A stretch of DNA of 55,623 nt, taken from Lachnospiraceae bacterium. GTDB taxonomy: Bacteria; Bacillota; Clostridia; Lachnospirales; Lachnospiraceae. The notes under the pieces were generated by a model that saw only the letters and a list, made by a program, of their open reading frames with translations, was not told the DNA's origin and searched no databases. Where the stretch lies: NCBI GenBank assembly GCA_015057055.1, contig SVFE01000010.1, forward strand, positions 1 to 55,623, read 5' to 3'. A program made the position numbers and the translations under genes. This document shows positions 1-55,623 of this stretch, in pieces (within the stretch, counting starts at the first letter, position 1; every line of letters begins with the position of its first letter).

Positions 1-50
1 AGAATAAGCCGGGAAGAGGCGCCCTGCGAAATGGAGTAGGGAGAAAATAA

Positions 51-122
51 GGCTCCATGGTCAAGCGGTTAAGACATCGCCCTTTCACGGCGGTAACACG
101 GGTTCGATTCCCGTTGGAGTCA
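51..122 (+). tRNA. tRNA-Glu (anticodon TTC)
   Basis: A 72-nt cloverleaf is visible. The acceptor arms GGCTCCA and TGGAGTC pair perfectly, the anticodon loop is CTTTCAC with anticodon TTC, and the T loop is GGTTCGATTCC. The discriminator base is A and no CCA is encoded, so the 3' end must be added by a nucleotidyltransferase. It is the first of two tRNA genes and is closed by its own hairpin terminator. No promoter is visible in the 50 bases before it, so it may be co-transcribed with something upstream of the window. Confidence 0.95.
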
Positions 123-124
123 CT

Positions 125-151
125 AAATTGATACGTAAGTGTCAATTTTTT
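125..151 (+). terminator. Intrinsic terminator after tRNA-Glu
   Basis: A 10-bp stem AAATTGATAC / GTGTCAATTT (one G-U pair) with loop GTAA runs directly into a T tract, three bases after the tRNA. Confidence 0.8.
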
Positions 152-162
152 CATTCAAACGG

Positions 163-191
163 TTGCATAAATCGAAAGAACATCATATACT
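163..191 (+). promoter_or_regulatory. Vegetative promoter of tRNA-Cys
   Basis: TTGCAT at 163-168 and TATACT at 186-191 are separated by exactly 17 bp. The start point would fall just before the tRNA at 202. The same TTGCAT -35 is used by the tRNA-Gln promoter at 24656. Confidence 0.75.
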
Positions 192-201
192 ATAGGTGTA
201 T

Positions 202-272
202 GGCGCGATAGCCAAGCGGTAAGGCGTGGGTCTGCAACACCCTGATCACCGGTTCAAATCCGGTTCGCGCCT
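202..272 (+). tRNA. tRNA-Cys (anticodon GCA)
   Basis: A 71-nt tRNA with acceptor arms GGCGCGA / TCGCGCC, anticodon loop CTGCAAC (anticodon GCA), T loop GGTTCAAATCC and discriminator T, i.e. U, as is usual for tRNA-Cys. CCA is not encoded. The closing pair of the anticodon stem appears to be a T-T mismatch. It has its own promoter and terminator. Confidence 0.95.
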
Positions 273-277
273 CTAGA

Positions 278-316
278 AATCAAAACCTGTCTTCTTAGAA
301 GGTTTTGATTTTTTTT
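278..316 (+). terminator. Intrinsic terminator after tRNA-Cys
   Basis: An 11-bp perfect stem AATCAAAACCT / AGGTTTTGATT (278-288 with 300-310) is followed by a run of T. Confidence 0.9.
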
Positions 317-339
317 ATGCAAAATTTTTATGCATCAAA

Positions 340-453
340 TCCCATAACAAAGTTTCTTTCTGCGTATACGATGAGGGCTATCAAAACGAAGGCGAATGGT
401 CGCTAAATATCAGCAGTGTGATTGTGTTCGGCAAAATTGTCAACGAATCTTAA
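340..453 (+). pseudogene. Remnant of a pyridoxamine 5'-phosphate oxidase-like flavoprotein gene
   Basis: One frame through this gene-free stretch encodes about 37 residues ending in a TAA at 451-453, containing KVSFCVYDEGYQ and then SSVIVFGKI. These two strings match the central beta-strands of the small FMN-binding split-barrel family (NimA / PNPOx-like), where KVSFCV...  and SVIVFGK.. are typical. No in-frame start, no ribosome site and no C-terminal two-thirds of the fold are present; such proteins are usually about 150 residues. I infer a decayed gene fragment left between the tRNA genes and prmA. The rest of 454-529 shows nothing recognisable. The family call rests on memory of the motif, not on an alignment. 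Confidence 0.5.
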
Positions 454-529
454 ACCATCCTTTCATCGTATTTCATGAATCTTAAATTTCATGAGTTCAA
501 AAAGAATGATATGGAATAGAGAATAGTTG

Positions 530-538
530 TGCTATAAT
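530..538 (+). promoter_or_regulatory. Extended -10 promoter of the prmA operon
   Basis: TGCTATAAT at 530-538 is a perfect TATAAT preceded by TGn, an extended -10. No good -35 lies 16-18 bp upstream, which is usual for extended -10 promoters. The prmA start codon is about 45 bp downstream. Confidence 0.65.
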
Positions 539-583
539 TAGAAGTAGAATTTGAAATGCAGAAAGAACGAATGAGGTGCGAAT

Positions 584-1564
584 ATGAAATGGACACAATA
601 CAGAATTAAGACGATAAGTGACGCGGAAGATATTATTATTTCCACGTTGTATGATATTGGGCTGGAGGGTGCACAGATAGAGGATAAGGTTCCGTTAACC
701 GCAATGGAAAAGGAGCAGATGTTTGTAGACATTATGCCGGATGGCCCTGCAGATGACGGAATTGCCTATCTTAGCTTTTTTGTGGAAGAGGAAGATGCTT
801 CACCGGAAGAACATGAAAAAAATGTAAAAGAGATGCTGGAAAAAATCAGAGCGGAATTGGAAGATTTGCGTATGTTTATGGATATCGGTGAGGGAAGCGT
901 AACGGTATCCGAAACGGAGGACAAGGATTGGATTAACAACTGGAAGGAATTTTTTCACCAGTTTTACATTGATGACATTTTGGTAATTCCTTCCTGGGAA
1001 GAGATGAAGGAAGAAGACAAAGGGAAAATGGTGCTTCACATTGACCCCGGCACGGCCTTTGGAACCGGCATGCACGAGACGACCCAGCTTTGCATCCGCC
1101 AATTGAAAAAGTTTGTTACACCGGAAACGAAGCTTTTGGACGTGGGAACCGGTAGTGGTATTCTTGCCATTTTGTCTTTGATGTTTGGTTGCGAATCAGC
1201 CATCGGTACGGATTTGGACCCTTGTGCAATTGATGCGGTGGCAGACAATATGCGGAATAACAAAATCGATGAAGACAAGTTCCGCTTGATTATCGGTAAT
1301 ATTATTACGGATAAATCGGTGCAGGATGAAGTCGGATATGAAAAATACGACGTTGTAGTAGCAAACATTTTGGCGGACGTTTTGGTGCCGTTAACACCGG
1401 TTATTGTCAATCAATTGAAACCCGGCGGAATTTACATTACCTCCGGAATCATCGATGATAAGGAAGAAACGGTGGTAGAAGCAGTAAAAGCAGCCGGCTT
1501 GGAGCTGGTAGAAGTAACCTATCAGGGAGAGTGGGTCAGCGTTACGGCAAAGAAGCCCTGCTAA
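584..1564 (+). CDS. prmA: Ribosomal protein L11 methyltransferase PrmA
   Basis: Cytosolic SAM-dependent enzyme that trimethylates lysines and the N terminus of ribosomal protein L11. The 326-residue product has the family layout: an N-terminal L11-recognition domain with the conserved DWINNWKEFF string, the linker motif IDPGTAFGTGMHETT, SAM motif I LLDVGTGSG and the VVANILADVL motif. Its length is near the usual 310. A GAGGTG ribosome site lies about 10 bp before ATG. It is the first gene of a run continuing into rsmE 25 bp later; prmA-rsmE adjacency is common in Firmicutes and both modify ribosome components. Identification is secure. Confidence 0.96.
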   Translation: MKWTQYRIKTISDAEDIIISTLYDIGLEGAQIEDKVPLTAMEKEQMFVDIMPDGPADDGIAYLSFFVEEEDASPEEHEKNVKEMLEKIRAELEDLRMFMDIGEGSVTVSETEDKDWINNWKEFFHQFYIDDILVIPSWEEMKEEDKGKMVLHIDPGTAFGTGMHETTQLCIRQLKKFVTPETKLLDVGTGSGILAILSLMFGCESAIGTDLDPCAIDAVADNMRNNKIDEDKFRLIIGNIITDKSVQDEVGYEKYDVVVANILADVLVPLTPVIVNQLKPGGIYITSGIIDDKEETVVEAVKAAGLELVEVTYQGEWVSVTAKKPC

Positions 1565-1589
1565 AAGGAATGGAAAAGGAGAAACGAAG

Positions 1590-2345
1590 ATGCAGCATTT
1601 TTTCGTGGAACCGGGACAGATTTTTGAAAAAGAAAAGAAAATTCTGATTACGGGAAACGATGTAAATCACATAAAAAATGTGCTTCGGATGAAAATCGGG
1701 GAAGAGTTGTCTGTCAGTGACGGACAAAGCGGACGGGAATATCGCTGCGGCGTTGCAGAACTGGGAGAAGATGAAATCGTATGTGAACTGCGTTTCATCA
1801 AGGAAGACAATGTGGAATTACCTGCAAAAATATATTTATTTCAGGGACTGCCTAAAGCGGATAAGATGGAACTCATCATTCAAAAAGCAGTGGAGCTGGG
1901 GGTATACGAAATTATTCCGGTTGCTACAAAACGTGCGGTTGTAAAATTGGACGAGAAAAAAGCAAAGAGTAAAATCGCACGCTGGCAGGGGATTAGTGAG
2001 GCGGCTGCAAAGCAGAGTAAGCGCGGAATTGTGCCAAATGTCCGCCCTGTGATGACGATGAAGGAAGCGATTTTATATGCAAAGGACATGGATTCTAAGG
2101 CCATTCCCTACGAACTGGCAGAAGGCATGCAGGCGACAAAAGATTGGATTGCGTCTTTGGCCGGATGTGAGAACATTGCCGTTTTTATCGGCCCGGAGGG
2201 CGGTTTTGCAGAAGAGGAAATTGAAATGGCAGTGGAGTCGGGAATTTGTCCGGTTTCTCTTGGGAAAAGGATTTTGCGGACCGAGACGGCAGGGCTTACG
2301 ACGTTGTCAATTCTGATGTACCACCTGGAAACTGAGGGCATATAA
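1590..2345 (+). CDS. rsmE: 16S rRNA (uracil1498-N3)-methyltransferase RsmE
   Basis: SPOUT-class methyltransferase that makes m3U1498 in the decoding region of 16S rRNA. The 251-residue product ends with the trefoil-knot signature: FIGPEGGFAEEEIEMA followed by LGKRILRTETAGLTTLSIL, which binds SAM. The N-terminal third is the PUA-like RNA-binding part (VNHIKNVLRMK). Length matches the family (about 245). An AAGGAGAAACGAAG sequence serves as ribosome site. It lies between prmA and the cysteine desulfurase in the same transcription unit. Confidence 0.96.
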   Translation: MQHFFVEPGQIFEKEKKILITGNDVNHIKNVLRMKIGEELSVSDGQSGREYRCGVAELGEDEIVCELRFIKEDNVELPAKIYLFQGLPKADKMELIIQKAVELGVYEIIPVATKRAVVKLDEKKAKSKIARWQGISEAAAKQSKRGIVPNVRPVMTMKEAILYAKDMDSKAIPYELAEGMQATKDWIASLAGCENIAVFIGPEGGFAEEEIEMAVESGICPVSLGKRILRTETAGLTTLSILMYHLETEGI

Positions 2346-2387
2346 TAAAAAAGAGAACCAATGAAAGTATCCGAAATGAGGAGTAAT

Positions 2388-3542
2388 ATGGAGATTTATT
2401 TGGATAATTCCGCAACGACAAAGTGTTTTGAAAGTGTTGTGGATGTAATGAGCAAAATTTATTTGGAGGATTACGGCAATCCTTCCAGTATGCACAGCAA
2501 AGGTGTGGACGCGGAAAAGTATGTGCGCTATGCCAAAGAAACCATAGCGAAAAATCTTAAGGTAAATACAAAAGAAATATATTTTACTTCCGGCGGAACG
2601 GAAAGTGATAATACGGCGATTATTGGTGCGGCATTGGCGAACCGCAGAGCCGGCAGACACATTGTTACGACCAAAATAGAGCACCCGGCCGTGCTGCAGT
2701 CCATGAAGTATTTGGAAGCACAGGGATTTCGGGTGACGTATCTGCCGGTGAATAAAAAAGGCGTGGTTTCATTGGAGGATTTATACAAAGTCATCGGACC
2801 GGATACCATTCTTGTTTCCGTGATGCACACCAACAATGAAATCGGCGCACTGCAACCGATTGCAGAGATTGGGGGACTGATTAAAAAGAAAAAGCCCTCG
2901 GTGTTGTTTCATGTGGATGCGGTGCAGGGATACGGTAAATACCACATCTATCCGAAACGGATGGGAATTGATTTATTGTCCGTGAGCGGTCACAAGATTC
3001 ACGGCCCTAAAGGAATCGGATTTCTGTATGTAAATGAAAAAGTGAAATTGCAGCCCATGGTGCTTGGCGGAGGTCAGCAGGGCGGCATGCGGTCCGGAAC
3101 GGAGAATGTACCGGGAATTGCCGGACTTGCAAAAGCGGTGGAAGAAGTTTATGCAAATCTGGAAGCGGATACTGCAAAGATGTGCGAATTGAAGGATTAT
3201 TTTATTGACGAATTGTCAAAAATGGAAGGCATCCGGATTAACAGTTCTAAAGGAGCGGAGGGGGCACCTCATATTGTAAGTGCATCCGTAAAAGGCGTAC
3301 GGGCGGAAGTTTTGCTCCATGCGCTGGAAGATAAAGGAATCTGTGTTTCTGCCGGAAGTGCATGTGCCTCCAATAAAAACGTGACCTCAGCCACGTTACA
3401 GGCAATCGGTCTGGAGAAGGAATATACGGACGCAACGATTCGTTTTAGTTTTTCCGTGTTCACTACTAAAGAGGAACTGGATTATACATTGCAAGCGTTG
3501 GAAGAACTGCTTCCCATGCTTCGGAGATATACAAGGAGATAA
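2388..3542 (+). CDS. Cysteine desulfurase (NifS/IscS-like, probable ThiI partner)
   Basis: PLP enzyme that removes sulfur from cysteine and carries it as a persulfide. The start at 2388 is preferred over an in-frame ATG at 2361 because GAGGAG sits 5 bp before it and the product then opens MEIYLDNSATTKC, typical for the family. With 384 residues, the PLP lysine is K203 in SGHKIHGPKG, HTNNEIGALQPI and HVDAVQGYGK form the cofactor pocket, and the active cysteine is C326 in SAGSACASN. thiI lies 2.9 kb downstream; ThiI here lacks a rhodanese domain, so, as with Bacillus NifZ, I infer that this enzyme feeds sulfur to s4U formation. Two signalling genes separate the pair. Confidence 0.92.
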   Translation: MEIYLDNSATTKCFESVVDVMSKIYLEDYGNPSSMHSKGVDAEKYVRYAKETIAKNLKVNTKEIYFTSGGTESDNTAIIGAALANRRAGRHIVTTKIEHPAVLQSMKYLEAQGFRVTYLPVNKKGVVSLEDLYKVIGPDTILVSVMHTNNEIGALQPIAEIGGLIKKKKPSVLFHVDAVQGYGKYHIYPKRMGIDLLSVSGHKIHGPKGIGFLYVNEKVKLQPMVLGGGQQGGMRSGTENVPGIAGLAKAVEEVYANLEADTAKMCELKDYFIDELSKMEGIRINSSKGAEGAPHIVSASVKGVRAEVLLHALEDKGICVSAGSACASNKNVTSATLQAIGLEKEYTDATIRFSFSVFTTKEELDYTLQALEELLPMLRRYTRR

Positions 3543-3545
3543 CCA

Positions 3546-5660
3546 ATGTTACCGTTTCAAACCCATGTGAAAATCTTTATTATTGAATTTGTCTGTACGG
3601 TTTTGTTGCAGATTGTTTATGCCATAACCGTATATGGCATAGAGGCGGCGGGGCTTGTTTCGCTGGGCTTGTTACCTGTTTTTTTAATATCCTGGATTGC
3701 ATTACGAATCGACAATGAAGAAGTTGTTATCCGCTGCCTGTACATATCCGCGATTTCAACCCTGTATTATATGAGCTATGCACTTCACACCCAGGGTACT
3801 TTGGCGTTTATGTTTTTGGCCTTTGGTGTAACCATTGCGTTGTTTATCCGACCCAGATTTTTAAAAGAATACATTGCGGTAACAAGCATTATTCTGATTT
3901 TGATGGGCATTTTTTATCAGGAAGAAATTTCCGGTAATACGGATATGCGTCTATACCTCAGTTATTTGATGGTATACGCGTTTGCCAATGTGGCGTTATT
4001 GTTTATTATCATCGGCGTGGAACGCTACCAGAGGGAAATGGAAGAAAAGAACGAGGTGGCACGGGAAGCCCTGGAAGCGAAATCAAATTTCCTGGCCAAC
4101 ATGTCACACGAAATCCGTACCCCCATGAACGCAATTTACGGTATGGCAGAACTTTTAGAAGAGCGCGATATCGGCAGAGAAGAGAAGGAGTACATTGCAA
4201 CAATCAAGCGCTCCTCCGAAAACCTTCTTTCCATCATCAATGAAATTTTGGACTTTTCAAAAGTAGATTCCGGAAAGATGGAATATATTGCCGAGCCCTA
4301 TGTGCTTACCAATATAGTGCAGGATGTAACTACCATCATCGGATTTCGAATCAAGGACAAGCATATCAAGCTGATAACGGAAATTGATGAGAGGATTCCC
4401 AGAGAACTAATCGGTGACGAAGTGCGAATCCGTCAGATTTTAATTAATCTTATGAATAATGCCGTGAAGTTTACCAATCAAGGTACCATTACGTTGAAAA
4501 TGGGCTGGAAGCCCACCAATGATAAGGAAGGGGAACTTCAATTTGCAGTCGTGGATACCGGTATCGGTATTTCGGAAGAAAATGTCGGAAAACTGTTTAC
4601 TGCATTTGGACAGCTGGATACCAAGAAAAACCGAAATGTGGAAGGAACCGGTTTGGGACTTGCTATCTGTAAGCGTCTGGTTGACGGGATGCACGGCGAA
4701 ATCGGCGTACGTTCGAAACTTAAGGAGGGAAGCACGTTTTGTGTATCACTGCCGCAAAAGGTATATGACCCCCGTCCTTGTGAATACAAGGCAAATGAAA
4801 ATATCCTGCCCAGCAACAAGGACCATCAGGTGAATTTTATTGCTCCGAAGGCAAAGGTATTGATTGTGGATGACAACAAAGTCAACTTACAGGTAGCCAA
4901 GGAATTGATGAAACTGTTTGGGTTTGACGCAACCACCGTGGAGAGCGGAAAGGAAGCCATTGACAGGGTGGAGAAACATTTGGTGACCTATGATGTGATT
5001 TTTATGGACCATATGATGCCTTTTATGGACGGTGTGGAAGCCACCAGATTTATCCGGCAATTGCCCGGGGAATATGCGCAGAAGGTTCCGATTGTTGCCC
5101 TGACGGCCAATGCAATTAAAGGTGTGGAACAGCAGTTTATTGATGCCGGTATGAACGATTATTTATCCAAGCCCATCCGGCTGGAACAGCTTGCCACTAT
5201 TCTTCGTCGCTATATTCCGAAGAAAAAACAGTTTCCTGCCGATATCAGTAAGGAAGAACTGGAGCAACTTTTGGCAGAAGAGGATTTCAGCAATTTGAAA
5301 GGGGAGGAAATCCTTGAGCATCTGGAAGGCATGGACGTGGAGACCGGAATTAAAAATTGCGGCGGAAGCCGGGATGTGTATTTCGATCTTTTACAGACCT
5401 ATGCATCCTCCAATCTGGCGAATGTTTTGCAGGACTACTTTGAAAAAGAAGACATGGAAAACTATGCGGTGACAGCACATTCCATCAAGGGTGCCAGCCA
5501 AAATATCGGAGCCCATGATGTGGCAGAAAAAGCATACAGCTTGGAGCGTGCCGGAAAACGAGGCGACCTGAATTTCATTTGGGATAATCACGATGAATTA
5601 ATGGAAGAATATACGGCTATTTTGAAGCGGCTGAAAAAGATTTTTTTTGGCACCAGGTAG
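3546..5660 (+). CDS. Membrane hybrid histidine kinase (HisKA-HATPase-REC-Hpt)
   Basis: A 704-residue tripartite sensor kinase. Residues 1-165 form about six membrane segments with no sizeable external domain, so the signal is probably sensed in or near the membrane. The dimerisation box NMSHEIRTPMNAIYG places the phosphorylated histidine at H188; N, G1 and G2 boxes of the ATPase follow (INLMNNAVKFT, VVDTGIGIS, GTGLGLAICKRLV). A receiver domain (KVLIVDDNKVNLQVA) has its aspartate at D488 in FMDHMMPFMDG, and a C-terminal Hpt domain carries H645 in AHSIKGASQNIG. This full relay is less common in Firmicutes than simple kinases. It starts 3 bp after the desulfurase. The next gene, a LytTR regulator, is the likely output partner but has its own promoter. 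Confidence 0.92.
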   Translation: MLPFQTHVKIFIIEFVCTVLLQIVYAITVYGIEAAGLVSLGLLPVFLISWIALRIDNEEVVIRCLYISAISTLYYMSYALHTQGTLAFMFLAFGVTIALFIRPRFLKEYIAVTSIILILMGIFYQEEISGNTDMRLYLSYLMVYAFANVALLFIIIGVERYQREMEEKNEVAREALEAKSNFLANMSHEIRTPMNAIYGMAELLEERDIGREEKEYIATIKRSSENLLSIINEILDFSKVDSGKMEYIAEPYVLTNIVQDVTTIIGFRIKDKHIKLITEIDERIPRELIGDEVRIRQILINLMNNAVKFTNQGTITLKMGWKPTNDKEGELQFAVVDTGIGISEENVGKLFTAFGQLDTKKNRNVEGTGLGLAICKRLVDGMHGEIGVRSKLKEGSTFCVSLPQKVYDPRPCEYKANENILPSNKDHQVNFIAPKAKVLIVDDNKVNLQVAKELMKLFGFDATTVESGKEAIDRVEKHLVTYDVIFMDHMMPFMDGVEATRFIRQLPGEYAQKVPIVALTANAIKGVEQQFIDAGMNDYLSKPIRLEQLATILRRYIPKKKQFPADISKEELEQLLAEEDFSNLKGEEILEHLEGMDVETGIKNCGGSRDVYFDLLQTYASSNLANVLQDYFEKEDMENYAVTAHSIKGASQNIGAHDVAEKAYSLERAGKRGDLNFIWDNHDELMEEYTAILKRLKKIFFGTR

Positions 5661-5676
5661 AGAAATATGGTATAAT
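5647..5676 (+). promoter_or_regulatory. Promoter for the LytTR regulator and thiI
   Basis: TTGGCA at 5647-5652 and TATAAT at 5671-5676 with an 18-bp spacer. The -35 lies inside the last codons of the kinase gene, so regulator and thiI can be transcribed separately from the upstream operon. Confidence 0.65.
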
Positions 5677-5712
5677 ATGTCGTTAGGGAATTCAAAAGAG
5701 GGAGAATAAAAT

Positions 5713-6417
5713 ATGTTTCGGATTGCAATTTGTGATGATGAAGCCACATCATTAAAATTAAATGTAGCACTTACGGAAAAAATATTAAAAGAAGAGCAGA
5801 TTGAATTTGAAATTGTCACTTTTGATAATATGCGGAAGATGCTGGAGACATTGACGAAGCCGGCTCAGCCGTTTGATATTTTGCTTTCGGACATTTTGAC
5901 AACGGATATGAACGGAATCGAGGCTGCAGAGAAAATCCGTGAACTGGGTGAAAAATTGGATATTATTTTCATTTCTACCACGGCGGCTTATGCGCTGGAC
6001 GGTTATCGCGTACAAGCACTGCGTTATTTGCAAAAGCCGGTGGATATTGAAAAGTTAAGAGAAGCGTTGCTTTTGTCTTACAAGAAAAATGCCAGCCGAG
6101 AAAAGATTTCCGTTACAGCGGACGGGAAAGTGCACAATGTGAATTTCCGGGATATCATATATGTGGAGAGTGATGCCCGGGATGTACATATCGTGCTGGA
6201 GGATAAAATACTGATTACCCATATGAAGATTTCCGATATGGAAAAATTGTTGCCGAAAGAACATTTCTTCCGTTGCCATCGTACCTATATTGTAAATCTT
6301 GCAGCAGTGGAACATATGGAGCGGTACCAGGCGACGATGAAGAACGGGGATTTGGTTTCCATCAGCCAGCAGATGTATACGGAAATGAAAACGAAATTTT
6401 ATAAATATCAGGGATAA
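5713..6417 (+). CDS. LytTR-family response regulator
   Basis: A 234-residue DNA-binding response regulator of the AlgR/LytR type. The receiver domain begins FRIAICDDEATS and has its acceptor aspartate at D60 in LLSDILTTDMNG. The C-terminal LytTR domain starts near residue 133 (ISVTADGKVHNVNF) with the typical DIIYVES and FFRCHRTYIVNL strings. LytTR proteins bind direct repeats upstream of target promoters; no target is evident here. It lies between the hybrid kinase and thiI, 17 bp before thiI. Partnership with the kinase is inferred from position; hybrid kinases with Hpt domains normally pass phosphate to such a separate receiver. Confidence 0.92.
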   Translation: MFRIAICDDEATSLKLNVALTEKILKEEQIEFEIVTFDNMRKMLETLTKPAQPFDILLSDILTTDMNGIEAAEKIRELGEKLDIIFISTTAAYALDGYRVQALRYLQKPVDIEKLREALLLSYKKNASREKISVTADGKVHNVNFRDIIYVESDARDVHIVLEDKILITHMKISDMEKLLPKEHFFRCHRTYIVNLAAVEHMERYQATMKNGDLVSISQQMYTEMKTKFYKYQG

Positions 6418-6434
6418 TAGTTTGGAGGAACGCT

Positions 6435-7616
6435 ATGTTTCAGGCATTTTTGATTAAATATGCAGAAATAGCAGTAAAAGGAAAAAACAGATATTTGTTT
6501 GAAGATGCATTGGTGCATCAGATTGTCAGAGCCCTTCGGGAAGTGGACGGTGAATTCAAAGTTTATAAAACCCAGGGAAGAATCCATGTGGATGCCCTTT
6601 CGGAATTCGATTACGATGAGACCATTGCCGTACTTACGAGAGTGTTCGGTATTACGGCCATTTGTCCGGTGGTGGTATTGGAAGATGAAGGCTTTGAAAA
6701 ACTCTGTGAAGAAGTTGTTTCTTATGTGGATAAAGTATATGCGGATAAGGACATTTCCTTTAAAGTGAATTCCAGAAGAGCGCGGAAGAATTATCCGTTG
6801 GAATCCATGGAAATCAATGCAAAAGTCGGAGAGGCCGTATTGAATGCATATGCGTCCATGCATGTAGATGTGCATCAGCCGGAAGTGATGATTAATATTG
6901 AAATCCGGGAACGGATTTATTTGTATTCCATTTCGGTGAAGGGTGCCGGCGGAATGCCCATCGGAACCGGCGGAAAAGCAACGCTTTTGCTGTCCGGCGG
7001 AATAGACTCTCCGGTGGCAGGTTATATGATTGCCAAGCGCGGGGTAAAACTGGAAGCGGTTTATTTTCATGCACCGCCCTACACCAGTGAGCGAGCAAAA
7101 CAAAAGGTTGTGGATTTGGCCCAAATCGTATCCCGGTATTCCGGTGAGATGAAGCTTCATGTAGTGAATTTTACGGATATTCAGAAATACATTTACGACA
7201 GCTGTCCCCATGATGAGCTGACAATTATTATGCGTCGTTATATGATGCGGATTGCAGAGCATATTGCGTTGGAAAACCACAGTCTCGGTCTGATTACCGG
7301 CGAATCCATCGGGCAGGTTGCATCCCAGACGATGCAAAGTCTTTTGGTAACCAATGACGCTTGCGAGCAGTTGCCGGTTTACCGTCCTTTGATTGGGTTT
7401 GACAAACAGGAGATCGTGGAGATTTCGGAAAAAATCGATGCGTATGAAACCTCGATACTTCCTTTCGAAGATTGTTGTACCATTTGGGTGGCACAGCATC
7501 CGGTAACGAAACCGAATTTGGGAATCATTAAAAAGCACGAAAAGAATCTTGAAGAGCAGATTGATGAGTTGTTTAAGGTTGCCGTAGAGACCAGAGAAAT
7601 TATCGAAATCGGTTGA
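6435..7616 (+). CDS. thiI: tRNA 4-thiouridine synthetase ThiI
   Basis: ATP-dependent tRNA sulfurtransferase that adenylates U8 and inserts sulfur. The 393-residue product begins with the NFLD and THUMP RNA-binding domains and has the PP-loop motif LLSGGIDSPVAGY at about residues 185-197, followed by GESIGQVASQTMQSL. The Escherichia coli type C-terminal rhodanese domain is missing, as is normal in Gram-positives, so sulfur must come directly from a desulfurase such as the one at 2388. A GGAGG ribosome site precedes ATG. It is last in the run and converges on the HPr-like gene, with a shared terminator between. Confidence 0.95.
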   Translation: MFQAFLIKYAEIAVKGKNRYLFEDALVHQIVRALREVDGEFKVYKTQGRIHVDALSEFDYDETIAVLTRVFGITAICPVVVLEDEGFEKLCEEVVSYVDKVYADKDISFKVNSRRARKNYPLESMEINAKVGEAVLNAYASMHVDVHQPEVMINIEIRERIYLYSISVKGAGGMPIGTGGKATLLLSGGIDSPVAGYMIAKRGVKLEAVYFHAPPYTSERAKQKVVDLAQIVSRYSGEMKLHVVNFTDIQKYIYDSCPHDELTIIMRRYMMRIAEHIALENHSLGLITGESIGQVASQTMQSLLVTNDACEQLPVYRPLIGFDKQEIVEISEKIDAYETSILPFEDCCTIWVAQHPVTKPNLGIIKKHEKNLEEQIDELFKVAVETREIIEIG

Positions 7617-7624
7617 CAAAAGAA

Positions 7625-7648
7625 AAAGCAGGGAAAGTTCCCTGCTTT
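7625..7648. terminator. Bidirectional terminator between thiI and the HPr-like gene
   Basis: An 11-base inverted repeat AAAGCAGGGAA / TTCCCTGCTTT with a two-base centre. On the - strand it is followed by a T-rich run (TTTCTTTTG), on the + strand by a weaker GGTTATT, so it should stop the - strand gene well and thiI less strictly. Confidence 0.8.
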
Positions 7649-7671
7649 GGTTATTCTAAGAATGATTTAGA

Positions 7672-7911
7672 TTACTCGATGATGTAAGCGCTGAGTGCTT
7701 CCATAACCACATCTGCTTCCGCAGCTTCCTCTACATGGATGTTGAGCTGGATGGGTTTGGAAAGATCCAAACTGAAAATACCCATAATGGATTTTGCATC
7801 AATTACGTAACGCCCGGAAATTAAATCAAAATCAAAATCATATTTTGTAATTTCGTTTACAAATGATTTAACCTTATCGATGGAATTTAATGAAATCTGA
7901 ACAGTTTTCAT
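7672..7911 (-). CDS. HPr-like protein lacking the phosphorylated histidine
   Basis: A 79-residue product that follows the HPr fold pattern in its C-terminal two-thirds: VIDAKSIMGIFSLDL corresponds to the AKS-(I/V)-(M/L)-G-hh-SL region around Ser46 of HPr, followed by the acidic strand and final helix. The N-terminal GLHARPA loop is absent: the sequence there is SLNSIDKVKSFVNE, with no histidine at all. Start at 7911 is chosen because GGGAGG lies 7 bp upstream and the longer frame adds an unrelated leader. It therefore cannot act as an ordinary PTS phosphocarrier; the serine in AKS is S41. A perfect-spaced promoter drives it alone. Function unknown; a regulatory HPr paralogue such as Crh is one possibility. 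Confidence 0.8.
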   Translation of the reverse strand: MKTVQISLNSIDKVKSFVNEITKYDFDFDLISGRYVIDAKSIMGIFSLDLSKPIQLNIHVEEAAEADVVMEALSAYIIE

Positions 7912-7942
7912 TCTGCATACCTCCCTTTTATCTTCTGCATTT

Positions 7943-7971
7943 ATATTAGTGCAAGAATGGAAATAAGTCAA
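7943..7971 (-). promoter_or_regulatory. Promoter of the HPr-like gene
   Basis: On the - strand TTGACT (7971-7966) and TAATAT (7948-7943) are separated by 17 bp, about 32 bp before the start codon. Confidence 0.75.
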
Positions 7972-8014
7972 TCAGAATTCTTTCGAAAAAGAAAAAACAG
8001 GAAGGACTATCCCC

Positions 8015-9355
8015 ATGAAGAAAGCAGCATTTCATAATTTGGGATGTAAAGTAAATACCTATGAGTTGGATGTCATGGAGCAGATTTTGAAAAATCGCGG
8101 ATATGAAATCGTTCCATTTGAAGAAGCGGCAGATGTTTATGTTATTAACACTTGCAGCGTAACCAATATTGCCGACCGGAAAAGCAGACAGATGATTCAC
8201 CGGGCAAAAAAGAACAATCCGGAAGCGGTTGTGGTTGCTGTGGGTTGCTATGTTCAGACTGCAGGAGAAGATGCGCTTGCCGACGAATGCGCAGACCTTT
8301 GCATCGGCAATAACAAAAAGGGAGAAATCGGCGAATTGCTGGAAAAATTTTTGGCAGATCGGGAAAATGAAAACTATGCGGTGCCGGATATTTCTGCGGA
8401 AAAGGAATACGAAGAACTGTTTCTGACGGAGACGGCGGATCATGTAAGAGCATATATCAAAATTCAGGACGGCTGCAATCAGTTCTGCTCCTATTGCATT
8501 ATTCCCCATGCCAGAGGGCGGGTACGCAGCCGTAGGGCAGAAAATATAATAAAAGAGATACGGGAACTGGCTGAGAAAGGCTACCGGGAATTTGTGCTGA
8601 CGGGGATTCATATCAGTTCCTACGGGACAGATTTTGTATACCGGGAGACCAAAGCCAATTTGTTCCACGAAGAAAGTCTTCTTTGCCTGATTGAAAAAAT
8701 TGCAGAAATTCCCGGCGTTGACAGAATCCGGCTGGGGTCTTTGGAACCGCGAATTATTTCAGAGGAATTTGCGGAGCGGCTGTCAAAAATAAGAAAATTG
8801 TGTCCACATTTCCATTTGTCCTTGCAAAGCGGTTGTGATGAGACATTAAAACGGATGAATCGAAAATATACAACGGAGGAGTTTTTGGAGAAGGTGGAAT
8901 TGCTCCGGAAATCCTTTGTGCATCCGGCAATTACGACGGATGTGATTTGCGGGTTCCCCGGGGAGGACGAAGCAGAGTTTGAGCAAACAAAAGCATTTTT
9001 GGAAAAGGTCCGTTTTTTTGAGATGCATATATTTAAATATTCCAAGCGGAAAAATACGCCGGCTGCAGTGATGCCCGGGCAGCTTACGGAGGCAGAAAAA
9101 GGAATCCGAAGTGACGAACTCTTAGAGATGGAAATGCGTCATTCCAATGAGTTTCGCAGTTTTTATTTAGGGAAGGATGTACCTGTTCTCATGGAGGAGA
9201 AAAAGCGGATTAACGGAGAAGAATATTTTGTGGGACATACACCGGAATATGTGAAGGTTGCAGTACGCGGCGAAGAAGATTGGCAGAACCGGATTGTAAA
9301 TGTCCGCTGTGAAAAACTGCTGGGAAAAGATTATGTGCTGGGAACGAAGGTGTAG
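8015..9355 (+). CDS. mtaB: tRNA t6A37 methylthiotransferase MtaB
   Basis: Radical SAM enzyme that turns t6A into ms2t6A next to the anticodon of ANN-decoding tRNAs. The 446-residue product has the three-domain layout: an N-terminal UPF0004 domain with the second Fe-S cluster cysteines in NLGCKVNTYELD, INTCSVTN and AVGCYVQ, a radical SAM core with C154, C158 and C161 in DGCNQFCSYCIIPHARG, and a C-terminal TRAM domain. The opening LGCKVN (rather than the MiaB pattern) supports MtaB. AGGAAGG precedes ATG. It is divergent from the HPr-like gene and is followed by a two-component operon behind its own control region. Confidence 0.94.
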   Translation: MKKAAFHNLGCKVNTYELDVMEQILKNRGYEIVPFEEAADVYVINTCSVTNIADRKSRQMIHRAKKNNPEAVVVAVGCYVQTAGEDALADECADLCIGNNKKGEIGELLEKFLADRENENYAVPDISAEKEYEELFLTETADHVRAYIKIQDGCNQFCSYCIIPHARGRVRSRRAENIIKEIRELAEKGYREFVLTGIHISSYGTDFVYRETKANLFHEESLLCLIEKIAEIPGVDRIRLGSLEPRIISEEFAERLSKIRKLCPHFHLSLQSGCDETLKRMNRKYTTEEFLEKVELLRKSFVHPAITTDVICGFPGEDEAEFEQTKAFLEKVRFFEMHIFKYSKRKNTPAAVMPGQLTEAEKGIRSDELLEMEMRHSNEFRSFYLGKDVPVLMEEKKRINGEEYFVGHTPEYVKVAVRGEEDWQNRIVNVRCEKLLGKDYVLGTKV

Positions 9356-9389
9356 TGGCCGGGAAAGAGAAAGGAAATCGGATGGAATG

Positions 9390-9440
9390 ATATGCGGATA
9401 ATCTTAAGAAAATCTTAGGAATTATCTGCATATTATTTTT
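9390..9440 (+). promoter_or_regulatory. Hairpin with direct repeats ahead of the OmpR-type regulator
   Basis: A 13-bp stem, ATATGCGGATAAT / ATTATCTGCATAT with one G-U pair, encloses two head-to-tail copies ATCTTAAGAAA and ATCTTAGGAAT at exactly 11-bp spacing (9401-9411, 9412-9422). Direct repeats at one helical turn are the usual binding site of OmpR/PhoB regulators, and this lies just before such a gene with a possible -10 TAGAAT at 9453-9458. The hairpin is followed by TATTTTT and may also end mtaB transcripts. Autoregulation is an inference. Confidence 0.6.
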
Positions 9441-9480
9441 CGGATTAAAAGGTAGAATGAATTTGTCAGGAGGAAGCGAG

Positions 9481-10182
9481 ATGGAAGTGAATCATATTTT
9501 GATTGTGGAGGATGATAAGGAAATTCGTGACGGAATCGAAATCTATCTGCGTAGTCAGGGATATGAGGTTTCCAAAGCGGCCAACGGAAAAGAAGGTCTG
9601 GATGTGATTGCTTCAAAGGAAATTCATCTGGCTATTGTGGATGTCATGATGCCGGTGATGGACGGTATTCAGATGGTGATGGAGCTACGGAAAACCCATG
9701 TGTTTCCGGTGATTATGTTGTCAGCCAAATCCGAAGAAGTGGACAAGATTTTGGGGCTGAATATGGGAGCAGATGATTATGTAACGAAACCATTTACCCC
9801 TTTGGAACTGCTTGCCAGAGTGAATTCCCAGCTGCGACGCTACCGGCAGTTTATGGAAGTAAAAAAACAGGACGAACCGGAGGGTTCGGTATGCCGGGTG
9901 GGTGGTTTGGAACTGAGCGAGGAAAAGGTGGAACTGAAGGTGGACGGACAAGTGGTAAAACTCACACCTTCGGAATTTAAAATTCTGATGCTGCTGATGA
10001 AACATCCGGGAAGAGTTTTTTCTGCTGACGAGATTTATGAACGGGTCTGGAATGAGAAAGCGGTTAATACGGATACCATCATGGTACATATCCGCAAAAT
10101 CCGTGAGAAAATCGAAGTTGACCCGAAAAAACCAAAATATTTAAAGGTGGTGTGGGGAGTTGGATACAAAATTGAACCTTGA
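9481..10182 (+). CDS. OmpR/PhoB-family response regulator
   Basis: A 233-residue transcription factor. The receiver domain begins HILIVEDDKEIRDG, with acceptor D54 in LAIVDVMMPVMDG and the conserved lysine in DYVTKPF; the winged-helix domain has LTPSEFKILMLLMKHPGRVFS and ends VVWGVGYKIEP. The start at 9481 is preferred to an in-frame ATG at 9457 because AGGAGG lies 7 bp before it. It overlaps the kinase gene by 23 bp, so the two are translated together. Direct repeats upstream suggest self-control. Similar pairs in gut Firmicutes often answer cell-envelope stress, but nothing in the sequence fixes the signal. Confidence 0.94.
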   Translation: MEVNHILIVEDDKEIRDGIEIYLRSQGYEVSKAANGKEGLDVIASKEIHLAIVDVMMPVMDGIQMVMELRKTHVFPVIMLSAKSEEVDKILGLNMGADDYVTKPFTPLELLARVNSQLRRYRQFMEVKKQDEPEGSVCRVGGLELSEEKVELKVDGQVVKLTPSEFKILMLLMKHPGRVFSADEIYERVWNEKAVNTDTIMVHIRKIREKIEVDPKKPKYLKVVWGVGYKIEP

Positions 10183-12535
10183 AAACGAAGAAAAAAATGG
10201 TAAACCCCGGAAGTGGCTCGGTTTGTGTATTGTGGCTTTATTGGCGGTTTTATGCGGCATCGGGATAACGGACTGTTATTCGGAATTTCGGGAGAATGCC
10301 GGCATTGCGCCGGACGGAAGTTTTGCGGCGGAAGAGAAAACTGTGGAGGAAACGGGGCTTCTTGATGAGCGGGGCTTGTTCGTTGTGGACACGGACTACC
10401 TGAATTACCTGTCGTCGGCGGTGTATTATCTGGACTTTTGGACGACGCCGGACACTCCGGAGGAGGAATATTTTTTGCCGGGAGAAACAATAACGGAAGA
10501 AAACATGCAGTTGTTTTCGGAGTACCGCCAGGCGCTGATGGACGCAATGTATGAACGGATTGAGCGAATGGGAATGGATGGGATGTGTTATTATACAAAC
10601 GGCAACGAAATGGTATATTCAAACGGCCCTTGGCTGGAAGTAGTTGCCGGAGAGTCGATTATTACTTCTGAAACAGAACGGGAAGAAGCGAAACAGCTCT
10701 ATGAGGCAGGAATCGTAATTTCCTATGATATGGCCGGCACGCCCCGGGTAGTGGAATCTTGGAATATGGACTTTCATGAGCAGGCACTGCTTAACGCATT
10801 GGAAGGGAAGGCCTTCCGGGAATTATTGCTGATAAATGATGTATTGTATGATGATACTTCTGAGATGGCAGGGGATGCGGATGAAATTATTGCGGATGTC
10901 ACTGTGCCGGTGATAAAGAATAAAGTGTTTGTATTTGCCATCGGAAACCCCGAAGTCATATGGCAAAGCGGCAATGATTATTACGAAAAATTACCGGATA
11001 TTTTATCTTCCGGCTATCTGATCGGCGTTATCGTAATCGCAGCCGTCATGGTGCTGGCGGCCCTCATTTTGCAAAATGTGAAAGCTTTGGGACTTAGAGA
11101 CAGTCTTTTGTTTAAACTGCCCTTGGAAATCTGTATTGTAATCGGGGGATTTTTGCTGATTTTCTGGTTTGATTATCTGCTGTCGGATATGGCCATCGAT
11201 ACCATGACGGATATCATGCCGGAGGCCCTTAAGGTTTTGGGAGTGGGCGCCGGAAGTCTGGGGACTGCGACGAATGCATTGCTTGTGCTTCTATGGACCG
11301 TATTTGCATTATCCGTATACTGGGCAGTGGCAAGCGCACTGCCTTATATTACCCATCCGATTCGGACGTTTTTGCAAAGAAGTATTGTTGTGACAATGCT
11401 TCGGTGGCTTGGAAGCGTTTGTAAGAAGAAGGCAGTCTCAATAAAGGGATGGATAAAAAAGCAGACCAAAGAAATCAGCCTTGGGAAAAAACTGGAATGG
11501 GCGTTAGCTCTGGCGGCTCTGGCGAATACCATCATTTTTCTGGGTCTGTATTATAGCGGTTCCTGGTGGTGCGGCAATTTTGTGAGGAACAGTTTCATGA
11601 CGGGTGTCCTGATTCCGCTGGCAATGATGATGTACAATCTGGGGATTTATCTGATAGCTCGGGTAATGACCGATAAGGTTTTGAAGGATTACCACCGGCT
11701 TTACGAAAAGACCAAGCGGGTGGCAGGAGGAAATTTTGAAAAGGCAGAAACAGAAAGCCTAGGCGTTTATGAAGAACTGGGGAAGCAGCTGGATACCATT
11801 GAAGAAGGATTTAAAAATGCGGTGGCTGAGGAAGTAAAAAGCAAAAACATGAAAACCGAGCTGATTACCAATGTGTCCCATGACTTAAAGACACCCCTAA
11901 CTGCAATCATCACCTACATCGAATTGTTAAAAAAGGAAGAAAATACCGATGAGGAAAAGAGAGAGTATCTGTCGGTTTTGGAGCAAAAGTCCCATCGGTT
12001 AAAGGTGCTGATTGAAGATTTGTTTGAAGTAAGTAAGGCGGAGTCCGATAATATCGTTTTGAATTATGCCAACGTGGATTTAGTAAGTCTGCTAAAGGAA
12101 GTGGCGCTGGAAAATGAAATGAAAATCAGCGAGAGTACGTTGGATGTACGTTGGGATTTTGAAACGGAGAAATGCGTTCTTTTGCTGGATTCGGCAAGGA
12201 CCTACCGGATTATGGACAATTTGCTGCAAAATGCACTGAAATATGCCATGCCGGGAACCCGGGTATACATCGCGCTTAAGGAAGAAAACGGTGGCGTTGG
12301 TGTTAGCTTTAAAAACATTTCGGCTACAGAAATGAATTTCACGCCGGAGGAGATTACGGAGCGATTTGTAAGAGGGGATTTATCCAGAAACAGCGAAGGA
12401 AGCGGTCTGGGGCTTGCCATAGCCCAGAGTTTCACCCAGTTGCAGGGCGGAAAATTCCGTGTGGAAACCGACGGGGACTTGTTTAAAGTGCATCTGTGGT
12501 GGCCAAAGGACGGAATACCGCAGGAAGAAACATAA
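10160..12535 (+). CDS. Membrane sensor histidine kinase, multi-pass
   Basis: A 791-residue kinase paired with the preceding regulator. One N-terminal membrane segment (about residues 14-33) is followed by an external domain of roughly 240 residues rich in acidic and aromatic residues, then about five more membrane segments (about 280-510), a short linker, the HisKA box TNVSHDLKTPLTAIITYIELL with H574, and an ATPase with GSGLGLAIAQ. The start must be TTG: 10160 touches a GGGGAG sequence, whereas TTG at 10172 is 12 bp from it; there is no ATG in frame nearby, so the exact first residue is uncertain by four codons. Large multi-pass kinases of this build are common in Lachnospiraceae; no ligand can be named. 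Confidence 0.9.
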   Translation: MDTKLNLENEEKNGKPRKWLGLCIVALLAVLCGIGITDCYSEFRENAGIAPDGSFAAEEKTVEETGLLDERGLFVVDTDYLNYLSSAVYYLDFWTTPDTPEEEYFLPGETITEENMQLFSEYRQALMDAMYERIERMGMDGMCYYTNGNEMVYSNGPWLEVVAGESIITSETEREEAKQLYEAGIVISYDMAGTPRVVESWNMDFHEQALLNALEGKAFRELLLINDVLYDDTSEMAGDADEIIADVTVPVIKNKVFVFAIGNPEVIWQSGNDYYEKLPDILSSGYLIGVIVIAAVMVLAALILQNVKALGLRDSLLFKLPLEICIVIGGFLLIFWFDYLLSDMAIDTMTDIMPEALKVLGVGAGSLGTATNALLVLLWTVFALSVYWAVASALPYITHPIRTFLQRSIVVTMLRWLGSVCKKKAVSIKGWIKKQTKEISLGKKLEWALALAALANTIIFLGLYYSGSWWCGNFVRNSFMTGVLIPLAMMMYNLGIYLIARVMTDKVLKDYHRLYEKTKRVAGGNFEKAETESLGVYEELGKQLDTIEEGFKNAVAEEVKSKNMKTELITNVSHDLKTPLTAIITYIELLKKEENTDEEKREYLSVLEQKSHRLKVLIEDLFEVSKAESDNIVLNYANVDLVSLLKEVALENEMKISESTLDVRWDFETEKCVLLLDSARTYRIMDNLLQNALKYAMPGTRVYIALKEENGGVGVSFKNISATEMNFTPEEITERFVRGDLSRNSEGSGLGLAIAQSFTQLQGGKFRVETDGDLFKVHLWWPKDGIPQEET

Positions 12536-12572
12536 TGAGAAAGAAATTGCTTATAATAAGTTAAATGTAAGA

Positions 12573-12603
12573 AGGTTCAATGCAGATATGCGTTGGACCT
12601 TTT
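12573..12603 (+). terminator. Terminator after the two-component operon
   Basis: An 11-bp stem AGGTTCAATGC / GCGTTGGACCT with two G-U pairs and loop AGATAT, followed by TTT, 38 bp after the kinase stop. Confidence 0.7.
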
Positions 12604-12637
12604 GCGTGATGGTTGAAAAAAAGAAATGTTTGAAGTA

Positions 12638-12646
12638 TGCTACAAT
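12638..12646 (+). promoter_or_regulatory. Extended -10 promoter ahead of the DUF4037 gene
   Basis: TGCTACAAT gives TGn plus TACAAT about 60 bp before the start codon. No proper -35 is seen at 16-18 bp. Confidence 0.5.
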
Positions 12647-12704
12647 AGGGGAGTATGAGAGGAATCATTTCTGAACAATAAAAACGGAGAAAGGAACCGG
12701 CAGA

Positions 12705-14429
12705 ATGGACATTCGTAAGATATTGGCAGAATATGACGCGATGTTTGGTGCAAAGTCGCTTTCGCAGATTGAAGCCTATTTGTATCAGAAGATTTGTGAG
12801 GCGGCAAAGTTGCAGGACGACGGCGCCTTACTTACCTTGCTGAATGAAATGATTGGATTTTGTCGGGATACTTCCCAGAAGGAAAAAGCGGTGGCATATT
12901 GCGGGCAGTTAAAAAAACTTCTGGACGGTTTTTCCATGCAAGGAACGGAAAGTTATGCCACGTCGATGCAAAACATTGCCAATGCATACCGCGCCTTCGG
13001 AATGCATAAGGAGGCTTTGGAGGCCTTCGAACAGATTGAAAAAACTTATGAAATTTGTCTTCCCCGGGAGGATTATCTTTGGGCGGCGTTATATAATAAT
13101 TGGGGACTTTTGTATCAGGAAACGGGAGATTTTGAAAAATCCGTAGCGGTTTTGGAGCGTGCCCTGGATAACGTGAGCCGGCGGACGGATGCGATTAAGA
13201 TTGCAATTACAAAGACGAATCTGACCAATTCCCTTTTGGCACTGGGAGAGAAGGAACGCGCCGAAAAAGAAATCAAAGCGGCACTGGAAATTTTCCGGCG
13301 AGATAATGAGACGGATTTTCATTACGGTGCAGCGCTGGTTGCAATGGGAGACTGCCTGGCGGCCGGCGGAGCGTGGATGAAGGCTGCGGCGTATTACCGG
13401 AGCGGCATCGTGGAGATTTTACTGCACACAGGAAAAAGCGATGGGTATTACAGAGTAAATGAAAAGTATGAGGCTGCGATGCAAAAATCGAAAGAGGCGG
13501 ACGGGAAACAAAAACAGGTTTCCCATCTGGAGCTTTGCAGGAAGTTTTATGAGACCTACGGAAAACCAATGATTTCACAGCATTTTCCGGAATATGAAAG
13601 CCGGATTGCCGTCGGAATGGCAGGAGAAGGCTCTGATTGCTTCGGCTTTGAGGACGAAATCTCAAAAGACCATGATTTCGGCATCGGCTTTTGTATGTGG
13701 ATTACAAAAGAAGACTACCGGTTGTTTGGCGAAGATTTGCAGAGGGAGTACGAAACACTTTTGGCAGAGCAGGATGTCCGGCCGGGGCAAAACCGGTTTC
13801 TTAACGGACGCCGGGGCGTTTTGATAACGGAGGAATTTTTTGGTAATATCAGAGAAGAGTGGCAGATTGCGGAAAAAATTAACGGCGCGGTTTTTCGGGA
13901 CGATGCAGGGATTGTAAGCCAAAAAAGAAGTTCCCTTTCCGGGTATTATCCGGCAAAGGTTAAATCCCAAAAACTGGCGTGCCTTTTACATGAATTTTCC
14001 CAGTACGGTCAGGTAAATTACGGAAGAATGATGGCCCGGGGAGACGAGGCTACGGCGGCAATATGCATCGGGAAAACCATCGAATGTGCATTTGATATAG
14101 CCTATCTTTTGGAAGAGAAGTATGCGCCTTATTACAAGTGGAAACGAAAGGGCCTGGAACAGGTCGGAGAAGGAAAATGGCGGGATGTGTTGTGGGTTTG
14201 TGAAGCATTGGCCATGGCTCCTTGCCGGCGCTCTGCATGGGAAGACTATGAATACCGTGCCGATACGTTAAACGCGGCGGATAAGAGGGTCCGGCTGGTG
14301 GAACTTTTGGCAGGACTTCTTTTGGAGGAAATAAAAAAGACATATCCGCTGGAAGGAGACGATGTGTTCTTGGAGCGGTATGTAAATTGTTTGGAGGAAG
14401 TAGAATGCAACGAAAGCAAGACGAATTGA
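12705..14429 (+). CDS. TPR and nucleotidyltransferase-like (DUF4037) protein
   Basis: A 574-residue, soluble-looking protein. Residues about 70-220 read as tetratricopeptide repeats (for example EKSVAVLERALDNVS). From about residue 270 it matches the DUF4037 pattern, with G309-S310 in AGEGSDCFGFEDE and D322-H323-D324 in KDHDFG; a GS motif followed by DxD is the minimal active-site signature of nucleotidyltransferase-fold enzymes. A C-terminal helical part includes YYKWKRKGL. The reaction and target are unknown; nucleotide transfer to a protein, RNA or small molecule is possible. It overlaps the DUF4125 gene by 25 bp, so both are made together. AAGGAACC serves as ribosome site. The domain name is from memory of the motif. 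Confidence 0.8.
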   Translation: MDIRKILAEYDAMFGAKSLSQIEAYLYQKICEAAKLQDDGALLTLLNEMIGFCRDTSQKEKAVAYCGQLKKLLDGFSMQGTESYATSMQNIANAYRAFGMHKEALEAFEQIEKTYEICLPREDYLWAALYNNWGLLYQETGDFEKSVAVLERALDNVSRRTDAIKIAITKTNLTNSLLALGEKERAEKEIKAALEIFRRDNETDFHYGAALVAMGDCLAAGGAWMKAAAYYRSGIVEILLHTGKSDGYYRVNEKYEAAMQKSKEADGKQKQVSHLELCRKFYETYGKPMISQHFPEYESRIAVGMAGEGSDCFGFEDEISKDHDFGIGFCMWITKEDYRLFGEDLQREYETLLAEQDVRPGQNRFLNGRRGVLITEEFFGNIREEWQIAEKINGAVFRDDAGIVSQKRSSLSGYYPAKVKSQKLACLLHEFSQYGQVNYGRMMARGDEATAAICIGKTIECAFDIAYLLEEKYAPYYKWKRKGLEQVGEGKWRDVLWVCEALAMAPCRRSAWEDYEYRADTLNAADKRVRLVELLAGLLLEEIKKTYPLEGDDVFLERYVNCLEEVECNESKTN

Positions 14430-15079
14430 TAGAACGTGTTATTGCGGCGGAGTGGCAGCAGTTTGACCGGGTGAAAAACGAAGGTGGCAGAGCATCCTGC
14501 CAGGATGATTTTGAAACGTTTTATATTATGCGAAAGAGTCAGTATTTGCTCTGGGAAGAAGAAATGCTGGAGAGTTTTCTACAGGATTTGCAGGAGGCGG
14601 AGAAACGGGGCTGGAATCTTATTACGGAAAAATATGCCAGAATGATGAAAAGCACGGCACCGAAAGAATATGCTCTTTTGGAAAAAGATTTGCCGGTGCG
14701 GAGTAAAGAAAGGGAAGCGATCAGTGAAAATATCATACGGATTCAGGTGGCCTGGATGGAAGAATTTGCAAAAAAGTTTCCGAAGACCGCATCGAATGCC
14801 AGAAGTATTCATACCTATGAAGACGGGGAATACAATACGTCCTACGAAACCTATCTTCGAGGGGAACTTGGTACCTACAGCGAGGAAACATTTTTGCTGT
14901 ACGGAAGATGGATTGCAAAAGCCGCTGCCGCCGGGCGCAACATTGCCTATGAAATTATGACGGAAACGGTAAAAATGTACGGCTACGAATCGGTGGAAGC
15001 AAAGGAAGAGAAGGAGATAACGACGGATGCGGTTTGTGATACAGAGAGTAAAACGTGCCGATGTAACGGTAGAAAATAA
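14405..15079 (+). CDS. DUF4125 family protein
   Basis: A 224-residue, mainly helical soluble protein without signal peptide or membrane segment. The conserved-looking centre is [20 protein letters not shown] followed by [19 protein letters not shown], which I recognise as the DUF4125 family. No catalytic motif is evident. The start at 14405 is chosen because GGAGG lies 8 bp upstream, inside the end of the DUF4037 gene. The 25-bp overlap with that gene and the 53-bp overlap with dtd downstream make a tight three-gene unit, which hints at a shared or physically linked function with the nucleotidyltransferase-like protein. Function unknown. Confidence 0.78.
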
Positions 15080-15473
15080 GCAAATCGGAAAAATCGGCCG
15101 GGGATTTCTGGTGCTCATCGGAGTTTCGGAATCGGATACGGAAGCGGTGGCTGATAAGATGGTGGCGAAGCTTACGGGGATGCGGATTTTTGCTGACGAG
15201 AACGGCAAGACCAATCTGGCCCTTGCAGATGTGGGAGGAGAATTGCTTTTGGTGTCCCAGTTTACCCTGTATGCGGATTGCAGAAAGGGAAACCGCCCCT
15301 CATTTACGGCAGCGGGTGCACCGGAAAGAGCCAATGCTCTGTATGAGTATATTATTGCCAAATGCAGGGAACGGGGCATTATGGTGGAAACGGGAAGCTT
15401 TGGTGCGGATATGCAGGTGGAACTGGTTAATGACGGTCCGTTTACCATTATTTTGGACAGTGAACAGTTATAA
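15027..15473 (+). CDS. dtd: D-aminoacyl-tRNA deacylase Dtd
   Basis: Cytosolic proofreading enzyme that releases D-amino acids (and glycine mischarged on tRNA-Ala) from tRNA. The 148-residue length is exactly that of the family. It starts [16 protein letters not shown] and carries the two active-site strings [17 protein letters not shown] and [10 protein letters not shown], the latter holding the cross-subunit Gly-Pro dipeptide. AAGGAG lies 9 bp before ATG. The start overlaps the DUF4125 gene by 53 bp, so the genes are co-translated. Confidence 0.95.
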
Positions 15474-15530
15474 AGGAAGTCGGTTAAGGCAGACACAAAA
15501 TCTTAATAAACGGAAGGAAATAGGGGAAAA

Positions 15531-16544
15531 ATGGAAAAAAATTTAAAAACAGGAAACTATCTTTTGACGGCGGCGATGTGCTTTGTGATTGCTCATATCG
15601 CATGGGCGCTGATTCGCTTGGGGATTTTGGCATTCGAAGATGTAATCTATGTAAAAGTATTGGCTACGGAAGTTGTTAAAGAACTTATTTTTGCAGGAAT
15701 CATCTTCGGTGGATGCATATTCATGAAAAAGAAAATCAAAGCGGAAGTACCCGGGAAAAACGGAACGCTTCTTGCGATAGTACTCCTGGTTGTATTTGAA
15801 CTGCTTCGGGCGCTGTGTTCATCGCTTGCAAGCATAATTGAAATGCGGATGGTGACAAATTCGGACAGTGTACTGGTGGAGGAACTGTCTCACGAGGTCA
15901 TGGGGTATCAGTACATAACGACTCAGGCTTTTTTCTTACATATCGGTATGATGTTGTTTTGGGGAGCCTACTTTATTTATGCAACAGCATGGCAGCAAGA
16001 TGAAAATGCAGTACTCAAACGGGCACGAAACCTGCTGATTGCCGCAGCGGGGCTCATGGTAGTTTTCTTCGGGGCAGTGTGGTTTGTTATTATGTGCCCG
16101 GATTTTGTGCTGGCCTTGTACAGGAAGGAAGCCGCGTTGATACCGACAGAGTTTTTAATTGATTTCCTTGCACCGAGAGCCATTGCTTATACGGTGGCTA
16201 CGCTGCTTTTAATCGCGGTAATGTTTCGCTTGGGAAAAACAAAGAAAAAGGTCGGCGCCGGTATGTCGGTTTTGTTTGCGGCGGTTGTTTTCTTTATCCG
16301 TTTTATTCTCGGAAATATCGTAAAAAATGATATCGAAGAAATTATGGAGGGAGCGACAGAATACGTACTGGATTCCGGGATTTCTTTTGGTGATATGATA
16401 GCAGTATTTTCTGTGGCGGACCGGGCGGTTGCGGTTTTGAACTATTTGTTTACGGCGGCATTGTATTTGTGTATTGCGGCATATGTTTCCTATGCGGTAG
16501 TGCAAAGTAAGGAAAACGCGGAAAAAGAATCTGTATCAGAATAA
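15531..16544 (+). CDS. Multi-pass membrane protein of unknown function
   Basis: A 337-residue protein not recognised as a known family. About eight hydrophobic segments are visible (near residues 13-33, 50-65, 80-100, 127-147, 165-185, 205-223, 233-260 and 298-322), with a lysine-rich tail. It has no ATP-binding or catalytic motif. It follows dtd by 57 bp and ends just where the promoter of ireB begins. A GGGG ribosome site precedes ATG. A transporter-like or sensor role would be speculation. Confidence 0.75.
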   Translation: MEKNLKTGNYLLTAAMCFVIAHIAWALIRLGILAFEDVIYVKVLATEVVKELIFAGIIFGGCIFMKKKIKAEVPGKNGTLLAIVLLVVFELLRALCSSLASIIEMRMVTNSDSVLVEELSHEVMGYQYITTQAFFLHIGMMLFWGAYFIYATAWQQDENAVLKRARNLLIAAAGLMVVFFGAVWFVIMCPDFVLALYRKEAALIPTEFLIDFLAPRAIAYTVATLLLIAVMFRLGKTKKKVGAGMSVLFAAVVFFIRFILGNIVKNDIEEIMEGATEYVLDSGISFGDMIAVFSVADRAVAVLNYLFTAALYLCIAAYVSYAVVQSKENAEKESVSE

Positions 16545-16573
16545 TTGAATAAAGCGGAAAAAAATAGTATAAT
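16545..16573 (+). promoter_or_regulatory. Promoter of the ireB-ruvX-RNase J run
   Basis: TTGAAT at 16545-16550 and TATAAT at 16568-16573 with a 17-bp spacer, about 50 bp before ireB. The -35 begins at the stop codon of the preceding membrane protein gene. Confidence 0.8.
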
Positions 16574-16624
16574 AAAGAGTGGTATATTTTACGGTAAGAA
16601 CAAAAAACGAGAGGTATGAGGAAC

Positions 16625-16900
16625 ATGGCAGATTTAAATCACACACAATTTTTCAGGGTGGAAGCAGAACCGGAAGACAGTGTGAAAAAGATTTTGGAAG
16701 AAGTATATGATGCACTGACGGAAAAAGGGTATAATCCGGTTAACCAGATTGTGGGATATATTATGTCCGGCGATCCTACTTATATTACCAGCCACAAGAA
16801 TGCCAGAAGTATTATTATGAAGGCAGAACGTGACGAATTGGTGGAAGAGATGCTTACGGCATATATCAAAAACAATCATTGGGATGAAAAGGAAGGTTAA
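16625..16900 (+). CDS. ireB: IreB family regulatory phosphoprotein (DUF965)
   Basis: A 91-residue cytosolic protein opening [13 protein letters not shown] and containing [20 protein letters not shown], the hallmark of the YrzL/IreB family. In Enterococcus IreB is phosphorylated on threonine by the PASTA kinase IreK and controls cephalosporin tolerance. The start at 16625 is preferred to an ATG three codons earlier because AGAGG is then 10 bp upstream. It is followed 5 bp later by ruvX, the same order as yrzL-yrrK in Bacillus. Confidence 0.92.
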
Positions 16901-16905
16901 TTGCC

Positions 16906-17355
16906 ATGCGCATTATGGGATTGGATTTTGGCACCAAGACGGTTGGCGTTGCGATTAGCGACCCTCTTTTGATTACGGCACAGGGAAAGGAGATTGTCCG
17001 CAGGGAAAAACCGGACAAACTCCGAAAAACACTGGCGCGGCTGGAAGAACTTATTGAAGAATACGATGTTCAGGAAATTGTTCTCGGTAATCCGAAAAAT
17101 ATGAACGATACCGAGGGAGAACGCGTGGAAAAAACGAAAGAATTTAAAGAAATGCTGGAACGCAGAAGCGGTGTTCCCATCGTTCTTTGGGATGAGAGAC
17201 TGACGACGGTTGCGGCGGACCGCTATATGATGGAGGCGGGCATCCGCAGGGAAGACCGGAAGGAACAGGTAGATAAGATAGCTGCTGTATTTATTTTGCA
17301 GGGGTATCTTGATTATAGAAAAAATAGAAAGAATAACGAGGAGCAGACATGTTAG
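16906..17355 (+). CDS. ruvX: RuvX/YqgF-family RNase H-fold nuclease
   Basis: A 149-residue putative Holliday-junction resolvase, also implicated in 16S rRNA 5'-end maturation. Motifs: [17 protein letters not shown] with the first acidic residue, [18 protein letters not shown], and [14 protein letters not shown] with the DER triad, then [15 protein letters not shown]. Length matches the family (about 138-150). The stop overlaps the start of the DUF1292 gene by 7 bp. Part of the conserved yrzL-yrrK-yrzB order. Confidence 0.94.
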
Positions 17356-17609
17356 AAAAGATAGCATTTTCGCCGGAGGGTGAAGCACCGGTAGAATTTT
17401 ATGTGTTAGAACAGACCACCATCGGCGGGGTTGATTATTTTCTGGTGACGGATGCCGAAGAAGGTGACGGAGATGCTTTGATTCTCAAGGACTTGTCAAA
17501 AAAAGAAGACACGGAAGCCGTATTTGAAATTGTTTCGGAGGACGCCGAACTGGAAGCGGTGGCAAAGGTTTTTGAAAGTTTACTTGATGATGTCAGTTTT
17601 ACAACGTAG
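17349..17609 (+). CDS. DUF1292 family protein (YrzB-like)
   Basis: An 86-residue, very acidic small protein. It has the DUF1292 pattern: [15 protein letters not shown], then [11 protein letters not shown], and [18 protein letters not shown] at the end. Function unknown in all relatives. The start overlaps ruvX by 7 bp and it precedes RNase J; in Bacillus the equivalent yrzB follows yrrK in the same way. Confidence 0.9.
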
Positions 17610-17637
17610 TATGCTCCGAAAACGGAGGTAACAAAAT

Positions 17638-19311
17638 TTGAAGAAAGTAATTGCAGCGGATGCTGCAGAGTTGAAAATCATTCCCCTTGGCGGTTTGGAG
17701 CAAATCGGAATGAACATTACTGCCTTTGAGTACGGAGACAGTATTTTTGTATTAGACTGCGGCTTGGGATTCCCTGAGGATGATATGTTGGGAATCGACT
17801 TAGTTATCCCGGATACATCCTATCTGACGGATAACATTGAAAAAGTAAAAGGATTTATCATTACCCACGGACACGAGGATCATATCGGCGCATTGCCCTA
17901 TGTTTTGAAGCAGATTAATGCACCGGTGTATGCCACAAGGCTGACGATGGGGATTATTGAACGGAAACTGGAAGAACACGGTTTGGATAAAATCGTTACC
18001 AGAAAAGTAGTAAAATTCGGACAGACCATTACCTTGGGAGATTTCCATGTGGAGTTTATTAAGACCAACCACAGCATCGTAGATGCGGCAGCACTTGCCA
18101 TTTATACGCCCCAGGGAATTATCGTGCACACCGGAGATTTCAAAGTGGATTATACGCCCATCTACGGAGATGCCATTGATTTGCAACGATTTGGAGAACT
18201 GGGAAAGAAAGGCGTGCTGGCACTGATGTGTGACAGTACCAATGCGGAGCGCCCCGGATTTACCCAATCGGAAAAAACGGTAGGAACGACACTTTACAAC
18301 ATATTTGAAGAGCATAAGGATACACGGATTATTGTGGCAACCTTTGCGTCCAACGTGGACCGTGTGCAGCAGATTATCAATACGGCATACCGATTTGAAA
18401 GAAAGGTTGCCATTGAAGGCAGAAGCATGGTGAACATTATCGAAACCGCCATTGAACTGGGGTGTTTAAATGTTCCGGCGGATACCTTAATTGATGTGGA
18501 CATGCTGAAGAATTATCCGGATGAAAAGACGGTAATTATTACAACCGGAAGCCAGGGAGAACGTCTTGCAGCGCTGAGTCGTATGGCGGGAGGAACCCAC
18601 AGAAAGGTTATGATAGGCCCGAAGGATACGGTTATTTTCTCTTCCCATCCCATACCGGGAAATGAGAAGGCCGTTACGAAAATTATTAACGAGTTGTTCC
18701 AAAAGGGAGCGGACGTTATTTTCCAGGATACCCATGTATCCGGACATGCCTGCCAGGAAGAAATTAAACTCATTTATTCGCTGACCCAGCCGAAATTTGC
18801 GATTCCCGTACATGGTGAGTACAAACACCTGAAGGCCCAGGCCAAACTTGCGGAGCAGCTGGGAATTGAAAAGGAAAATATTTTTATCCTCAGCAGCGGG
18901 GATGTGCTTCGTTTCAAGAGCGGAGAGGCAAAAAAAGACGGGAAAGTACCCTGTGGTTCCATTTTGGTGGATGGTCTCGGAGTCGGTGATGTGGGCAATG
19001 TGGTGCTTCGTGACCGGCAGAAACTTTCCGAAGACGGTATCCTTGTTGTGGTGCTGGCGTTGGACGGATACAGCAATCAGGTGGTTGCCGGACCGGATAT
19101 CGTAACCAGAGGTTTTGTGTACGTAAAAGAATCGGACGAAATGCTGGAAGAGGCCAGAACCGTTGTGGATGAGGCTGTATTCCAATGTCAGAGCAAAGGC
19201 ATTTCGGACTGGGGTAAAATTAAAAATACAATCAAGGACAGCCTTGGTGAATATGTCTGGAAAAAGACCAAGAGAAGACCGATGATTTTGCCGGTCATTA
19301 TGGAAGTGTAG
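17638..19311 (+). CDS. Ribonuclease J
   Basis: A 557-residue 5'-3' exo/endoribonuclease of the metallo-beta-lactamase/beta-CASP class, central to mRNA decay in Firmicutes. It begins IIPLGGLEQIGMN and has the zinc motif THGHEDHIGALPYVL (H77, H79, D81, H82), MCDSTNAERPGFTQSE, the beta-CASP strings TTGSQGERLAALSRM and FSSHPIPGNE, and HVSGHACQEE. The start codon is TTG with GGAGG nine bases upstream. Whether it is J1 or J2 cannot be decided here. Inserted between DUF1292 and the MltG-like gene, where Bacillus has nothing comparable; the following YlbF protein may be an RNA-processing partner. Confidence 0.94.
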   Translation: MKKVIAADAAELKIIPLGGLEQIGMNITAFEYGDSIFVLDCGLGFPEDDMLGIDLVIPDTSYLTDNIEKVKGFIITHGHEDHIGALPYVLKQINAPVYATRLTMGIIERKLEEHGLDKIVTRKVVKFGQTITLGDFHVEFIKTNHSIVDAAALAIYTPQGIIVHTGDFKVDYTPIYGDAIDLQRFGELGKKGVLALMCDSTNAERPGFTQSEKTVGTTLYNIFEEHKDTRIIVATFASNVDRVQQIINTAYRFERKVAIEGRSMVNIIETAIELGCLNVPADTLIDVDMLKNYPDEKTVIITTGSQGERLAALSRMAGGTHRKVMIGPKDTVIFSSHPIPGNEKAVTKIINELFQKGADVIFQDTHVSGHACQEEIKLIYSLTQPKFAIPVHGEYKHLKAQAKLAEQLGIEKENIFILSSGDVLRFKSGEAKKDGKVPCGSILVDGLGVGDVGNVVLRDRQKLSEDGILVVVLALDGYSNQVVAGPDIVTRGFVYVKESDEMLEEARTVVDEAVFQCQSKGISDWGKIKNTIKDSLGEYVWKKTKRRPMILPVIMEV

Positions 19312-19342
19312 TTTTGAAATTCAAATAAGAACGGAGAAGCAT

Positions 19343-19669
19343 ATGAACGAGATTAGCGATGAGGTAAACTCTCTAATTGAAGCGGTAAAACAGTCGGAAA
19401 CATACCGTGAGTATGACCGGCAGAAAAACCGCGTAAAAGCAATGCCGGAATTGAAGGCTCAGATTGATGCGTATCGGACAAAGAATTTTGAATTACAGAG
19501 TATGGAAGATGATGAGAGTCTGCAGGAAAAATTGGAAGCATTTGCGGAAGAATATGCAGATTTTGTGGAACAACCGCCGGTGCGGGAGTTTTTAAGTGCA
19601 GAGGTGGCGTTGTGTGTCATGATGCAGGAAGTAACCAACCGGTTGATTGGCAGTCTTGATTTTGAGTAA
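19343..19669 (+). CDS. YlbF/YmcA family regulator
   Basis: A 108-residue helical protein with the YlbF pattern (EAVKQSETYREYDRQKNRVKAM, then PELKAQIDAYRTKNFELQ and VALCVMMQEVTNRLIGSLD). In Bacillus YlbF and YmcA form, with YaaT, the Y-complex that steers RNase Y maturation of mRNAs. Position right after RNase J fits a role in RNA processing, but this is inference. GGAGAA precedes ATG. Confidence 0.88.
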   Translation: MNEISDEVNSLIEAVKQSETYREYDRQKNRVKAMPELKAQIDAYRTKNFELQSMEDDESLQEKLEAFAEEYADFVEQPPVREFLSAEVALCVMMQEVTNRLIGSLDFE

Positions 19670-19688
19670 GACGGAATGGAGTAAAACA

Positions 19689-20066
19689 TTGGATAAGAAA
19701 AAAATCGTGTTTTCAATTTTAAAAACCTTAGCGACAATTGCCGTATTTATTTTAATCGGGACGGCAGTGTTTCGTATTACCGTAAAGGCGTATGACTTCG
19801 GGTATCGTATTTTTGCGGAAGAGCCCATGTCACCGGAACCGGGATACACTATGTCCGTGGCTATCGTGGAAGGAAAGTCGGTTATGGAAATCGGTGAAAT
19901 CCTGGAGGAAAAGGGATTGATTCGGAGTGCCTATTTGTTTTATCTGCAGGAATATTTCTCTTCCTATCACGGGGATTTGAAGCCCGGTGTATATGAACTT
20001 TGCACCGCAATGACAGCGGAAGAGATGATGGAAATAATGGCGCAAAACACAGAAGAGGAAGAATAG
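19689..20066 (+). CDS. MltG-like membrane protein without the catalytic domain
   Basis: A 125-residue protein with one N-terminal membrane segment (about residues 5-27) and an external LysM-like domain: AIVEGKSVMEIGEILEEKGLI and FSSYHGDLKPGVYELCTAM match the N-terminal part of MltG (YceG), the endolytic murein transglycosylase. MltG is normally about 340 residues; the catalytic glutamate region is missing and the frame ends in EEEE. Start TTG at 19689 is chosen because GGAG lies 7 bp upstream; earlier TTG codons in frame lie inside ylbF without a ribosome site. It occupies the place of yrrL (MltG) before yrrM in Bacillus. It may bind rather than cut glycan strands. Confidence 0.75.
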   Translation: MDKKKIVFSILKTLATIAVFILIGTAVFRITVKAYDFGYRIFAEEPMSPEPGYTMSVAIVEGKSVMEIGEILEEKGLIRSAYLFYLQEYFSSYHGDLKPGVYELCTAMTAEEMMEIMAQNTEEEE

Positions 20067-20089
20067 ATTCCTTGTATGGGAGAAATACA

Positions 20090-20731
20090 GTGATTGATCA
20101 GGAAAGAGTACTTGCCTTTATCCATTCGTTGGATAAAGGCAATTCCGAGTTATTGACGAAAATTGAAAAAGAAGCCAAAGCAGATGGTGTGCCTATTATC
20201 CGCAAGGAGATGGAAAGCCTGCTCCGTTTTTTGGTGGTTTCAGCAAAGCCGGAACATATTTTAGAGGTAGGGTGTGCCACCGGATATTCGGCGCTCCTTA
20301 TGTGGGAGGCATCAGGAAAGACTTGCAAGATAACCACGATAGAAAAATATGAAAAAAGGATTCCTGTGGCAAAGACCAATTTTGAGGCAGCGGGAGCGCA
20401 GGATTTCATTACGCTTATCGAAGGCGATGCCGATGCGATTTTAAACGAATTATCGGGGACATTTTCTTTTATTTTTATGGATGCGGCGAAGGGGCAGTAT
20501 TTAAATTTTCTGCCTAATGTGACAAGGCTTTTGGCGCCGGGTGGCATTTTGGTTTCGGATAATGTGCTGCAGGAGGGGGATGTGTGTGAATCCCGATTTG
20601 CGGTGACCAGACGAAACCGGACCATCCATTCCCGTATGCGGGACTATTTGTATGAAATAAAAAATAACGGTGTTTTTGAAACGGCAGTGCTGAATATCGG
20701 TGACGGTGTGGCACTGAGTGTAAAGAAATAA
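20090..20731 (+). CDS. trmR: SAM-dependent O-methyltransferase, TrmR-like
   Basis: A 213-residue class I methyltransferase. Motif I is ILEVGCATGYSALL, the post-motif region FIFMDAAKGQYLNFL carries the metal-binding acidic residue and GGILVSDNVLQEG follows, as in the catechol-type O-methyltransferase family. In Bacillus the equivalent YrrM (TrmR) methylates 5-hydroxyuridine at tRNA position 34 to mo5U, and its neighbours YrrN/YrrO (U32 family) make the hydroxyl. The same adjacency here, with a U32 gene 16 bp downstream, supports this role. Start is GTG at 20090, 6 bp after TGGGAGA; a longer frame from inside the previous gene has no ribosome site. Confidence 0.85.
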   Translation: MIDQERVLAFIHSLDKGNSELLTKIEKEAKADGVPIIRKEMESLLRFLVVSAKPEHILEVGCATGYSALLMWEASGKTCKITTIEKYEKRIPVAKTNFEAAGAQDFITLIEGDADAILNELSGTFSFIFMDAAKGQYLNFLPNVTRLLAPGGILVSDNVLQEGDVCESRFAVTRRNRTIHSRMRDYLYEIKNNGVFETAVLNIGDGVALSVKK

Positions 20732-20747
20732 CGGAAGGGACGTAAGG

Positions 20748-21980
20748 ATGAAAGCAGGAAAAAAGCCGGAACTTCTGATACCGGCAGGCAGTTTGGAAGT
20801 GCTTAAGACGGCGGTGATTTACGGTGCAGATGCGGTATACATCGGTGGTGAAGTATTCAGCCTTCGGGCGAAAGCCAAAAATTTCACCATGGAAGAAATC
20901 CGTGAAGGAATTGCATTTGCCCATGAAAGAGGCGTGAAGGTTTATGTGACGGCCAACATTTTGGCCCACAACAACGATATTGCGGAGGCAGAAACGTATT
21001 TTCGGGAATTAAAGGAAGTCGGGCCGGACGGTCTTATCATTTCGGATCCGGGGCTTTTTACCATTGCAAAACGGATTTGCCCGGAAATCGAGTTGCATAT
21101 TTCGACCCAGGCCAATAACACCAATTACGAAACCTATCTGTTCTGGTGGAATCTGGGAGCGAAGCGCGTGGTTTCCGCCCGGGAACTTTCTTTGAAGGAA
21201 ATCAAGGAAATTCGGGAAAGGATTCCGGAGGAAATGGAAATTGAAAGTTTTATTCACGGTGCCATGTGTATTTCGTATTCGGGACGGTGCCTTTTGTCCA
21301 ATTATTTTACCGGAAGAGACGGAAATCAAGGGGCTTGTACCCATCCCTGCCGCTGGAAATATGCGGTGGTAGAGGAGAAACGACCGGGAGAATATCTGCC
21401 GGTTTATGAAAACGAACGGGGAACCTACATATTCAATTCCAAGGATTTGTGTATGGTAGAGTATATTCCGGAAGTTGTGGATGCCGGTATCGACAGTTTG
21501 AAGATTGAGGGCCGGATGAAGACGGCGCTTTACGTGGCGACTGTGGCGCGGACCTATCGGAAAGCCATTGATGACTGGTTTGCTTCGCCGGATACTTATC
21601 GGCAGAATATGAGTTGGTACAAAGAAGAGATTGCGAAATGTACCTACCGTCAGTTTTCTACCGGATTCTATTTTGGAAAGCCCAGTGAGGAAAACCAGAT
21701 ATATGACAGCAATACCTACATCAGTGAGTATGTGTATCTGGGCATGGTGCAGGATTTTACGGAAGAAGGAAGATGTATTATTACGCAGAAGAATAAATTT
21801 TGCGTTGGGGATGAAATTGAAATTATGAAACCGGACGGACGAAACGTGCCGGTGAAGGTACTGGGGATGTATGATGAAGGGGGAGAAGCGGTGGAAAGCT
21901 GTCCGCATTCCAGACAGATCATCGGGCTGGAACTCAGCGAAGCGGCTGACCGCTACGATATTCTCAGGGTGAAAGGATAA
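20748..21980 (+). CDS. U32 family protein, probable tRNA U34 hydroxylase TrhP
   Basis: A 410-residue protein of the peptidase U32 family. It begins KPELLIPAGSLEVLKTAVIYGADAVYIGG, the TIM-barrel start, and has the U32 signature ESFIHGAMCISYSGRCLLSN followed by QGACTHPCRW; the four cysteines probably hold an Fe-S cluster. Members of this group (TrhP, RlhA) act in prephenate-dependent hydroxylation of tRNA or rRNA rather than proteolysis. Adjacent trmR-like gene points to ho5U34 formation. C-terminal U32 domain present. It ends 6 bp before glnN, so the two are likely co-transcribed. Confidence 0.9.
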   Translation: MKAGKKPELLIPAGSLEVLKTAVIYGADAVYIGGEVFSLRAKAKNFTMEEIREGIAFAHERGVKVYVTANILAHNNDIAEAETYFRELKEVGPDGLIISDPGLFTIAKRICPEIELHISTQANNTNYETYLFWWNLGAKRVVSARELSLKEIKEIRERIPEEMEIESFIHGAMCISYSGRCLLSNYFTGRDGNQGACTHPCRWKYAVVEEKRPGEYLPVYENERGTYIFNSKDLCMVEYIPEVVDAGIDSLKIEGRMKTALYVATVARTYRKAIDDWFASPDTYRQNMSWYKEEIAKCTYRQFSTGFYFGKPSEENQIYDSNTYISEYVYLGMVQDFTEEGRCIITQKNKFCVGDEIEIMKPDGRNVPVKVLGMYDEGGEAVESCPHSRQIIGLELSEAADRYDILRVKG

Positions 21981-21986
21981 AAGCAG

Positions 21987-24098
21987 ATGAGTGACTCATT
22001 AAATGTGGAAGCGATTTTTGGAGAAAATGTGTTTACGCTGGGGAAGATGAAAGAATGTCTTCCGGAGAAGGTTTTTGAAGAGTTTATGAAGGTGAAAGAA
22101 GAGGGCGGAGAACTTTCCCGCTCTTCTGCCGACGTAATTGCCAAGGCGATGAAAGACTGGGCCGTGGAAAAGGGAGCAACCCATTATACCCACTGGTTTC
22201 AGCCTTTGACCGGTATTACGGCAGAAAAGCATGATGCGTTTGTGACCCATCCGGATGAGGACGGCAAAATGCTGATGGAATTTTCCGGTAAGGAATTGAT
22301 TAAGGGTGAGCCGGATGCGTCCTCCTTCCCTTCCGGCGGTCTTAGGGCAACCTTTGAAGCAAGAGGATATACTGCATGGGACATTACATCACCGGCGTTT
22401 TTGAAAGAAGATGCAACCGGCGTGATTCTGTGCATTCCCACGGCGTTTTGTTCTTATACAGGCGAAGCGCTGGATAAAAAGACACCGCTGCTTCGTTCCA
22501 TGGAAGCGGTTAGCCAGCAGGCCCTCAGAATTGTCCGCCTGTTTGGGAATACCGAAGCCACCAAGGTTGTGCCTTCGGTTGGTGCGGAACAGGAATACTT
22601 TTTGATTGACCGGGAAAAATATTTGAAACGGCCGGACCTTATTTTTGCAGGCCGGACACTCTACGGCGCTGCAGCACCGAAAGGGCAGGAGATGGATGAC
22701 CACTACTTTGGTGTAATCCAGGAACGTGTCGGAGCCTATATGAAGGATTTAAATATGGAGCTGTGGAAACTGGGAGTTTCTGCAAAGACCCAGCACAACG
22801 AGGCGGCTCCTGCGCAGCATGAGCTGGCGCCGATATACGAAAACGGTAACATTGCGGTGGATCATAATCAGCTGGTTATGGAGACCATGAAGAAGGTGGC
22901 AGGACGCCACGGACTTACCTGTTTACTTCACGAAAAGCCCTTTGCCGGAGTGAACGGTTCCGGTAAGCATGATAACTGGTCTCTTTGCACGGACAATGGA
23001 GTGAACCTTCTGGACCCCGGTATTACGCCGAATGAAAACATTCAGTTTTTATTGGTACTTGCTTGTATCCTGAAAGCGGTGGATACCCATGCGGATTTGC
23101 TTCGTCAGAGTGCGTCGGATGTGGGAAATGACCATCGTCTCGGAGCGGCGGAAGCACCGCCGGCTATTATTTCCGTATTCCTTGGCGAGCAGTTGGAAGA
23201 TGTGGTAAAACAGTTGGTAACCACCGGTGTGGCAACAGAAGCTAAAGAGGGCGGAAAACTGGTGACGGGTGTATCTACGCTGCCGGATTTGGAAAAAGAT
23301 GCAACAGACCGGAACCGGACATCTCCCTTTGCATTTACCGGTAACAAATTTGAGTTTCGAATGGTTGGCTCAGCCGATTCGGTTGCCAGTCCGAACACTA
23401 CATTGAATGCGATTGTTGCGGAAGCGTTTTGTGAGGCGGCGGATCGCCTTGAGGTTGCAGAAGATTTTGATTTGGCGGTTCATGATTTGATAAAAGAATA
23501 TATGACCAAGCACAAACGAATCATTTTTAACGGAAACGGATATTCGGAGGAATGGGTTAAAGAAGCGGAGGCCAGAGGATTGTCCAATTTGAAATCCATG
23601 GTGGATGCGGTGGATACCCTGACAACGGAAAAGGCGATTAAGATGTTTGAAAAATTCAAAATCTTTACTCGGGCCGAGTTGTATTCCCGCGCAGAAATTC
23701 TTTACGAAATCTATTCCAAGACGATTAATATTGAGGCCCGGACCATGATTGATATGGCCAGCAAACAGATTATGCCGACAGTTATGAAATATACGCGGCA
23801 GCTGGCAGATACCGTACTTGCGGTGCAGCGTGCAGGGGCATCACCCAGAGCGCAGGAAAAGCTTTTAACAGAGGTTTCGGATTTGCTGGAAAAAGCCCAG
23901 GATGCGTTGGAAAAACTAAAAGACGATGAGGCGAAGGCGGCGCAGCTTTCGGATGAAAAAGAAAAAGCATTTTTCTATAAGGATACGATTAAAGCTGATA
24001 TGGAAGCACTCCGTGAGCCGGTGGATGAGTTAGAAATGCTGGTGGACAAAGAGATGTGGCCGTATCCTACCTATGCGGATATGCTGTTTGAATTGTAA
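21987..24098 (+). CDS. glnN: Glutamine synthetase type III GlnN
   Basis: A 703-residue ATP-dependent enzyme that joins ammonia to glutamate. The length of about 700 and strings such as [21 protein letters not shown] (start), [35 protein letters not shown]-type [16 protein letters not shown] and [20 protein letters not shown] define GSIII, the large dodecameric form found in Bacteroides, cyanobacteria and Clostridia; type I enzymes are about 440-470 residues. The start lies 6 bp after the U32 stop and the ribosome site (AAAGGA) is in that gene's end, so expression is tied to the tRNA-modification genes. No separate promoter or nitrogen-control site is visible in the gap. Confidence 0.95.
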
Positions 24099-24115
24099 TA
24101 AGGAGGAATTGAATT

Positions 24116-24616
24116 ATGGATTATAAGGCTTTGCAAAAAATCAGTTACGGGGTGTATGCGGTAACCACATGGAATCAGGGAGAAGCTACCGGTTGTATTG
24201 CCAACAGCGCAATGCAGATTACCTCAGAGCCGGCAACGATTGCGGTGAGTATCAATCATAATAATTACACCCACGGATGCATTATGGAGACGAAGAAGTT
24301 TGCCCTTACGGTTTTGGGCGAGGATGTTTCGCCGGAAGTAATCGGAACGCTTGGTTATCAAAGTGCCCGGGATATTAAAAAGTTTGAGAGTCTTCCTTAC
24401 GAATTGAAGGATTGTATGCCGGTGATTCCGGAGGGCTGTGCTTATTTTACCTGCGATGTTGTGGATACTTTGGAAACAAATACCCATACAATATTTTTGG
24501 GAAAGGTCAGGGAAGCCGGTGTTCTTTCGGATAAAAATCCCATGACCTACGCCTATTATCATCAGGTGCGGAAGGCAAAAAGCCCGAAAAATGCACCGAC
24601 GTATATACCGGAATAA
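24116..24616 (+). CDS. Flavin reductase family protein (FMN-binding split barrel)
   Basis: A 166-residue flavoprotein of the flavin reductase / High-molecular-weight rubredoxin N-domain type. The start KISYGVYAVTTWNQGEATGC and the ITSEPATIAVSINHNNYTH motif, which binds FMN phosphate, are typical, followed by FALTVLGEDVSPEVIGTLGYQS. In anaerobes such proteins often serve as NADH:flavin oxidoreductases or partners of rubredoxin. A very strong AAGGAGG lies before ATG. It follows glnN by 17 bp and is the last gene of this run. The true electron partner is unknown. Confidence 0.88.
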   Translation: MDYKALQKISYGVYAVTTWNQGEATGCIANSAMQITSEPATIAVSINHNNYTHGCIMETKKFALTVLGEDVSPEVIGTLGYQSARDIKKFESLPYELKDCMPVIPEGCAYFTCDVVDTLETNTHTIFLGKVREAGVLSDKNPMTYAYYHQVRKAKSPKNAPTYIPE

Positions 24617-24655
24617 GATGAAATGCTGCCTCTCAAAAGAAAATAAAAAAAATGC

Positions 24656-24684
24656 TTGCATTCTGTCAACGATTGATATATAAT
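24656..24684 (+). promoter_or_regulatory. Promoter of tRNA-Gln
   Basis: TTGCAT at 24656-24661 and a perfect TATAAT at 24679-24684 with a 17-bp spacer, 30 bp before the tRNA. Confidence 0.85.
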
Positions 24685-24713
24685 GGCTAATGCAAGCGTT
24701 GAGAGACGCATAT

Positions 24714-24785
24714 AGCGCTATCGCCAAACGGTAAGGCAACGGACTCTGACTCCGTCATTTCAAGGTTCGAATCCTTGTAGCGCTG
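24714..24785 (+). tRNA. tRNA-Gln (anticodon CTG)
   Basis: A 72-nt cloverleaf with acceptor arms AGCGCTA / TAGCGCT, anticodon stem ACGGA / TCCGT, loop CTCTGAC (anticodon CTG), T loop GGTTCGAATCC and discriminator G. CCA is not encoded. It stands alone with its own promoter and terminator. Confidence 0.95.
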
Positions 24786-24787
24786 CT

Positions 24788-24816
24788 AAGGACTTCTGAG
24801 GAAGTCCTTTTTATTT
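24788..24816 (+). terminator. Terminator after tRNA-Gln
   Basis: A 9-bp stem AAGGACTTC / GAAGTCCTT with loop TGAG followed by TTTTATTTT. Confidence 0.88.
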
Positions 24817-24858
24817 TCGCTTGGCAAAGCGGTCAGAAAAGAAAGGACGGAATAACAG

Positions 24859-25710
24859 ATGAAATTGGGAGAAATGCAGGAACTTCGCGTTGCAAAAAAA
24901 GTGGACTTTGGTGTGTATTTGGAAGAATTACAACCGGGGGAAGAATTGGAACGGGTTCTTTTGCCGATAAAACAGGTACCGGAAGGCATTGCCATCGGGG
25001 AAACACTGACCGTGTTTTTATATAAAGATTCCAAGGACCGGCTGATTGCTACCACGACAACGCCGCTTTTGCAGATGGGAAAAACGGCGGTTCTTAGGGT
25101 GGCGCAGGTCAACAAAATGGGAGCATTTCTGGACTGGGGGCTGGAAAAGGATTTGTTTTTGCCTTTCAAACAGCAGACCAGAAGGGTGAAAGAGGGAGAA
25201 GAAGTATTGGTGTCTCTCTATATCGATAAAAGCAGCCGGCTTTGTGCTACCATGAATGTATATAAATCCCTTTCCTGTGACAGTCCCTACAAAGCGGGGG
25301 ATGACATTACGGGAACTATTTACGAAGAGAGTGATAATTTCGGTATTTTTGTGGCGGTGGATAATTGTTATTCCGCAATTATTCCGAAGAATGAAGCTTA
25401 CGGAAAACTTCGGATCGGGGATGTAATCCGTGGACGCGTTACGAAAGTGCGGGAAGACGGAAAACTAAATCTCAGTATCCGGGAAAAATCCCACGTGCAA
25501 ATGTATCCGGATATGGAAAAGATTCTGGAACTTCTGGATTCGTACCACGGGGCGCTGCCTTTTACGGAAAAAGCATCGCCGGAAGTGATTAAAAGAGAAA
25601 CCGGAATGAGCAAAAATGAATTTAAGCGCGCGGTGGGACATTTGTATAAAGAACGGAAAATCGAAATCACCGACGGAAAAATCAGAAAAATAGAAAATAG
25701 TACAAAATAA
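24859..25710 (+). CDS. CvfB/YitL-like S1 RNA-binding protein
   Basis: A 283-residue protein with three S1-type OB folds followed by a C-terminal winged helix. The S1 pattern is seen in LRVAKKVDFGVYLE, LRVAQVNKMGAFLDWGLEKDLFLPF and ITGTIYEESDNFGIFVAV; the end GMSKNEFKRAVGHLYKERKI is the winged-helix part. In Staphylococcus CvfB binds RNA and affects virulence gene expression; the cellular role elsewhere is unclear. It lies alone between the tRNA-Gln terminator and a heptamer repeat. AAAGGACGG acts as ribosome site. Confidence 0.9.
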   Translation: MKLGEMQELRVAKKVDFGVYLEELQPGEELERVLLPIKQVPEGIAIGETLTVFLYKDSKDRLIATTTTPLLQMGKTAVLRVAQVNKMGAFLDWGLEKDLFLPFKQQTRRVKEGEEVLVSLYIDKSSRLCATMNVYKSLSCDSPYKAGDDITGTIYEESDNFGIFVAVDNCYSAIIPKNEAYGKLRIGDVIRGRVTKVREDGKLNLSIREKSHVQMYPDMEKILELLDSYHGALPFTEKASPEVIKRETGMSKNEFKRAVGHLYKERKIEITDGKIRKIENSTK

Positions 25711-25750
25711 GAAATAAAAAATAAAAAATAAAAAATAAAAAATAAGAAAT
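25702..25750 (+). repeat. Heptamer tandem repeat around the cvfB-like stop codon
   Basis: T residues at 25708, 25715, 25722, 25729, 25736, 25743 and 25750 are spaced exactly 7 bp in an otherwise A-rich tract, giving about seven units of AAAAAAT (three with a C or G replacing one A). The first T belongs to the TAA stop of the gene. Four central units are identical. Such tracts can change copy number by slippage. Confidence 0.85.
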
Positions 25751-25804
25751 AAGGACTGTCAACATAAACCAAGCGGTTTCGGTTGATAGTCCTTTTGCTT
25801 TTTC
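25751..25804. terminator. Bidirectional terminator between the cvfB-like gene and yjfB-like gene
   Basis: A 13-bp stem AAGGACTGTCAAC / GTTGATAGTCCTT (one G-U type mismatch) with an inner hairpin AACC / GGTT. On the + strand it is followed by TTGCTTTTT; on the - strand by the T-rich complement of the heptamer repeat. Confidence 0.85.
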
Positions 25805-25818
25805 GGAATGGTCGCTTT

Positions 25819-26019
25819 CTATACCATCATATCAAAGTTGGAGCCGATATGAGGATTTACGGAACGTTCCATCTGGGCAACGCTTGCTGCATCCATCATT
25901 TTTATAAGACCGTTCCCGGCGATTTCCTGCATATCCATTGCATTCTTTAATACCTGCGTGCTGACTTTGCTCATGAGACCGCTCTGGGCCATACCGGTTG
26001 CTAAACTAGCGATATCCAT
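25819..26019 (-). CDS. YjfB family putative motility protein
   Basis: A 66-residue protein starting MDIASLATGMAQSGLMSKVS and ending SVNPHIGSNFDMMV. This opening and the PH(I/L)GSN(F/I)D ending are typical of the YjfB family, which in Bacillus belongs to the sigma-D (motility) regulon. A strong AAAGGAGG lies 7 bp before ATG. About 100 bp upstream a sigma-28-like -10 box is present. It is isolated from the flagellar genes at 39707-41827 but could be controlled with them. Molecular function is unknown. Confidence 0.88.
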   Translation of the reverse strand: MDIASLATGMAQSGLMSKVSTQVLKNAMDMQEIAGNGLIKMMDAASVAQMERSVNPHIGSNFDMMV

Positions 26020-26120
26020 GCCATCGCCTCCTTTGTCGAAATTTTGGAACAGTGTTCCTTGGAAAAGGAGACACTTCCTCTTATATTATTTATCTAACAT
26101 TTTCATGCAAAAGTCAAGAA

Positions 26121-26150
26121 TTATCGGTGAAATTCTTTCATACAATTTTA
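26121..26150 (-). promoter_or_regulatory. Possible sigma-28-type promoter of the yjfB-like gene
   Basis: On the - strand ACCGATAA (26128-26121) matches the sigma-28 -10 GCCGATAA in seven of eight positions. The nearest TAAA -35 (26150-26147) is 18 bp away rather than 15-16, so the match is imperfect. The motility-type gene downstream makes it plausible. Confidence 0.45.
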
Positions 26151-26293
26151 CCAATAAGTGGTTTTGAAAAAAATTAGAGATAATGTATAATTTTTTAGCA
26201 GTTTTCTATTTATTTTTTTGTATATTTGTATTAAAATGTGAAAAGGGTGTTAAAAAACTACAAAAATATACAAATTTAGAATTGGCAATTTTG

Positions 26294-26299
26294 TATAAT
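26294..26299 (+). promoter_or_regulatory. -10 element of the regulator-ftsEX operon
   Basis: A perfect TATAAT 18 bp before the start codon of the PucR-type regulator gene, with AAGGAG between. No clear -35 is seen; the tract upstream (26170-26280) is very A/T-rich and may act as an UP-like element. Nothing else is visible in 26160-26290. Confidence 0.5.
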
Positions 26300-26316
26300 G
26301 AGAAGGAGTAAGAACT

Positions 26317-27408
26317 ATGATATCAAATCAGATTTTGCAAAACACAATTGACGGTATGATGAACATTGCACACGTGGAACTTTGCGTTACGGATACGGAA
26401 GGAAAGTGCGTGGTTTCCACAATGGCAGAGAAAAAGAATTTTGAAAGCGAGATTGTAGAATTTGTAAAATCTCCCGCAGACAGTCAGGAGATTCAAAACT
26501 GCCAGTTTTTTAAAATCTTTGACGAACAACAGTTAGAGTACATATTGATTGCAGCAGGTGCAAGTGAGAATGCCTATTTGGTGGGAAAGATGGCGGCATT
26601 CCAGTTGCAGAATCTGCTTGTGGCTTATAAGGAGCGTTTTGATAAAGACAACTTTATCAAGAATCTTTTGCTGGATAACCTTCTTCTTGTGGATATCTAC
26701 AGCCGTGCCAAGAAGCTGCATTTGCAAATCGATATGAAACGCGTTGTTATGATTGTAGAAACATCCGCTGCAAAAGAAAATAACATTATGGAAATGGTGA
26801 AGGATTATTTGGGACTGAGTGGTACCAAAGAAATCGTAACTGCCGTAGATGAGAATAATGTCATTATCGTAAAGGAACTGAGCGATGAGCAGAGTGTAAG
26901 GGATATTCCCAAAGCGGCCAAGGCCATTGTGACGCATCTGACCAAAGAAGGATTGGAGGGTGTACGCCTTGCTTACGGAACGCCGGTTAATGAGATTAAA
27001 GAAGTGAGCCGTTCTTACAAGGAAGCGAAGATGGCGTTGGATGTCGGAAAAATTTTCTTCTCCGATAAAGATGTGGTGCCTTACAGCGAATTGGGAATCG
27101 GCCGCTTGATTTACCAGTTGCCGCTTCCGCTTTGTAAAATGTTTATCCGTGAGATTTTTGCAGGAAAAAATCCGGATGAATTTGACGAGGAAACGCTGAC
27201 CACCATCAATAAGTTTTTTGAAAACAGCCTGAATGTTTCAGAGACTTCCAGACAGCTCTTTATCCACAGAAATACACTGGTGTATCGTCTGGATAAATTG
27301 CAGAAGAGCACCGGTCTGGATCTGCGGGTATTTGAAGATGCCATTACGTTTAAGATTGCATTGATGGTTGTAAAATATATGAAGTATATGGAAGCCATAG
27401 AATTCTAA
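26317..27408 (+). CDS. PucR/sugar-diacid (CdaR-type) family transcriptional regulator
   Basis: A 363-residue regulator. Residues 1-110 form a sensor part of the diacid-recognition kind (VTDTEGKCVVSTMAE, YLVGKMAAFQLQNLL). A GGDEF-like central part follows, and the C-terminal helix-turn-helix has the family signature LNVSETSRQLFIHRNTLVYR followed by LDKLQKSTGLDLR. These proteins usually act as activators of metabolic genes. Here it is directly followed, 13 bp later, by ftsE, so it may instead govern or simply share expression with the division operon. It is unrelated to the c-di-AMP CdaR at 47921 despite the shared family name. AAGGAG lies 7 bp upstream. Confidence 0.85.
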   Translation: MISNQILQNTIDGMMNIAHVELCVTDTEGKCVVSTMAEKKNFESEIVEFVKSPADSQEIQNCQFFKIFDEQQLEYILIAAGASENAYLVGKMAAFQLQNLLVAYKERFDKDNFIKNLLLDNLLLVDIYSRAKKLHLQIDMKRVVMIVETSAAKENNIMEMVKDYLGLSGTKEIVTAVDENNVIIVKELSDEQSVRDIPKAAKAIVTHLTKEGLEGVRLAYGTPVNEIKEVSRSYKEAKMALDVGKIFFSDKDVVPYSELGIGRLIYQLPLPLCKMFIREIFAGKNPDEFDEETLTTINKFFENSLNVSETSRQLFIHRNTLVYRLDKLQKSTGLDLRVFEDAITFKIALMVVKYMKYMEAIEF

Positions 27409-27421
27409 GGAGATTAAAGTT

Positions 27422-28537
27422 TTGAGCAGGAAAGAATTGATTGAAGATACGGAAGAAGTGCGTGAGGTAATCGCGCAGCTTCAAGCCAAAGTAGCAGCCG
27501 GCGAGCAGGACGGGGAAGAAACCGCAGAAGAGGTCATTGAAGTGGACACCGCGGAAGAAGTTTATGAGGAAGATATTGCCGGAGATACTTTTGAAGAAGT
27601 GATTGACGAAACCGTTACCAAGGGAACCATCGGTGATGTGGTGCGGGAAAATGAAAAGCAAAGAAAAGAAAAGAAAGCGCTGGAGAAGGAAGAAGCCAGA
27701 GCAAATCGCGCGGCAACGGAAAAGACCGTAGTGAGAGAACGTCGCACGGCGGAAAGAGACAGACGTTCCACGCAGCGGCCCGGACCTTCCCGGAGAGCGG
27801 AAACGCCGAAAAAGGCAAAGGGAAAGAAACCTGCAGCCAAAGATGATGTTATTATTTCTCTGGAAGGTGTAACCAAGTCCTATGTAAAAGGCATACCGGC
27901 ATTAAATGATGTGACTCTGCATATAAATAGAGGAGAATTTGTCTTTATTGTCGGGGACAGCGGTTCCGGTAAATCCACATTGATAAAACTTCTTTTGCGC
28001 GAGTTAAAACCTACGTCCGGAAGCATTATGGTAAACGGATTCCAGGTAGATAAACTCAGACAATGGAAGATTCCGAAACTGCGCAGAAGCATGGGCGTAG
28101 TGTTCCAGGATTTCCGATTGTTGTCGGATTTGACCGTGTATGAAAACGTGGCATTTGCACAGCGGATTATTCAGGTGCCGGCAAAACAAATGAAAAAAAA
28201 TGTTTCCAATATGCTTTCTGTGGTAGGATTACCCGGAAAATATAAGGCGAAACCGGACGAATTGTCTGGCGGAGAGATGCAGAGAGTGGCGCTGGCCAGG
28301 GCACTGGTAAACCGTCCGCCTATCTTGCTTGCGGATGAGCCGACCGGTAATCTGGACCCGAAGAATACGTTGGAGATTATGAATCTCTTGGAGCAGATTA
28401 ACAAAAACGGAACCACGGTTATCGTGGTAACCCACAACGACAAGATTGTAAATGATATGCAAAAGCGCGTTATTACAATTAAGAAAGGTGTAATTGTAAG
28501 CGACGAAGAAAAAGGTGGCTATATAGATGAAGATTAG
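27422..28537 (+). CDS. ftsE: Cell division ATP-binding protein FtsE with a long charged N-terminal extension
   Basis: ATPase of the FtsEX complex that triggers wall hydrolases at the division site. The ABC core starts near residue 142 (VIISLEGVTKSY) with Walker A GDSGSGKST (K184), the signature LSGGEMQRVALARAL and Walker B ILLADEPTGNLD. FtsE is normally about 230 residues; this protein has 371 because of a 140-residue extension whose first 75 residues are strongly acidic and next 65 strongly basic (RERRTAERDRRSTQRPGPSR). The extension is low-complexity and probably disordered. Start TTG is supported by AAGGAG 9 bp upstream. It overlaps ftsX by 11 bp. Confidence 0.93.
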   Translation: MSRKELIEDTEEVREVIAQLQAKVAAGEQDGEETAEEVIEVDTAEEVYEEDIAGDTFEEVIDETVTKGTIGDVVRENEKQRKEKKALEKEEARANRAATEKTVVRERRTAERDRRSTQRPGPSRRAETPKKAKGKKPAAKDDVIISLEGVTKSYVKGIPALNDVTLHINRGEFVFIVGDSGSGKSTLIKLLLRELKPTSGSIMVNGFQVDKLRQWKIPKLRRSMGVVFQDFRLLSDLTVYENVAFAQRIIQVPAKQMKKNVSNMLSVVGLPGKYKAKPDELSGGEMQRVALARALVNRPPILLADEPTGNLDPKNTLEIMNLLEQINKNGTTVIVVTHNDKIVNDMQKRVITIKKGVIVSDEEKGGYIDED

Positions 28538-29423
28538 TACTCTGTTTTATGTTTTGGGTCAGGGGATAAAAAGTACATTTAAAAATAAGTGGTTTTCGCT
28601 GGCATCCATTGCAACCATCAGTGCGTGTCTGTTTTTATTCGGACTCTGTTATGCGGTGGTTATGAACTTTCAATACATGGTAAAAACGGCGGAAGAAGGG
28701 GTATCTGTTACGGTGTTTTTTGATGAGGGAATCTCGGATGAACGAATTGCCGAAATCGGGACGCTGATTATCAATCATACCGCGGTATCCAAGGCAAATT
28801 ATATTTCGGCGGAAGCAGCCTGGGAGAGTTTTAAAACGGAGTATCTGGGCGAGTATGCCGACGGATTCACGGAAAATCCTTTGGAAAATTCCATGAACTA
28901 TGAGGTGTACTTAAATGATGTATCCCGTCAGGCCGAATTGGTACAGTATCTGGAAGGTATGGAAGGCGTCAGACAGGTTAATAAGTCAGAAATCACGGCC
29001 AACACCTTAAGCGGAATGAACAAACTGATTGCTTATGTTTCCGTGGGAATCATCGCTATCCTTTTGGCGGTATCCGTGTTCTTGATTTCCAATACGGTTA
29101 TGATCGGTATTTCTGTACGGAAAGAGGAGATTGCCATTATGAAATATATCGGCGCAACGGACTTCTTTGTTCGCGCCCCCTTTATTATCGAAGGAATTAT
29201 TATTGGTGCCGTAGGGTCTTTGATTCCGTTGGCAATTATTTATGTGGTGTATAATAAAGTAATTGAATATATCATGACACGTTTTGCGATTTTGACATCG
29301 CTCCTTAAGTTCCTTCCGGTGGAAGAGATATTCCATTACCTGTTCCCGATTGCTTTGGTTCTGGGAATCGGAATTGGGTTTGTCGGAAGTTTTGCCACCG
29401 TCAGACGACACCTTCGTGTGTAG
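28527..29423 (+). CDS. ftsX: Cell division permease-like protein FtsX
   Basis: A 298-residue membrane partner of FtsE. One membrane segment near residues 20-45 (SLASIATISACLFLFGLCYAVV), a large external domain (about 50-160) that contacts wall hydrolases in other species, and three C-terminal segments (about 170-195, 220-245, 265-290) are visible. KEEIAIMKYIGATDFFVRAPFI is the typical FtsX cytoplasmic loop. It overlaps ftsE by 11 bp and precedes the EnvC-like gene, a natural target for activation. Confidence 0.95.
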   Translation: MKISTLFYVLGQGIKSTFKNKWFSLASIATISACLFLFGLCYAVVMNFQYMVKTAEEGVSVTVFFDEGISDERIAEIGTLIINHTAVSKANYISAEAAWESFKTEYLGEYADGFTENPLENSMNYEVYLNDVSRQAELVQYLEGMEGVRQVNKSEITANTLSGMNKLIAYVSVGIIAILLAVSVFLISNTVMIGISVRKEEIAIMKYIGATDFFVRAPFIIEGIIIGAVGSLIPLAIIYVVYNKVIEYIMTRFAILTSLLKFLPVEEIFHYLFPIALVLGIGIGFVGSFATVRRHLRV

Positions 29424-29463
29424 TTTCGGAACGAAGTGAGCAGATGGGTAGCAACAGAAAGGC

Positions 29464-30699
29464 ATGTGTGACAGAGTGAATAATTTGTGGAAGAGAATTG
29501 TGGGATGCATTGCGGTCAGTCTCATGGTCATTATGACAAACGGTATAGCCGGCATGGCAGACGAAGACGCAGATATTGATGCATTGCAGGCCAGCATAGA
29601 GGAAAAAGAAGGCGAACTGGATCAGCTCGAGGAAGAAAAAAATGCACTTTTGGCAGGGCGGACCAATATTGAAAATATTATAAACGGTCTTGAGGCAGCC
29701 CAGTCCGAGATGGAGACATACGTTACGGAACTGGACAATCAGCTTCTCAGTATTCAGAGTAATATTGACAATCTCAATCAGCTGATTGCGGAAAAGGAAG
29801 CGGAGATTGTGATTGCCCAGGCAGAACTGGAAGAGGCAGAAGCAGTGGCCGTGGCACAGTACGAAGCGATGAAAGCCCGGATTCAATTTATGTATGAACG
29901 GGGTGACAATATGTTTCTGGAGATGCTGGTTTCCGCGGATTCTTTTGCCGACATGCTGAATAAGGCAGATTATATTGAGCAGCTTTCTGCATACGACAGA
30001 AGAATGTTGGAAGAATATCAGTTAGTGGTACAATATGCCCAGCTCTGCAGGGAAGAACTTCAGGCAGAAGCAGAACTTTTGGAAGAGGCAATGGCGGCTG
30101 CGGAAGCGGAGCAGGAAAGCATGAATTTGTTGATTGCAGAAAAGGAACAGCAGATTATTGCTTACCAGACGGATATTGATACGCAGGAAGCGGCGATTCG
30201 GGAATATGACGAGGAGATTGCTGCACAGAATGAGATTATTGAAGCGCTGGAAGCCCAGGTAGCAGCAGAACGGGCGGCACTGGCGGAAGCCAACCGACGT
30301 CGCTACGACGGAGGAATATTTATCTGGCCGGCGCCGGAATATACCAGAATTTCCAGTCCCTACGGATGGCGAATGCATCCGACGCTGGGCGTGGATAAAT
30401 TCCACAACGGCGTAGATTTGGCGGCACCGGGAGGTTCCCCGATTTTGGCGGCCTATGACGGTGAGGTAGTGGCAGCAGGCTATTCTTCCAGTATGGGAAA
30501 TTATGTAATGATAGACCACGGCGATGAATTGTATACAATATATATGCATGCAACGACTATTTTCGTATCCAGAGGAGATACGGTTACCCGGGGTGAGCAG
30601 ATTGCTACCGTGGGTACCACGGGACGAAGCACGGGAAATCATTTGCATTTTGGTGTGAGACTCAACGGCCAATACGTAGATCCGATGCAGTATATCTAG
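29464..30699 (+). CDS. EnvC-like secreted murein hydrolase (coiled coil plus M23)
   Basis: A 411-residue exported protein. A signal peptide (positively charged start then IVGCIAVSLMVIMT) is followed by a coiled coil from about 35 to 275 rich in E, Q, L and A, and a C-terminal LytM/M23 domain: SSPYGWRMHPTLGVDKFHNG with H314 and D318 as zinc ligands and H393-L-H395 in GNHLHFG. The zinc site looks complete, so it is probably active, unlike E. coli EnvC which only activates amidases. The coiled coil would be the FtsX docking part. Start is uncertain: ATG 29464 has a close AAAGG, a GTG lies four codons later. It follows ftsX by 40 bp. Confidence 0.92.
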   Translation: MCDRVNNLWKRIVGCIAVSLMVIMTNGIAGMADEDADIDALQASIEEKEGELDQLEEEKNALLAGRTNIENIINGLEAAQSEMETYVTELDNQLLSIQSNIDNLNQLIAEKEAEIVIAQAELEEAEAVAVAQYEAMKARIQFMYERGDNMFLEMLVSADSFADMLNKADYIEQLSAYDRRMLEEYQLVVQYAQLCREELQAEAELLEEAMAAAEAEQESMNLLIAEKEQQIIAYQTDIDTQEAAIREYDEEIAAQNEIIEALEAQVAAERAALAEANRRRYDGGIFIWPAPEYTRISSPYGWRMHPTLGVDKFHNGVDLAAPGGSPILAAYDGEVVAAGYSSSMGNYVMIDHGDELYTIYMHATTIFVSRGDTVTRGEQIATVGTTGRSTGNHLHFGVRLNGQYVDPMQYI

Positions 30700-30727
30700 T
30701 ATATCTGATGAAATATGGAGGATGGCA

Positions 30728-31978
30728 ATGAATAAAAAAGATTTTTGGAGCGGATTGCTGACCGGGATCCTGATTGCGGCATTTATCGTCAGCGCTGTTC
30801 TTTGCGGCAAAGTAATTTACAATGCGACGCAGGATGCAAAACAATCGGAAACGGCATCCAATGTCGGATCAGAGGAATCGGCGATACCGGAAGAATACGA
30901 ATCGGTATTGGAAGATCCGGAACTGATGGAAAAAATTTTGCTGTTGGAGAACGCGATTGACGAGTTGTATATCGGAGACGTGTCTACGGAAGATATAAAG
31001 AACGGAATATATGACGGAATCATGTCTTCGCTGGGAGATCCTTACGCGGCATATTATACGCCGGAAGAATGGATTGAATTGCAAAATTCCACTGCCGGAA
31101 TATATTTTGGTATCGGGGCATATCTACAGAAAAGTATGACTACATTATATCCTCAGATTACCGGGATCATTGATGATTCGCCGGCTTCCGAAAGTGAACT
31201 CCGGGTGGACGACTACATCTATATGGTAGACGGGGAAGACGTTTACGATATGGATTTATCGGAAGTGGTTAGTATGATTAAAGGGGAAGAAGGAACCACG
31301 GTTACATTGACGATTGTAAGACCTTCGACCGGGGAGGAACTGGATGTTACGTTGGAACGACGCCGCGTAGAGTCGCCTACGGTTACCTACGAAATGTTGG
31401 AAGACGATATTTTGCTCGTAACGATTACAGAGTTTGATACGGTGACGGTGGACCAGTTTGCAGAGGCCCTGGCAATCGGAAAAGGCTCCGGAATGCAGGG
31501 AATGATTTTGGATTTGCGGGGAAATCCCGGCGGAAGTCTTGCGGCTGTTGTAGAGATCGCGCGGATGATATTGCCGGAAGGACTCATTGTATATACAGAA
31601 GATAAATACGGAGAGCGGGTGGAATATGCCTGCGACGGTACCCATGAATTGGATGTGCCCATGGTTGTACTGGTGAATGGCGGCAGCGCCAGCGCATCCG
31701 AGATTTTGGCGGGCGCAATCAAGGATTATGAAATGGGTATTTTGGTAGGTACCACAACATTCGGAAAAGGAATTGTGCAGCGTGTGGTGGCACTGGATGA
31801 CGGTTCTGCGGTAAAACTTACGGTAAGTCATTATTATACGCCGCTTGGCAACGACATTCATGAAGTCGGAATTTCACCGGATGTGGAAATTGAGTTTGAT
31901 TCGGAAGCTTATCTGGAAGATGAAACGGATAATCAGTTGGATGAGGCGATTGCGATTTTGTTGGATGAGATAGGGTAA
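30728..31978 (+). CDS. C-terminal processing protease (S41, CtpA-like)
   Basis: A 416-residue membrane-anchored serine protease. An N-terminal membrane segment (about 7-27) precedes a variable region, a PDZ domain (about 100-195) and the S41 core. The catalytic pair should be S322 in GSASASEILAGA and K347 in TTFGKGIVQ; the 25-residue spacing equals that of E. coli Tsp. Such proteases trim or remove wall hydrolases. Position directly after the EnvC-like gene (28 bp) suggests it controls that hydrolase. Start at 30728 is chosen because TGGAGG is 6 bp before it; an ATG two codons earlier touches the ribosome site. Confidence 0.92.
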   Translation: MNKKDFWSGLLTGILIAAFIVSAVLCGKVIYNATQDAKQSETASNVGSEESAIPEEYESVLEDPELMEKILLLENAIDELYIGDVSTEDIKNGIYDGIMSSLGDPYAAYYTPEEWIELQNSTAGIYFGIGAYLQKSMTTLYPQITGIIDDSPASESELRVDDYIYMVDGEDVYDMDLSEVVSMIKGEEGTTVTLTIVRPSTGEELDVTLERRRVESPTVTYEMLEDDILLVTITEFDTVTVDQFAEALAIGKGSGMQGMILDLRGNPGGSLAAVVEIARMILPEGLIVYTEDKYGERVEYACDGTHELDVPMVVLVNGGSASASEILAGAIKDYEMGILVGTTTFGKGIVQRVVALDDGSAVKLTVSHYYTPLGNDIHEVGISPDVEIEFDSEAYLEDETDNQLDEAIAILLDEIG

Positions 31979-32014
31979 AATAACAGCAAAAAAATACAAA
32001 TGGGGGTAATGCAA

Positions 32015-33496
32015 ATGAAAACATTAAATGAAAAACAATATGAAAACCTTCGGTTTTTGCAATGCCTTGGTTCCATTCTGGGCGTACTGTTTCTGGCCTA
32101 TATTTTGGAATTGGTAAAGGGAACCAAAACCATCGGTTATGTGGCGCTGTTTTCTGTATTTTTATTTCTGCCGTTTATTATTTCTGTACTGATGTACAAA
32201 AAAGACCGGGAAAGCAAGGCCATCCGTATGGTTGCCATGCTGGGGTATATGCTCCTGTATGGATTTGTATTACTGACCAGTGACACCATTTTGGCGTTCG
32301 TATATATTTTGCCCCCGCTTATGGCGTTTCAGGTTTATCAGGACAGTAAGACTGTTCTGAAGCTGGGAATACTTGTCATTGTAATCAATTTGGCCTATGT
32401 GGTTATCAGTTTGCTGGGAGATTCCCCCAAGCCACTTAGTGAATATGAGATTGAACTGGCGGCCGTAATTATGGCGGTAGTGTTTAATATTGTAAGTTGC
32501 AAGGTTTTAGAGAATGTTTCTGCAAACCGGCTGAATCAGATTGAGGCAGAAAAGGAAAAAGTTGAAGTGATGTTGCGTCAGATTGTGGAAGTGACGGATC
32601 GTCTGTGCGACAGTGTTTCCGATATTACCATGGAAGCCCGTCAGATGGCGACGGACGGCGTAAACAGTAAGAATGCAATCAGTGATGTCCTGGCAGGTAC
32701 CAATGAACTGGCAGAGACGGTACAGAGCCAGTTGCAGATGAGTGAAAATATTTCACGTCTTACCGGTGATACGGTCGCTGTTACCGGAACCATGCAGGAT
32801 GTTGTCCGGAATACTATGACTTATACGGATGCCGGTATGGAAGATATTAATGAACTGGCAATGTCATCCGAAGAAGGAAAACGAGCCGGTGCGGAAGCAC
32901 AAAACGGAATGCGGATGCTGGAAGAGAAAGCAGCAGAAGCATTGGAAATCCTGAATATAATCGGCGGTATTACAGGCCAGACGACGCTGCTTGCGTTTAA
33001 TGCAAGCATTGAAGCGGCAAGAGCAGGGGACGCCGGCAGGGGATTTGCGGTTGTTGCGGAAGAAATTAAGAATCTGGCGGAAGAGACATCAAAAGCAACC
33101 GAGAATATCAACCGGATTATTATGGAATTACAGGGGCAGACTCAGGAGGCACAAAACAGTGTTGCTGAGCTTCTTGAAGTAAATGATAAGCAGCTTGCTC
33201 TGATTCAGAAGACGCGGGAAGCGTTTGGACGAATCGAAGGGGAAGTGGAGCAAATTAATACGCAGGCGGATGCGCAGAGTGAAAAAATCGGTTTTGTATC
33301 CTATTCCAACCTGGAAATTAATAAGAGTGTTGAAAATCTTAGCGCATTCAGCGAAGAACTTTTGGCTAATATGGAAAATACGCAGCGGATTACCGACAGA
33401 ACCATTGAGGGTGCGGAAAACATTAATGAACTTTTGAACGGAGCAATGGAAGATATCCGCAAATTGCAAATCATGGTAGAGACGCAAAAACACTAA
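32015..33496 (+). CDS. Methyl-accepting chemotaxis-type protein with polytopic N terminus
   Basis: A 493-residue protein. The first 170 residues contain five or six hydrophobic segments with short loops and no periplasmic sensing domain; the rest is a coiled-coil signalling domain whose tip [18 protein letters not shown] followed by [17 protein letters not shown] is the highly conserved receptor hairpin. Methylation and CheW/CheA contact sites are expected there. Without an external domain it may sense a membrane property or an intracellular cue. The start at 32015 is preferred because GGGGG is 8 bp before it. It follows the protease gene by 36 bp and precedes the SOS-controlled uvrBA. Confidence 0.88.
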
Positions 33497-33504
33497 AGAA
33501 TAAT

Positions 33505-33518
33505 CGAACAAATGTTTG
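33505..33518 (+). promoter_or_regulatory. LexA (SOS) box of uvrBA
   Basis: CGAACAAATGTTTG fits the Gram-positive LexA consensus CGAACRNRYGTTYG at every position. It overlaps the -35 of the uvrB promoter, so bound LexA would block transcription. uvrB is a classical SOS gene in Firmicutes. Confidence 0.88.
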
Positions 33519-33544
33519 CAAATAAAAACAGGGCATGATATACT
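33516..33544 (+). promoter_or_regulatory. Promoter of uvrBA
   Basis: TTGCAA at 33516-33521 and TATACT at 33539-33544 are 17 bp apart, with TGA before the -10 giving an extended element. The start codon is about 50 bp downstream. Confidence 0.82.
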
Positions 33545-33598
33545 GTAGATGCAGTTGTCATGTCCTTGCATTTTCGTAAAAATCGATCGGAGGCTGTT

Positions 33599-35593
33599 GT
33601 GAAAAGAAGAGAAAATTGTGAATTTATATTACATTCCGAATATCGTCCCACCGGGGATCAGCCTCAGGCAATTAAAGAACTTGTGGAAGGTTTCCGGGAA
33701 GGAAAACAGTTCCAGACGCTTCTTGGCGTTACCGGTTCCGGCAAGACTTTTACGATGGCCAATGTCATTGCGGCTCTGAATAAGCCTACACTGGTATTGG
33801 CACATAACAAAACTCTTGCGGCCCAATTATACGGAGAGTTTAAGGAATTTTTTCCCGAGAACGCAGTAGAATACTTTGTGTCCTATTATGATTACTATCA
33901 GCCGGAAGCTTATGTTCCGTCTACGGATACTTATATTGAAAAGGATTCCTCCATCAATGATGAAATTGATAAATTGCGTCTGTCGGCTACGGCTTCTCTG
34001 ACAGAGCGGAAAGATGTGGTGGTGGTGGCGTCGGTTTCCTGTATCTATGGTTTGGGCAGCCCAGAGGACTATATGGAACTTATTGTTTCCCTGCGTCCCG
34101 GAATGGAAAAGGATCGGGATGAGGTGATACGGGAACTCATTTGCATCCAATACGACCGTAATGATTTGGATTTAAACCGCGGATGCTTCCGTGTGCGGGG
34201 GGATGTGCTGGAAATAAATCCTGCAGAAGGCGGAGATTCCATTATTCGTGTGGAATTTTTCGGAGACGAGATTGACCGGATAACCCAGGTGGATCCGCTC
34301 ACCGGACAGGTGAAGTGTGCGCTGGAGCATGTATCGGTTTTTCCGGCATCCCATTATGTGGTTTCTCCGGAAAAAATGGAAAAAGCCTGCAGGGCGATTG
34401 AAAAAGAAGCGGAAGAACGGGTGGCATATTTTAAACAGGAGGACAAACTGTTAGAAGCCCAGCGGATTAAAGAACGGACAGGATTCGATGTGGAAATGCT
34501 CCGGGAGACCGGAATTTGTTCCGGAATCGAAAACTATTCCAGACATCTGACGGGACTGCCGGCAGGTACGCCGCCCCACTGTCTGATGGACTATTTCAAA
34601 GATGATTTTTTGCTGATTGTAGACGAATCTCATATGACCATTCCTCAAGTCCGGGCAATGTACGCGGGGGACCGTTCCCGAAAAACGACATTGGTGGATT
34701 ATGGTTTCCGGTTGCCCTCGGCTCTCGATAACCGTCCGCTGAACTTTGAGGAATTTGAATCCCGCATCGACCAGATGCTGTTTGTTTCTGCTACACCGGC
34801 GGAATACGAAGAGACGCATGAACTTGGGCGTGCCCAGCAGATTATCCGTCCCACCGGTCTTTTGGATCCGGAAATCAGCGTGCGGCCGGTAGAAGGACAG
34901 ATTGACGATTTGGTAGCAGAGATTAAAAAAGAGACCGGCAAAGAAAATAAGGTTATGATTACCACGCTTACCAAAAGAATGGCAGAGGATTTGACGGATT
35001 ATCTGACGGAAATCGGTATCCGAGTGAAGTATTTACATTCGGATGTGGATACCCTGGAACGTGCCGAGATTATCCGCGATATGCGTCTGGGTGTGTTTGA
35101 CGTATTGGTGGGAATCAATTTGCTCCGGGAAGGACTTGATATTCCGGAAGTAACTTTGGTTGCGATTTTGGATGCGGATAAGGAAGGTTTTTTGCGTTCG
35201 GAGACATCCCTGATACAGACGGTAGGACGAGCGGCCCGTAATGCGGAAGGCCGGGTCATTATGTATGCAGACCGTATTACGGATTCGATGGAACGGGCGA
35301 TTTCGGAGACCAACCGTCGACGTGGCATTCAGATGAAGTATAATAAGGAACACGGAATTACCCCTACAACAATTAAAAAAGCAGTCCGTGATTTAATCAG
35401 TATCAGTAAAAGTATTGCGGCTCAGGAAGCACGGATTGAGAAGGATCCGGAGTCAATGGATGAAAAAGAATTAAAGAAGGTTATTGCAGATACGGAAAAA
35501 CTGATGCGCAAGGCAGCAGCGGATTTGAATTTCGAAGCAGCGGCAGAGCTTAGGGATAAATTGTTGGAATTAAAGAAACACTTATATAATTAA
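33599..35593 (+). CDS. uvrB: Excinuclease ABC subunit UvrB
   Basis: A 664-residue DNA-damage recognition helicase of nucleotide excision repair. It has [18 protein letters not shown], Walker [11 protein letters not shown], the beta-hairpin region [20 protein letters not shown], the helicase motifs ([33 protein letters not shown]) and a C-terminal UVR domain that meets UvrC. Start is GTG at 33599 with GGAGG five bases before; an upstream ATG frame would overlap the promoter. Length equals that of Bacillus UvrB (about 661). Confidence 0.97.
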
Positions 35594-35626
35594 AGAGTAA
35601 TTGTCGATTCGATAAGGAGATGGAAC

Positions 35627-38497
35627 ATGCAGACAAAGAGTGCGGCAAAGGAACGGAGAAAAATGCTACCCCCTTCTGAGGTAATCAGAATTCAGGGGGC
35701 GCGGGAGCACAATTTGAAAAATATTGATGTGGAAATACCGAGAAATCAATTCGTGGTATTTACCGGTTTGTCCGGGTCGGGAAAATCATCTCTGGCATTT
35801 GATACCATATACGCAGAAGGGCAGAGACGATATATGGAATCTTTGTCTTCCTATGCGAGACAGTTTTTGGGCCAGATGGAAAAACCGGAAGTAGATAAAA
35901 TTGAGGGCTTAAGTCCGGCCATCAGTATTGATCAGAAATCCACCAACAAAAATCCCCGTTCTACGGTGGGGACGGTAACGGAGATTTATGACTATTTCCG
36001 ACTGCTGTATGCCAGAATCGGAATTCCCCATTGTCCGGAGTGCGGGAAGGTGATTGCCAAACAGACGGTGGATCAGATGACGGATCAGATTATGGAACTG
36101 CCGGAGGGAACCAAAATTCAATTGCTTGCACCGGTGGTCAGAGGGAAAAAGGGACGTCACGAAAAGGTGCTGGAACGGGTAAAGCGTAGCGGTTATGTGA
36201 GAGTACGCGTGGACGGAAATCTGTATGAACTTTCGGAAGAAATTACGCTGGATAAGAATCTGAAGCATTCCATCGAGGTAATTGTGGACCGTTTAATTGT
36301 GAAACCGGGGATTGAAAAACGTCTTACCGATTCCATCGAAAATGTTATGGATTTGGCAGACGGATTGATGATATTGGATGTAATCGGCGGCGAGCCGATG
36401 AATTTCAGTCAGAGTTTTTCCTGTCCGGATTGTGGAATCAGCATTGATGAAATTGAACCCAGAAGTTTTTCATTCAATAATCCCTTTGGCGCCTGCCCGG
36501 CTTGTGCGGGACTTGGAATTAAAATGGAATTCACGGAAGAAAAAATGATTCCGGATACCACTCTTTCCATTAATGACGGTGCCATTAAGGTTATGGGGTG
36601 GCAGTCAGCCAATAGTGAAGGAAGCTTTACCAATGCGATTTTGCAGGCACTCAGTAAACGGTTCAAATTCAGCCTGGATACGCCTTGGGAACAGTTACCG
36701 GACAAAATACGTACTATGCTGGTATACGGAACGACGGTAGAAGTTGATGTGCATTATCAGGGCCAGAGAGGGTATGGTGTTTATCCCACGGTTTTTGAAG
36801 GTATTAAGAAAAACACGGAGCGCCGTTATCGAGAAACAGCTTCTGAAATGATGAAGGGTGAATATGAAAAATTCATGGCGATTTCTCATTGTGATTTGTG
36901 CGAGGGAATGCGTCTGAAACGCGAGTCTTTGGCAGTGACGGTGGCGGATAAAAATATTTATGAAATAACGTCAATGTCCATCGGACATCTGGATGCGTAT
37001 TTAAAAAATATGAACCTGACGAAGCATCAGGAAAAAATCGGAAATCAGGTATTAAAGGAGATTCGCGCCAGGGTCGGATTTTTGATGGAGGTAGGCTTGG
37101 ATTATTTGGCGTTGTCCAGGGCGACGGCATCGTTGTCCGGCGGGGAAGCCCAAAGAATCCGTCTTGCCACACAAATCGGCTCCGGCCTTGTTGGGGTTTG
37201 CTATATTCTGGATGAACCCAGTATCGGTCTGCACCAGCGGGATAATGACAAATTGCTGTCTGCGCTGAAAGGGCTGAAGGATATGGGAAATTCCCTTATC
37301 GTAGTGGAACATGATGAAGATACCATGCTGGCGGCAGATTACATCGTAGACGTGGGACCCGGGGCAGGAGAACACGGCGGCGAAATTGTAGCAACCGGAA
37401 CAGCAAAGGAAATCATGGCTTGTAAAGAATCCGTGACAGGCCAGTATTTGTCCGGAAAAAAGAAGATACCGGTTCCGGAAAGCCGAAGAAAGCCTAACGG
37501 CAAATTAAAAATTACCGGCGCCGCAGAGAATAATTTGAAAAATATTGACGTGGAAATTCCGTTGGGAGTATTCACCTGTGTGACGGGGGTGTCCGGCTCC
37601 GGAAAGAGCTCGCTGATTAATGAAATTTTACACAAACGGCTGGCGAAAGAATTAATGAGAGCTTATACCAACCCGGGAAAACACAAGAAGATAACGGGAA
37701 TGGAGAATCTGGATAAAGTAATTGATATTGACCAGTCGCCCATCGGGCGTACTCCCCGGTCGAATCCGGCAACCTACACGGGCGTATTTGACCAAATCCG
37801 GGATTTGTTTGCCTCAACCGTGGATGCCAAAGCCAAAGGATATAAAAAGGGACGCTTTAGTTTCAATGTAAAAGGCGGTCGATGCGAAGCCTGCAGCGGT
37901 GATGGTATTTTGAAAATTGAGATGCATTTTTTGCCGGATGTCTATGTGCCTTGTGAAGTTTGCGGCGGAAAACGGTATAACCGGGAAACTCTGGATATCC
38001 GATACAAAGGGAAAAACATCAGTGATGTGTTGAATATGACGGTAGAGGAGGCTCTCGAATTTTTCGATGCGGTTCCCTCCATCCGCAACAAAATTGCGAC
38101 GCTCAATGACGTGGGACTTTCCTATATCCGGTTGGGACAACCTTCGACCCAACTTTCCGGCGGGGAAGCCCAGAGAATTAAACTGGCTACGGAATTGTCA
38201 AAAAAGAGTACGGGTAAGACGATATATATATTGGACGAGCCTACGACAGGGCTTCACTTCGCGGATGTGCATAAATTAGTGGAGATTTTGCAAAAACTAA
38301 CGGAAGGCGGGAATACGGTTGTTGTAATTGAGCATAATCTGGATGTAATAAAATGTGCGGATTATATTATCGATATGGGACCGGAAGGCGGAGACCGCGG
38401 AGGAACGGTGGTAGCGACAGGTACGCCGGAAGAAATTGCGAAGAATGAAGATTCCTATACCGGGAAATATATAAAAAAGATGCTGACAAAAAAATAG
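35627..38497 (+). CDS. uvrA: Excinuclease ABC subunit UvrA
   Basis: A 956-residue ABC-type ATPase dimer that finds DNA lesions and loads UvrB. Two nucleotide sites ([19 protein letters not shown] and [15 protein letters not shown]) and two [12 protein letters not shown] / [12 protein letters not shown] signatures are present, with a zinc module at CPECGK, and another formed by CEACSGDG and [10 protein letters not shown]. Length is the family norm (about 940). AAGGAG precedes ATG. It follows uvrB by 33 bp and ends at a weak terminator. Confidence 0.97.
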
Positions 38498-38500
38498 AGT

Positions 38501-38524
38501 TTTAGGGTTGCTCTAAAGTTTTTT
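38501..38524 (+). terminator. Short terminator after uvrA overlapping a sigma-28 -35
   Basis: A 7-bp stem TTTAGGG / CTCTAAA (one G-U pair) with loop TTG and the tail GTTTTTT. The right arm contains the TAAA of the following sigma-28-like promoter, so the elements share bases. Confidence 0.55.
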
Positions 38525-38541
38525 CTGTGATTTGCCGATAA
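38514..38541 (+). promoter_or_regulatory. Sigma-28/sigma-D-type promoter upstream of mbl and flagellar genes
   Basis: TAAA (38514-38517), a 16-bp spacer and GCCGATAA (38534-38541) match the motility sigma factor consensus (TAAA-N15/16-GCCGATAA) exactly. The genes downstream are mbl, flhO, flhP and a flgJ-like gene. Confidence 0.78.
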
Positions 38542-38568
38542 AATATTTGAAATATCCCTGAAAACTCT

Positions 38569-38596
38569 TTGAAAATGGTCGGCTTTCGGTTATAAT
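38569..38596 (+). promoter_or_regulatory. Vegetative promoter of mbl
   Basis: TTGAAA at 38569-38574, a 16-bp spacer and TATAAT at 38591-38596, about 77 bp before the start codon. It gives mbl a housekeeping source of transcription besides the motility promoter. Confidence 0.78.
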
Positions 38597-38673
38597 ATTG
38601 TGAGTTAATATGCGAAGTTTGAAAAAACAAAGCAAGAGGAGCAGGAAGACCATAGAAAGGGGTTTATCAGACC

Positions 38674-39669
38674 ATGAATTATACAGATATAGGAATTGAC
38701 CTTGGAACAGCGAGTATTTTGGTTTATATCAGAGGAAAGGGTGTCGTTTTGAAAGAGCCCTCCGTGGTTGCATTTGACCGAGATACCAACAAGATTAAAG
38801 CAATCGGCGAAGATGCACGTCTTATGATCGGACGTACGCCGGGAAGCATTGTCGCAGTGCGTCCCCTTCGTCAGGGCGTTATTTCAGATTATACCGTAAC
38901 AGAGAAAATGATGAAATATTTCATCCAGAAAGCAATCGGTAAGCGGATGTTTCGTAAGCCCAGAATTGCCGTATGTGTGCCCAGTGGCGTAACCGAAGTT
39001 GAGAAAAAAGCAGTAGAAGATGCAACATATCAGGCAGGTGCAAGGGAAGTTGCCATTATCGAGGAACCGATTGCAGCAGCCATCGGAGCAGGTATTGATA
39101 TCAGTAAACCCCAGGGTAATATGATTGTCGATATCGGCGGAGGAACAACGGACGTTGCCGTTATCTCGTTGGGCGGAACGGTAGAAAGTGCATCCATTAA
39201 GATTGCCGGCGATGATTTTGATGAGGCCATTGTCCGTTATATGAGAAAGAAATACAATTTGCTTGTGGGTGACCGTACGGCGGAAGATATTAAAATCAAT
39301 ATCGGTACGGCGTTTAAACGGGCAGATGTGGAATATATGGATGTTCGAGGACGTAATTTGGTAACCGGTCTTCCGGAGACAATTCGTGTTTCTTCGGATG
39401 AGACTCAGGAGGCATTGAAGGAGACAACGACACAGATTCTGGATACCATTTGCGCTGTGTTGGAAAAGACTCCCCCCGAGCTTGCCGGAGATATTGTGGA
39501 CCGTGGTATTGTGCTTACCGGTGGCGGTTCCATGCTTCGCGGATTGGAAGAGCTGATTGAGGAACGGACCCATATTAACACTATGACTGCAGATGAACCC
39601 ATGACTTGTGTGGCAATTGGAACCGGTCGTTATATCGAGTTCCTGGCAGGATACAACGAAGAAGATTAA
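38674..39669 (+). CDS. mbl: MreB-family rod-shape protein (Mbl-like)
   Basis: A 331-residue actin-fold ATPase that forms membrane filaments guiding lateral wall synthesis. Motifs: IGIDLGTASILVYIRGKGV (phosphate 1), IIEEPIAAAIGAGIDIS, MIVDIGGGTTDVAVISLGG (phosphate 2) and VLTGGGSMLRGLEE (adenosine). The Mbl assignment is by context: in Bacillus mbl is followed by flhO and flhP, exactly as here. mreC and mreD are absent, which also argues against the mreB operon. GAAAGGGG lies before ATG with a 77-bp leader. Confidence 0.92.
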   Translation: MNYTDIGIDLGTASILVYIRGKGVVLKEPSVVAFDRDTNKIKAIGEDARLMIGRTPGSIVAVRPLRQGVISDYTVTEKMMKYFIQKAIGKRMFRKPRIAVCVPSGVTEVEKKAVEDATYQAGAREVAIIEEPIAAAIGAGIDISKPQGNMIVDIGGGTTDVAVISLGGTVESASIKIAGDDFDEAIVRYMRKKYNLLVGDRTAEDIKINIGTAFKRADVEYMDVRGRNLVTGLPETIRVSSDETQEALKETTTQILDTICAVLEKTPPELAGDIVDRGIVLTGGGSMLRGLEELIEERTHINTMTADEPMTCVAIGTGRYIEFLAGYNEED

Positions 39670-39706
39670 CAATAGTGTGAGACACTGATGGGAAAGAGAG
39701 GGCAAT

Positions 39707-40498
39707 ATGTTAAAAGGATTATATACAGCCTACACGGGAATGCTTAATGAACAAAACCGCATGGATGTTTTAACAAACAATCTTGCCAACTCAGATACTG
39801 TCGGTTTTAAAAAGGAAGGTGCTACCAGCCAGTCTTTTGATTCTGTGCTGGTGGATAAGATAAAAGATGATTCGGAAAGCTATGCAGTGGCCAGACGAAT
39901 CGGAGTTGCCAATCCCGGTGTTAAGATTGGAGAAGGGTATACGGATTTTTCCCAAGGGGCTTTTCAGGTGACTTCCAATACCTACGATTTGGCTCTTGGC
40001 GGAGAAGGGTTCTTTACCATCGAATTTACAAATAAAGAGGGTGAGACCAGTACGTTATATACCAGGGACGGTAACTTTCAGGTGACTTCGGATGGTTACC
40101 TTGTGACAACGGACGGTGATTATGTTTTGGGTGTCGGCCCCAATAATTCTACCCAGCGACTTCGCTTGGATCCGGACGCTGAGGTGGTTGTACGCGAGGA
40201 TGGCAGCATCTATCAGAACGACCGTCTTGTAGGGCAGATTAAAATAACCGATTTTGCAGATTATAATTATTTGGAACATTACGGAGAAAATTATTTCGTG
40301 CCGGTGGAAGGCGCAGAGCCGCGGAATGCAACGGATTGCAAGGTTTTTCAAGGCTATTTGGAAACTTCCAATGTAAGTATTGTATCGGAGATGGTAAATA
40401 TGATTAGTGTTTCCAGACAATATGAGGCGAATCAGAAGTTGATTCAGACCTATGACACTTCATTGGAAATTGCAGCAAATCAGTTAGGTAAGGTATAA
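39707..40498 (+). CDS. flhO: Flagellar hook-basal body rod protein FlhO/FlgF-like
   Basis: A 263-residue distal or proximal rod component exported by the flagellar type III system. It starts MLKGLYTAYTGMLNEQNRMD followed by LTNNLANSDTVGFKKEG, the flagellar rod N-terminal heptad signature, and ends VSRQYEANQKLIQTYD, the matching C-terminal helix; these two ends pack together in the rod. FlgF/FlgG type beta domain between. By position it corresponds to FlhO of Bacillus. It lies 37 bp after mbl and 33 bp before the second rod gene. Confidence 0.93.
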   Translation: MLKGLYTAYTGMLNEQNRMDVLTNNLANSDTVGFKKEGATSQSFDSVLVDKIKDDSESYAVARRIGVANPGVKIGEGYTDFSQGAFQVTSNTYDLALGGEGFFTIEFTNKEGETSTLYTRDGNFQVTSDGYLVTTDGDYVLGVGPNNSTQRLRLDPDAEVVVREDGSIYQNDRLVGQIKITDFADYNYLEHYGENYFVPVEGAEPRNATDCKVFQGYLETSNVSIVSEMVNMISVSRQYEANQKLIQTYDTSLEIAANQLGKV

Positions 40499-40531
40499 AG
40501 GTTGCATTTTAGAAAGGGAAGGTGACGAAAT

Positions 40532-41347
40532 ATGGTAAGATCTTTATGGTCGGCAGCGACAGGAATGATTGCACAGCAGACAGCGGTGGATACCATTTCC
40601 AACAACATTGCAAATATTAATACAACGGGGTATAAGACCAGTCAGAATGAATTTAAGTCCCTTTTGTATCAGGAGTTGCAGAGCGCAACGACTTCGGCAA
40701 ACGGAGATGCGAAACCGATTAACTCCCAGGTGGGACTTGGCGTTCGCAGTTCTTCCATAACTACGATTTTTACTCAGGGTAGTTTTTATGAATCTACCAG
40801 CAGTACAGCATTTGCCATTGACGGGGATGGATTTTTCGGCGTTAAGGGTCCTGACGGAAATACATATTATACCAGAAACGGTAACTTCGAGATTTCGTTG
40901 GGAACTAACGGGCTGATGCTTACGACAACAGAAGGTAATCCGGTATTGGATTCCAAGGGGAAACCCATTGTGTTTAGCCGGGATTTGACCGGCAGCATGA
41001 TTTCTGTAACCGGTGACGGTGAAATCTGTTATCCCGATGAATCCGGAAATCCGGCATCCCTGGGAATTACCATTGGCTTGTTCCAGTTTAACAATCCGGA
41101 AGGACTGGAAAAACTCGACAGCAGTTTATATGCAGCAACCGCCTCCAGTGGAGCAGCGATGAATGAGAGTACAACGAAGGGAATCAGTAAGAGTACGATT
41201 GTACAGGGCTATTTGGAAGGCTCCAATGTGCAGCTTGCGGATGAAATGGTTAATTTGATTGTAGCTCAGAGAGCTTATGAGGCCAACTCAAAGGCGATTA
41301 CCACATCCGACGAAATGATGTCACAGGCAAATCAGTTAAGAAGATAG
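40532..41347 (+). CDS. flhP: Flagellar rod protein FlhP/FlgG-like
   Basis: A 271-residue rod protein closely similar in plan to the preceding one. The N terminus MVRSLWSAATGMIAQQTAVD then ISNNIANINTTGYKTSQNEF is the FlgG/FlhP pattern, and the C terminus has VNLIVAQRAYEANSKAITT. FlgG forms the distal rod. Order mbl-flhO-flhP matches Bacillus. GGAAGG precedes ATG. Confidence 0.94.
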   Translation: MVRSLWSAATGMIAQQTAVDTISNNIANINTTGYKTSQNEFKSLLYQELQSATTSANGDAKPINSQVGLGVRSSSITTIFTQGSFYESTSSTAFAIDGDGFFGVKGPDGNTYYTRNGNFEISLGTNGLMLTTTEGNPVLDSKGKPIVFSRDLTGSMISVTGDGEICYPDESGNPASLGITIGLFQFNNPEGLEKLDSSLYAATASSGAAMNESTTKGISKSTIVQGYLEGSNVQLADEMVNLIVAQRAYEANSKAITTSDEMMSQANQLRR

Positions 41348-41398
41348 TCAGTGCATAACGTTATGACAAAGACGGCAGGATAAGAAAGGAATCAGGGT

Positions 41399-41827
41399 AT
41401 GGATTTTGGCAGCATTTCCGGAATGACGGATTATACCGAATATTACAAAGACACGATTTCGAAGACAACTTCCACGGCGGATCTGACGAATAAAGTAGCC
41501 AATGCGAAGTCAGATGACGAATTGATGGAAGCCTGCAAAGAATTTGAAAGTTATCTGTGGGAACAGGTTTTGAAGTCCATGGAGTCCACGGTGAATTTTG
41601 CGGGAGAAGGAAGTTCTTCTCAAATGGTTGATTACTTTATGGACAGCGCGATGACGGATATTGCGGGGAAACTTACGGAATCTTCCATGGGCCCCAACAG
41701 TCTGGCGTTGCAAATGTATGAGCAGATGAAACGGAATCAGGGTATTGATGTGGAAAGCTTATTGGCTCAGTCCCGGGACGCACACAACCGGGAGACGGAG
41801 CAGATGGATTTTGATGCAGAAGAATAA
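41399..41827 (+). CDS. FlgJ-like rod-binding protein without muramidase domain
   Basis: A 142-residue protein matching the N-terminal rod-capping domain of FlgJ: ELMEACKEFESYLWEQVLKS, followed by QMVDYFMDSAMTDIAGKL. Gamma-proteobacterial FlgJ is about 310 residues because a glucosaminidase domain follows; that is missing here, as in many Gram-positives, so the rod must pass the wall with help from another hydrolase. It closes the flagellar run and is followed by a strong terminator. Confidence 0.88.
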   Translation: MDFGSISGMTDYTEYYKDTISKTTSTADLTNKVANAKSDDELMEACKEFESYLWEQVLKSMESTVNFAGEGSSSQMVDYFMDSAMTDIAGKLTESSMGPNSLALQMYEQMKRNQGIDVESLLAQSRDAHNRETEQMDFDAEE

Positions 41828-41836
41828 GAGAATAGG

Positions 41837-41870
41837 AAAAAGGCTGCTAAAACAGAGTAGCCTTTTTCTT
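41837..41870 (+). terminator. Terminator after the flagellar rod genes
   Basis: A 12-base inverted repeat AAAAAGGCTGCT / AGTAGCCTTTTT (one G-U type pair) with loop AAAACAG, followed by CTTTG. It ends about 45 bp before the recD2 start. Confidence 0.88.
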
Positions 41871-41913
41871 TGTTTTGCGGGAAAGGGATTTTGTCGCGAA
41901 AGGAATTACGGCA

Positions 41914-44151
41914 ATGGAGAAAATTAAAGGATATATAGGTAAATTTGTGTTTCAAAGCGACGACGGGGGATATACCGTCATGGAAGTTATTGCAAACGGA
42001 AAGGCAATTACCTGTGTGGGAACGGTGCGCGGATATTCCGTGGGCGAAACCGTGGAAGTTGAGGGGGAGTACGTTGTGCACCCCATATACAAAAAGCAGA
42101 TTAAGATTTCCGGGATCCGGGCGGTAGCACCGGAGGATTCCGTCGCAATAGAACGATACCTGGGCTCGGGAGCAATCCGGGGAATCGGGGAAAGTCTGGC
42201 AGCACGAATTGTAAAGTGTTTCGGAGATGAAACCTTACGGATTATGGAGGAAGAACCGGAACGGCTGGCGGAGGTAAAAGGAATCAGCGCAAGAAAGGCG
42301 CAGGATATTGCCAATCAACTGGTGGAAAAAAGAGATTTACGTGAGGCAATGATTTTTTTACAGCAGTACGGAATCAGCCAGACGCTGGCGAATAAAATCT
42401 ATGTAAAATACGGAAATGAAATCTATCGGATTATGAAAGAGAATCCCTATCGACTGGCGGAAGATATTACGGGCGTCGGTTTCAAAACCGCAGATGAGAT
42501 TGCAAAAAAAAGCGGCATTTTGGTGGATTCGGATTACCGAATTCGATGCGGAATCTTACATGCCATGTTGGAAACGACGAGCGAGGGGCATTGTTATTAT
42601 CCGAAGGAATTGTTACTTAATAAAGCCTCCGAAATTTTGGAATTGCCTATAGAGGCACTGGAAAGTCAGATGTATAATCTGGCAATGGATAAAAAAATCG
42701 TGATTAAAAAAGCCGGGGAGGAAGAACGGGTATATGCTGCTTCCTACTACTATGAAGAAGCGAAGTGCGCTGCAAAGCTTTTGGAATTAAAGACATCCTA
42801 TGAGGATTGGCAGCCGATTGAACCGGTAAAAGAGATTGAGCGCAAGATTGACCGGATTCAGCAAAGCATGGATATGGAACTGGAGGATTTGCAAAGACAA
42901 GCGGTGCTTCAGTGTGTGCAAAGTGGAGTGTTTGTATTATCAGGAGGTCCCGGCACCGGTAAAACCACAACGATAAATGCTATTATCCGATATTTTGACC
43001 GGGAAGGACTGGACGTCTATCTGGCTGCGCCCACCGGACGAGCGGCAAAACGGATGACGGAGACTACCGGTTATGAAGCGCGGACGATACACCGACTTTT
43101 GGAGATTAGCGGGGAATTATCGGAAGAAAGAAAAAACGCTTTTTTTGAGCGAAATGAAGATAATCCGCTGGAAGCGGATGTGGTTATCATTGATGAAGTC
43201 AGCATGGTGGATATTCATTTGCTCAAGGCGCTACTGACTGCGCTCGTTCCGGGAACGAAACTGGTGCTGGTAGGTGATATGGACCAGCTTCCGTCCGTAG
43301 GTCCCGGACAGGTTTTGAAAGATATTCTGGCAAGTGAATGTTTTCCTTTTGTAAAATTGCAGAAGATATTCCGCCAGGCAAAAGAAAGTCACATCGTGTC
43401 TTATGCGCACAAAATCAATCGGGGGGAAACCATTGATTTTTCGGAAAAGTATTGTGATTTTTTTCTTCTGGACAAAGATAACGCAGAAGTGATTTACAGT
43501 TATATCGAGCAATTGATGAAAGCAAAGATTCCCAAGCAGTTTGGGGTACAGATGTATGAAACCCAGGTCCTTACGCCAATGCGGAAAGGGAGCCTTGGGG
43601 TGGAAATGCTCAATCAGGTATTGCAGGAAAGATTAAATCCTGCGTCTCCGGAGAAAGCCGAGCATGAATACGGGGAGGTAATCTTTCGTGAAGGCGATAA
43701 AGTAATGCAGATAAAGAATAATTACAATTTGGAGTGGGAGGTAATCGGAAACTATAACATTCCCATAGACAGCGGTCAGGGTGTGTTTAACGGTGACGTG
43801 GGCGTAGTTGAGGAAGTGAATGAGTTTTCGAAAACCCTTACAGTGCTTTTTGATGACGGCCGCACGGTGATGTATCCGTTTTCTGCGCTGGATGAGTTGG
43901 AACATGCATTTGCGGTAACGATTCACAAATCACAAGGTAGTGAATATCCGGCAGTAATTATTCCGGTTTTGACCGGTCCTAAAATGCTCCTGAATCGGAA
44001 CCTTTTTTACACCGGAGTGACCCGCGCGAAAAATTGTGTGGTGTTATTGGGAAATACGATGGCTTTTCAGGAAATGATTGCCAGTAAATCCCAGCAAAAA
44101 AGATATACGTCCCTGGACGAAAGACTAAGAGAAATCGGAAAGGGCAGATAA
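41914..44151 (+). CDS. recD2: RecD2-like SF1B DNA helicase
   Basis: A 745-residue helicase of the RecD2 type, the RecB-independent RecD found in Firmicutes and Deinococcus, active in repair and replication-fork processing. An N-terminal OB and helix-hairpin-helix part (EKIKGYIGKFVFQSDDGGYT; ITGVGFKTADEIAKKSG) distinguishes it from RecD. Walker A is SGGPGTGKTTTINAI, Walker B VVIIDEVSMVD, and AVTIHKSQGSEYPAVIIP plus YTGVTRAKNCVVLLG are late motifs. The start at 41914 has AAAGGA nine bases before it; a frame extension to 41875 begins inside the terminator tail. Followed by comFC. Confidence 0.94.
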   Translation: MEKIKGYIGKFVFQSDDGGYTVMEVIANGKAITCVGTVRGYSVGETVEVEGEYVVHPIYKKQIKISGIRAVAPEDSVAIERYLGSGAIRGIGESLAARIVKCFGDETLRIMEEEPERLAEVKGISARKAQDIANQLVEKRDLREAMIFLQQYGISQTLANKIYVKYGNEIYRIMKENPYRLAEDITGVGFKTADEIAKKSGILVDSDYRIRCGILHAMLETTSEGHCYYPKELLLNKASEILELPIEALESQMYNLAMDKKIVIKKAGEEERVYAASYYYEEAKCAAKLLELKTSYEDWQPIEPVKEIERKIDRIQQSMDMELEDLQRQAVLQCVQSGVFVLSGGPGTGKTTTINAIIRYFDREGLDVYLAAPTGRAAKRMTETTGYEARTIHRLLEISGELSEERKNAFFERNEDNPLEADVVIIDEVSMVDIHLLKALLTALVPGTKLVLVGDMDQLPSVGPGQVLKDILASECFPFVKLQKIFRQAKESHIVSYAHKINRGETIDFSEKYCDFFLLDKDNAEVIYSYIEQLMKAKIPKQFGVQMYETQVLTPMRKGSLGVEMLNQVLQERLNPASPEKAEHEYGEVIFREGDKVMQIKNNYNLEWEVIGNYNIPIDSGQGVFNGDVGVVEEVNEFSKTLTVLFDDGRTVMYPFSALDELEHAFAVTIHKSQGSEYPAVIIPVLTGPKMLLNRNLFYTGVTRAKNCVVLLGNTMAFQEMIASKSQQKRYTSLDERLREIGKGR

Positions 44152-44210
44152 GACGGCAAGAAAATATAGGCGGACAAATTCCTGCTGGAGAAGTGTGGGA
44201 AGGAGAACGT

Positions 44211-44912
44211 TTGATAGAAAGAATTTTGGATTATGTATATCCGCGGCGGTGTCCGGTGTGTGATGAAGTGGTGCCGCGGGGCGGTTTGATTTGTGCTCCT
44301 TGCAAAGAGACGTTGCAATATGTGGAGGAGCCAAGGTGTTTTTCTTGTGGAAAAACACTGCTGTCGGAGGATGAGGAAATGTGTGACGATTGCAAGGACG
44401 GACGTCATATTTACCGGAAAGGGTTGGCGCTGTATGAGTATCCGGCAATCAGCAAATCCATTTACCGTTTCAAATACCAAGGCAGATGCGAATATGCCGA
44501 TTTTTTCGGAAAAGATATGGCGAAGCATTTACGAAGGGAAATAAAACAATGGAAAGCGCAGGCACTGGTTCCGGTACCGCTTTATGCAGCAAAGGAACGA
44601 AAGAGAGGATTTAACCAGGCAGAACTATTGGCAAATGTCCTGGGCAGAGAACTCGGGATACCCGTGGAAAAGAACCTGATTATCCGAAGAAAACATACGG
44701 TTCCTATGAAAAATCTGGATGCCGCCATGCGTCAAATAAATTTGAAAAAGGCTTTTCTTATGGGGCAAGATGATGTAAAATTAAAGAGAGTAATTATCGT
44801 TGATGATATTTATACTACGGGGAGTACCATTGATGCCATGGCCGGGGTTTTGCTTGCGGCCGGAATCGAAGAAGTCTATTTTGTGGCATTGTCTATCGGG
44901 AACGGAATTTAA
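44211..44912 (+). CDS. comFC: ComF family phosphoribosyltransferase-like protein (ComFC)
   Basis: A 233-residue protein needed for DNA uptake in competent Firmicutes. It has an N-terminal zinc module (RRCPVCDE; CAPCKE; CFSCGK; CDDCKD) and a C-terminal phosphoribosyltransferase fold with ALVPVPLYAAKERKRGFNQA and the PRPP loop VIIVDDIYTTGSTIDA. Start TTG at 44211 is chosen because AAGGAG is 5 bp before it and the zinc module then follows shortly; a GTG six codons earlier has a poor spacing. Bacillus has comFA-comFB-comFC-yvyF; only comFC and the yvyF-like gene are present here. Confidence 0.9.
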   Translation: MIERILDYVYPRRCPVCDEVVPRGGLICAPCKETLQYVEEPRCFSCGKTLLSEDEEMCDDCKDGRHIYRKGLALYEYPAISKSIYRFKYQGRCEYADFFGKDMAKHLRREIKQWKAQALVPVPLYAAKERKRGFNQAELLANVLGRELGIPVEKNLIIRRKHTVPMKNLDAAMRQINLKKAFLMGQDDVKLKRVIIVDDIYTTGSTIDAMAGVLLAAGIEEVYFVALSIGNGI

Positions 44913-44927
44913 AAGGAGGTAGGAAGT

Positions 44928-45338
44928 ATGAGTGCTAGAAATTGCAGAAAATGCGGAAGGATGTTCAATCACACTTTTGGAGAGCCACTTTGCCCGGTAT
45001 GCAGAGAGAAAAATGAGGAAGTATTCCAGCGGGTAAAGAAATTTGTACAGGATAATCATCAGGCCATGATGAATGAAATTGTGGAAGCCTGTGATGTAGA
45101 TGTGAAGCAGATTAAACAGTGGATTAGGGAAGAGAGGTTGTTTTTTGCCGATGATTCTCCGGTTAAGATTAATTGTGAAGCGTGCGGCGCTCAGATTGCA
45201 ACGGGACGTTTTTGCGATAAATGCAAAAAAGATACCTTGAACAGCATGAGCAATGCAGCAAGGCGGCCGGAAGCTCCGGCACCGGCAGTGGAGAATCGTA
45301 CTAATCCGAACTCCAGGATGTATACATTTAAAAAATAA
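44928..45338 (+). CDS. yvyF: YvyF-like flagellar operon protein (TIGR03826-type)
   Basis: A 136-residue cytosolic protein with two CxxC zinc modules: CRKCGRMFNH with CPVCREK at the N terminus, and CEACGAQIATGRFCDKC near residue 85-100, with a helix-turn-helix-like part between (IVEACDVDVKQIKQWIREE). This is the pattern of YvyF. A very strong AAAGGAGG precedes ATG. In Bacillus yvyF is followed by flgM, but the next gene here is not FlgM. Function unclear, probably a regulator of flagellar gene expression. Confidence 0.88.
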   Translation: MSARNCRKCGRMFNHTFGEPLCPVCREKNEEVFQRVKKFVQDNHQAMMNEIVEACDVDVKQIKQWIREERLFFADDSPVKINCEACGAQIATGRFCDKCKKDTLNSMSNAARRPEAPAPAVENRTNPNSRMYTFKK

Positions 45339-45353
45339 TAAAAGGACAAAAAA

Positions 45354-45761
45354 ATGCTGAATGAATCCAGAATAAAACTGATGACCAAGATGGCATCTTA
45401 TGAAGCCAACGAGGGAAAAAAGAATATGGCAATCGGTACCTATTTCAAAGGAGATTATATCGGTAAGGAAGTAATGAAATCCATAATCTACGCCACGATA
45501 GCCTATGTACTTGTGTTTGCGTTGTATGTATGTTATGACTTTGAATTCTTCATGCAGGACATTTACAAACTGGACCTGCTGGAATTCGGAAAAAGTATCA
45601 TCGTGCAATATTTGAAATTGGTTGTAGGATACGGAATGATTACATATATTGTGTATGCATTACGTTATCAGAGCGCGCGAAGGAGCCTTCGGTGCTACTA
45701 CAATAATTTGAGAAGATTAAACTCCATGTATCGAAAAGAAGAACAGGAGAAGAATAAATAA
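45354..45761 (+). CDS. Small two-pass membrane protein of unknown function
   Basis: A 135-residue protein not recognised. Two hydrophobic segments are seen, about residues 44-65 (IIYATIAYVLVFALYVCYD) and 88-105 (LKLVVGYGMITYIVYAL), so both ends are probably in the cytosol. The basic C-terminal tail (RRSLRCYYNNLRRLNSMYRK) could bind nucleic acid or lipid. It ends 14 bp before another membrane protein gene and the two lead into cdaA. AAAGGA precedes ATG. Confidence 0.72.
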   Translation: MLNESRIKLMTKMASYEANEGKKNMAIGTYFKGDYIGKEVMKSIIYATIAYVLVFALYVCYDFEFFMQDIYKLDLLEFGKSIIVQYLKLVVGYGMITYIVYALRYQSARRSLRCYYNNLRRLNSMYRKEEQEKNK

Positions 45762-45774
45762 AGGAATTATTATC

Positions 45775-47013
45775 ATGACACAGTTACTAGTAATTAGAGA
45801 AACCATACAAAGTTTTATCGGGAAATACGAGAATTATTTCCGGCCGGCATCGAAATTTGCGTTATGTCTGATTTCGCTTCTTATGATTAACGGAAGCATT
45901 GGTTATACGGAGAAAATTACCGGACTGGCAGTGGTGTTAATTGTATCACTGCTCTGTTCTTTCCTTCCGATTAACACGATTGTAGTTGCGTCCGCACTGT
46001 TCGTGTTATTGCATTTGTATACGTTGTCGTTGGAAAGCGTCATTGTTGTGGGAGCATTGATGATGCTTATGTTTTTGTTGTATTTCCGGTTTACGCCGAA
46101 GGATACGATTTTGTTATTGCTGACACCGCTTTGTTTTGTCTTGAAAATCCCTTACGTGATTCCTTTGGCGGCAGGGCTCGTTGCAGCACCTTCTGCAGTG
46201 ATTTCCGTAGGCTGCGGTGTGGTGATGTATTACATGTTGTCCTATATTTCCGCGAATACGGTTGTTTTAGCCGGCGGAGTTTCGGGAGAAATGCTGGCTA
46301 AAATTAAATTCCTAATCGATGAACTTTTGTTTAACCGGGAAATGCTGATGGTGGTTATTTCTTTTGCGATTACCATTATTACGGTGAACATAATTCGCAG
46401 ATTGTCCGTGGATTACGCATGGGACATCGCCATCGTAACGGGTGCCCTGATGAACATTTTGATTATCCTGATTGGAGACTTGAAGTTCGGAACCTACATT
46501 TCGATTGTTGGACTGATTTTCGGAAGCATCGTGGGAGTGGCAATTGTAATTGTTCTTAAGTTTTTTGCGTTTAACGTGGATTACAGCAGGACGGAGCATG
46601 TCCAGTTTGAGGATGATGAATACTACTACTATGTGAAGGCGGTGCCGAAAAACACCCTTTCGTTGGCGGATAAAAAGATTAAAAAGATCAAAGGGCAGAG
46701 TGGACAGAAGCCGCAAAGTTCCGTAAAAAGAGAAGGCTCGGGCCGTATCCCGGCAGAAGGAAAAGATGCAACCGAGTATCGTGTGCGACGTTCTGCCACA
46801 AGAGAAAATGAAAGAAGCAATTCCTCCGGCAATAAAAGCGGAACAAAGCGCATTATATTACCGGATGAAGATTTGAACGCGATAAATGTTTCGGCCGGTG
46901 TTCGGGAAGAAGCCGCTTCCCGTCGACAGGACCGTAACGGCATGACCAGCATTGAACGTGCTGCCGCGGCCAAGGCAAGAAGTGAGAGAGAGGAACGAAA
47001 CAGAAGACAATAG
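45775..47013 (+). CDS. Polytopic membrane protein with disordered basic tail, upstream of cdaA
   Basis: A 412-residue protein not recognised. Residues 1-270 contain eight or more hydrophobic segments with a charged break near 170-200; residues 280-412 are hydrophilic, rich in R, K, S and E, and look disordered. A tyrosine run (DDEYYYYVKAVPK) follows the last membrane segment. There is no transporter or enzyme motif. The gene sits between the small two-pass protein and cdaA (49-bp gap with GGAGAT), so a link to c-di-AMP control of turgor or wall synthesis is an attractive inference only. Confidence 0.72.
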   Translation: MTQLLVIRETIQSFIGKYENYFRPASKFALCLISLLMINGSIGYTEKITGLAVVLIVSLLCSFLPINTIVVASALFVLLHLYTLSLESVIVVGALMMLMFLLYFRFTPKDTILLLLTPLCFVLKIPYVIPLAAGLVAAPSAVISVGCGVVMYYMLSYISANTVVLAGGVSGEMLAKIKFLIDELLFNREMLMVVISFAITIITVNIIRRLSVDYAWDIAIVTGALMNILIILIGDLKFGTYISIVGLIFGSIVGVAIVIVLKFFAFNVDYSRTEHVQFEDDEYYYYVKAVPKNTLSLADKKIKKIKGQSGQKPQSSVKREGSGRIPAEGKDATEYRVRRSATRENERSNSSGNKSGTKRIILPDEDLNAINVSAGVREEAASRRQDRNGMTSIERAAAAKARSEREERNRRQ

Positions 47014-47061
47014 TTTTGTTCAGAATGAAAAAGTTTAATGTAAAAGGAAGAGTAGGAGATA

Positions 47062-47943
47062 ATGTTAGAACAATTTGGTGCATTTGTAGAACAATATTTG
47101 TCACATATGCCCGACATTCGTATTACGGATGTCGTTGAGATTCTTATTATCTCTTTTGTTGTTTATCACATCATGGTTTGGGTGAGGAATACAAAGGCAT
47201 GGTCTTTGCTTAAGGGACTCATTGTAATCCTCGGTTTTCTTTTGATTGCAGCTATCTTCAATATGAACACGATTTTATGGATTGCAGAGAACTGTCTTTC
47301 CATCGCGGTTATTGCGATTGTAGTTGTGTTGCAACCGGAGCTTCGTCGTGCGCTGGAGCAATTAGGCAAGAAAAATATACTTTCTTCTTTTATCAGTTCC
47401 GAAGGCAACCGGCAGGAAGGCCGTTTTTCGGACCATACGATTGATGAGATTGTAAAAGCTGCATTTGCCATGGGACGTACCAGAACCGGTGCTCTTATGG
47501 TGCTGGAAAGAAACGAGACCCTTGTGGAATATGAAAAGACGGGAATTGTTATTGACGCGGTTGTGTCCAGCCAGTTGTTAATAAATATTTTTGAACATAA
47601 CACCCCCTTGCATGATGGCGCGGTTATCATCCGCGGGGATCGTGTAATGTCTGCCACCTGTTATTTGCCTTTGTCGGATAACCGTTCTTTGAGCAAAGCA
47701 TTGGGAACGAGACATCGTGCGGCAGTAGGTATTTCTGAGGCGACGGATTCGCTTACCGTCATTGTTTCGGAAGAAAACGGAAAAGTCAGCGTTGCATACG
47801 GCGGTGAATTATTTAGCGGATTAAATCAGGAGGGATTGCGGGAAAAACTGGAAATGGTACAGGATAAACCGGCAGAAGAGGTAAAGAAAGGCTGGAGAAA
47901 TAAAGTGAAGGGGGACAGAAATGAAAAAAAAGCTGACGAATAA
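47062..47943 (+). CDS. cdaA: Diadenylate cyclase CdaA
   Basis: A 293-residue membrane enzyme that makes c-di-AMP from two ATP. Three N-terminal membrane segments (about 23-100) precede the DAC domain with the catalytic D185 in LHDGAVIIRG and R217-H218-R219 in GTRHRAAVG. Length and layout match CdaA/DacA. The last 23 bp overlap cdaR, whose product regulates it, and glmM follows; this cdaA-cdaR-glmM order is one of the most conserved in Firmicutes. Confidence 0.96.
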   Translation: MLEQFGAFVEQYLSHMPDIRITDVVEILIISFVVYHIMVWVRNTKAWSLLKGLIVILGFLLIAAIFNMNTILWIAENCLSIAVIAIVVVLQPELRRALEQLGKKNILSSFISSEGNRQEGRFSDHTIDEIVKAAFAMGRTRTGALMVLERNETLVEYEKTGIVIDAVVSSQLLINIFEHNTPLHDGAVIIRGDRVMSATCYLPLSDNRSLSKALGTRHRAAVGISEATDSLTVIVSEENGKVSVAYGGELFSGLNQEGLREKLEMVQDKPAEEVKKGWRNKVKGDRNEKKADE

Positions 47944-49225
47944 TTTGGGCTTGAAATTGCTGGCTGTCTTCGTTTCCTTTGCCCTTTGGCTGATTGTCGT
48001 AAATTATGACGATCCGGTGATTTCAAATTCCTACAGCGGTATTTCGGTAGAAATCATTAACGCGGATTCCCTTACGGACCAAGGAAAAGTATATGAAGTT
48101 CTGAATAATACGGATACCATAAGTGTAACCATAACGGGAAAACGTTCTGTGGTGGAATCCATCAGCCGGGAAAATATCCGCGCGATTGCCGACATGGAAG
48201 ACCTTACAATTATGAATACGGTCGGAATTCAACTTTCTACGAATAAAAACTATAATCAGTTGGATAGTATAGAAACAGAGCAGGGTGTGTTGGAGCTTGC
48301 CATTGAAGATTTGAAAGAAATCAACATGCCGATTAATATGGTGGTGGCGGGAGAACCGGCAGAAAATTACATTGTGGGTAATATTTCCACCAACCAAAAC
48401 ACAGTGAAGATTTCCGGCCCGGAATCCGTGGTATCGCAGATTGCCAGAGTAGTAAGTGAGGTCAATGTGTCAGGAAGAACCTCCGATATTACAACGACGG
48501 CCGAAGTAAGACTTTATGATGCCAACGGTAACATTATCGAACATCCCAATCTTTCATTGAGTACGCGAAATATCAATGTGAGTGCGGAGATTCTCGCGAC
48601 CAAAGCGGTGGAAATTGTATATAACTATTCCGGTATTTTGGAAGAAGGATATATTATTTCGGATGATATCACGGCCGATCGTATGGCAGTGTATCTGGCG
48701 GGCAGACCGTCTGCCTTAGACAGCATTAATACATTGGAAATTCCGGCTACGGCAATTAATGTGGACGGACAAAATGAAACCTTCACGGTGACGGTAGATT
48801 TGGACCGTTATCTTCCGGACGGAATTATTCTTGCAGAAAGTGATTTTGACGGCAGGGTAGCTGTGACGGTGCCCATTGCAGCGACGATTACAAGGACACT
48901 CAGTGTTCCCTTGGCGAATGTTTCGGTGAACCATGTTCCCAATGGTTATCAGGCAGAACTTATGATAAGCAGTGATAATGTATCGGAACACGAAGGAGAA
49001 ATGGTACGATTTGATGTGGTTGCGGTAGGACTTCCGGCTTCGTTTACGGATGTTACGGGAAGAGCAGTATATGCATCGGTAGATATCAATGATTATCTGA
49101 CTTCCATTGATCAGACGGAATTGACAGAGGGTGTGTACCGCATGGAATTGACATTCTATCTGCCGGAGGGTATCGAACTTACAGACACATATTATGTGGA
49201 TGTGAAGATAGAAGCAGTGGAGTAA
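47921..49225 (+). CDS. cdaR: CdaA regulator CdaR (YbbR-domain protein)
   Basis: A 434-residue protein anchored by one N-terminal membrane segment (LGLKLLAVFVSFALWLIVVN) and facing outside the cell, with about four YbbR repeats; phrases such as VKISGPESVVSQIARV and MAVYLAGRPSALDSI are typical of the repeat. CdaR contacts CdaA through the membrane and modulates c-di-AMP synthesis. The gene overlaps cdaA by 23 bp, which fits a fixed stoichiometry. Confidence 0.93.
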   Translation: MKKKLTNNLGLKLLAVFVSFALWLIVVNYDDPVISNSYSGISVEIINADSLTDQGKVYEVLNNTDTISVTITGKRSVVESISRENIRAIADMEDLTIMNTVGIQLSTNKNYNQLDSIETEQGVLELAIEDLKEINMPINMVVAGEPAENYIVGNISTNQNTVKISGPESVVSQIARVVSEVNVSGRTSDITTTAEVRLYDANGNIIEHPNLSLSTRNINVSAEILATKAVEIVYNYSGILEEGYIISDDITADRMAVYLAGRPSALDSINTLEIPATAINVDGQNETFTVTVDLDRYLPDGIILAESDFDGRVAVTVPIAATITRTLSVPLANVSVNHVPNGYQAELMISSDNVSEHEGEMVRFDVVAVGLPASFTDVTGRAVYASVDINDYLTSIDQTELTEGVYRMELTFYLPEGIELTDTYYVDVKIEAVE

Positions 49226-49256
49226 CTGCAAAAAAATAGCTAAAGGAGCAACATTT

Positions 49257-50606
49257 ATGGCAAGATTATTTGGAACAGACGGAGTAAGAGGCGTAGCAAA
49301 TGAGGAACTGACACCGCTTTTGGCCATGCAACTCGGGCAGGCGGGAGCAACGGTTTTGACAAAGGAAAAAGCACACAAGCCGACCATTATGGTAGGGTGT
49401 GACACCAGAATTTCCGGTGATATGCTGGCCAATGCGCTTATGGCAGGTGTATGTTCTGTAGGAGCCAATGCAGTTTATGTCGGAGTAGTACCGACTCCTG
49501 CGGTTGCTTATTTGACTAGAAGATATAGAGTGGATGCTGGCGTTGTGATTTCTGCATCCCATAATCCGGTGGAATTCAACGGTATCAAGTTTTTTGACGG
49601 AAATGGCTACAAGCTTCCGGATGCAATGGAAGATGAAATTGAGGCATATATCCGTAACGATATGAAGGGAATCAAATTTGCTACCGGTTCCCGTGTGGGA
49701 AAAATTAAGTATCGTACCGATGCCAGAGAAGAATACATCAACCATGCCATTAAGGCAGTGCCCATTGAATTGGATGGTATGAAAATCGTGGTGGATTGCG
49801 CAGAAGGCGCTTCGTTCTATACTTCTGTGGAAGCGCTGAAAGAGCTGGGAGCTAATGTGATTTCGATTCATAATAATCCGGACGGAACTAATATCAATGC
49901 AAACTGTGGTTCTACCCATATGGAAGAATTACAGGCGAGAGTAGTATTTGAGAAGGCGGATATCGGTATTGCGTTTGACGGTGATGCAGACCGTATGCTT
50001 GCGGTGGATGAAAACGGTAAGGTGGTTGACGGCGATCAGATTATGGCGATTGTAGGTAATTTTATGAAGAGCCAAGGTCGTCTGAAACAGGATAAAATTA
50101 TAGTGACAGTAATGAGTAATCTGGGATTCTCGCTGATGGCGAAGGAGAATGGTATTGATATTGATCAGACAAAGGTCGGTGATCGGTATGTACTAGAGCA
50201 CATGAAGGAAGTTGGTGCGAACCTGGGTGGTGAGCAGTCCGGACATATCATTTTCTTGGATGAAAACACAACCGGTGACGGTCTTTTATCTGCGTTGCAT
50301 TTGCTTGAGGTTATGGTTTCTACCAAGAAGAAATTATCAGAACTTGCTGCCATTATGGAAGTGCTTCCGCAGGCGCTGGTTAATGCAAAAGTTCCGAATC
50401 ATAAAAAAGACAGTTATATGGAATATCCGGAAATTGCAGAGGCAATTGATACTTTGACGAAGAAGTTTGACGGAGAAGGCAGGGTGTTGATTCGACCTTC
50501 CGGAACAGAACCGATGGTTCGTGTTATGATTGAAGGAAAAGATCAGAAAATGATTGAAGAAGAGGCCAAGAAATTGGCAGAGCTGATTACCAACACCGTA
50601 TTGTAA
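49257..50606 (+). CDS. glmM: Phosphoglucosamine mutase GlmM
   Basis: A 449-residue cytosolic enzyme that converts glucosamine-6-phosphate to glucosamine-1-phosphate for UDP-GlcNAc and wall synthesis. Motifs: RLFGTDGVRGVANEELTP, the phosphoserine loop VISASHNPVEFNG with S101, the metal loop FDGDADRMLAVD, GGEQSGHIIF and the phosphate-binding RPSGTEPMVRVM. GlmM also binds and inhibits CdaA in Firmicutes, so it closes the c-di-AMP operon. AAAGGAG precedes ATG. Confidence 0.97.
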   Translation: MARLFGTDGVRGVANEELTPLLAMQLGQAGATVLTKEKAHKPTIMVGCDTRISGDMLANALMAGVCSVGANAVYVGVVPTPAVAYLTRRYRVDAGVVISASHNPVEFNGIKFFDGNGYKLPDAMEDEIEAYIRNDMKGIKFATGSRVGKIKYRTDAREEYINHAIKAVPIELDGMKIVVDCAEGASFYTSVEALKELGANVISIHNNPDGTNINANCGSTHMEELQARVVFEKADIGIAFDGDADRMLAVDENGKVVDGDQIMAIVGNFMKSQGRLKQDKIIVTVMSNLGFSLMAKENGIDIDQTKVGDRYVLEHMKEVGANLGGEQSGHIIFLDENTTGDGLLSALHLLEVMVSTKKKLSELAAIMEVLPQALVNAKVPNHKKDSYMEYPEIAEAIDTLTKKFDGEGRVLIRPSGTEPMVRVMIEGKDQKMIEEEAKKLAELITNTVL

Positions 50607-50625
50607 TATATTTCCCGCGTGATAC

Positions 50626-50654
50626 TTGTGAAAAAAAGGTGGGAGTGTTATAAT
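50626..50654 (+). promoter_or_regulatory. Promoter of the HPr gene
   Basis: TTGTGA at 50626-50631, a 17-bp spacer and TATAAT at 50649-50654. A leader of about 110 nt follows. It contains a possible 16-codon reading frame (50667-50717) without a clear ribosome site and a repeated GTATCGG, neither convincing. Confidence 0.72.
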
Positions 50655-50773
50655 AACAGAAGTGAGATGAGGAGAAAAACGATATCTGTATCGGGAGAAG
50701 GGATTGGTATCGGATAAAGTCTCATATGGGGTAAATGAAAGGCAAAAAACGATGATTGGAGGGAAATTCTACT

Positions 50774-51037
50774 ATGGTAAGCCAAAAGGTTACGATTAAA
50801 AATCCAACAGGCCTACACCTACGGCCGGCAGGAAACCTATGTAAAGAAGCGATGCGTTTTCGTTCGCTGATTACATTTACATTTAAAGATAATACTGCGA
50901 ATGCGAAGAGTGTACTTAGTGTGCTCGGCGCATGTGTTAAGTGTGGCGATGAAATAGAGTTCGTGTGCGAAGGTGAGGATGAAGAAGAAGCATTGAAGAG
51001 CCTTGTGGAAGCAATCGAAAACGGACTCGGAGAGTAA
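50774..51037 (+). CDS. ptsH: Phosphocarrier protein HPr
   Basis: An 87-residue PTS phosphocarrier. H15 in TGLHLRPAGN is the phosphorylated histidine and S46 in NAKSVLSVLGA is the HPr kinase site; both fall at the canonical positions, supporting the start at 50774 (GGAGGG 10 bp before). The loop reads HLRPA rather than the common HARPA, a mild variation. It stands alone between its promoter and a strong terminator, apart from ptsI. Compare the HPr-like protein at 7672, which lacks the histidine. Confidence 0.92.
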   Translation: MVSQKVTIKNPTGLHLRPAGNLCKEAMRFRSLITFTFKDNTANAKSVLSVLGACVKCGDEIEFVCEGEDEEEALKSLVEAIENGLGE

Positions 51038-51052
51038 GATGAAAGTCTAGGT

Positions 51053-51080
51053 AAAATGGCCCGCTATAGGGCCATTTTTT
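51053..51080 (+). terminator. Terminator after HPr
   Basis: A perfect 10-bp stem AAAATGGCCC / GGGCCATTTT with loop GCTATA and a T tail. Confidence 0.92.
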
Positions 51081-51122
51081 ATTCGTTTATTCCCGAAACG
51101 CTATGGGCGTAGGAGAGAATAC

Positions 51123-51150
51123 TTGAAACGGAAAGTTTAATTACTAAATT
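51123..51150 (+). promoter_or_regulatory. Possible promoter of leuA
   Basis: TTGAAA, a 16-bp spacer and TAAATT, ending 14 bp before the leuA start. The -10 is a poor match. There is no room for a T-box leader between the HPr terminator and the gene. Confidence 0.35.
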
Positions 51151-51164
51151 AGTGGAGGAGTAAA

Positions 51165-52844
51165 ATGTTAAATTATAAGCGTTATCAAAAGAATCCGGTG
51201 GAACACTTCCCGGAGCGTACCTGGCCGAACAAGGAAATTACAAAGGCACCGGTTTGGTGTAGTGTGGATTTGCGTGACGGTAATCAGGCGCTGATTGACC
51301 CCATGGTGGTTACGGAAAAGATTGAAATGTTCCAGTATCTGGTGAAGCTTGGATTTAAGGAAATTGAAGTCGGTTTTCCGGCAGCCAGCCAGATTGAATT
51401 TGACTTTTTGCGTCAGCTCATTGAAAGGAAATTAATTCCCGATGATGTAAAGGTGCAGGTATTAACCCAGTGCAGAGAAGAGTTGATTGACCGTACCTTT
51501 GAATCCATTCAGGGATGCAAACAGGCGATTGTACATATTTACAATTCCACATCAACGCTGCAAAGAGACGTTGTGTTCGGAATGGATAAACAGCAGATCA
51601 TTGATATTGCCATCAAGGGAACGGAGATGGTTAAGGAACGTGCAGCAAAATTTGACGGAAATATTATCTTGGAATATTCCCCAGAGAGCTTTACAGGAAC
51701 GGAACTGGATTTCTCCCTGGAGATTTGTACGGCAGTGCAGAAAGCATGGGGCCCCACAAAGGAAAATCCCATGATTATCAATCTTCCTTCCACCGTAGAG
51801 ATGACGACCCCCAATGTTTTTGCGGATCGTATCGAATGGATGGATAAGAATTTTGAAAACCGTGAAAGCATTATTCTTAGCGTTCATCCCCACAATGACC
51901 GGGGAACCGGCGTGGCAGCAGCAGAGCTGGCACTTCTTGCCGGTGCAGACCGAATCGAAGGAACCTTGTTTGGCAACGGAGAAAGAACCGGTAACGTAGA
52001 TATCGTCAATATTGCTTACAACATGTTCTCTCAGGGAATTGACCCGGAACTGGAATTGGACAATGTAAATGAAATTATCGAACTCTATGAGAGATGTTGC
52101 AAGATTCCCATTCACCCGAGACATCCTTATGCAGGTAAGTTGGTATTCACAGCATTTTCCGGCTCGCACCAGGACGCAATCAACAAGGGCGTGCAGGCAA
52201 TGCATGACCGTAACAGAGAGCATTGGCAGGTGCCGTATCTTCCCATTGATCCTGCAGATATCGGAAGAGAGTATGAGCCGATTGTACGAATCAATTCCCA
52301 GTCCGGAAAGGGCGGCATTGCTTTCGTTATGAATACCTATTACGGATTCAAATTACCCAAGGGAATGCACAGAGAATTCGCAGATGTTATTCAGGCACTT
52401 TCCGAGAAGCAGGGTGAGGTTTCACCGGAAACCATCATGGAAAAATTCCGAGAGGAATATCTGCTTAAGAAAGAGCCCATTCACTTCCGCAAGTTGAAAG
52501 TGGATGATATGTCCGGCGAGACGGAATCCGAATTTGATACAAGAGTAACAGTATCCTATACCGACCGCGAAAAAGAGAGAAGTTTTGTGGCAGTTGGTAA
52601 CGGTCCTTTGGATGCGGTGCAACGCGGTTTGATGGAGACATTCAACATCAACATCAAGATTTTGGATTACGAACAGCACGCATTGCAGAGCGGTTCCAAT
52701 TCACAGGCGGCGGCATACATCCATATGTTAGATTCGGATAGCGGAAATGTAACCTACGGTGTTGGTGTAAGCTCCAACATCACCAGAGCTTCCGTCCGAG
52801 CTATTTTCTCCGCACTCAATCGTTTGGGCCTGGGTGAAAAATAA
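51165..52844 (+). CDS. leuA: 2-Isopropylmalate synthase LeuA
   Basis: A 559-residue enzyme of leucine synthesis that joins acetyl-CoA and 2-oxoisovalerate. The start NYKRYQKNPVEHFPERTWPN, and the catalytic motif VWCSVDLRDGNQALIDPM belong to the longer LeuA type (about 560 residues) also found in Actinobacteria and fungi. HPHNDRGTGVAAAELALLAG and LFGNGERTGNVD complete the barrel, and a C-terminal LeuA dimer domain (about 440-559) supplies feedback inhibition by leucine. GGAGGAG lies before ATG. No leuB, leuC or leuD follows, so the pathway genes are elsewhere. Confidence 0.95.
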   Translation: MLNYKRYQKNPVEHFPERTWPNKEITKAPVWCSVDLRDGNQALIDPMVVTEKIEMFQYLVKLGFKEIEVGFPAASQIEFDFLRQLIERKLIPDDVKVQVLTQCREELIDRTFESIQGCKQAIVHIYNSTSTLQRDVVFGMDKQQIIDIAIKGTEMVKERAAKFDGNIILEYSPESFTGTELDFSLEICTAVQKAWGPTKENPMIINLPSTVEMTTPNVFADRIEWMDKNFENRESIILSVHPHNDRGTGVAAAELALLAGADRIEGTLFGNGERTGNVDIVNIAYNMFSQGIDPELELDNVNEIIELYERCCKIPIHPRHPYAGKLVFTAFSGSHQDAINKGVQAMHDRNREHWQVPYLPIDPADIGREYEPIVRINSQSGKGGIAFVMNTYYGFKLPKGMHREFADVIQALSEKQGEVSPETIMEKFREEYLLKKEPIHFRKLKVDDMSGETESEFDTRVTVSYTDREKERSFVAVGNGPLDAVQRGLMETFNINIKILDYEQHALQSGSNSQAAAYIHMLDSDSGNVTYGVGVSSNITRASVRAIFSALNRLGLGEK

Positions 52845-52856
52845 ATACAAAAAGCG

Positions 52857-52895
52857 AGGGACAGATCCACGGATTTGTCCCTTATTTGTTTATTC
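52857..52895 (+). terminator. Terminator after leuA
   Basis: A 12-bp stem AGGGACAGATCC / GGATTTGTCCCT (one G-U pair) with a two-base centre and a T-rich tail TATTTGTTTATTC. Confidence 0.88.
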
Positions 52896-52990
52896 TTTTT
52901 GGAAAAAATAGTAAAATGAAACAAGCGGGATGGATTGAATAAAACAAAGGAAATGAAACAGGGAAGAAATAGGAACAGGAGGAGTGCAAT

Positions 52991-53782
52991 ATGGATCATT
53001 TTGTTGATGAACGGGATTACAAATTATTAGAGGGTGACAAATATACTTTTTTCGTGCTGCGTCGCATTATTGACGGACCCTGTAAATTGTTGCTTTCGGA
53101 TCATGAACGTTTGATTATTTGCTTTTCGGAGGAACCCTATCCGACTTGGATATGGACACCGGATGATGTGACAGAAGAGGAAATGGAGAATGCATATTTG
53201 CTCTTAAAGGAAAACAATTTGATTACTGAAGAACATACTTTTAATATGAAATACGAACTTTTGGATTATTTTATTAACAGAGCTTTAAAAGACGGAATTT
53301 CTTTGGCGCTTAAACTCAATATGTATGCGTACGACTGCTTCAAGCCGCTGCAGCCGAAAAAAACGGCGGAAGGCGAAATCTGTAAATGCGAAAGGGAGCA
53401 TACGGAAGAACTTGCCGATTTTATTGAAGAGTTTCATGAAGAAACGGGTGTTGACCGAATGGACCGCGCGGGATGCCTGGAGCATGCAAAGGTGAAAATA
53501 GAGGAAGGAAAAACATTTTTTTGGAAGGATGGGCAGGGAAATCATGTGGCGTCCTGCTCGTACAATTTACAGGGGGAACTGGCTAGTGTAAATTTGGTAT
53601 ATACGAAGCCGGAGCATCGGAGAAAACATTATGCAGAGCATCTTGTTTATCAGGTATCTAAGCTGGTAACGGATGCGGGCTACATTCCGATGCTTTACAC
53701 AAATGCGGATTATAAGGCATCGAATGCCTGCTATGAGAAGATTGGTTACGTCCTTCGCGGAAAATTGTGTTCCGTAGGATGA
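52991..53782 (+). CDS. GNAT family N-acetyltransferase
   Basis: A 263-residue protein with an acidic N-terminal domain of about 125 residues and a C-terminal GNAT domain. The acetyl-CoA binding string is VNLVYTKPEHRRKHYAEHLV and YTNADYKASNACYEKIGYVL is the last GNAT motif. The substrate is unknown. A GGAGGAG ribosome site lies before ATG. It is followed 14 bp later by a second GNAT gene of different sequence, so two acetyl transfers may be linked. Confidence 0.88.
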   Translation: MDHFVDERDYKLLEGDKYTFFVLRRIIDGPCKLLLSDHERLIICFSEEPYPTWIWTPDDVTEEEMENAYLLLKENNLITEEHTFNMKYELLDYFINRALKDGISLALKLNMYAYDCFKPLQPKKTAEGEICKCEREHTEELADFIEEFHEETGVDRMDRAGCLEHAKVKIEEGKTFFWKDGQGNHVASCSYNLQGELASVNLVYTKPEHRRKHYAEHLVYQVSKLVTDAGYIPMLYTNADYKASNACYEKIGYVLRGKLCSVG

Positions 53783-53796
53783 TTTTGGAGAAAAAT

Positions 53797-54288
53797 ATGA
53801 ACATAATAGTACAAAAATATGAAAAAAATGATTTAAATGAAATGATAGAAATTTGGAATGAAATTGTGGAAGAAGGAAATGCGTTTCCGCAGGAGGAATT
53901 ATTAAATCTTGAAAGCGGGGCCGAATTTTTTGCATCGCAAACATATACCGGCGTTGCAAAGGACGGTGAAACAGGGAAAATTTACGGTCTTTACATTTTG
54001 CATCCAAATAATATCGGCCGGTGCGGTCATATTTGCAACGCCAGCTATGCTGTTTTGAAGGAGAGCCGGGGACTGCATATCGGAGAAAAATTAGTTTTGG
54101 ATTGTATGGAGCAAGGGCGAGCGCATGGTTTTTCCCTATTGCAATTTAATGCAGTGGTTGCAACCAATGTGCATGCCAGACATTTGTACGAACGTCTGGG
54201 CTTTACGCAATTAGGTACAATACCAAAGGGCTTTCGGATGAAAAACGGAACTTATGAGGATATTTGCCCGTATTATCATGCGTTATGA
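53797..54288 (+). CDS. GNAT family N-acetyltransferase
   Basis: A 163-residue single-domain acetyltransferase of the phosphinothricin/SpeG-like shape. Typical parts are ICNASYAVLKESRGLHIGEK (acetyl-CoA loop) and NVHARHLYERLGFTQLGTIP. The start at 53797 has TTGGAG 6 bp upstream; an in-frame GTG ten codons earlier lies inside the first GNAT gene. Substrate unknown. Confidence 0.88.
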   Translation: MNIIVQKYEKNDLNEMIEIWNEIVEEGNAFPQEELLNLESGAEFFASQTYTGVAKDGETGKIYGLYILHPNNIGRCGHICNASYAVLKESRGLHIGEKLVLDCMEQGRAHGFSLLQFNAVVATNVHARHLYERLGFTQLGTIPKGFRMKNGTYEDICPYYHAL

Positions 54289-54317
54289 CCGGAGAATAAA
54301 GTTCGGTCGTATCGTCC

Positions 54318-54364
54318 CAACCACCGGTTGAGTCCGCATATTTGGGGCATTTCAACCATCGGTT
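54318..54364. promoter_or_regulatory. Paired palindromes, possible operators of the XRE-type regulator
   Basis: CAACCACCGGTT (54318-54329) and CAACCATCGGTT (54353-54364) are 35 bp apart from start to start. Each contains the palindrome AACC-N3-GGTT. They lie 57-100 bp before the regulator gene, a usual place for operators. Confidence 0.45.
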
Positions 54365-54420
54365 CGTGTAAATGAAGGCAATGTTTTTGTATTGTAAATG
54401 ATGAAAGGAGGGTTCCCGAA

Positions 54421-55035
54421 ATGAATCAGGAAAAAATAGGAAAGTTCATAGCAGTTTGCAGAAAGGAAAGCGGATTAACCCAGGCAGCTTTGGCTGAGAA
54501 GCTTGGTATTACGGATCGCGCCGTATCTAAGTGGGAAACCGGAAAAAGTCTGCCGGACGCATCCATTATGCTGGAACTGTGCGGACTGTTAAATATTAGT
54601 GTAAACGAGCTCCTGACCGGGGAACATATTATTATGGACAATTATAAAGACATTGCAGAACAGAATCTGGTAGAAATGCATAAGCAGGAGGAAGAAGCCA
54701 ATCGGAAGCTGTTGGCGGCAGAAGCCTTTTTGGTTACGTTGACCGTGGTGGCTTCCTTATCCATGATTTTGGCAGGGATTTTGATTGGTGAATTGCATAC
54801 GGTTATGGCGGTGGTGCTGTGCTCGCTTGGTTCACTTATTACACTATTGGGCATCTTTTATGGTCTCAAATTGGAGCACGATGCCGGATATTACGAATGT
54901 CCGGAATGCAAGGAGCGATATGTCCCTTCCATGAAGGCGGTTGTGATGGCGCCCCACTATGGTACGACCCGAAAAATGAAATGCCCGCACTGTGGGAAAA
55001 AAGGATACCATAAAAAGGTACTGACCAAATCATAA
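54421..55035 (+). CDS. Membrane-anchored XRE-family regulator with zinc ribbon
   Basis: A 204-residue protein. Residues 6-62 are a Cro/CI helix-turn-helix (QAALAEKLGITDRAVSKWET). Two membrane segments follow (about 100-122 and 128-149), and the C terminus has a zinc ribbon with CPECKERY and CPHCGKKG. This places the DNA-binding part and the zinc ribbon on the same, cytosolic, side. AAAGGAGGG stands before ATG. Such HTH-membrane proteins often control neighbouring genes; the target is unknown. Confidence 0.85.
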   Translation: MNQEKIGKFIAVCRKESGLTQAALAEKLGITDRAVSKWETGKSLPDASIMLELCGLLNISVNELLTGEHIIMDNYKDIAEQNLVEMHKQEEEANRKLLAAEAFLVTLTVVASLSMILAGILIGELHTVMAVVLCSLGSLITLLGIFYGLKLEHDAGYYECPECKERYVPSMKAVVMAPHYGTTRKMKCPHCGKKGYHKKVLTKS

Positions 55036-55068
55036 GGAAAAGCGGTTATTGATTTTGTAAAAATAGTC

Positions 55069-55097
55069 TTGACCGGGACGGCCGTGAAGGCTATAAT
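55069..55097 (+). promoter_or_regulatory. Strong promoter of the leader-controlled gene
   Basis: TTGACC at 55069-55074 and TATAAT at 55092-55097 with an optimal 17-bp spacer, one of the best vegetative promoters in the window. The predicted start is about 20 bp before a TAGGAGGA ribosome site. Confidence 0.85.
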
Positions 55098-55124
55098 AAA
55101 GAAAAAGTTTTAGGAGGATTTTGC

Positions 55125-55163
55125 ATGTTAAGTGTTATTGTAATGGAGAAAGTGGCTAAATAA
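55125..55163 (+). CDS. Predicted 12-residue leader peptide
   Basis: ATG at 55125 opens a frame of 12 codons, MLSVIVMEKVAK, ending TAA at 55161-55163. AGGAGG lies 8 bp before the ATG and the strong promoter about 30 bp further up, so the frame should be well translated. It stands alone before a structured region with a terminator. Short peptides placed this way serve as ribosome-stalling sensors in attenuators such as those of bmrCD, vmlR or tet(M). That role is an inference. Confidence 0.6.
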   Translation: MLSVIVMEKVAK

Positions 55164-55318
55164 ATATTGCCGGGTGATTTTCGGTAGCATACCGGGAGTC
55201 TGCCTTTTGTTGACGTGAGAAATGTCGACATTTTCGCCTTACAATTGCTTAATATTGTGGTATATATTTTGGGAATGATATTAGCATGGCTGTACGGTCA
55301 TGCTATTATTATGTTTAG
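55164..55318 (+). promoter_or_regulatory. Structured leader RNA between peptide and terminator
   Basis: Three hairpins are visible: CGGTA-GCA-TACCG (55182-55194), TGTTGACGT / ATGTCGACA with loop GAGAA (55208-55230), followed by TTTT, and TAGCATGGC / GTCATGCTA-type pairing (55282-55305). No long reading frame crosses this stretch. It could hold the alternative structures needed for attenuation, but I cannot assign an antiterminator with confidence. Confidence 0.5.
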
Positions 55319-55362
55319 GACCATGGTATCTTAATGCACTTAAGGTATGTATGGTCTTTTTT
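55319..55362 (+). terminator. Strong terminator inside the leader (attenuator)
   Basis: The outer arms GACCAT / ATGGTC and inner arms TATCTTAA / TTAAGGTA pair around the loop TGCAC, with a small internal mismatch, and are followed by TTTTTT (55357-55362). It lies between a strong promoter and the next gene, where a full terminator makes sense only if it can be bypassed. Confidence 0.8.
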
Positions 55363-55438
55363 GTTTGATAAGGCGAAAGAATTAGCCACGAAAATTCCGG
55401 TTTCGGCAACAAAACCTACAAAGAAAGAGAAAAGGTAG
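55334..55438 (+). CDS. Predicted 34-residue ORF starting in the terminator loop
   Basis: ATG at 55334-55336, at the tip of the terminator hairpin, opens a 34-codon frame ending TAG at 55436-55438. It begins MHLRYVWSFLF and ends KPTKKEKR, with an aromatic start and a very basic end that read like a real peptide. There is no ribosome site in the usual place. It would be transcribed fully only when the terminator is bypassed. It may be a second leader peptide or the remnant of an older gene. Confidence 0.45.
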   Translation: MHLRYVWSFLFDKAKELATKIPVSATKPTKKEKR

Positions 55439-55489
55439 TAATTAAGAATAAATAAAAAAATCGAAACATTAGTAAATGAGGAAAAGGAA

Positions 55490-55623
55490 ATGAATATAGA
55501 AAAACAAATTGAATTTGACAAAGTAAAAACCATTTGGAAGGAATTGGCAATCACTGACCGGGCAAAGGAAAGTATAGAAAACGCGGGACTCTGTTATTCG
55601 GAAAAGGATTTGCAAAAGCAATT
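55490..55623 (+). CDS. Start of a MutS-like protein (partial, cut by window end)
   Basis: An open frame from ATG 55490, with GAGGA 7 bp upstream, runs to the window end without a stop (44 codons). It begins NIEKQIEFDKVKTIW and continues with KELAITDRAKESIENAG; the pattern LEFDKV...LA.T..AKE is that of the N terminus of MutS2-type and related MutS-family ATPases. Only this part is visible, so the ATPase domain cannot be checked. Its expression is probably governed by the leader and terminator before it. The family call is tentative. Confidence 0.5.
   Translation, partial: MNIEKQIEFDKVKTIWKELAITDRAKESIENAGLCYSEKDLQKQ

Follow-up and report, generated by a model that had tools for sequence, protein, structure and literature searches.

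A complete intrinsic terminator separates a strong promoter from the start of a MutS-like gene in a Lachnospiraceae genome, raising the questions of whether this gene is controlled by attenuation, what its leader would sense and what its product does. The window, that is, the whole stretch of DNA analyzed here (55,623 nt), makes up one whole contig (C53) of a draft assembly of 2.23 Mb, and the locus lies near its right end on the + strand. The first-pass annotation had proposed a leader-peptide and terminator attenuator in front of a MutS-family ATPase, consisting of a promoter, an AGGAGG motif, a 12-codon ORF, several hairpins, a terminator with six T residues and the next gene. All of these elements were found where it had placed them (Table 1). 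Since a simple scan for promoters and terminators barely exceeded chance (six promoter-like sites vs 4.1 expected and three terminator-like sites vs 1.5 expected, the terminator T2 (55317-55358) not being among them), the case presented here rests on conservation. By folding, the T2 stem had an energy of -16.9 kcal/mol (z -4.1) and continued into the T tract. The leader RNA as a whole (55102-55370) folded with -87.4 kcal/mol, compared with -59.8 +/- 4.6 kcal/mol for 200 shuffled sequences (z -6.0), none of which was as good.

Table 1. Elements of the leader and the gene behind it, in window coordinates
Feature	Position	Strand	Basis
Promoter TTGACC-17 nt-TATAAT	55069..55097	+	11/12 consensus letters
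Shine-Dalgarno sequence AGGAGG of the leader ORF	55112..55117	+	sequence; kept in relatives
Leader ORF, 12 codons, MLSVIVMEKVAK, stop TAA	55125..55163	+	sequence and aligned relatives
5' arm of helix P1, within the leader ORF	outer 55125-55131, inner 55137-55151	+	pairing model on alignment A2
Small hairpin around the leader stop codon	55154..55171	+	helix 3 of the pairing model
Hairpin P2	55172..55205	+	fold; both-side changes in 8/13 pairs (A2)
Hairpin P3	55208..55230	+	fold; both-side changes in 9/9 pairs (A2)
Switch segment B (TTTTCGCCTTACAATTGCTTAATATTGTGGTAT), P1 3' arm, alternatively complementary to the T2 5' arm	55231..55263	+	
Hairpin T1	55275..55312	+	fold, terminator scan; T run interrupted in the window
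Intrinsic terminator T2, six T	55317..55362 (stem 55317-55358; T 55357-55362)	+	folding
34-codon ORF starting in the T2 loop, judged no gene	55334..55438	+	not conserved
Short MutS2 paralogue, first 44 codons, cut by the contig end	55490..55623	+	95% identical to P0001 residues 1-44

Since the window's contig stops inside the gene (at 55623), leaving just 44 codons, the complete gene was taken from a second contig of the same assembly, C104 (4,223 nt). The terminal 426 nt of C104 are 96% identical to the window end (window 55199-55623 vs L003, the C104 locus); this contig carries the second half of the leader, the spacer and the gene start, and then the complete gene, P0001 (652 aa). The two versions may represent a second copy or strain variation of one locus. 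Between them, the leader differs by one substitution in 184 nt and the spacer by 10 in 106 plus three indel columns (Fisher p = 0.0002), with five substitutions in 134 positions at the gene start (leader vs gene, p = 0.09). Immediately upstream of the attenuator, the window carries two GNAT acetyltransferase genes and a gene for an HTH-domain protein (52991-54288 and 54421-55035); on C104, another GNAT gene and a TetR-type regulator follow the gene.

P0001 matched TIGR01069, the MutS2 model, with 550 bits against a cut-off of 400 (residues 2-501; model positions 3-509 of 790), and its best solved chain was B. subtilis MutS2 bound to a collided disome (7qv3, residues 6-552, E 2e-97). As in MutS2, it has a MutS core and an ATPase, whereas MutS domains I and II are missing at the N-terminus. 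The target that had been called MutS-like is thus indeed a MutS-family ATPase, but a MutS2 paralogue and not the mismatch-repair MutS, whose MutS1 models scored far under their cut-offs; KamC was likewise ruled out (211 bits vs a cut-off of 300). In Pfam, P0001 matched MutS_V alone, and neither Smr nor MSSS was found in P0001 or in the L040 protein at E 0.001, whereas Pfam detected MutS_V, MSSS and Smr in the 789-aa full-length MutS2 (L006) that the genome also encodes. Of the 69 relatives from the protein search, 65 were complete ORFs of 621-679 aa, and the C-terminus was strongly conserved in an alignment of 32 members. The AlphaFold2 model of the L040 protein (mean pLDDT 75.8, pTM 0.62) contained five strands in a barrel-like arrangement at residues 550-592, although Pfam gave no MSSS match for the KOW/SH3 domain (uS10-binding in MutS2). 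These strands were followed by a short helix (611-621), at the point from which full-length MutS2 extends to Smr. The top 13 Foldseek matches of this model were all MutS2 structures, and its C-terminal 88 residues aligned with the end of full-length MutS2 only at E = 0.72 in BLASTP. In a tree of 44 proteins, a single branch with support of 100/100 split 35 short from nine full-length members. A short-type match, defined as one extending to position 618 or beyond of 633, was present in at least 24 of 299 Bacillota genomes drawn, the own genome included. By these sequence comparisons, the gene is an ATPase-keeping MutS2 paralogue of ~650 aa that lacks the collision-sensing Smr domain and is separate from full-length MutS2.

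An origin of the gene in phages or plasmids was unsupported: tblastn matches in 62 plasmid and 33 phage records were all below 60% identity, and query coverage reached at least 80% in only four plasmid and four phage records. Two unverified and unannotated records filed as Enterococcus/Listeria phages (L166, OR846605.1; L167, OR846885.1) contain a short MutS2 with a possible uORF, and may be bacterial contigs.

The leader itself is conserved. An nhmmer search from the window leader detected it upstream of 51 of 91 short-MutS2 loci, the C104 copy being among the 51 and the window extra, and did not find this particular leader in the other 40. Most leaders encode a peptide of the form M-L-[SNI]-V-[IV]-V-M-E-K-x-A-K, so that the 12-residue peptide named in the first-pass annotation was recovered upstream of MutS-like genes. 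The ORF had 12 codons in 28 of 30 aligned leaders and 10 codons in two; its codon 4, unpaired in our structure model, specified Val in 27 of the 28 12-codon leaders, via three different codons. In 27 of the 30 leaders, the window included, a promoter match of at least 9/12 precedes the leader start by 26-38 nt.

In the structure model, the leader ORF pairs with segment B ~100 nt downstream to form a long-range helix, P1, which encloses P2 and P3 and is present in the window fold. Alignment A2 was made without reference to structure and comprises 30 of the 52 leader sequences (the better-scoring ones with no long insertions). In A2, 87.9% of cells were paired, compared with at most 47.2% for slid versions of the model, and 19 of 47 pairs had changed on both sides, compared with 11.9 in shuffles. 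Covariation was strong in P2 and P3 (Table 1), which keep their pairing while their sequence varies. The small hairpin was paired in 94.7% of A2 cells, and the window itself has a compensated U-A to G-C change there. The inner helix of P1 was paired in 97.4% of cells and its 13 pairs had no both-side changes; since it is almost invariant, A2 provides no covariation proof of this helix. The wider alignment A3 (61 sequences, fitted to the structure model) contained both-side changes in 41 of 47 pairs, including the P1 inner helix. The leader RNA had no Rfam 15 match at gathering score and four chance-level matches below it, so that a known Rfam element was rejected; for crcB in particular, the window gave no match at gathering score, and a search of 55060-55490 that admitted matches up to E = 10 gave none either. 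Together, these comparisons indicate that the 12-codon ORF, the hairpins and the terminator are parts of one conserved leader RNA, and that promoter, ORF, P1-P3, terminators and target family are conserved.

Terminators are a regular part of this arrangement. Of 52 leader-bearing sequences, 51 had one or more terminator-like sites in the interval from leader to gene, compared with 32 of 156 shuffles, a count in which some terminators, the window's first one included, consist of hairpin P2 and a T-rich sequence; the upstream regions of L043 and L047 appeared coding-like by eye. Two or more sites were found in 26 of 52 sequences and eight of 156 shuffles. A T2 of the window's sequence type was present in 30 of 92 upstream regions (a count that excludes L010 and L011, with zero energy), the others having different terminators or none. 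In many relatives a T run also follows T1, which is broken in the window.

Segment B is in addition complementary to the T2 5' arm in the majority of relatives that could be tested, and to a weaker degree in the window, suggesting how the leader could switch. Among 21 loci (L050 left out), the duplex of B with the T2 5' arm was better than with letter-shuffled arms (p < 0.05) in 16 and failed this comparison in five; in the window, it had -9.7 kcal/mol vs -5.2 kcal/mol for shuffled arms (p = 0.03). We then folded sequences from 21 loci that stop before the T2 3' arm with the leader ORF blocked. Mean B:T2 pairing rose from 2.9 to 6.8 pairs, with a rise of more than two pairs in 12 of the 21 loci and no clear rise in nine; pairing in L012, L051, L089 and L091 was already high in the unblocked state. 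In the window, blocking instead lowered the pairing of B with the T2 5' arm from 2.9 to 0.6 expected pairs in equilibrium folding, and with the full T2 included, T2 formed in all three folded states. Since pairing rises in 12 of 21 loci yet falls in the window, an antiterminator is likely for the family and putative for the window copy; because the blocked-ORF folds of the window give no B:T2 pairing and T2 always forms, antitermination in the window would have to be kinetic or to proceed via other pairings.

The second, 34-codon ORF had been suggested to couple ribosome movement mechanically to terminator folding. It does start in the terminator loop, but it is not conserved and has no evident Shine-Dalgarno sequence, and the proposed link to the terminator was not supported. 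As a conserved second sensor it was rejected, since 13 of the 30 T2-type terminators have no start codon near the loop. In the other 17 (the window and C104 are among the 30), loop ORFs range from two to 55 codons and share no sequence. The C104 copy keeps the frame for only 27 codons, and its ORF ends at 31.

To see which genes the leader accompanies, we used covariance models R1 and R2, which were built from the leader alone with no gene information, on genomes. R1 gave matches in 11 of 392 genomes of the order (own genome included) and in 13 of 14 genomes of the chosen loci, and was additionally run on 76 source sequences. With R2, 39 of 397 family genomes (own included) yielded a total of 41 leaders, and three of 398 phylum genomes had matches, again counting the own genome; both other phylum matches stood before a short MutS2. 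Of the 41 leaders from the family scan, 31 had a short MutS2 as the next recognized gene (within ~600 nt), six an ABC ATPase together with a permease of the ABC-2 type, one a methyltransferase with a short MutS2 behind it and one a small GNAT-like ORF, and two met a contig end. The 11 matches of the order scan preceded MutS2 in six (own included), a methyltransferase and then MutS2 in one, an exporter in three and a contig end in one. In these RNA-model scans, therefore, the leader stands almost only before short MutS2 genes or ABC-2 exporters.

The leader was found before ABC exporter genes at L111, L115, L117, L125, L147, L157, L160, L162, L203 and L208. By Pfam, the exporter operon of L132 encodes one ATPase and two PF06182 permeases. 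In one genome (G717), one leader precedes an exporter and another a MutS2, and in L135, a longer version of the L125 locus, the exporter operon continues directly into a short MutS2. The bmrCD transporter of B. subtilis differs in type from these ABC-2 exporters. At L116, a methyltransferase-domain ORF (2145-2861, Pfam) lies between the leader (1501-1646) and the short MutS2, and the DNA before the short MutS2 in L014, L016 and L019 resembles L116 by eye. The weakest leader match (L213 in G574, 184-248) precedes a 146-codon ORF that is GNAT-like by eye and is possibly a third cargo type.

Among the 40 short-mutS2 loci that lack this leader, a terminator-like site was present within 365 nt in 31, some of these representing background (32/156 shuffled leaders), and absent in nine, and the 16 loci that were read often contained a different very short ORF. 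Leaders of the type MLIV[SF].HGA occurred in Lacrimispora and Clostridium sp. HBUAS56010, MLSVV-type leaders in L067 and L017, and uORFs such as MLGVVLN, MSVIVLL, VSVVGI and similar in Bacilli and other Clostridia. An SD-preceded ORF of the form M[LS]x?[VI], with GTG and TTG starts admitted, was found at 74 of 97 loci, compared with 46 of 291 shuffles and one of nine full-length mutS2 genes; in this listing, a chance ORF was picked by duplex score in some loci (for example L046, L049, L054, L055 and L099), whose leader ORFs are among those of the peptide comparison above. The uORF formed a duplex with downstream RNA at p <= 0.05 in 36 of the 74. In a separate phylum draw covering 22 of 23 short genes outside the own genome, scored with a slightly looser uORF motif and no shuffles, a terminator-like site lay upstream of 21 of 22 short genes and a uORF upstream of 19 of 22, compared with one of seven and none of seven, respectively, for full-length mutS2; one of the three uORF-less short genes has just 68 nt upstream.

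By eye, the uORF segment GTTCTTAAC of four leaders ending in VLN-stop (L168, L170, L185 and L188) is complementary to GTTAAGAAC, ~95-125 nt downstream. Lacrimispora-type MLIV[SF].HGA leaders were seen at L088, L090, L092-L098, L103, L105 and L107; at L088, L098 and L103, CATGGAGC occurs in the uORF and GCTCCATG recurs near the gene start. The Lacrimispora-type leader appears to be another RNA built on the same logic.

These features suggest the following model. Transcription would start just downstream of 55097, and a ribosome would initiate on the 12-codon leader ORF. During normal growth, the leader would be translated fast, and the RNA of the leader ORF and segment B would form P1; with P1 formed, T2 (and T1 too in many relatives) would fold, and transcription would end near 55362. 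In the presence of a translation inhibitor, a ribosome would stall at early leader codons, the nascent M-L-S-V-I-V being the likely sensor. Pausing at codons 4-6 would, with the usual ribosome footprint, place the ribosome over ~55119-55157 and hence over the whole P1 5' arm. Segment B would then be released and could pair with the terminator 5' arm, allowing readthrough into the gene. The product, a Smr-less MutS2-type ATPase, would be an inducible factor that splits or rescues ribosomes, comparable to HflXr. Three steps of this scheme are inferred: that stalling is the trigger, that an antiterminator forms in the window and that the protein acts on ribosomes.

The model draws on several known systems. 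B. subtilis MutS2 is also called RqcU. According to one report (PMC10897456), it splits stalled ribosomes with its ATPase, its loss causes sensitivity to chloramphenicol, tetracycline and erythromycin, and deletion of Smr dramatically lowered its ribosome binding. The short protein resembles it in having a MutS-type core and ATPase, no N-terminal MutS domains and a predicted C-terminal barrel, and differs from it in lacking Smr, in its length (~650 vs ~790 aa), in its own conserved C-terminal tail and in the attenuator before its gene. Since deletion of Smr cut ribosome binding by B. subtilis MutS2, the Smr-less protein may not do the job of MutS2: either it finds stalled ribosomes in a collision-free manner via its barrel and tail, or it has another function.

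The closest parallel in regulation is hflXr (lmo0762) of Listeria monocytogenes, whose leader rli80 is described as having a 14-codon ORF, a terminator, an antiterminator and an anti-antiterminator (PMC6310831). There, a leader-ORF transcription attenuator controls a second copy of a ribosome-splitting factor, an arrangement like the one proposed here, whereas the target is the GTPase HflX and the leader peptide has an RLR motif that MLSVIVMEKVAK lacks (PMC6310831). The ARE-ABCF genes vmlR, cplR and msrD likewise have a very short uORF and an intrinsic terminator, and in their attenuators a drug-stalled ribosome induces an ATPase that acts on the ribosome; their leaders read MIN, MR[I/M] and MYLIFM and their targets are ABC-F proteins, unlike the MutS family member found here (PMC10201436, PMC10314930). 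The very short hydrophobic MsrDL leader (MYLIFM), which senses macrolides, loosely resembles the present one (PMC10201436, PMC10314930). In B. subtilis bmrCD, ribosome-mediated attenuation controls an ABC transporter, which is comparable to the ABC-2 branch of this family, while the leader differs (PMC4191407).

The first question, whether the locus carries a conserved leader-ORF attenuator, can be answered with high confidence from the comparisons above: it very probably does, and the first-pass reading of a leader-peptide and terminator attenuator before a MutS-family ATPase is borne out by the conservation of peptide, hairpins, promoter and terminator in relatives. Because the target is related to the ribosome splitter MutS2, the second cargo consists of ABC-2 exporters and the layout resembles the hflXr and ABC-F attenuators, the leader is likely a translation-inhibitor sensor, and by analogy with those systems we consider stalling by such inhibitors a quite likely trigger. 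That the product rescues or splits ribosomes is somewhat less secure, and we regard it as more likely than not. Taken as a whole, control of an inducible MutS2-type ribosome-rescue or resistance factor by a ribosome-stalling attenuator, as in hflXr, is the probable reading of the locus.

The attenuator could be real while its product acts on DNA, for example as an anti-recombination or branched-DNA factor, with the leader reporting translation stress for some other purpose. MutS2 was originally described as a DNA enzyme, and the protein belongs to the MutS family and passes an NCBIfam model named endonuclease MutS2. Against this, the nuclease-type domain Smr was not found by Pfam, the nearest functionally characterized relative acts on ribosomes that have collided, and exporters are a second cargo of the same leader, and we consider a DNA-acting product unlikely. 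Clearly less probable is an amino-acid attenuator, in which the leader ribosome would stall for want of charged Leu, Ile or Val tRNA by the textbook mechanism. The leader does open with M, Leu, Ser, Val, Ile, Val and is rich in L, V and I, and a 2-isopropylmalate synthase gene lies at 51165-52844; yet none of these amino acids forms a run in the leader, other members read MSESVIN, MSASVQI and MLIVSNHGA, and no amino-acid biosynthesis gene was among the classified targets.

The size and conservation of this multi-hairpin leader would also suit a ligand-binding riboswitch or a protein-binding leader, in which P2 and P3 sense and the ORF is incidental, and one study describes the crcB (fluoride) motif upstream of mutS genes (PMC2864571). 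The sequences of P2 and P3 vary while their pairing stays, the ORF with its start and stop is maintained through in-frame length changes, and Rfam gave no gathering-score match and only the four chance-level ones below it, all of which make such a leader improbable, slightly more so than the amino-acid attenuator. Least likely of all is the absence of regulation, with a leaky terminator behind a strong promoter that simply lowers constant expression. That the full window leader formed T2 in each of the three states folded agrees with this, but the peptide, P1-P3 and the switch segment are conserved far more than a terminator requires. The reading that we prefer thus remains the ribosome-stalling attenuator of a MutS2-type factor.

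The attenuation mechanism is already known, and given the earlier description of crcB motifs in front of mutS genes (PMC2864571), the control of mutS-like genes by RNA is not new as such; the leader RNA described here is absent from Rfam 15, and no description of a Smr-less MutS2 family, or of uORF control of any MutS2, was found among the open PubMed Central papers listed by the searches. Attenuators of this kind mark resistance genes against ribosome-targeting drugs, and the annotation endonuclease MutS2, an NCBI model name, would hide a predicted resistance or tolerance factor. More members could be sought through the leader RNA, through the uORF family and through the ABC-2 exporters that share the leader. 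With roughly even odds, we propose that a MutS2 branch across Bacillota has lost its Smr sensor and gained uORF attenuation, becoming a collision-independent ribosome-splitting resistance factor that forms a small regulon with ABC-2 exporters. This raises the question of whether a MutS2 ATPase can split ribosomes without its collision sensor, replaced by a sensor in the leader. If so, the sensing of stalled ribosomes would have shifted from the protein to the mRNA leader, and these proteins would represent an undescribed class of inducible resistance factor.
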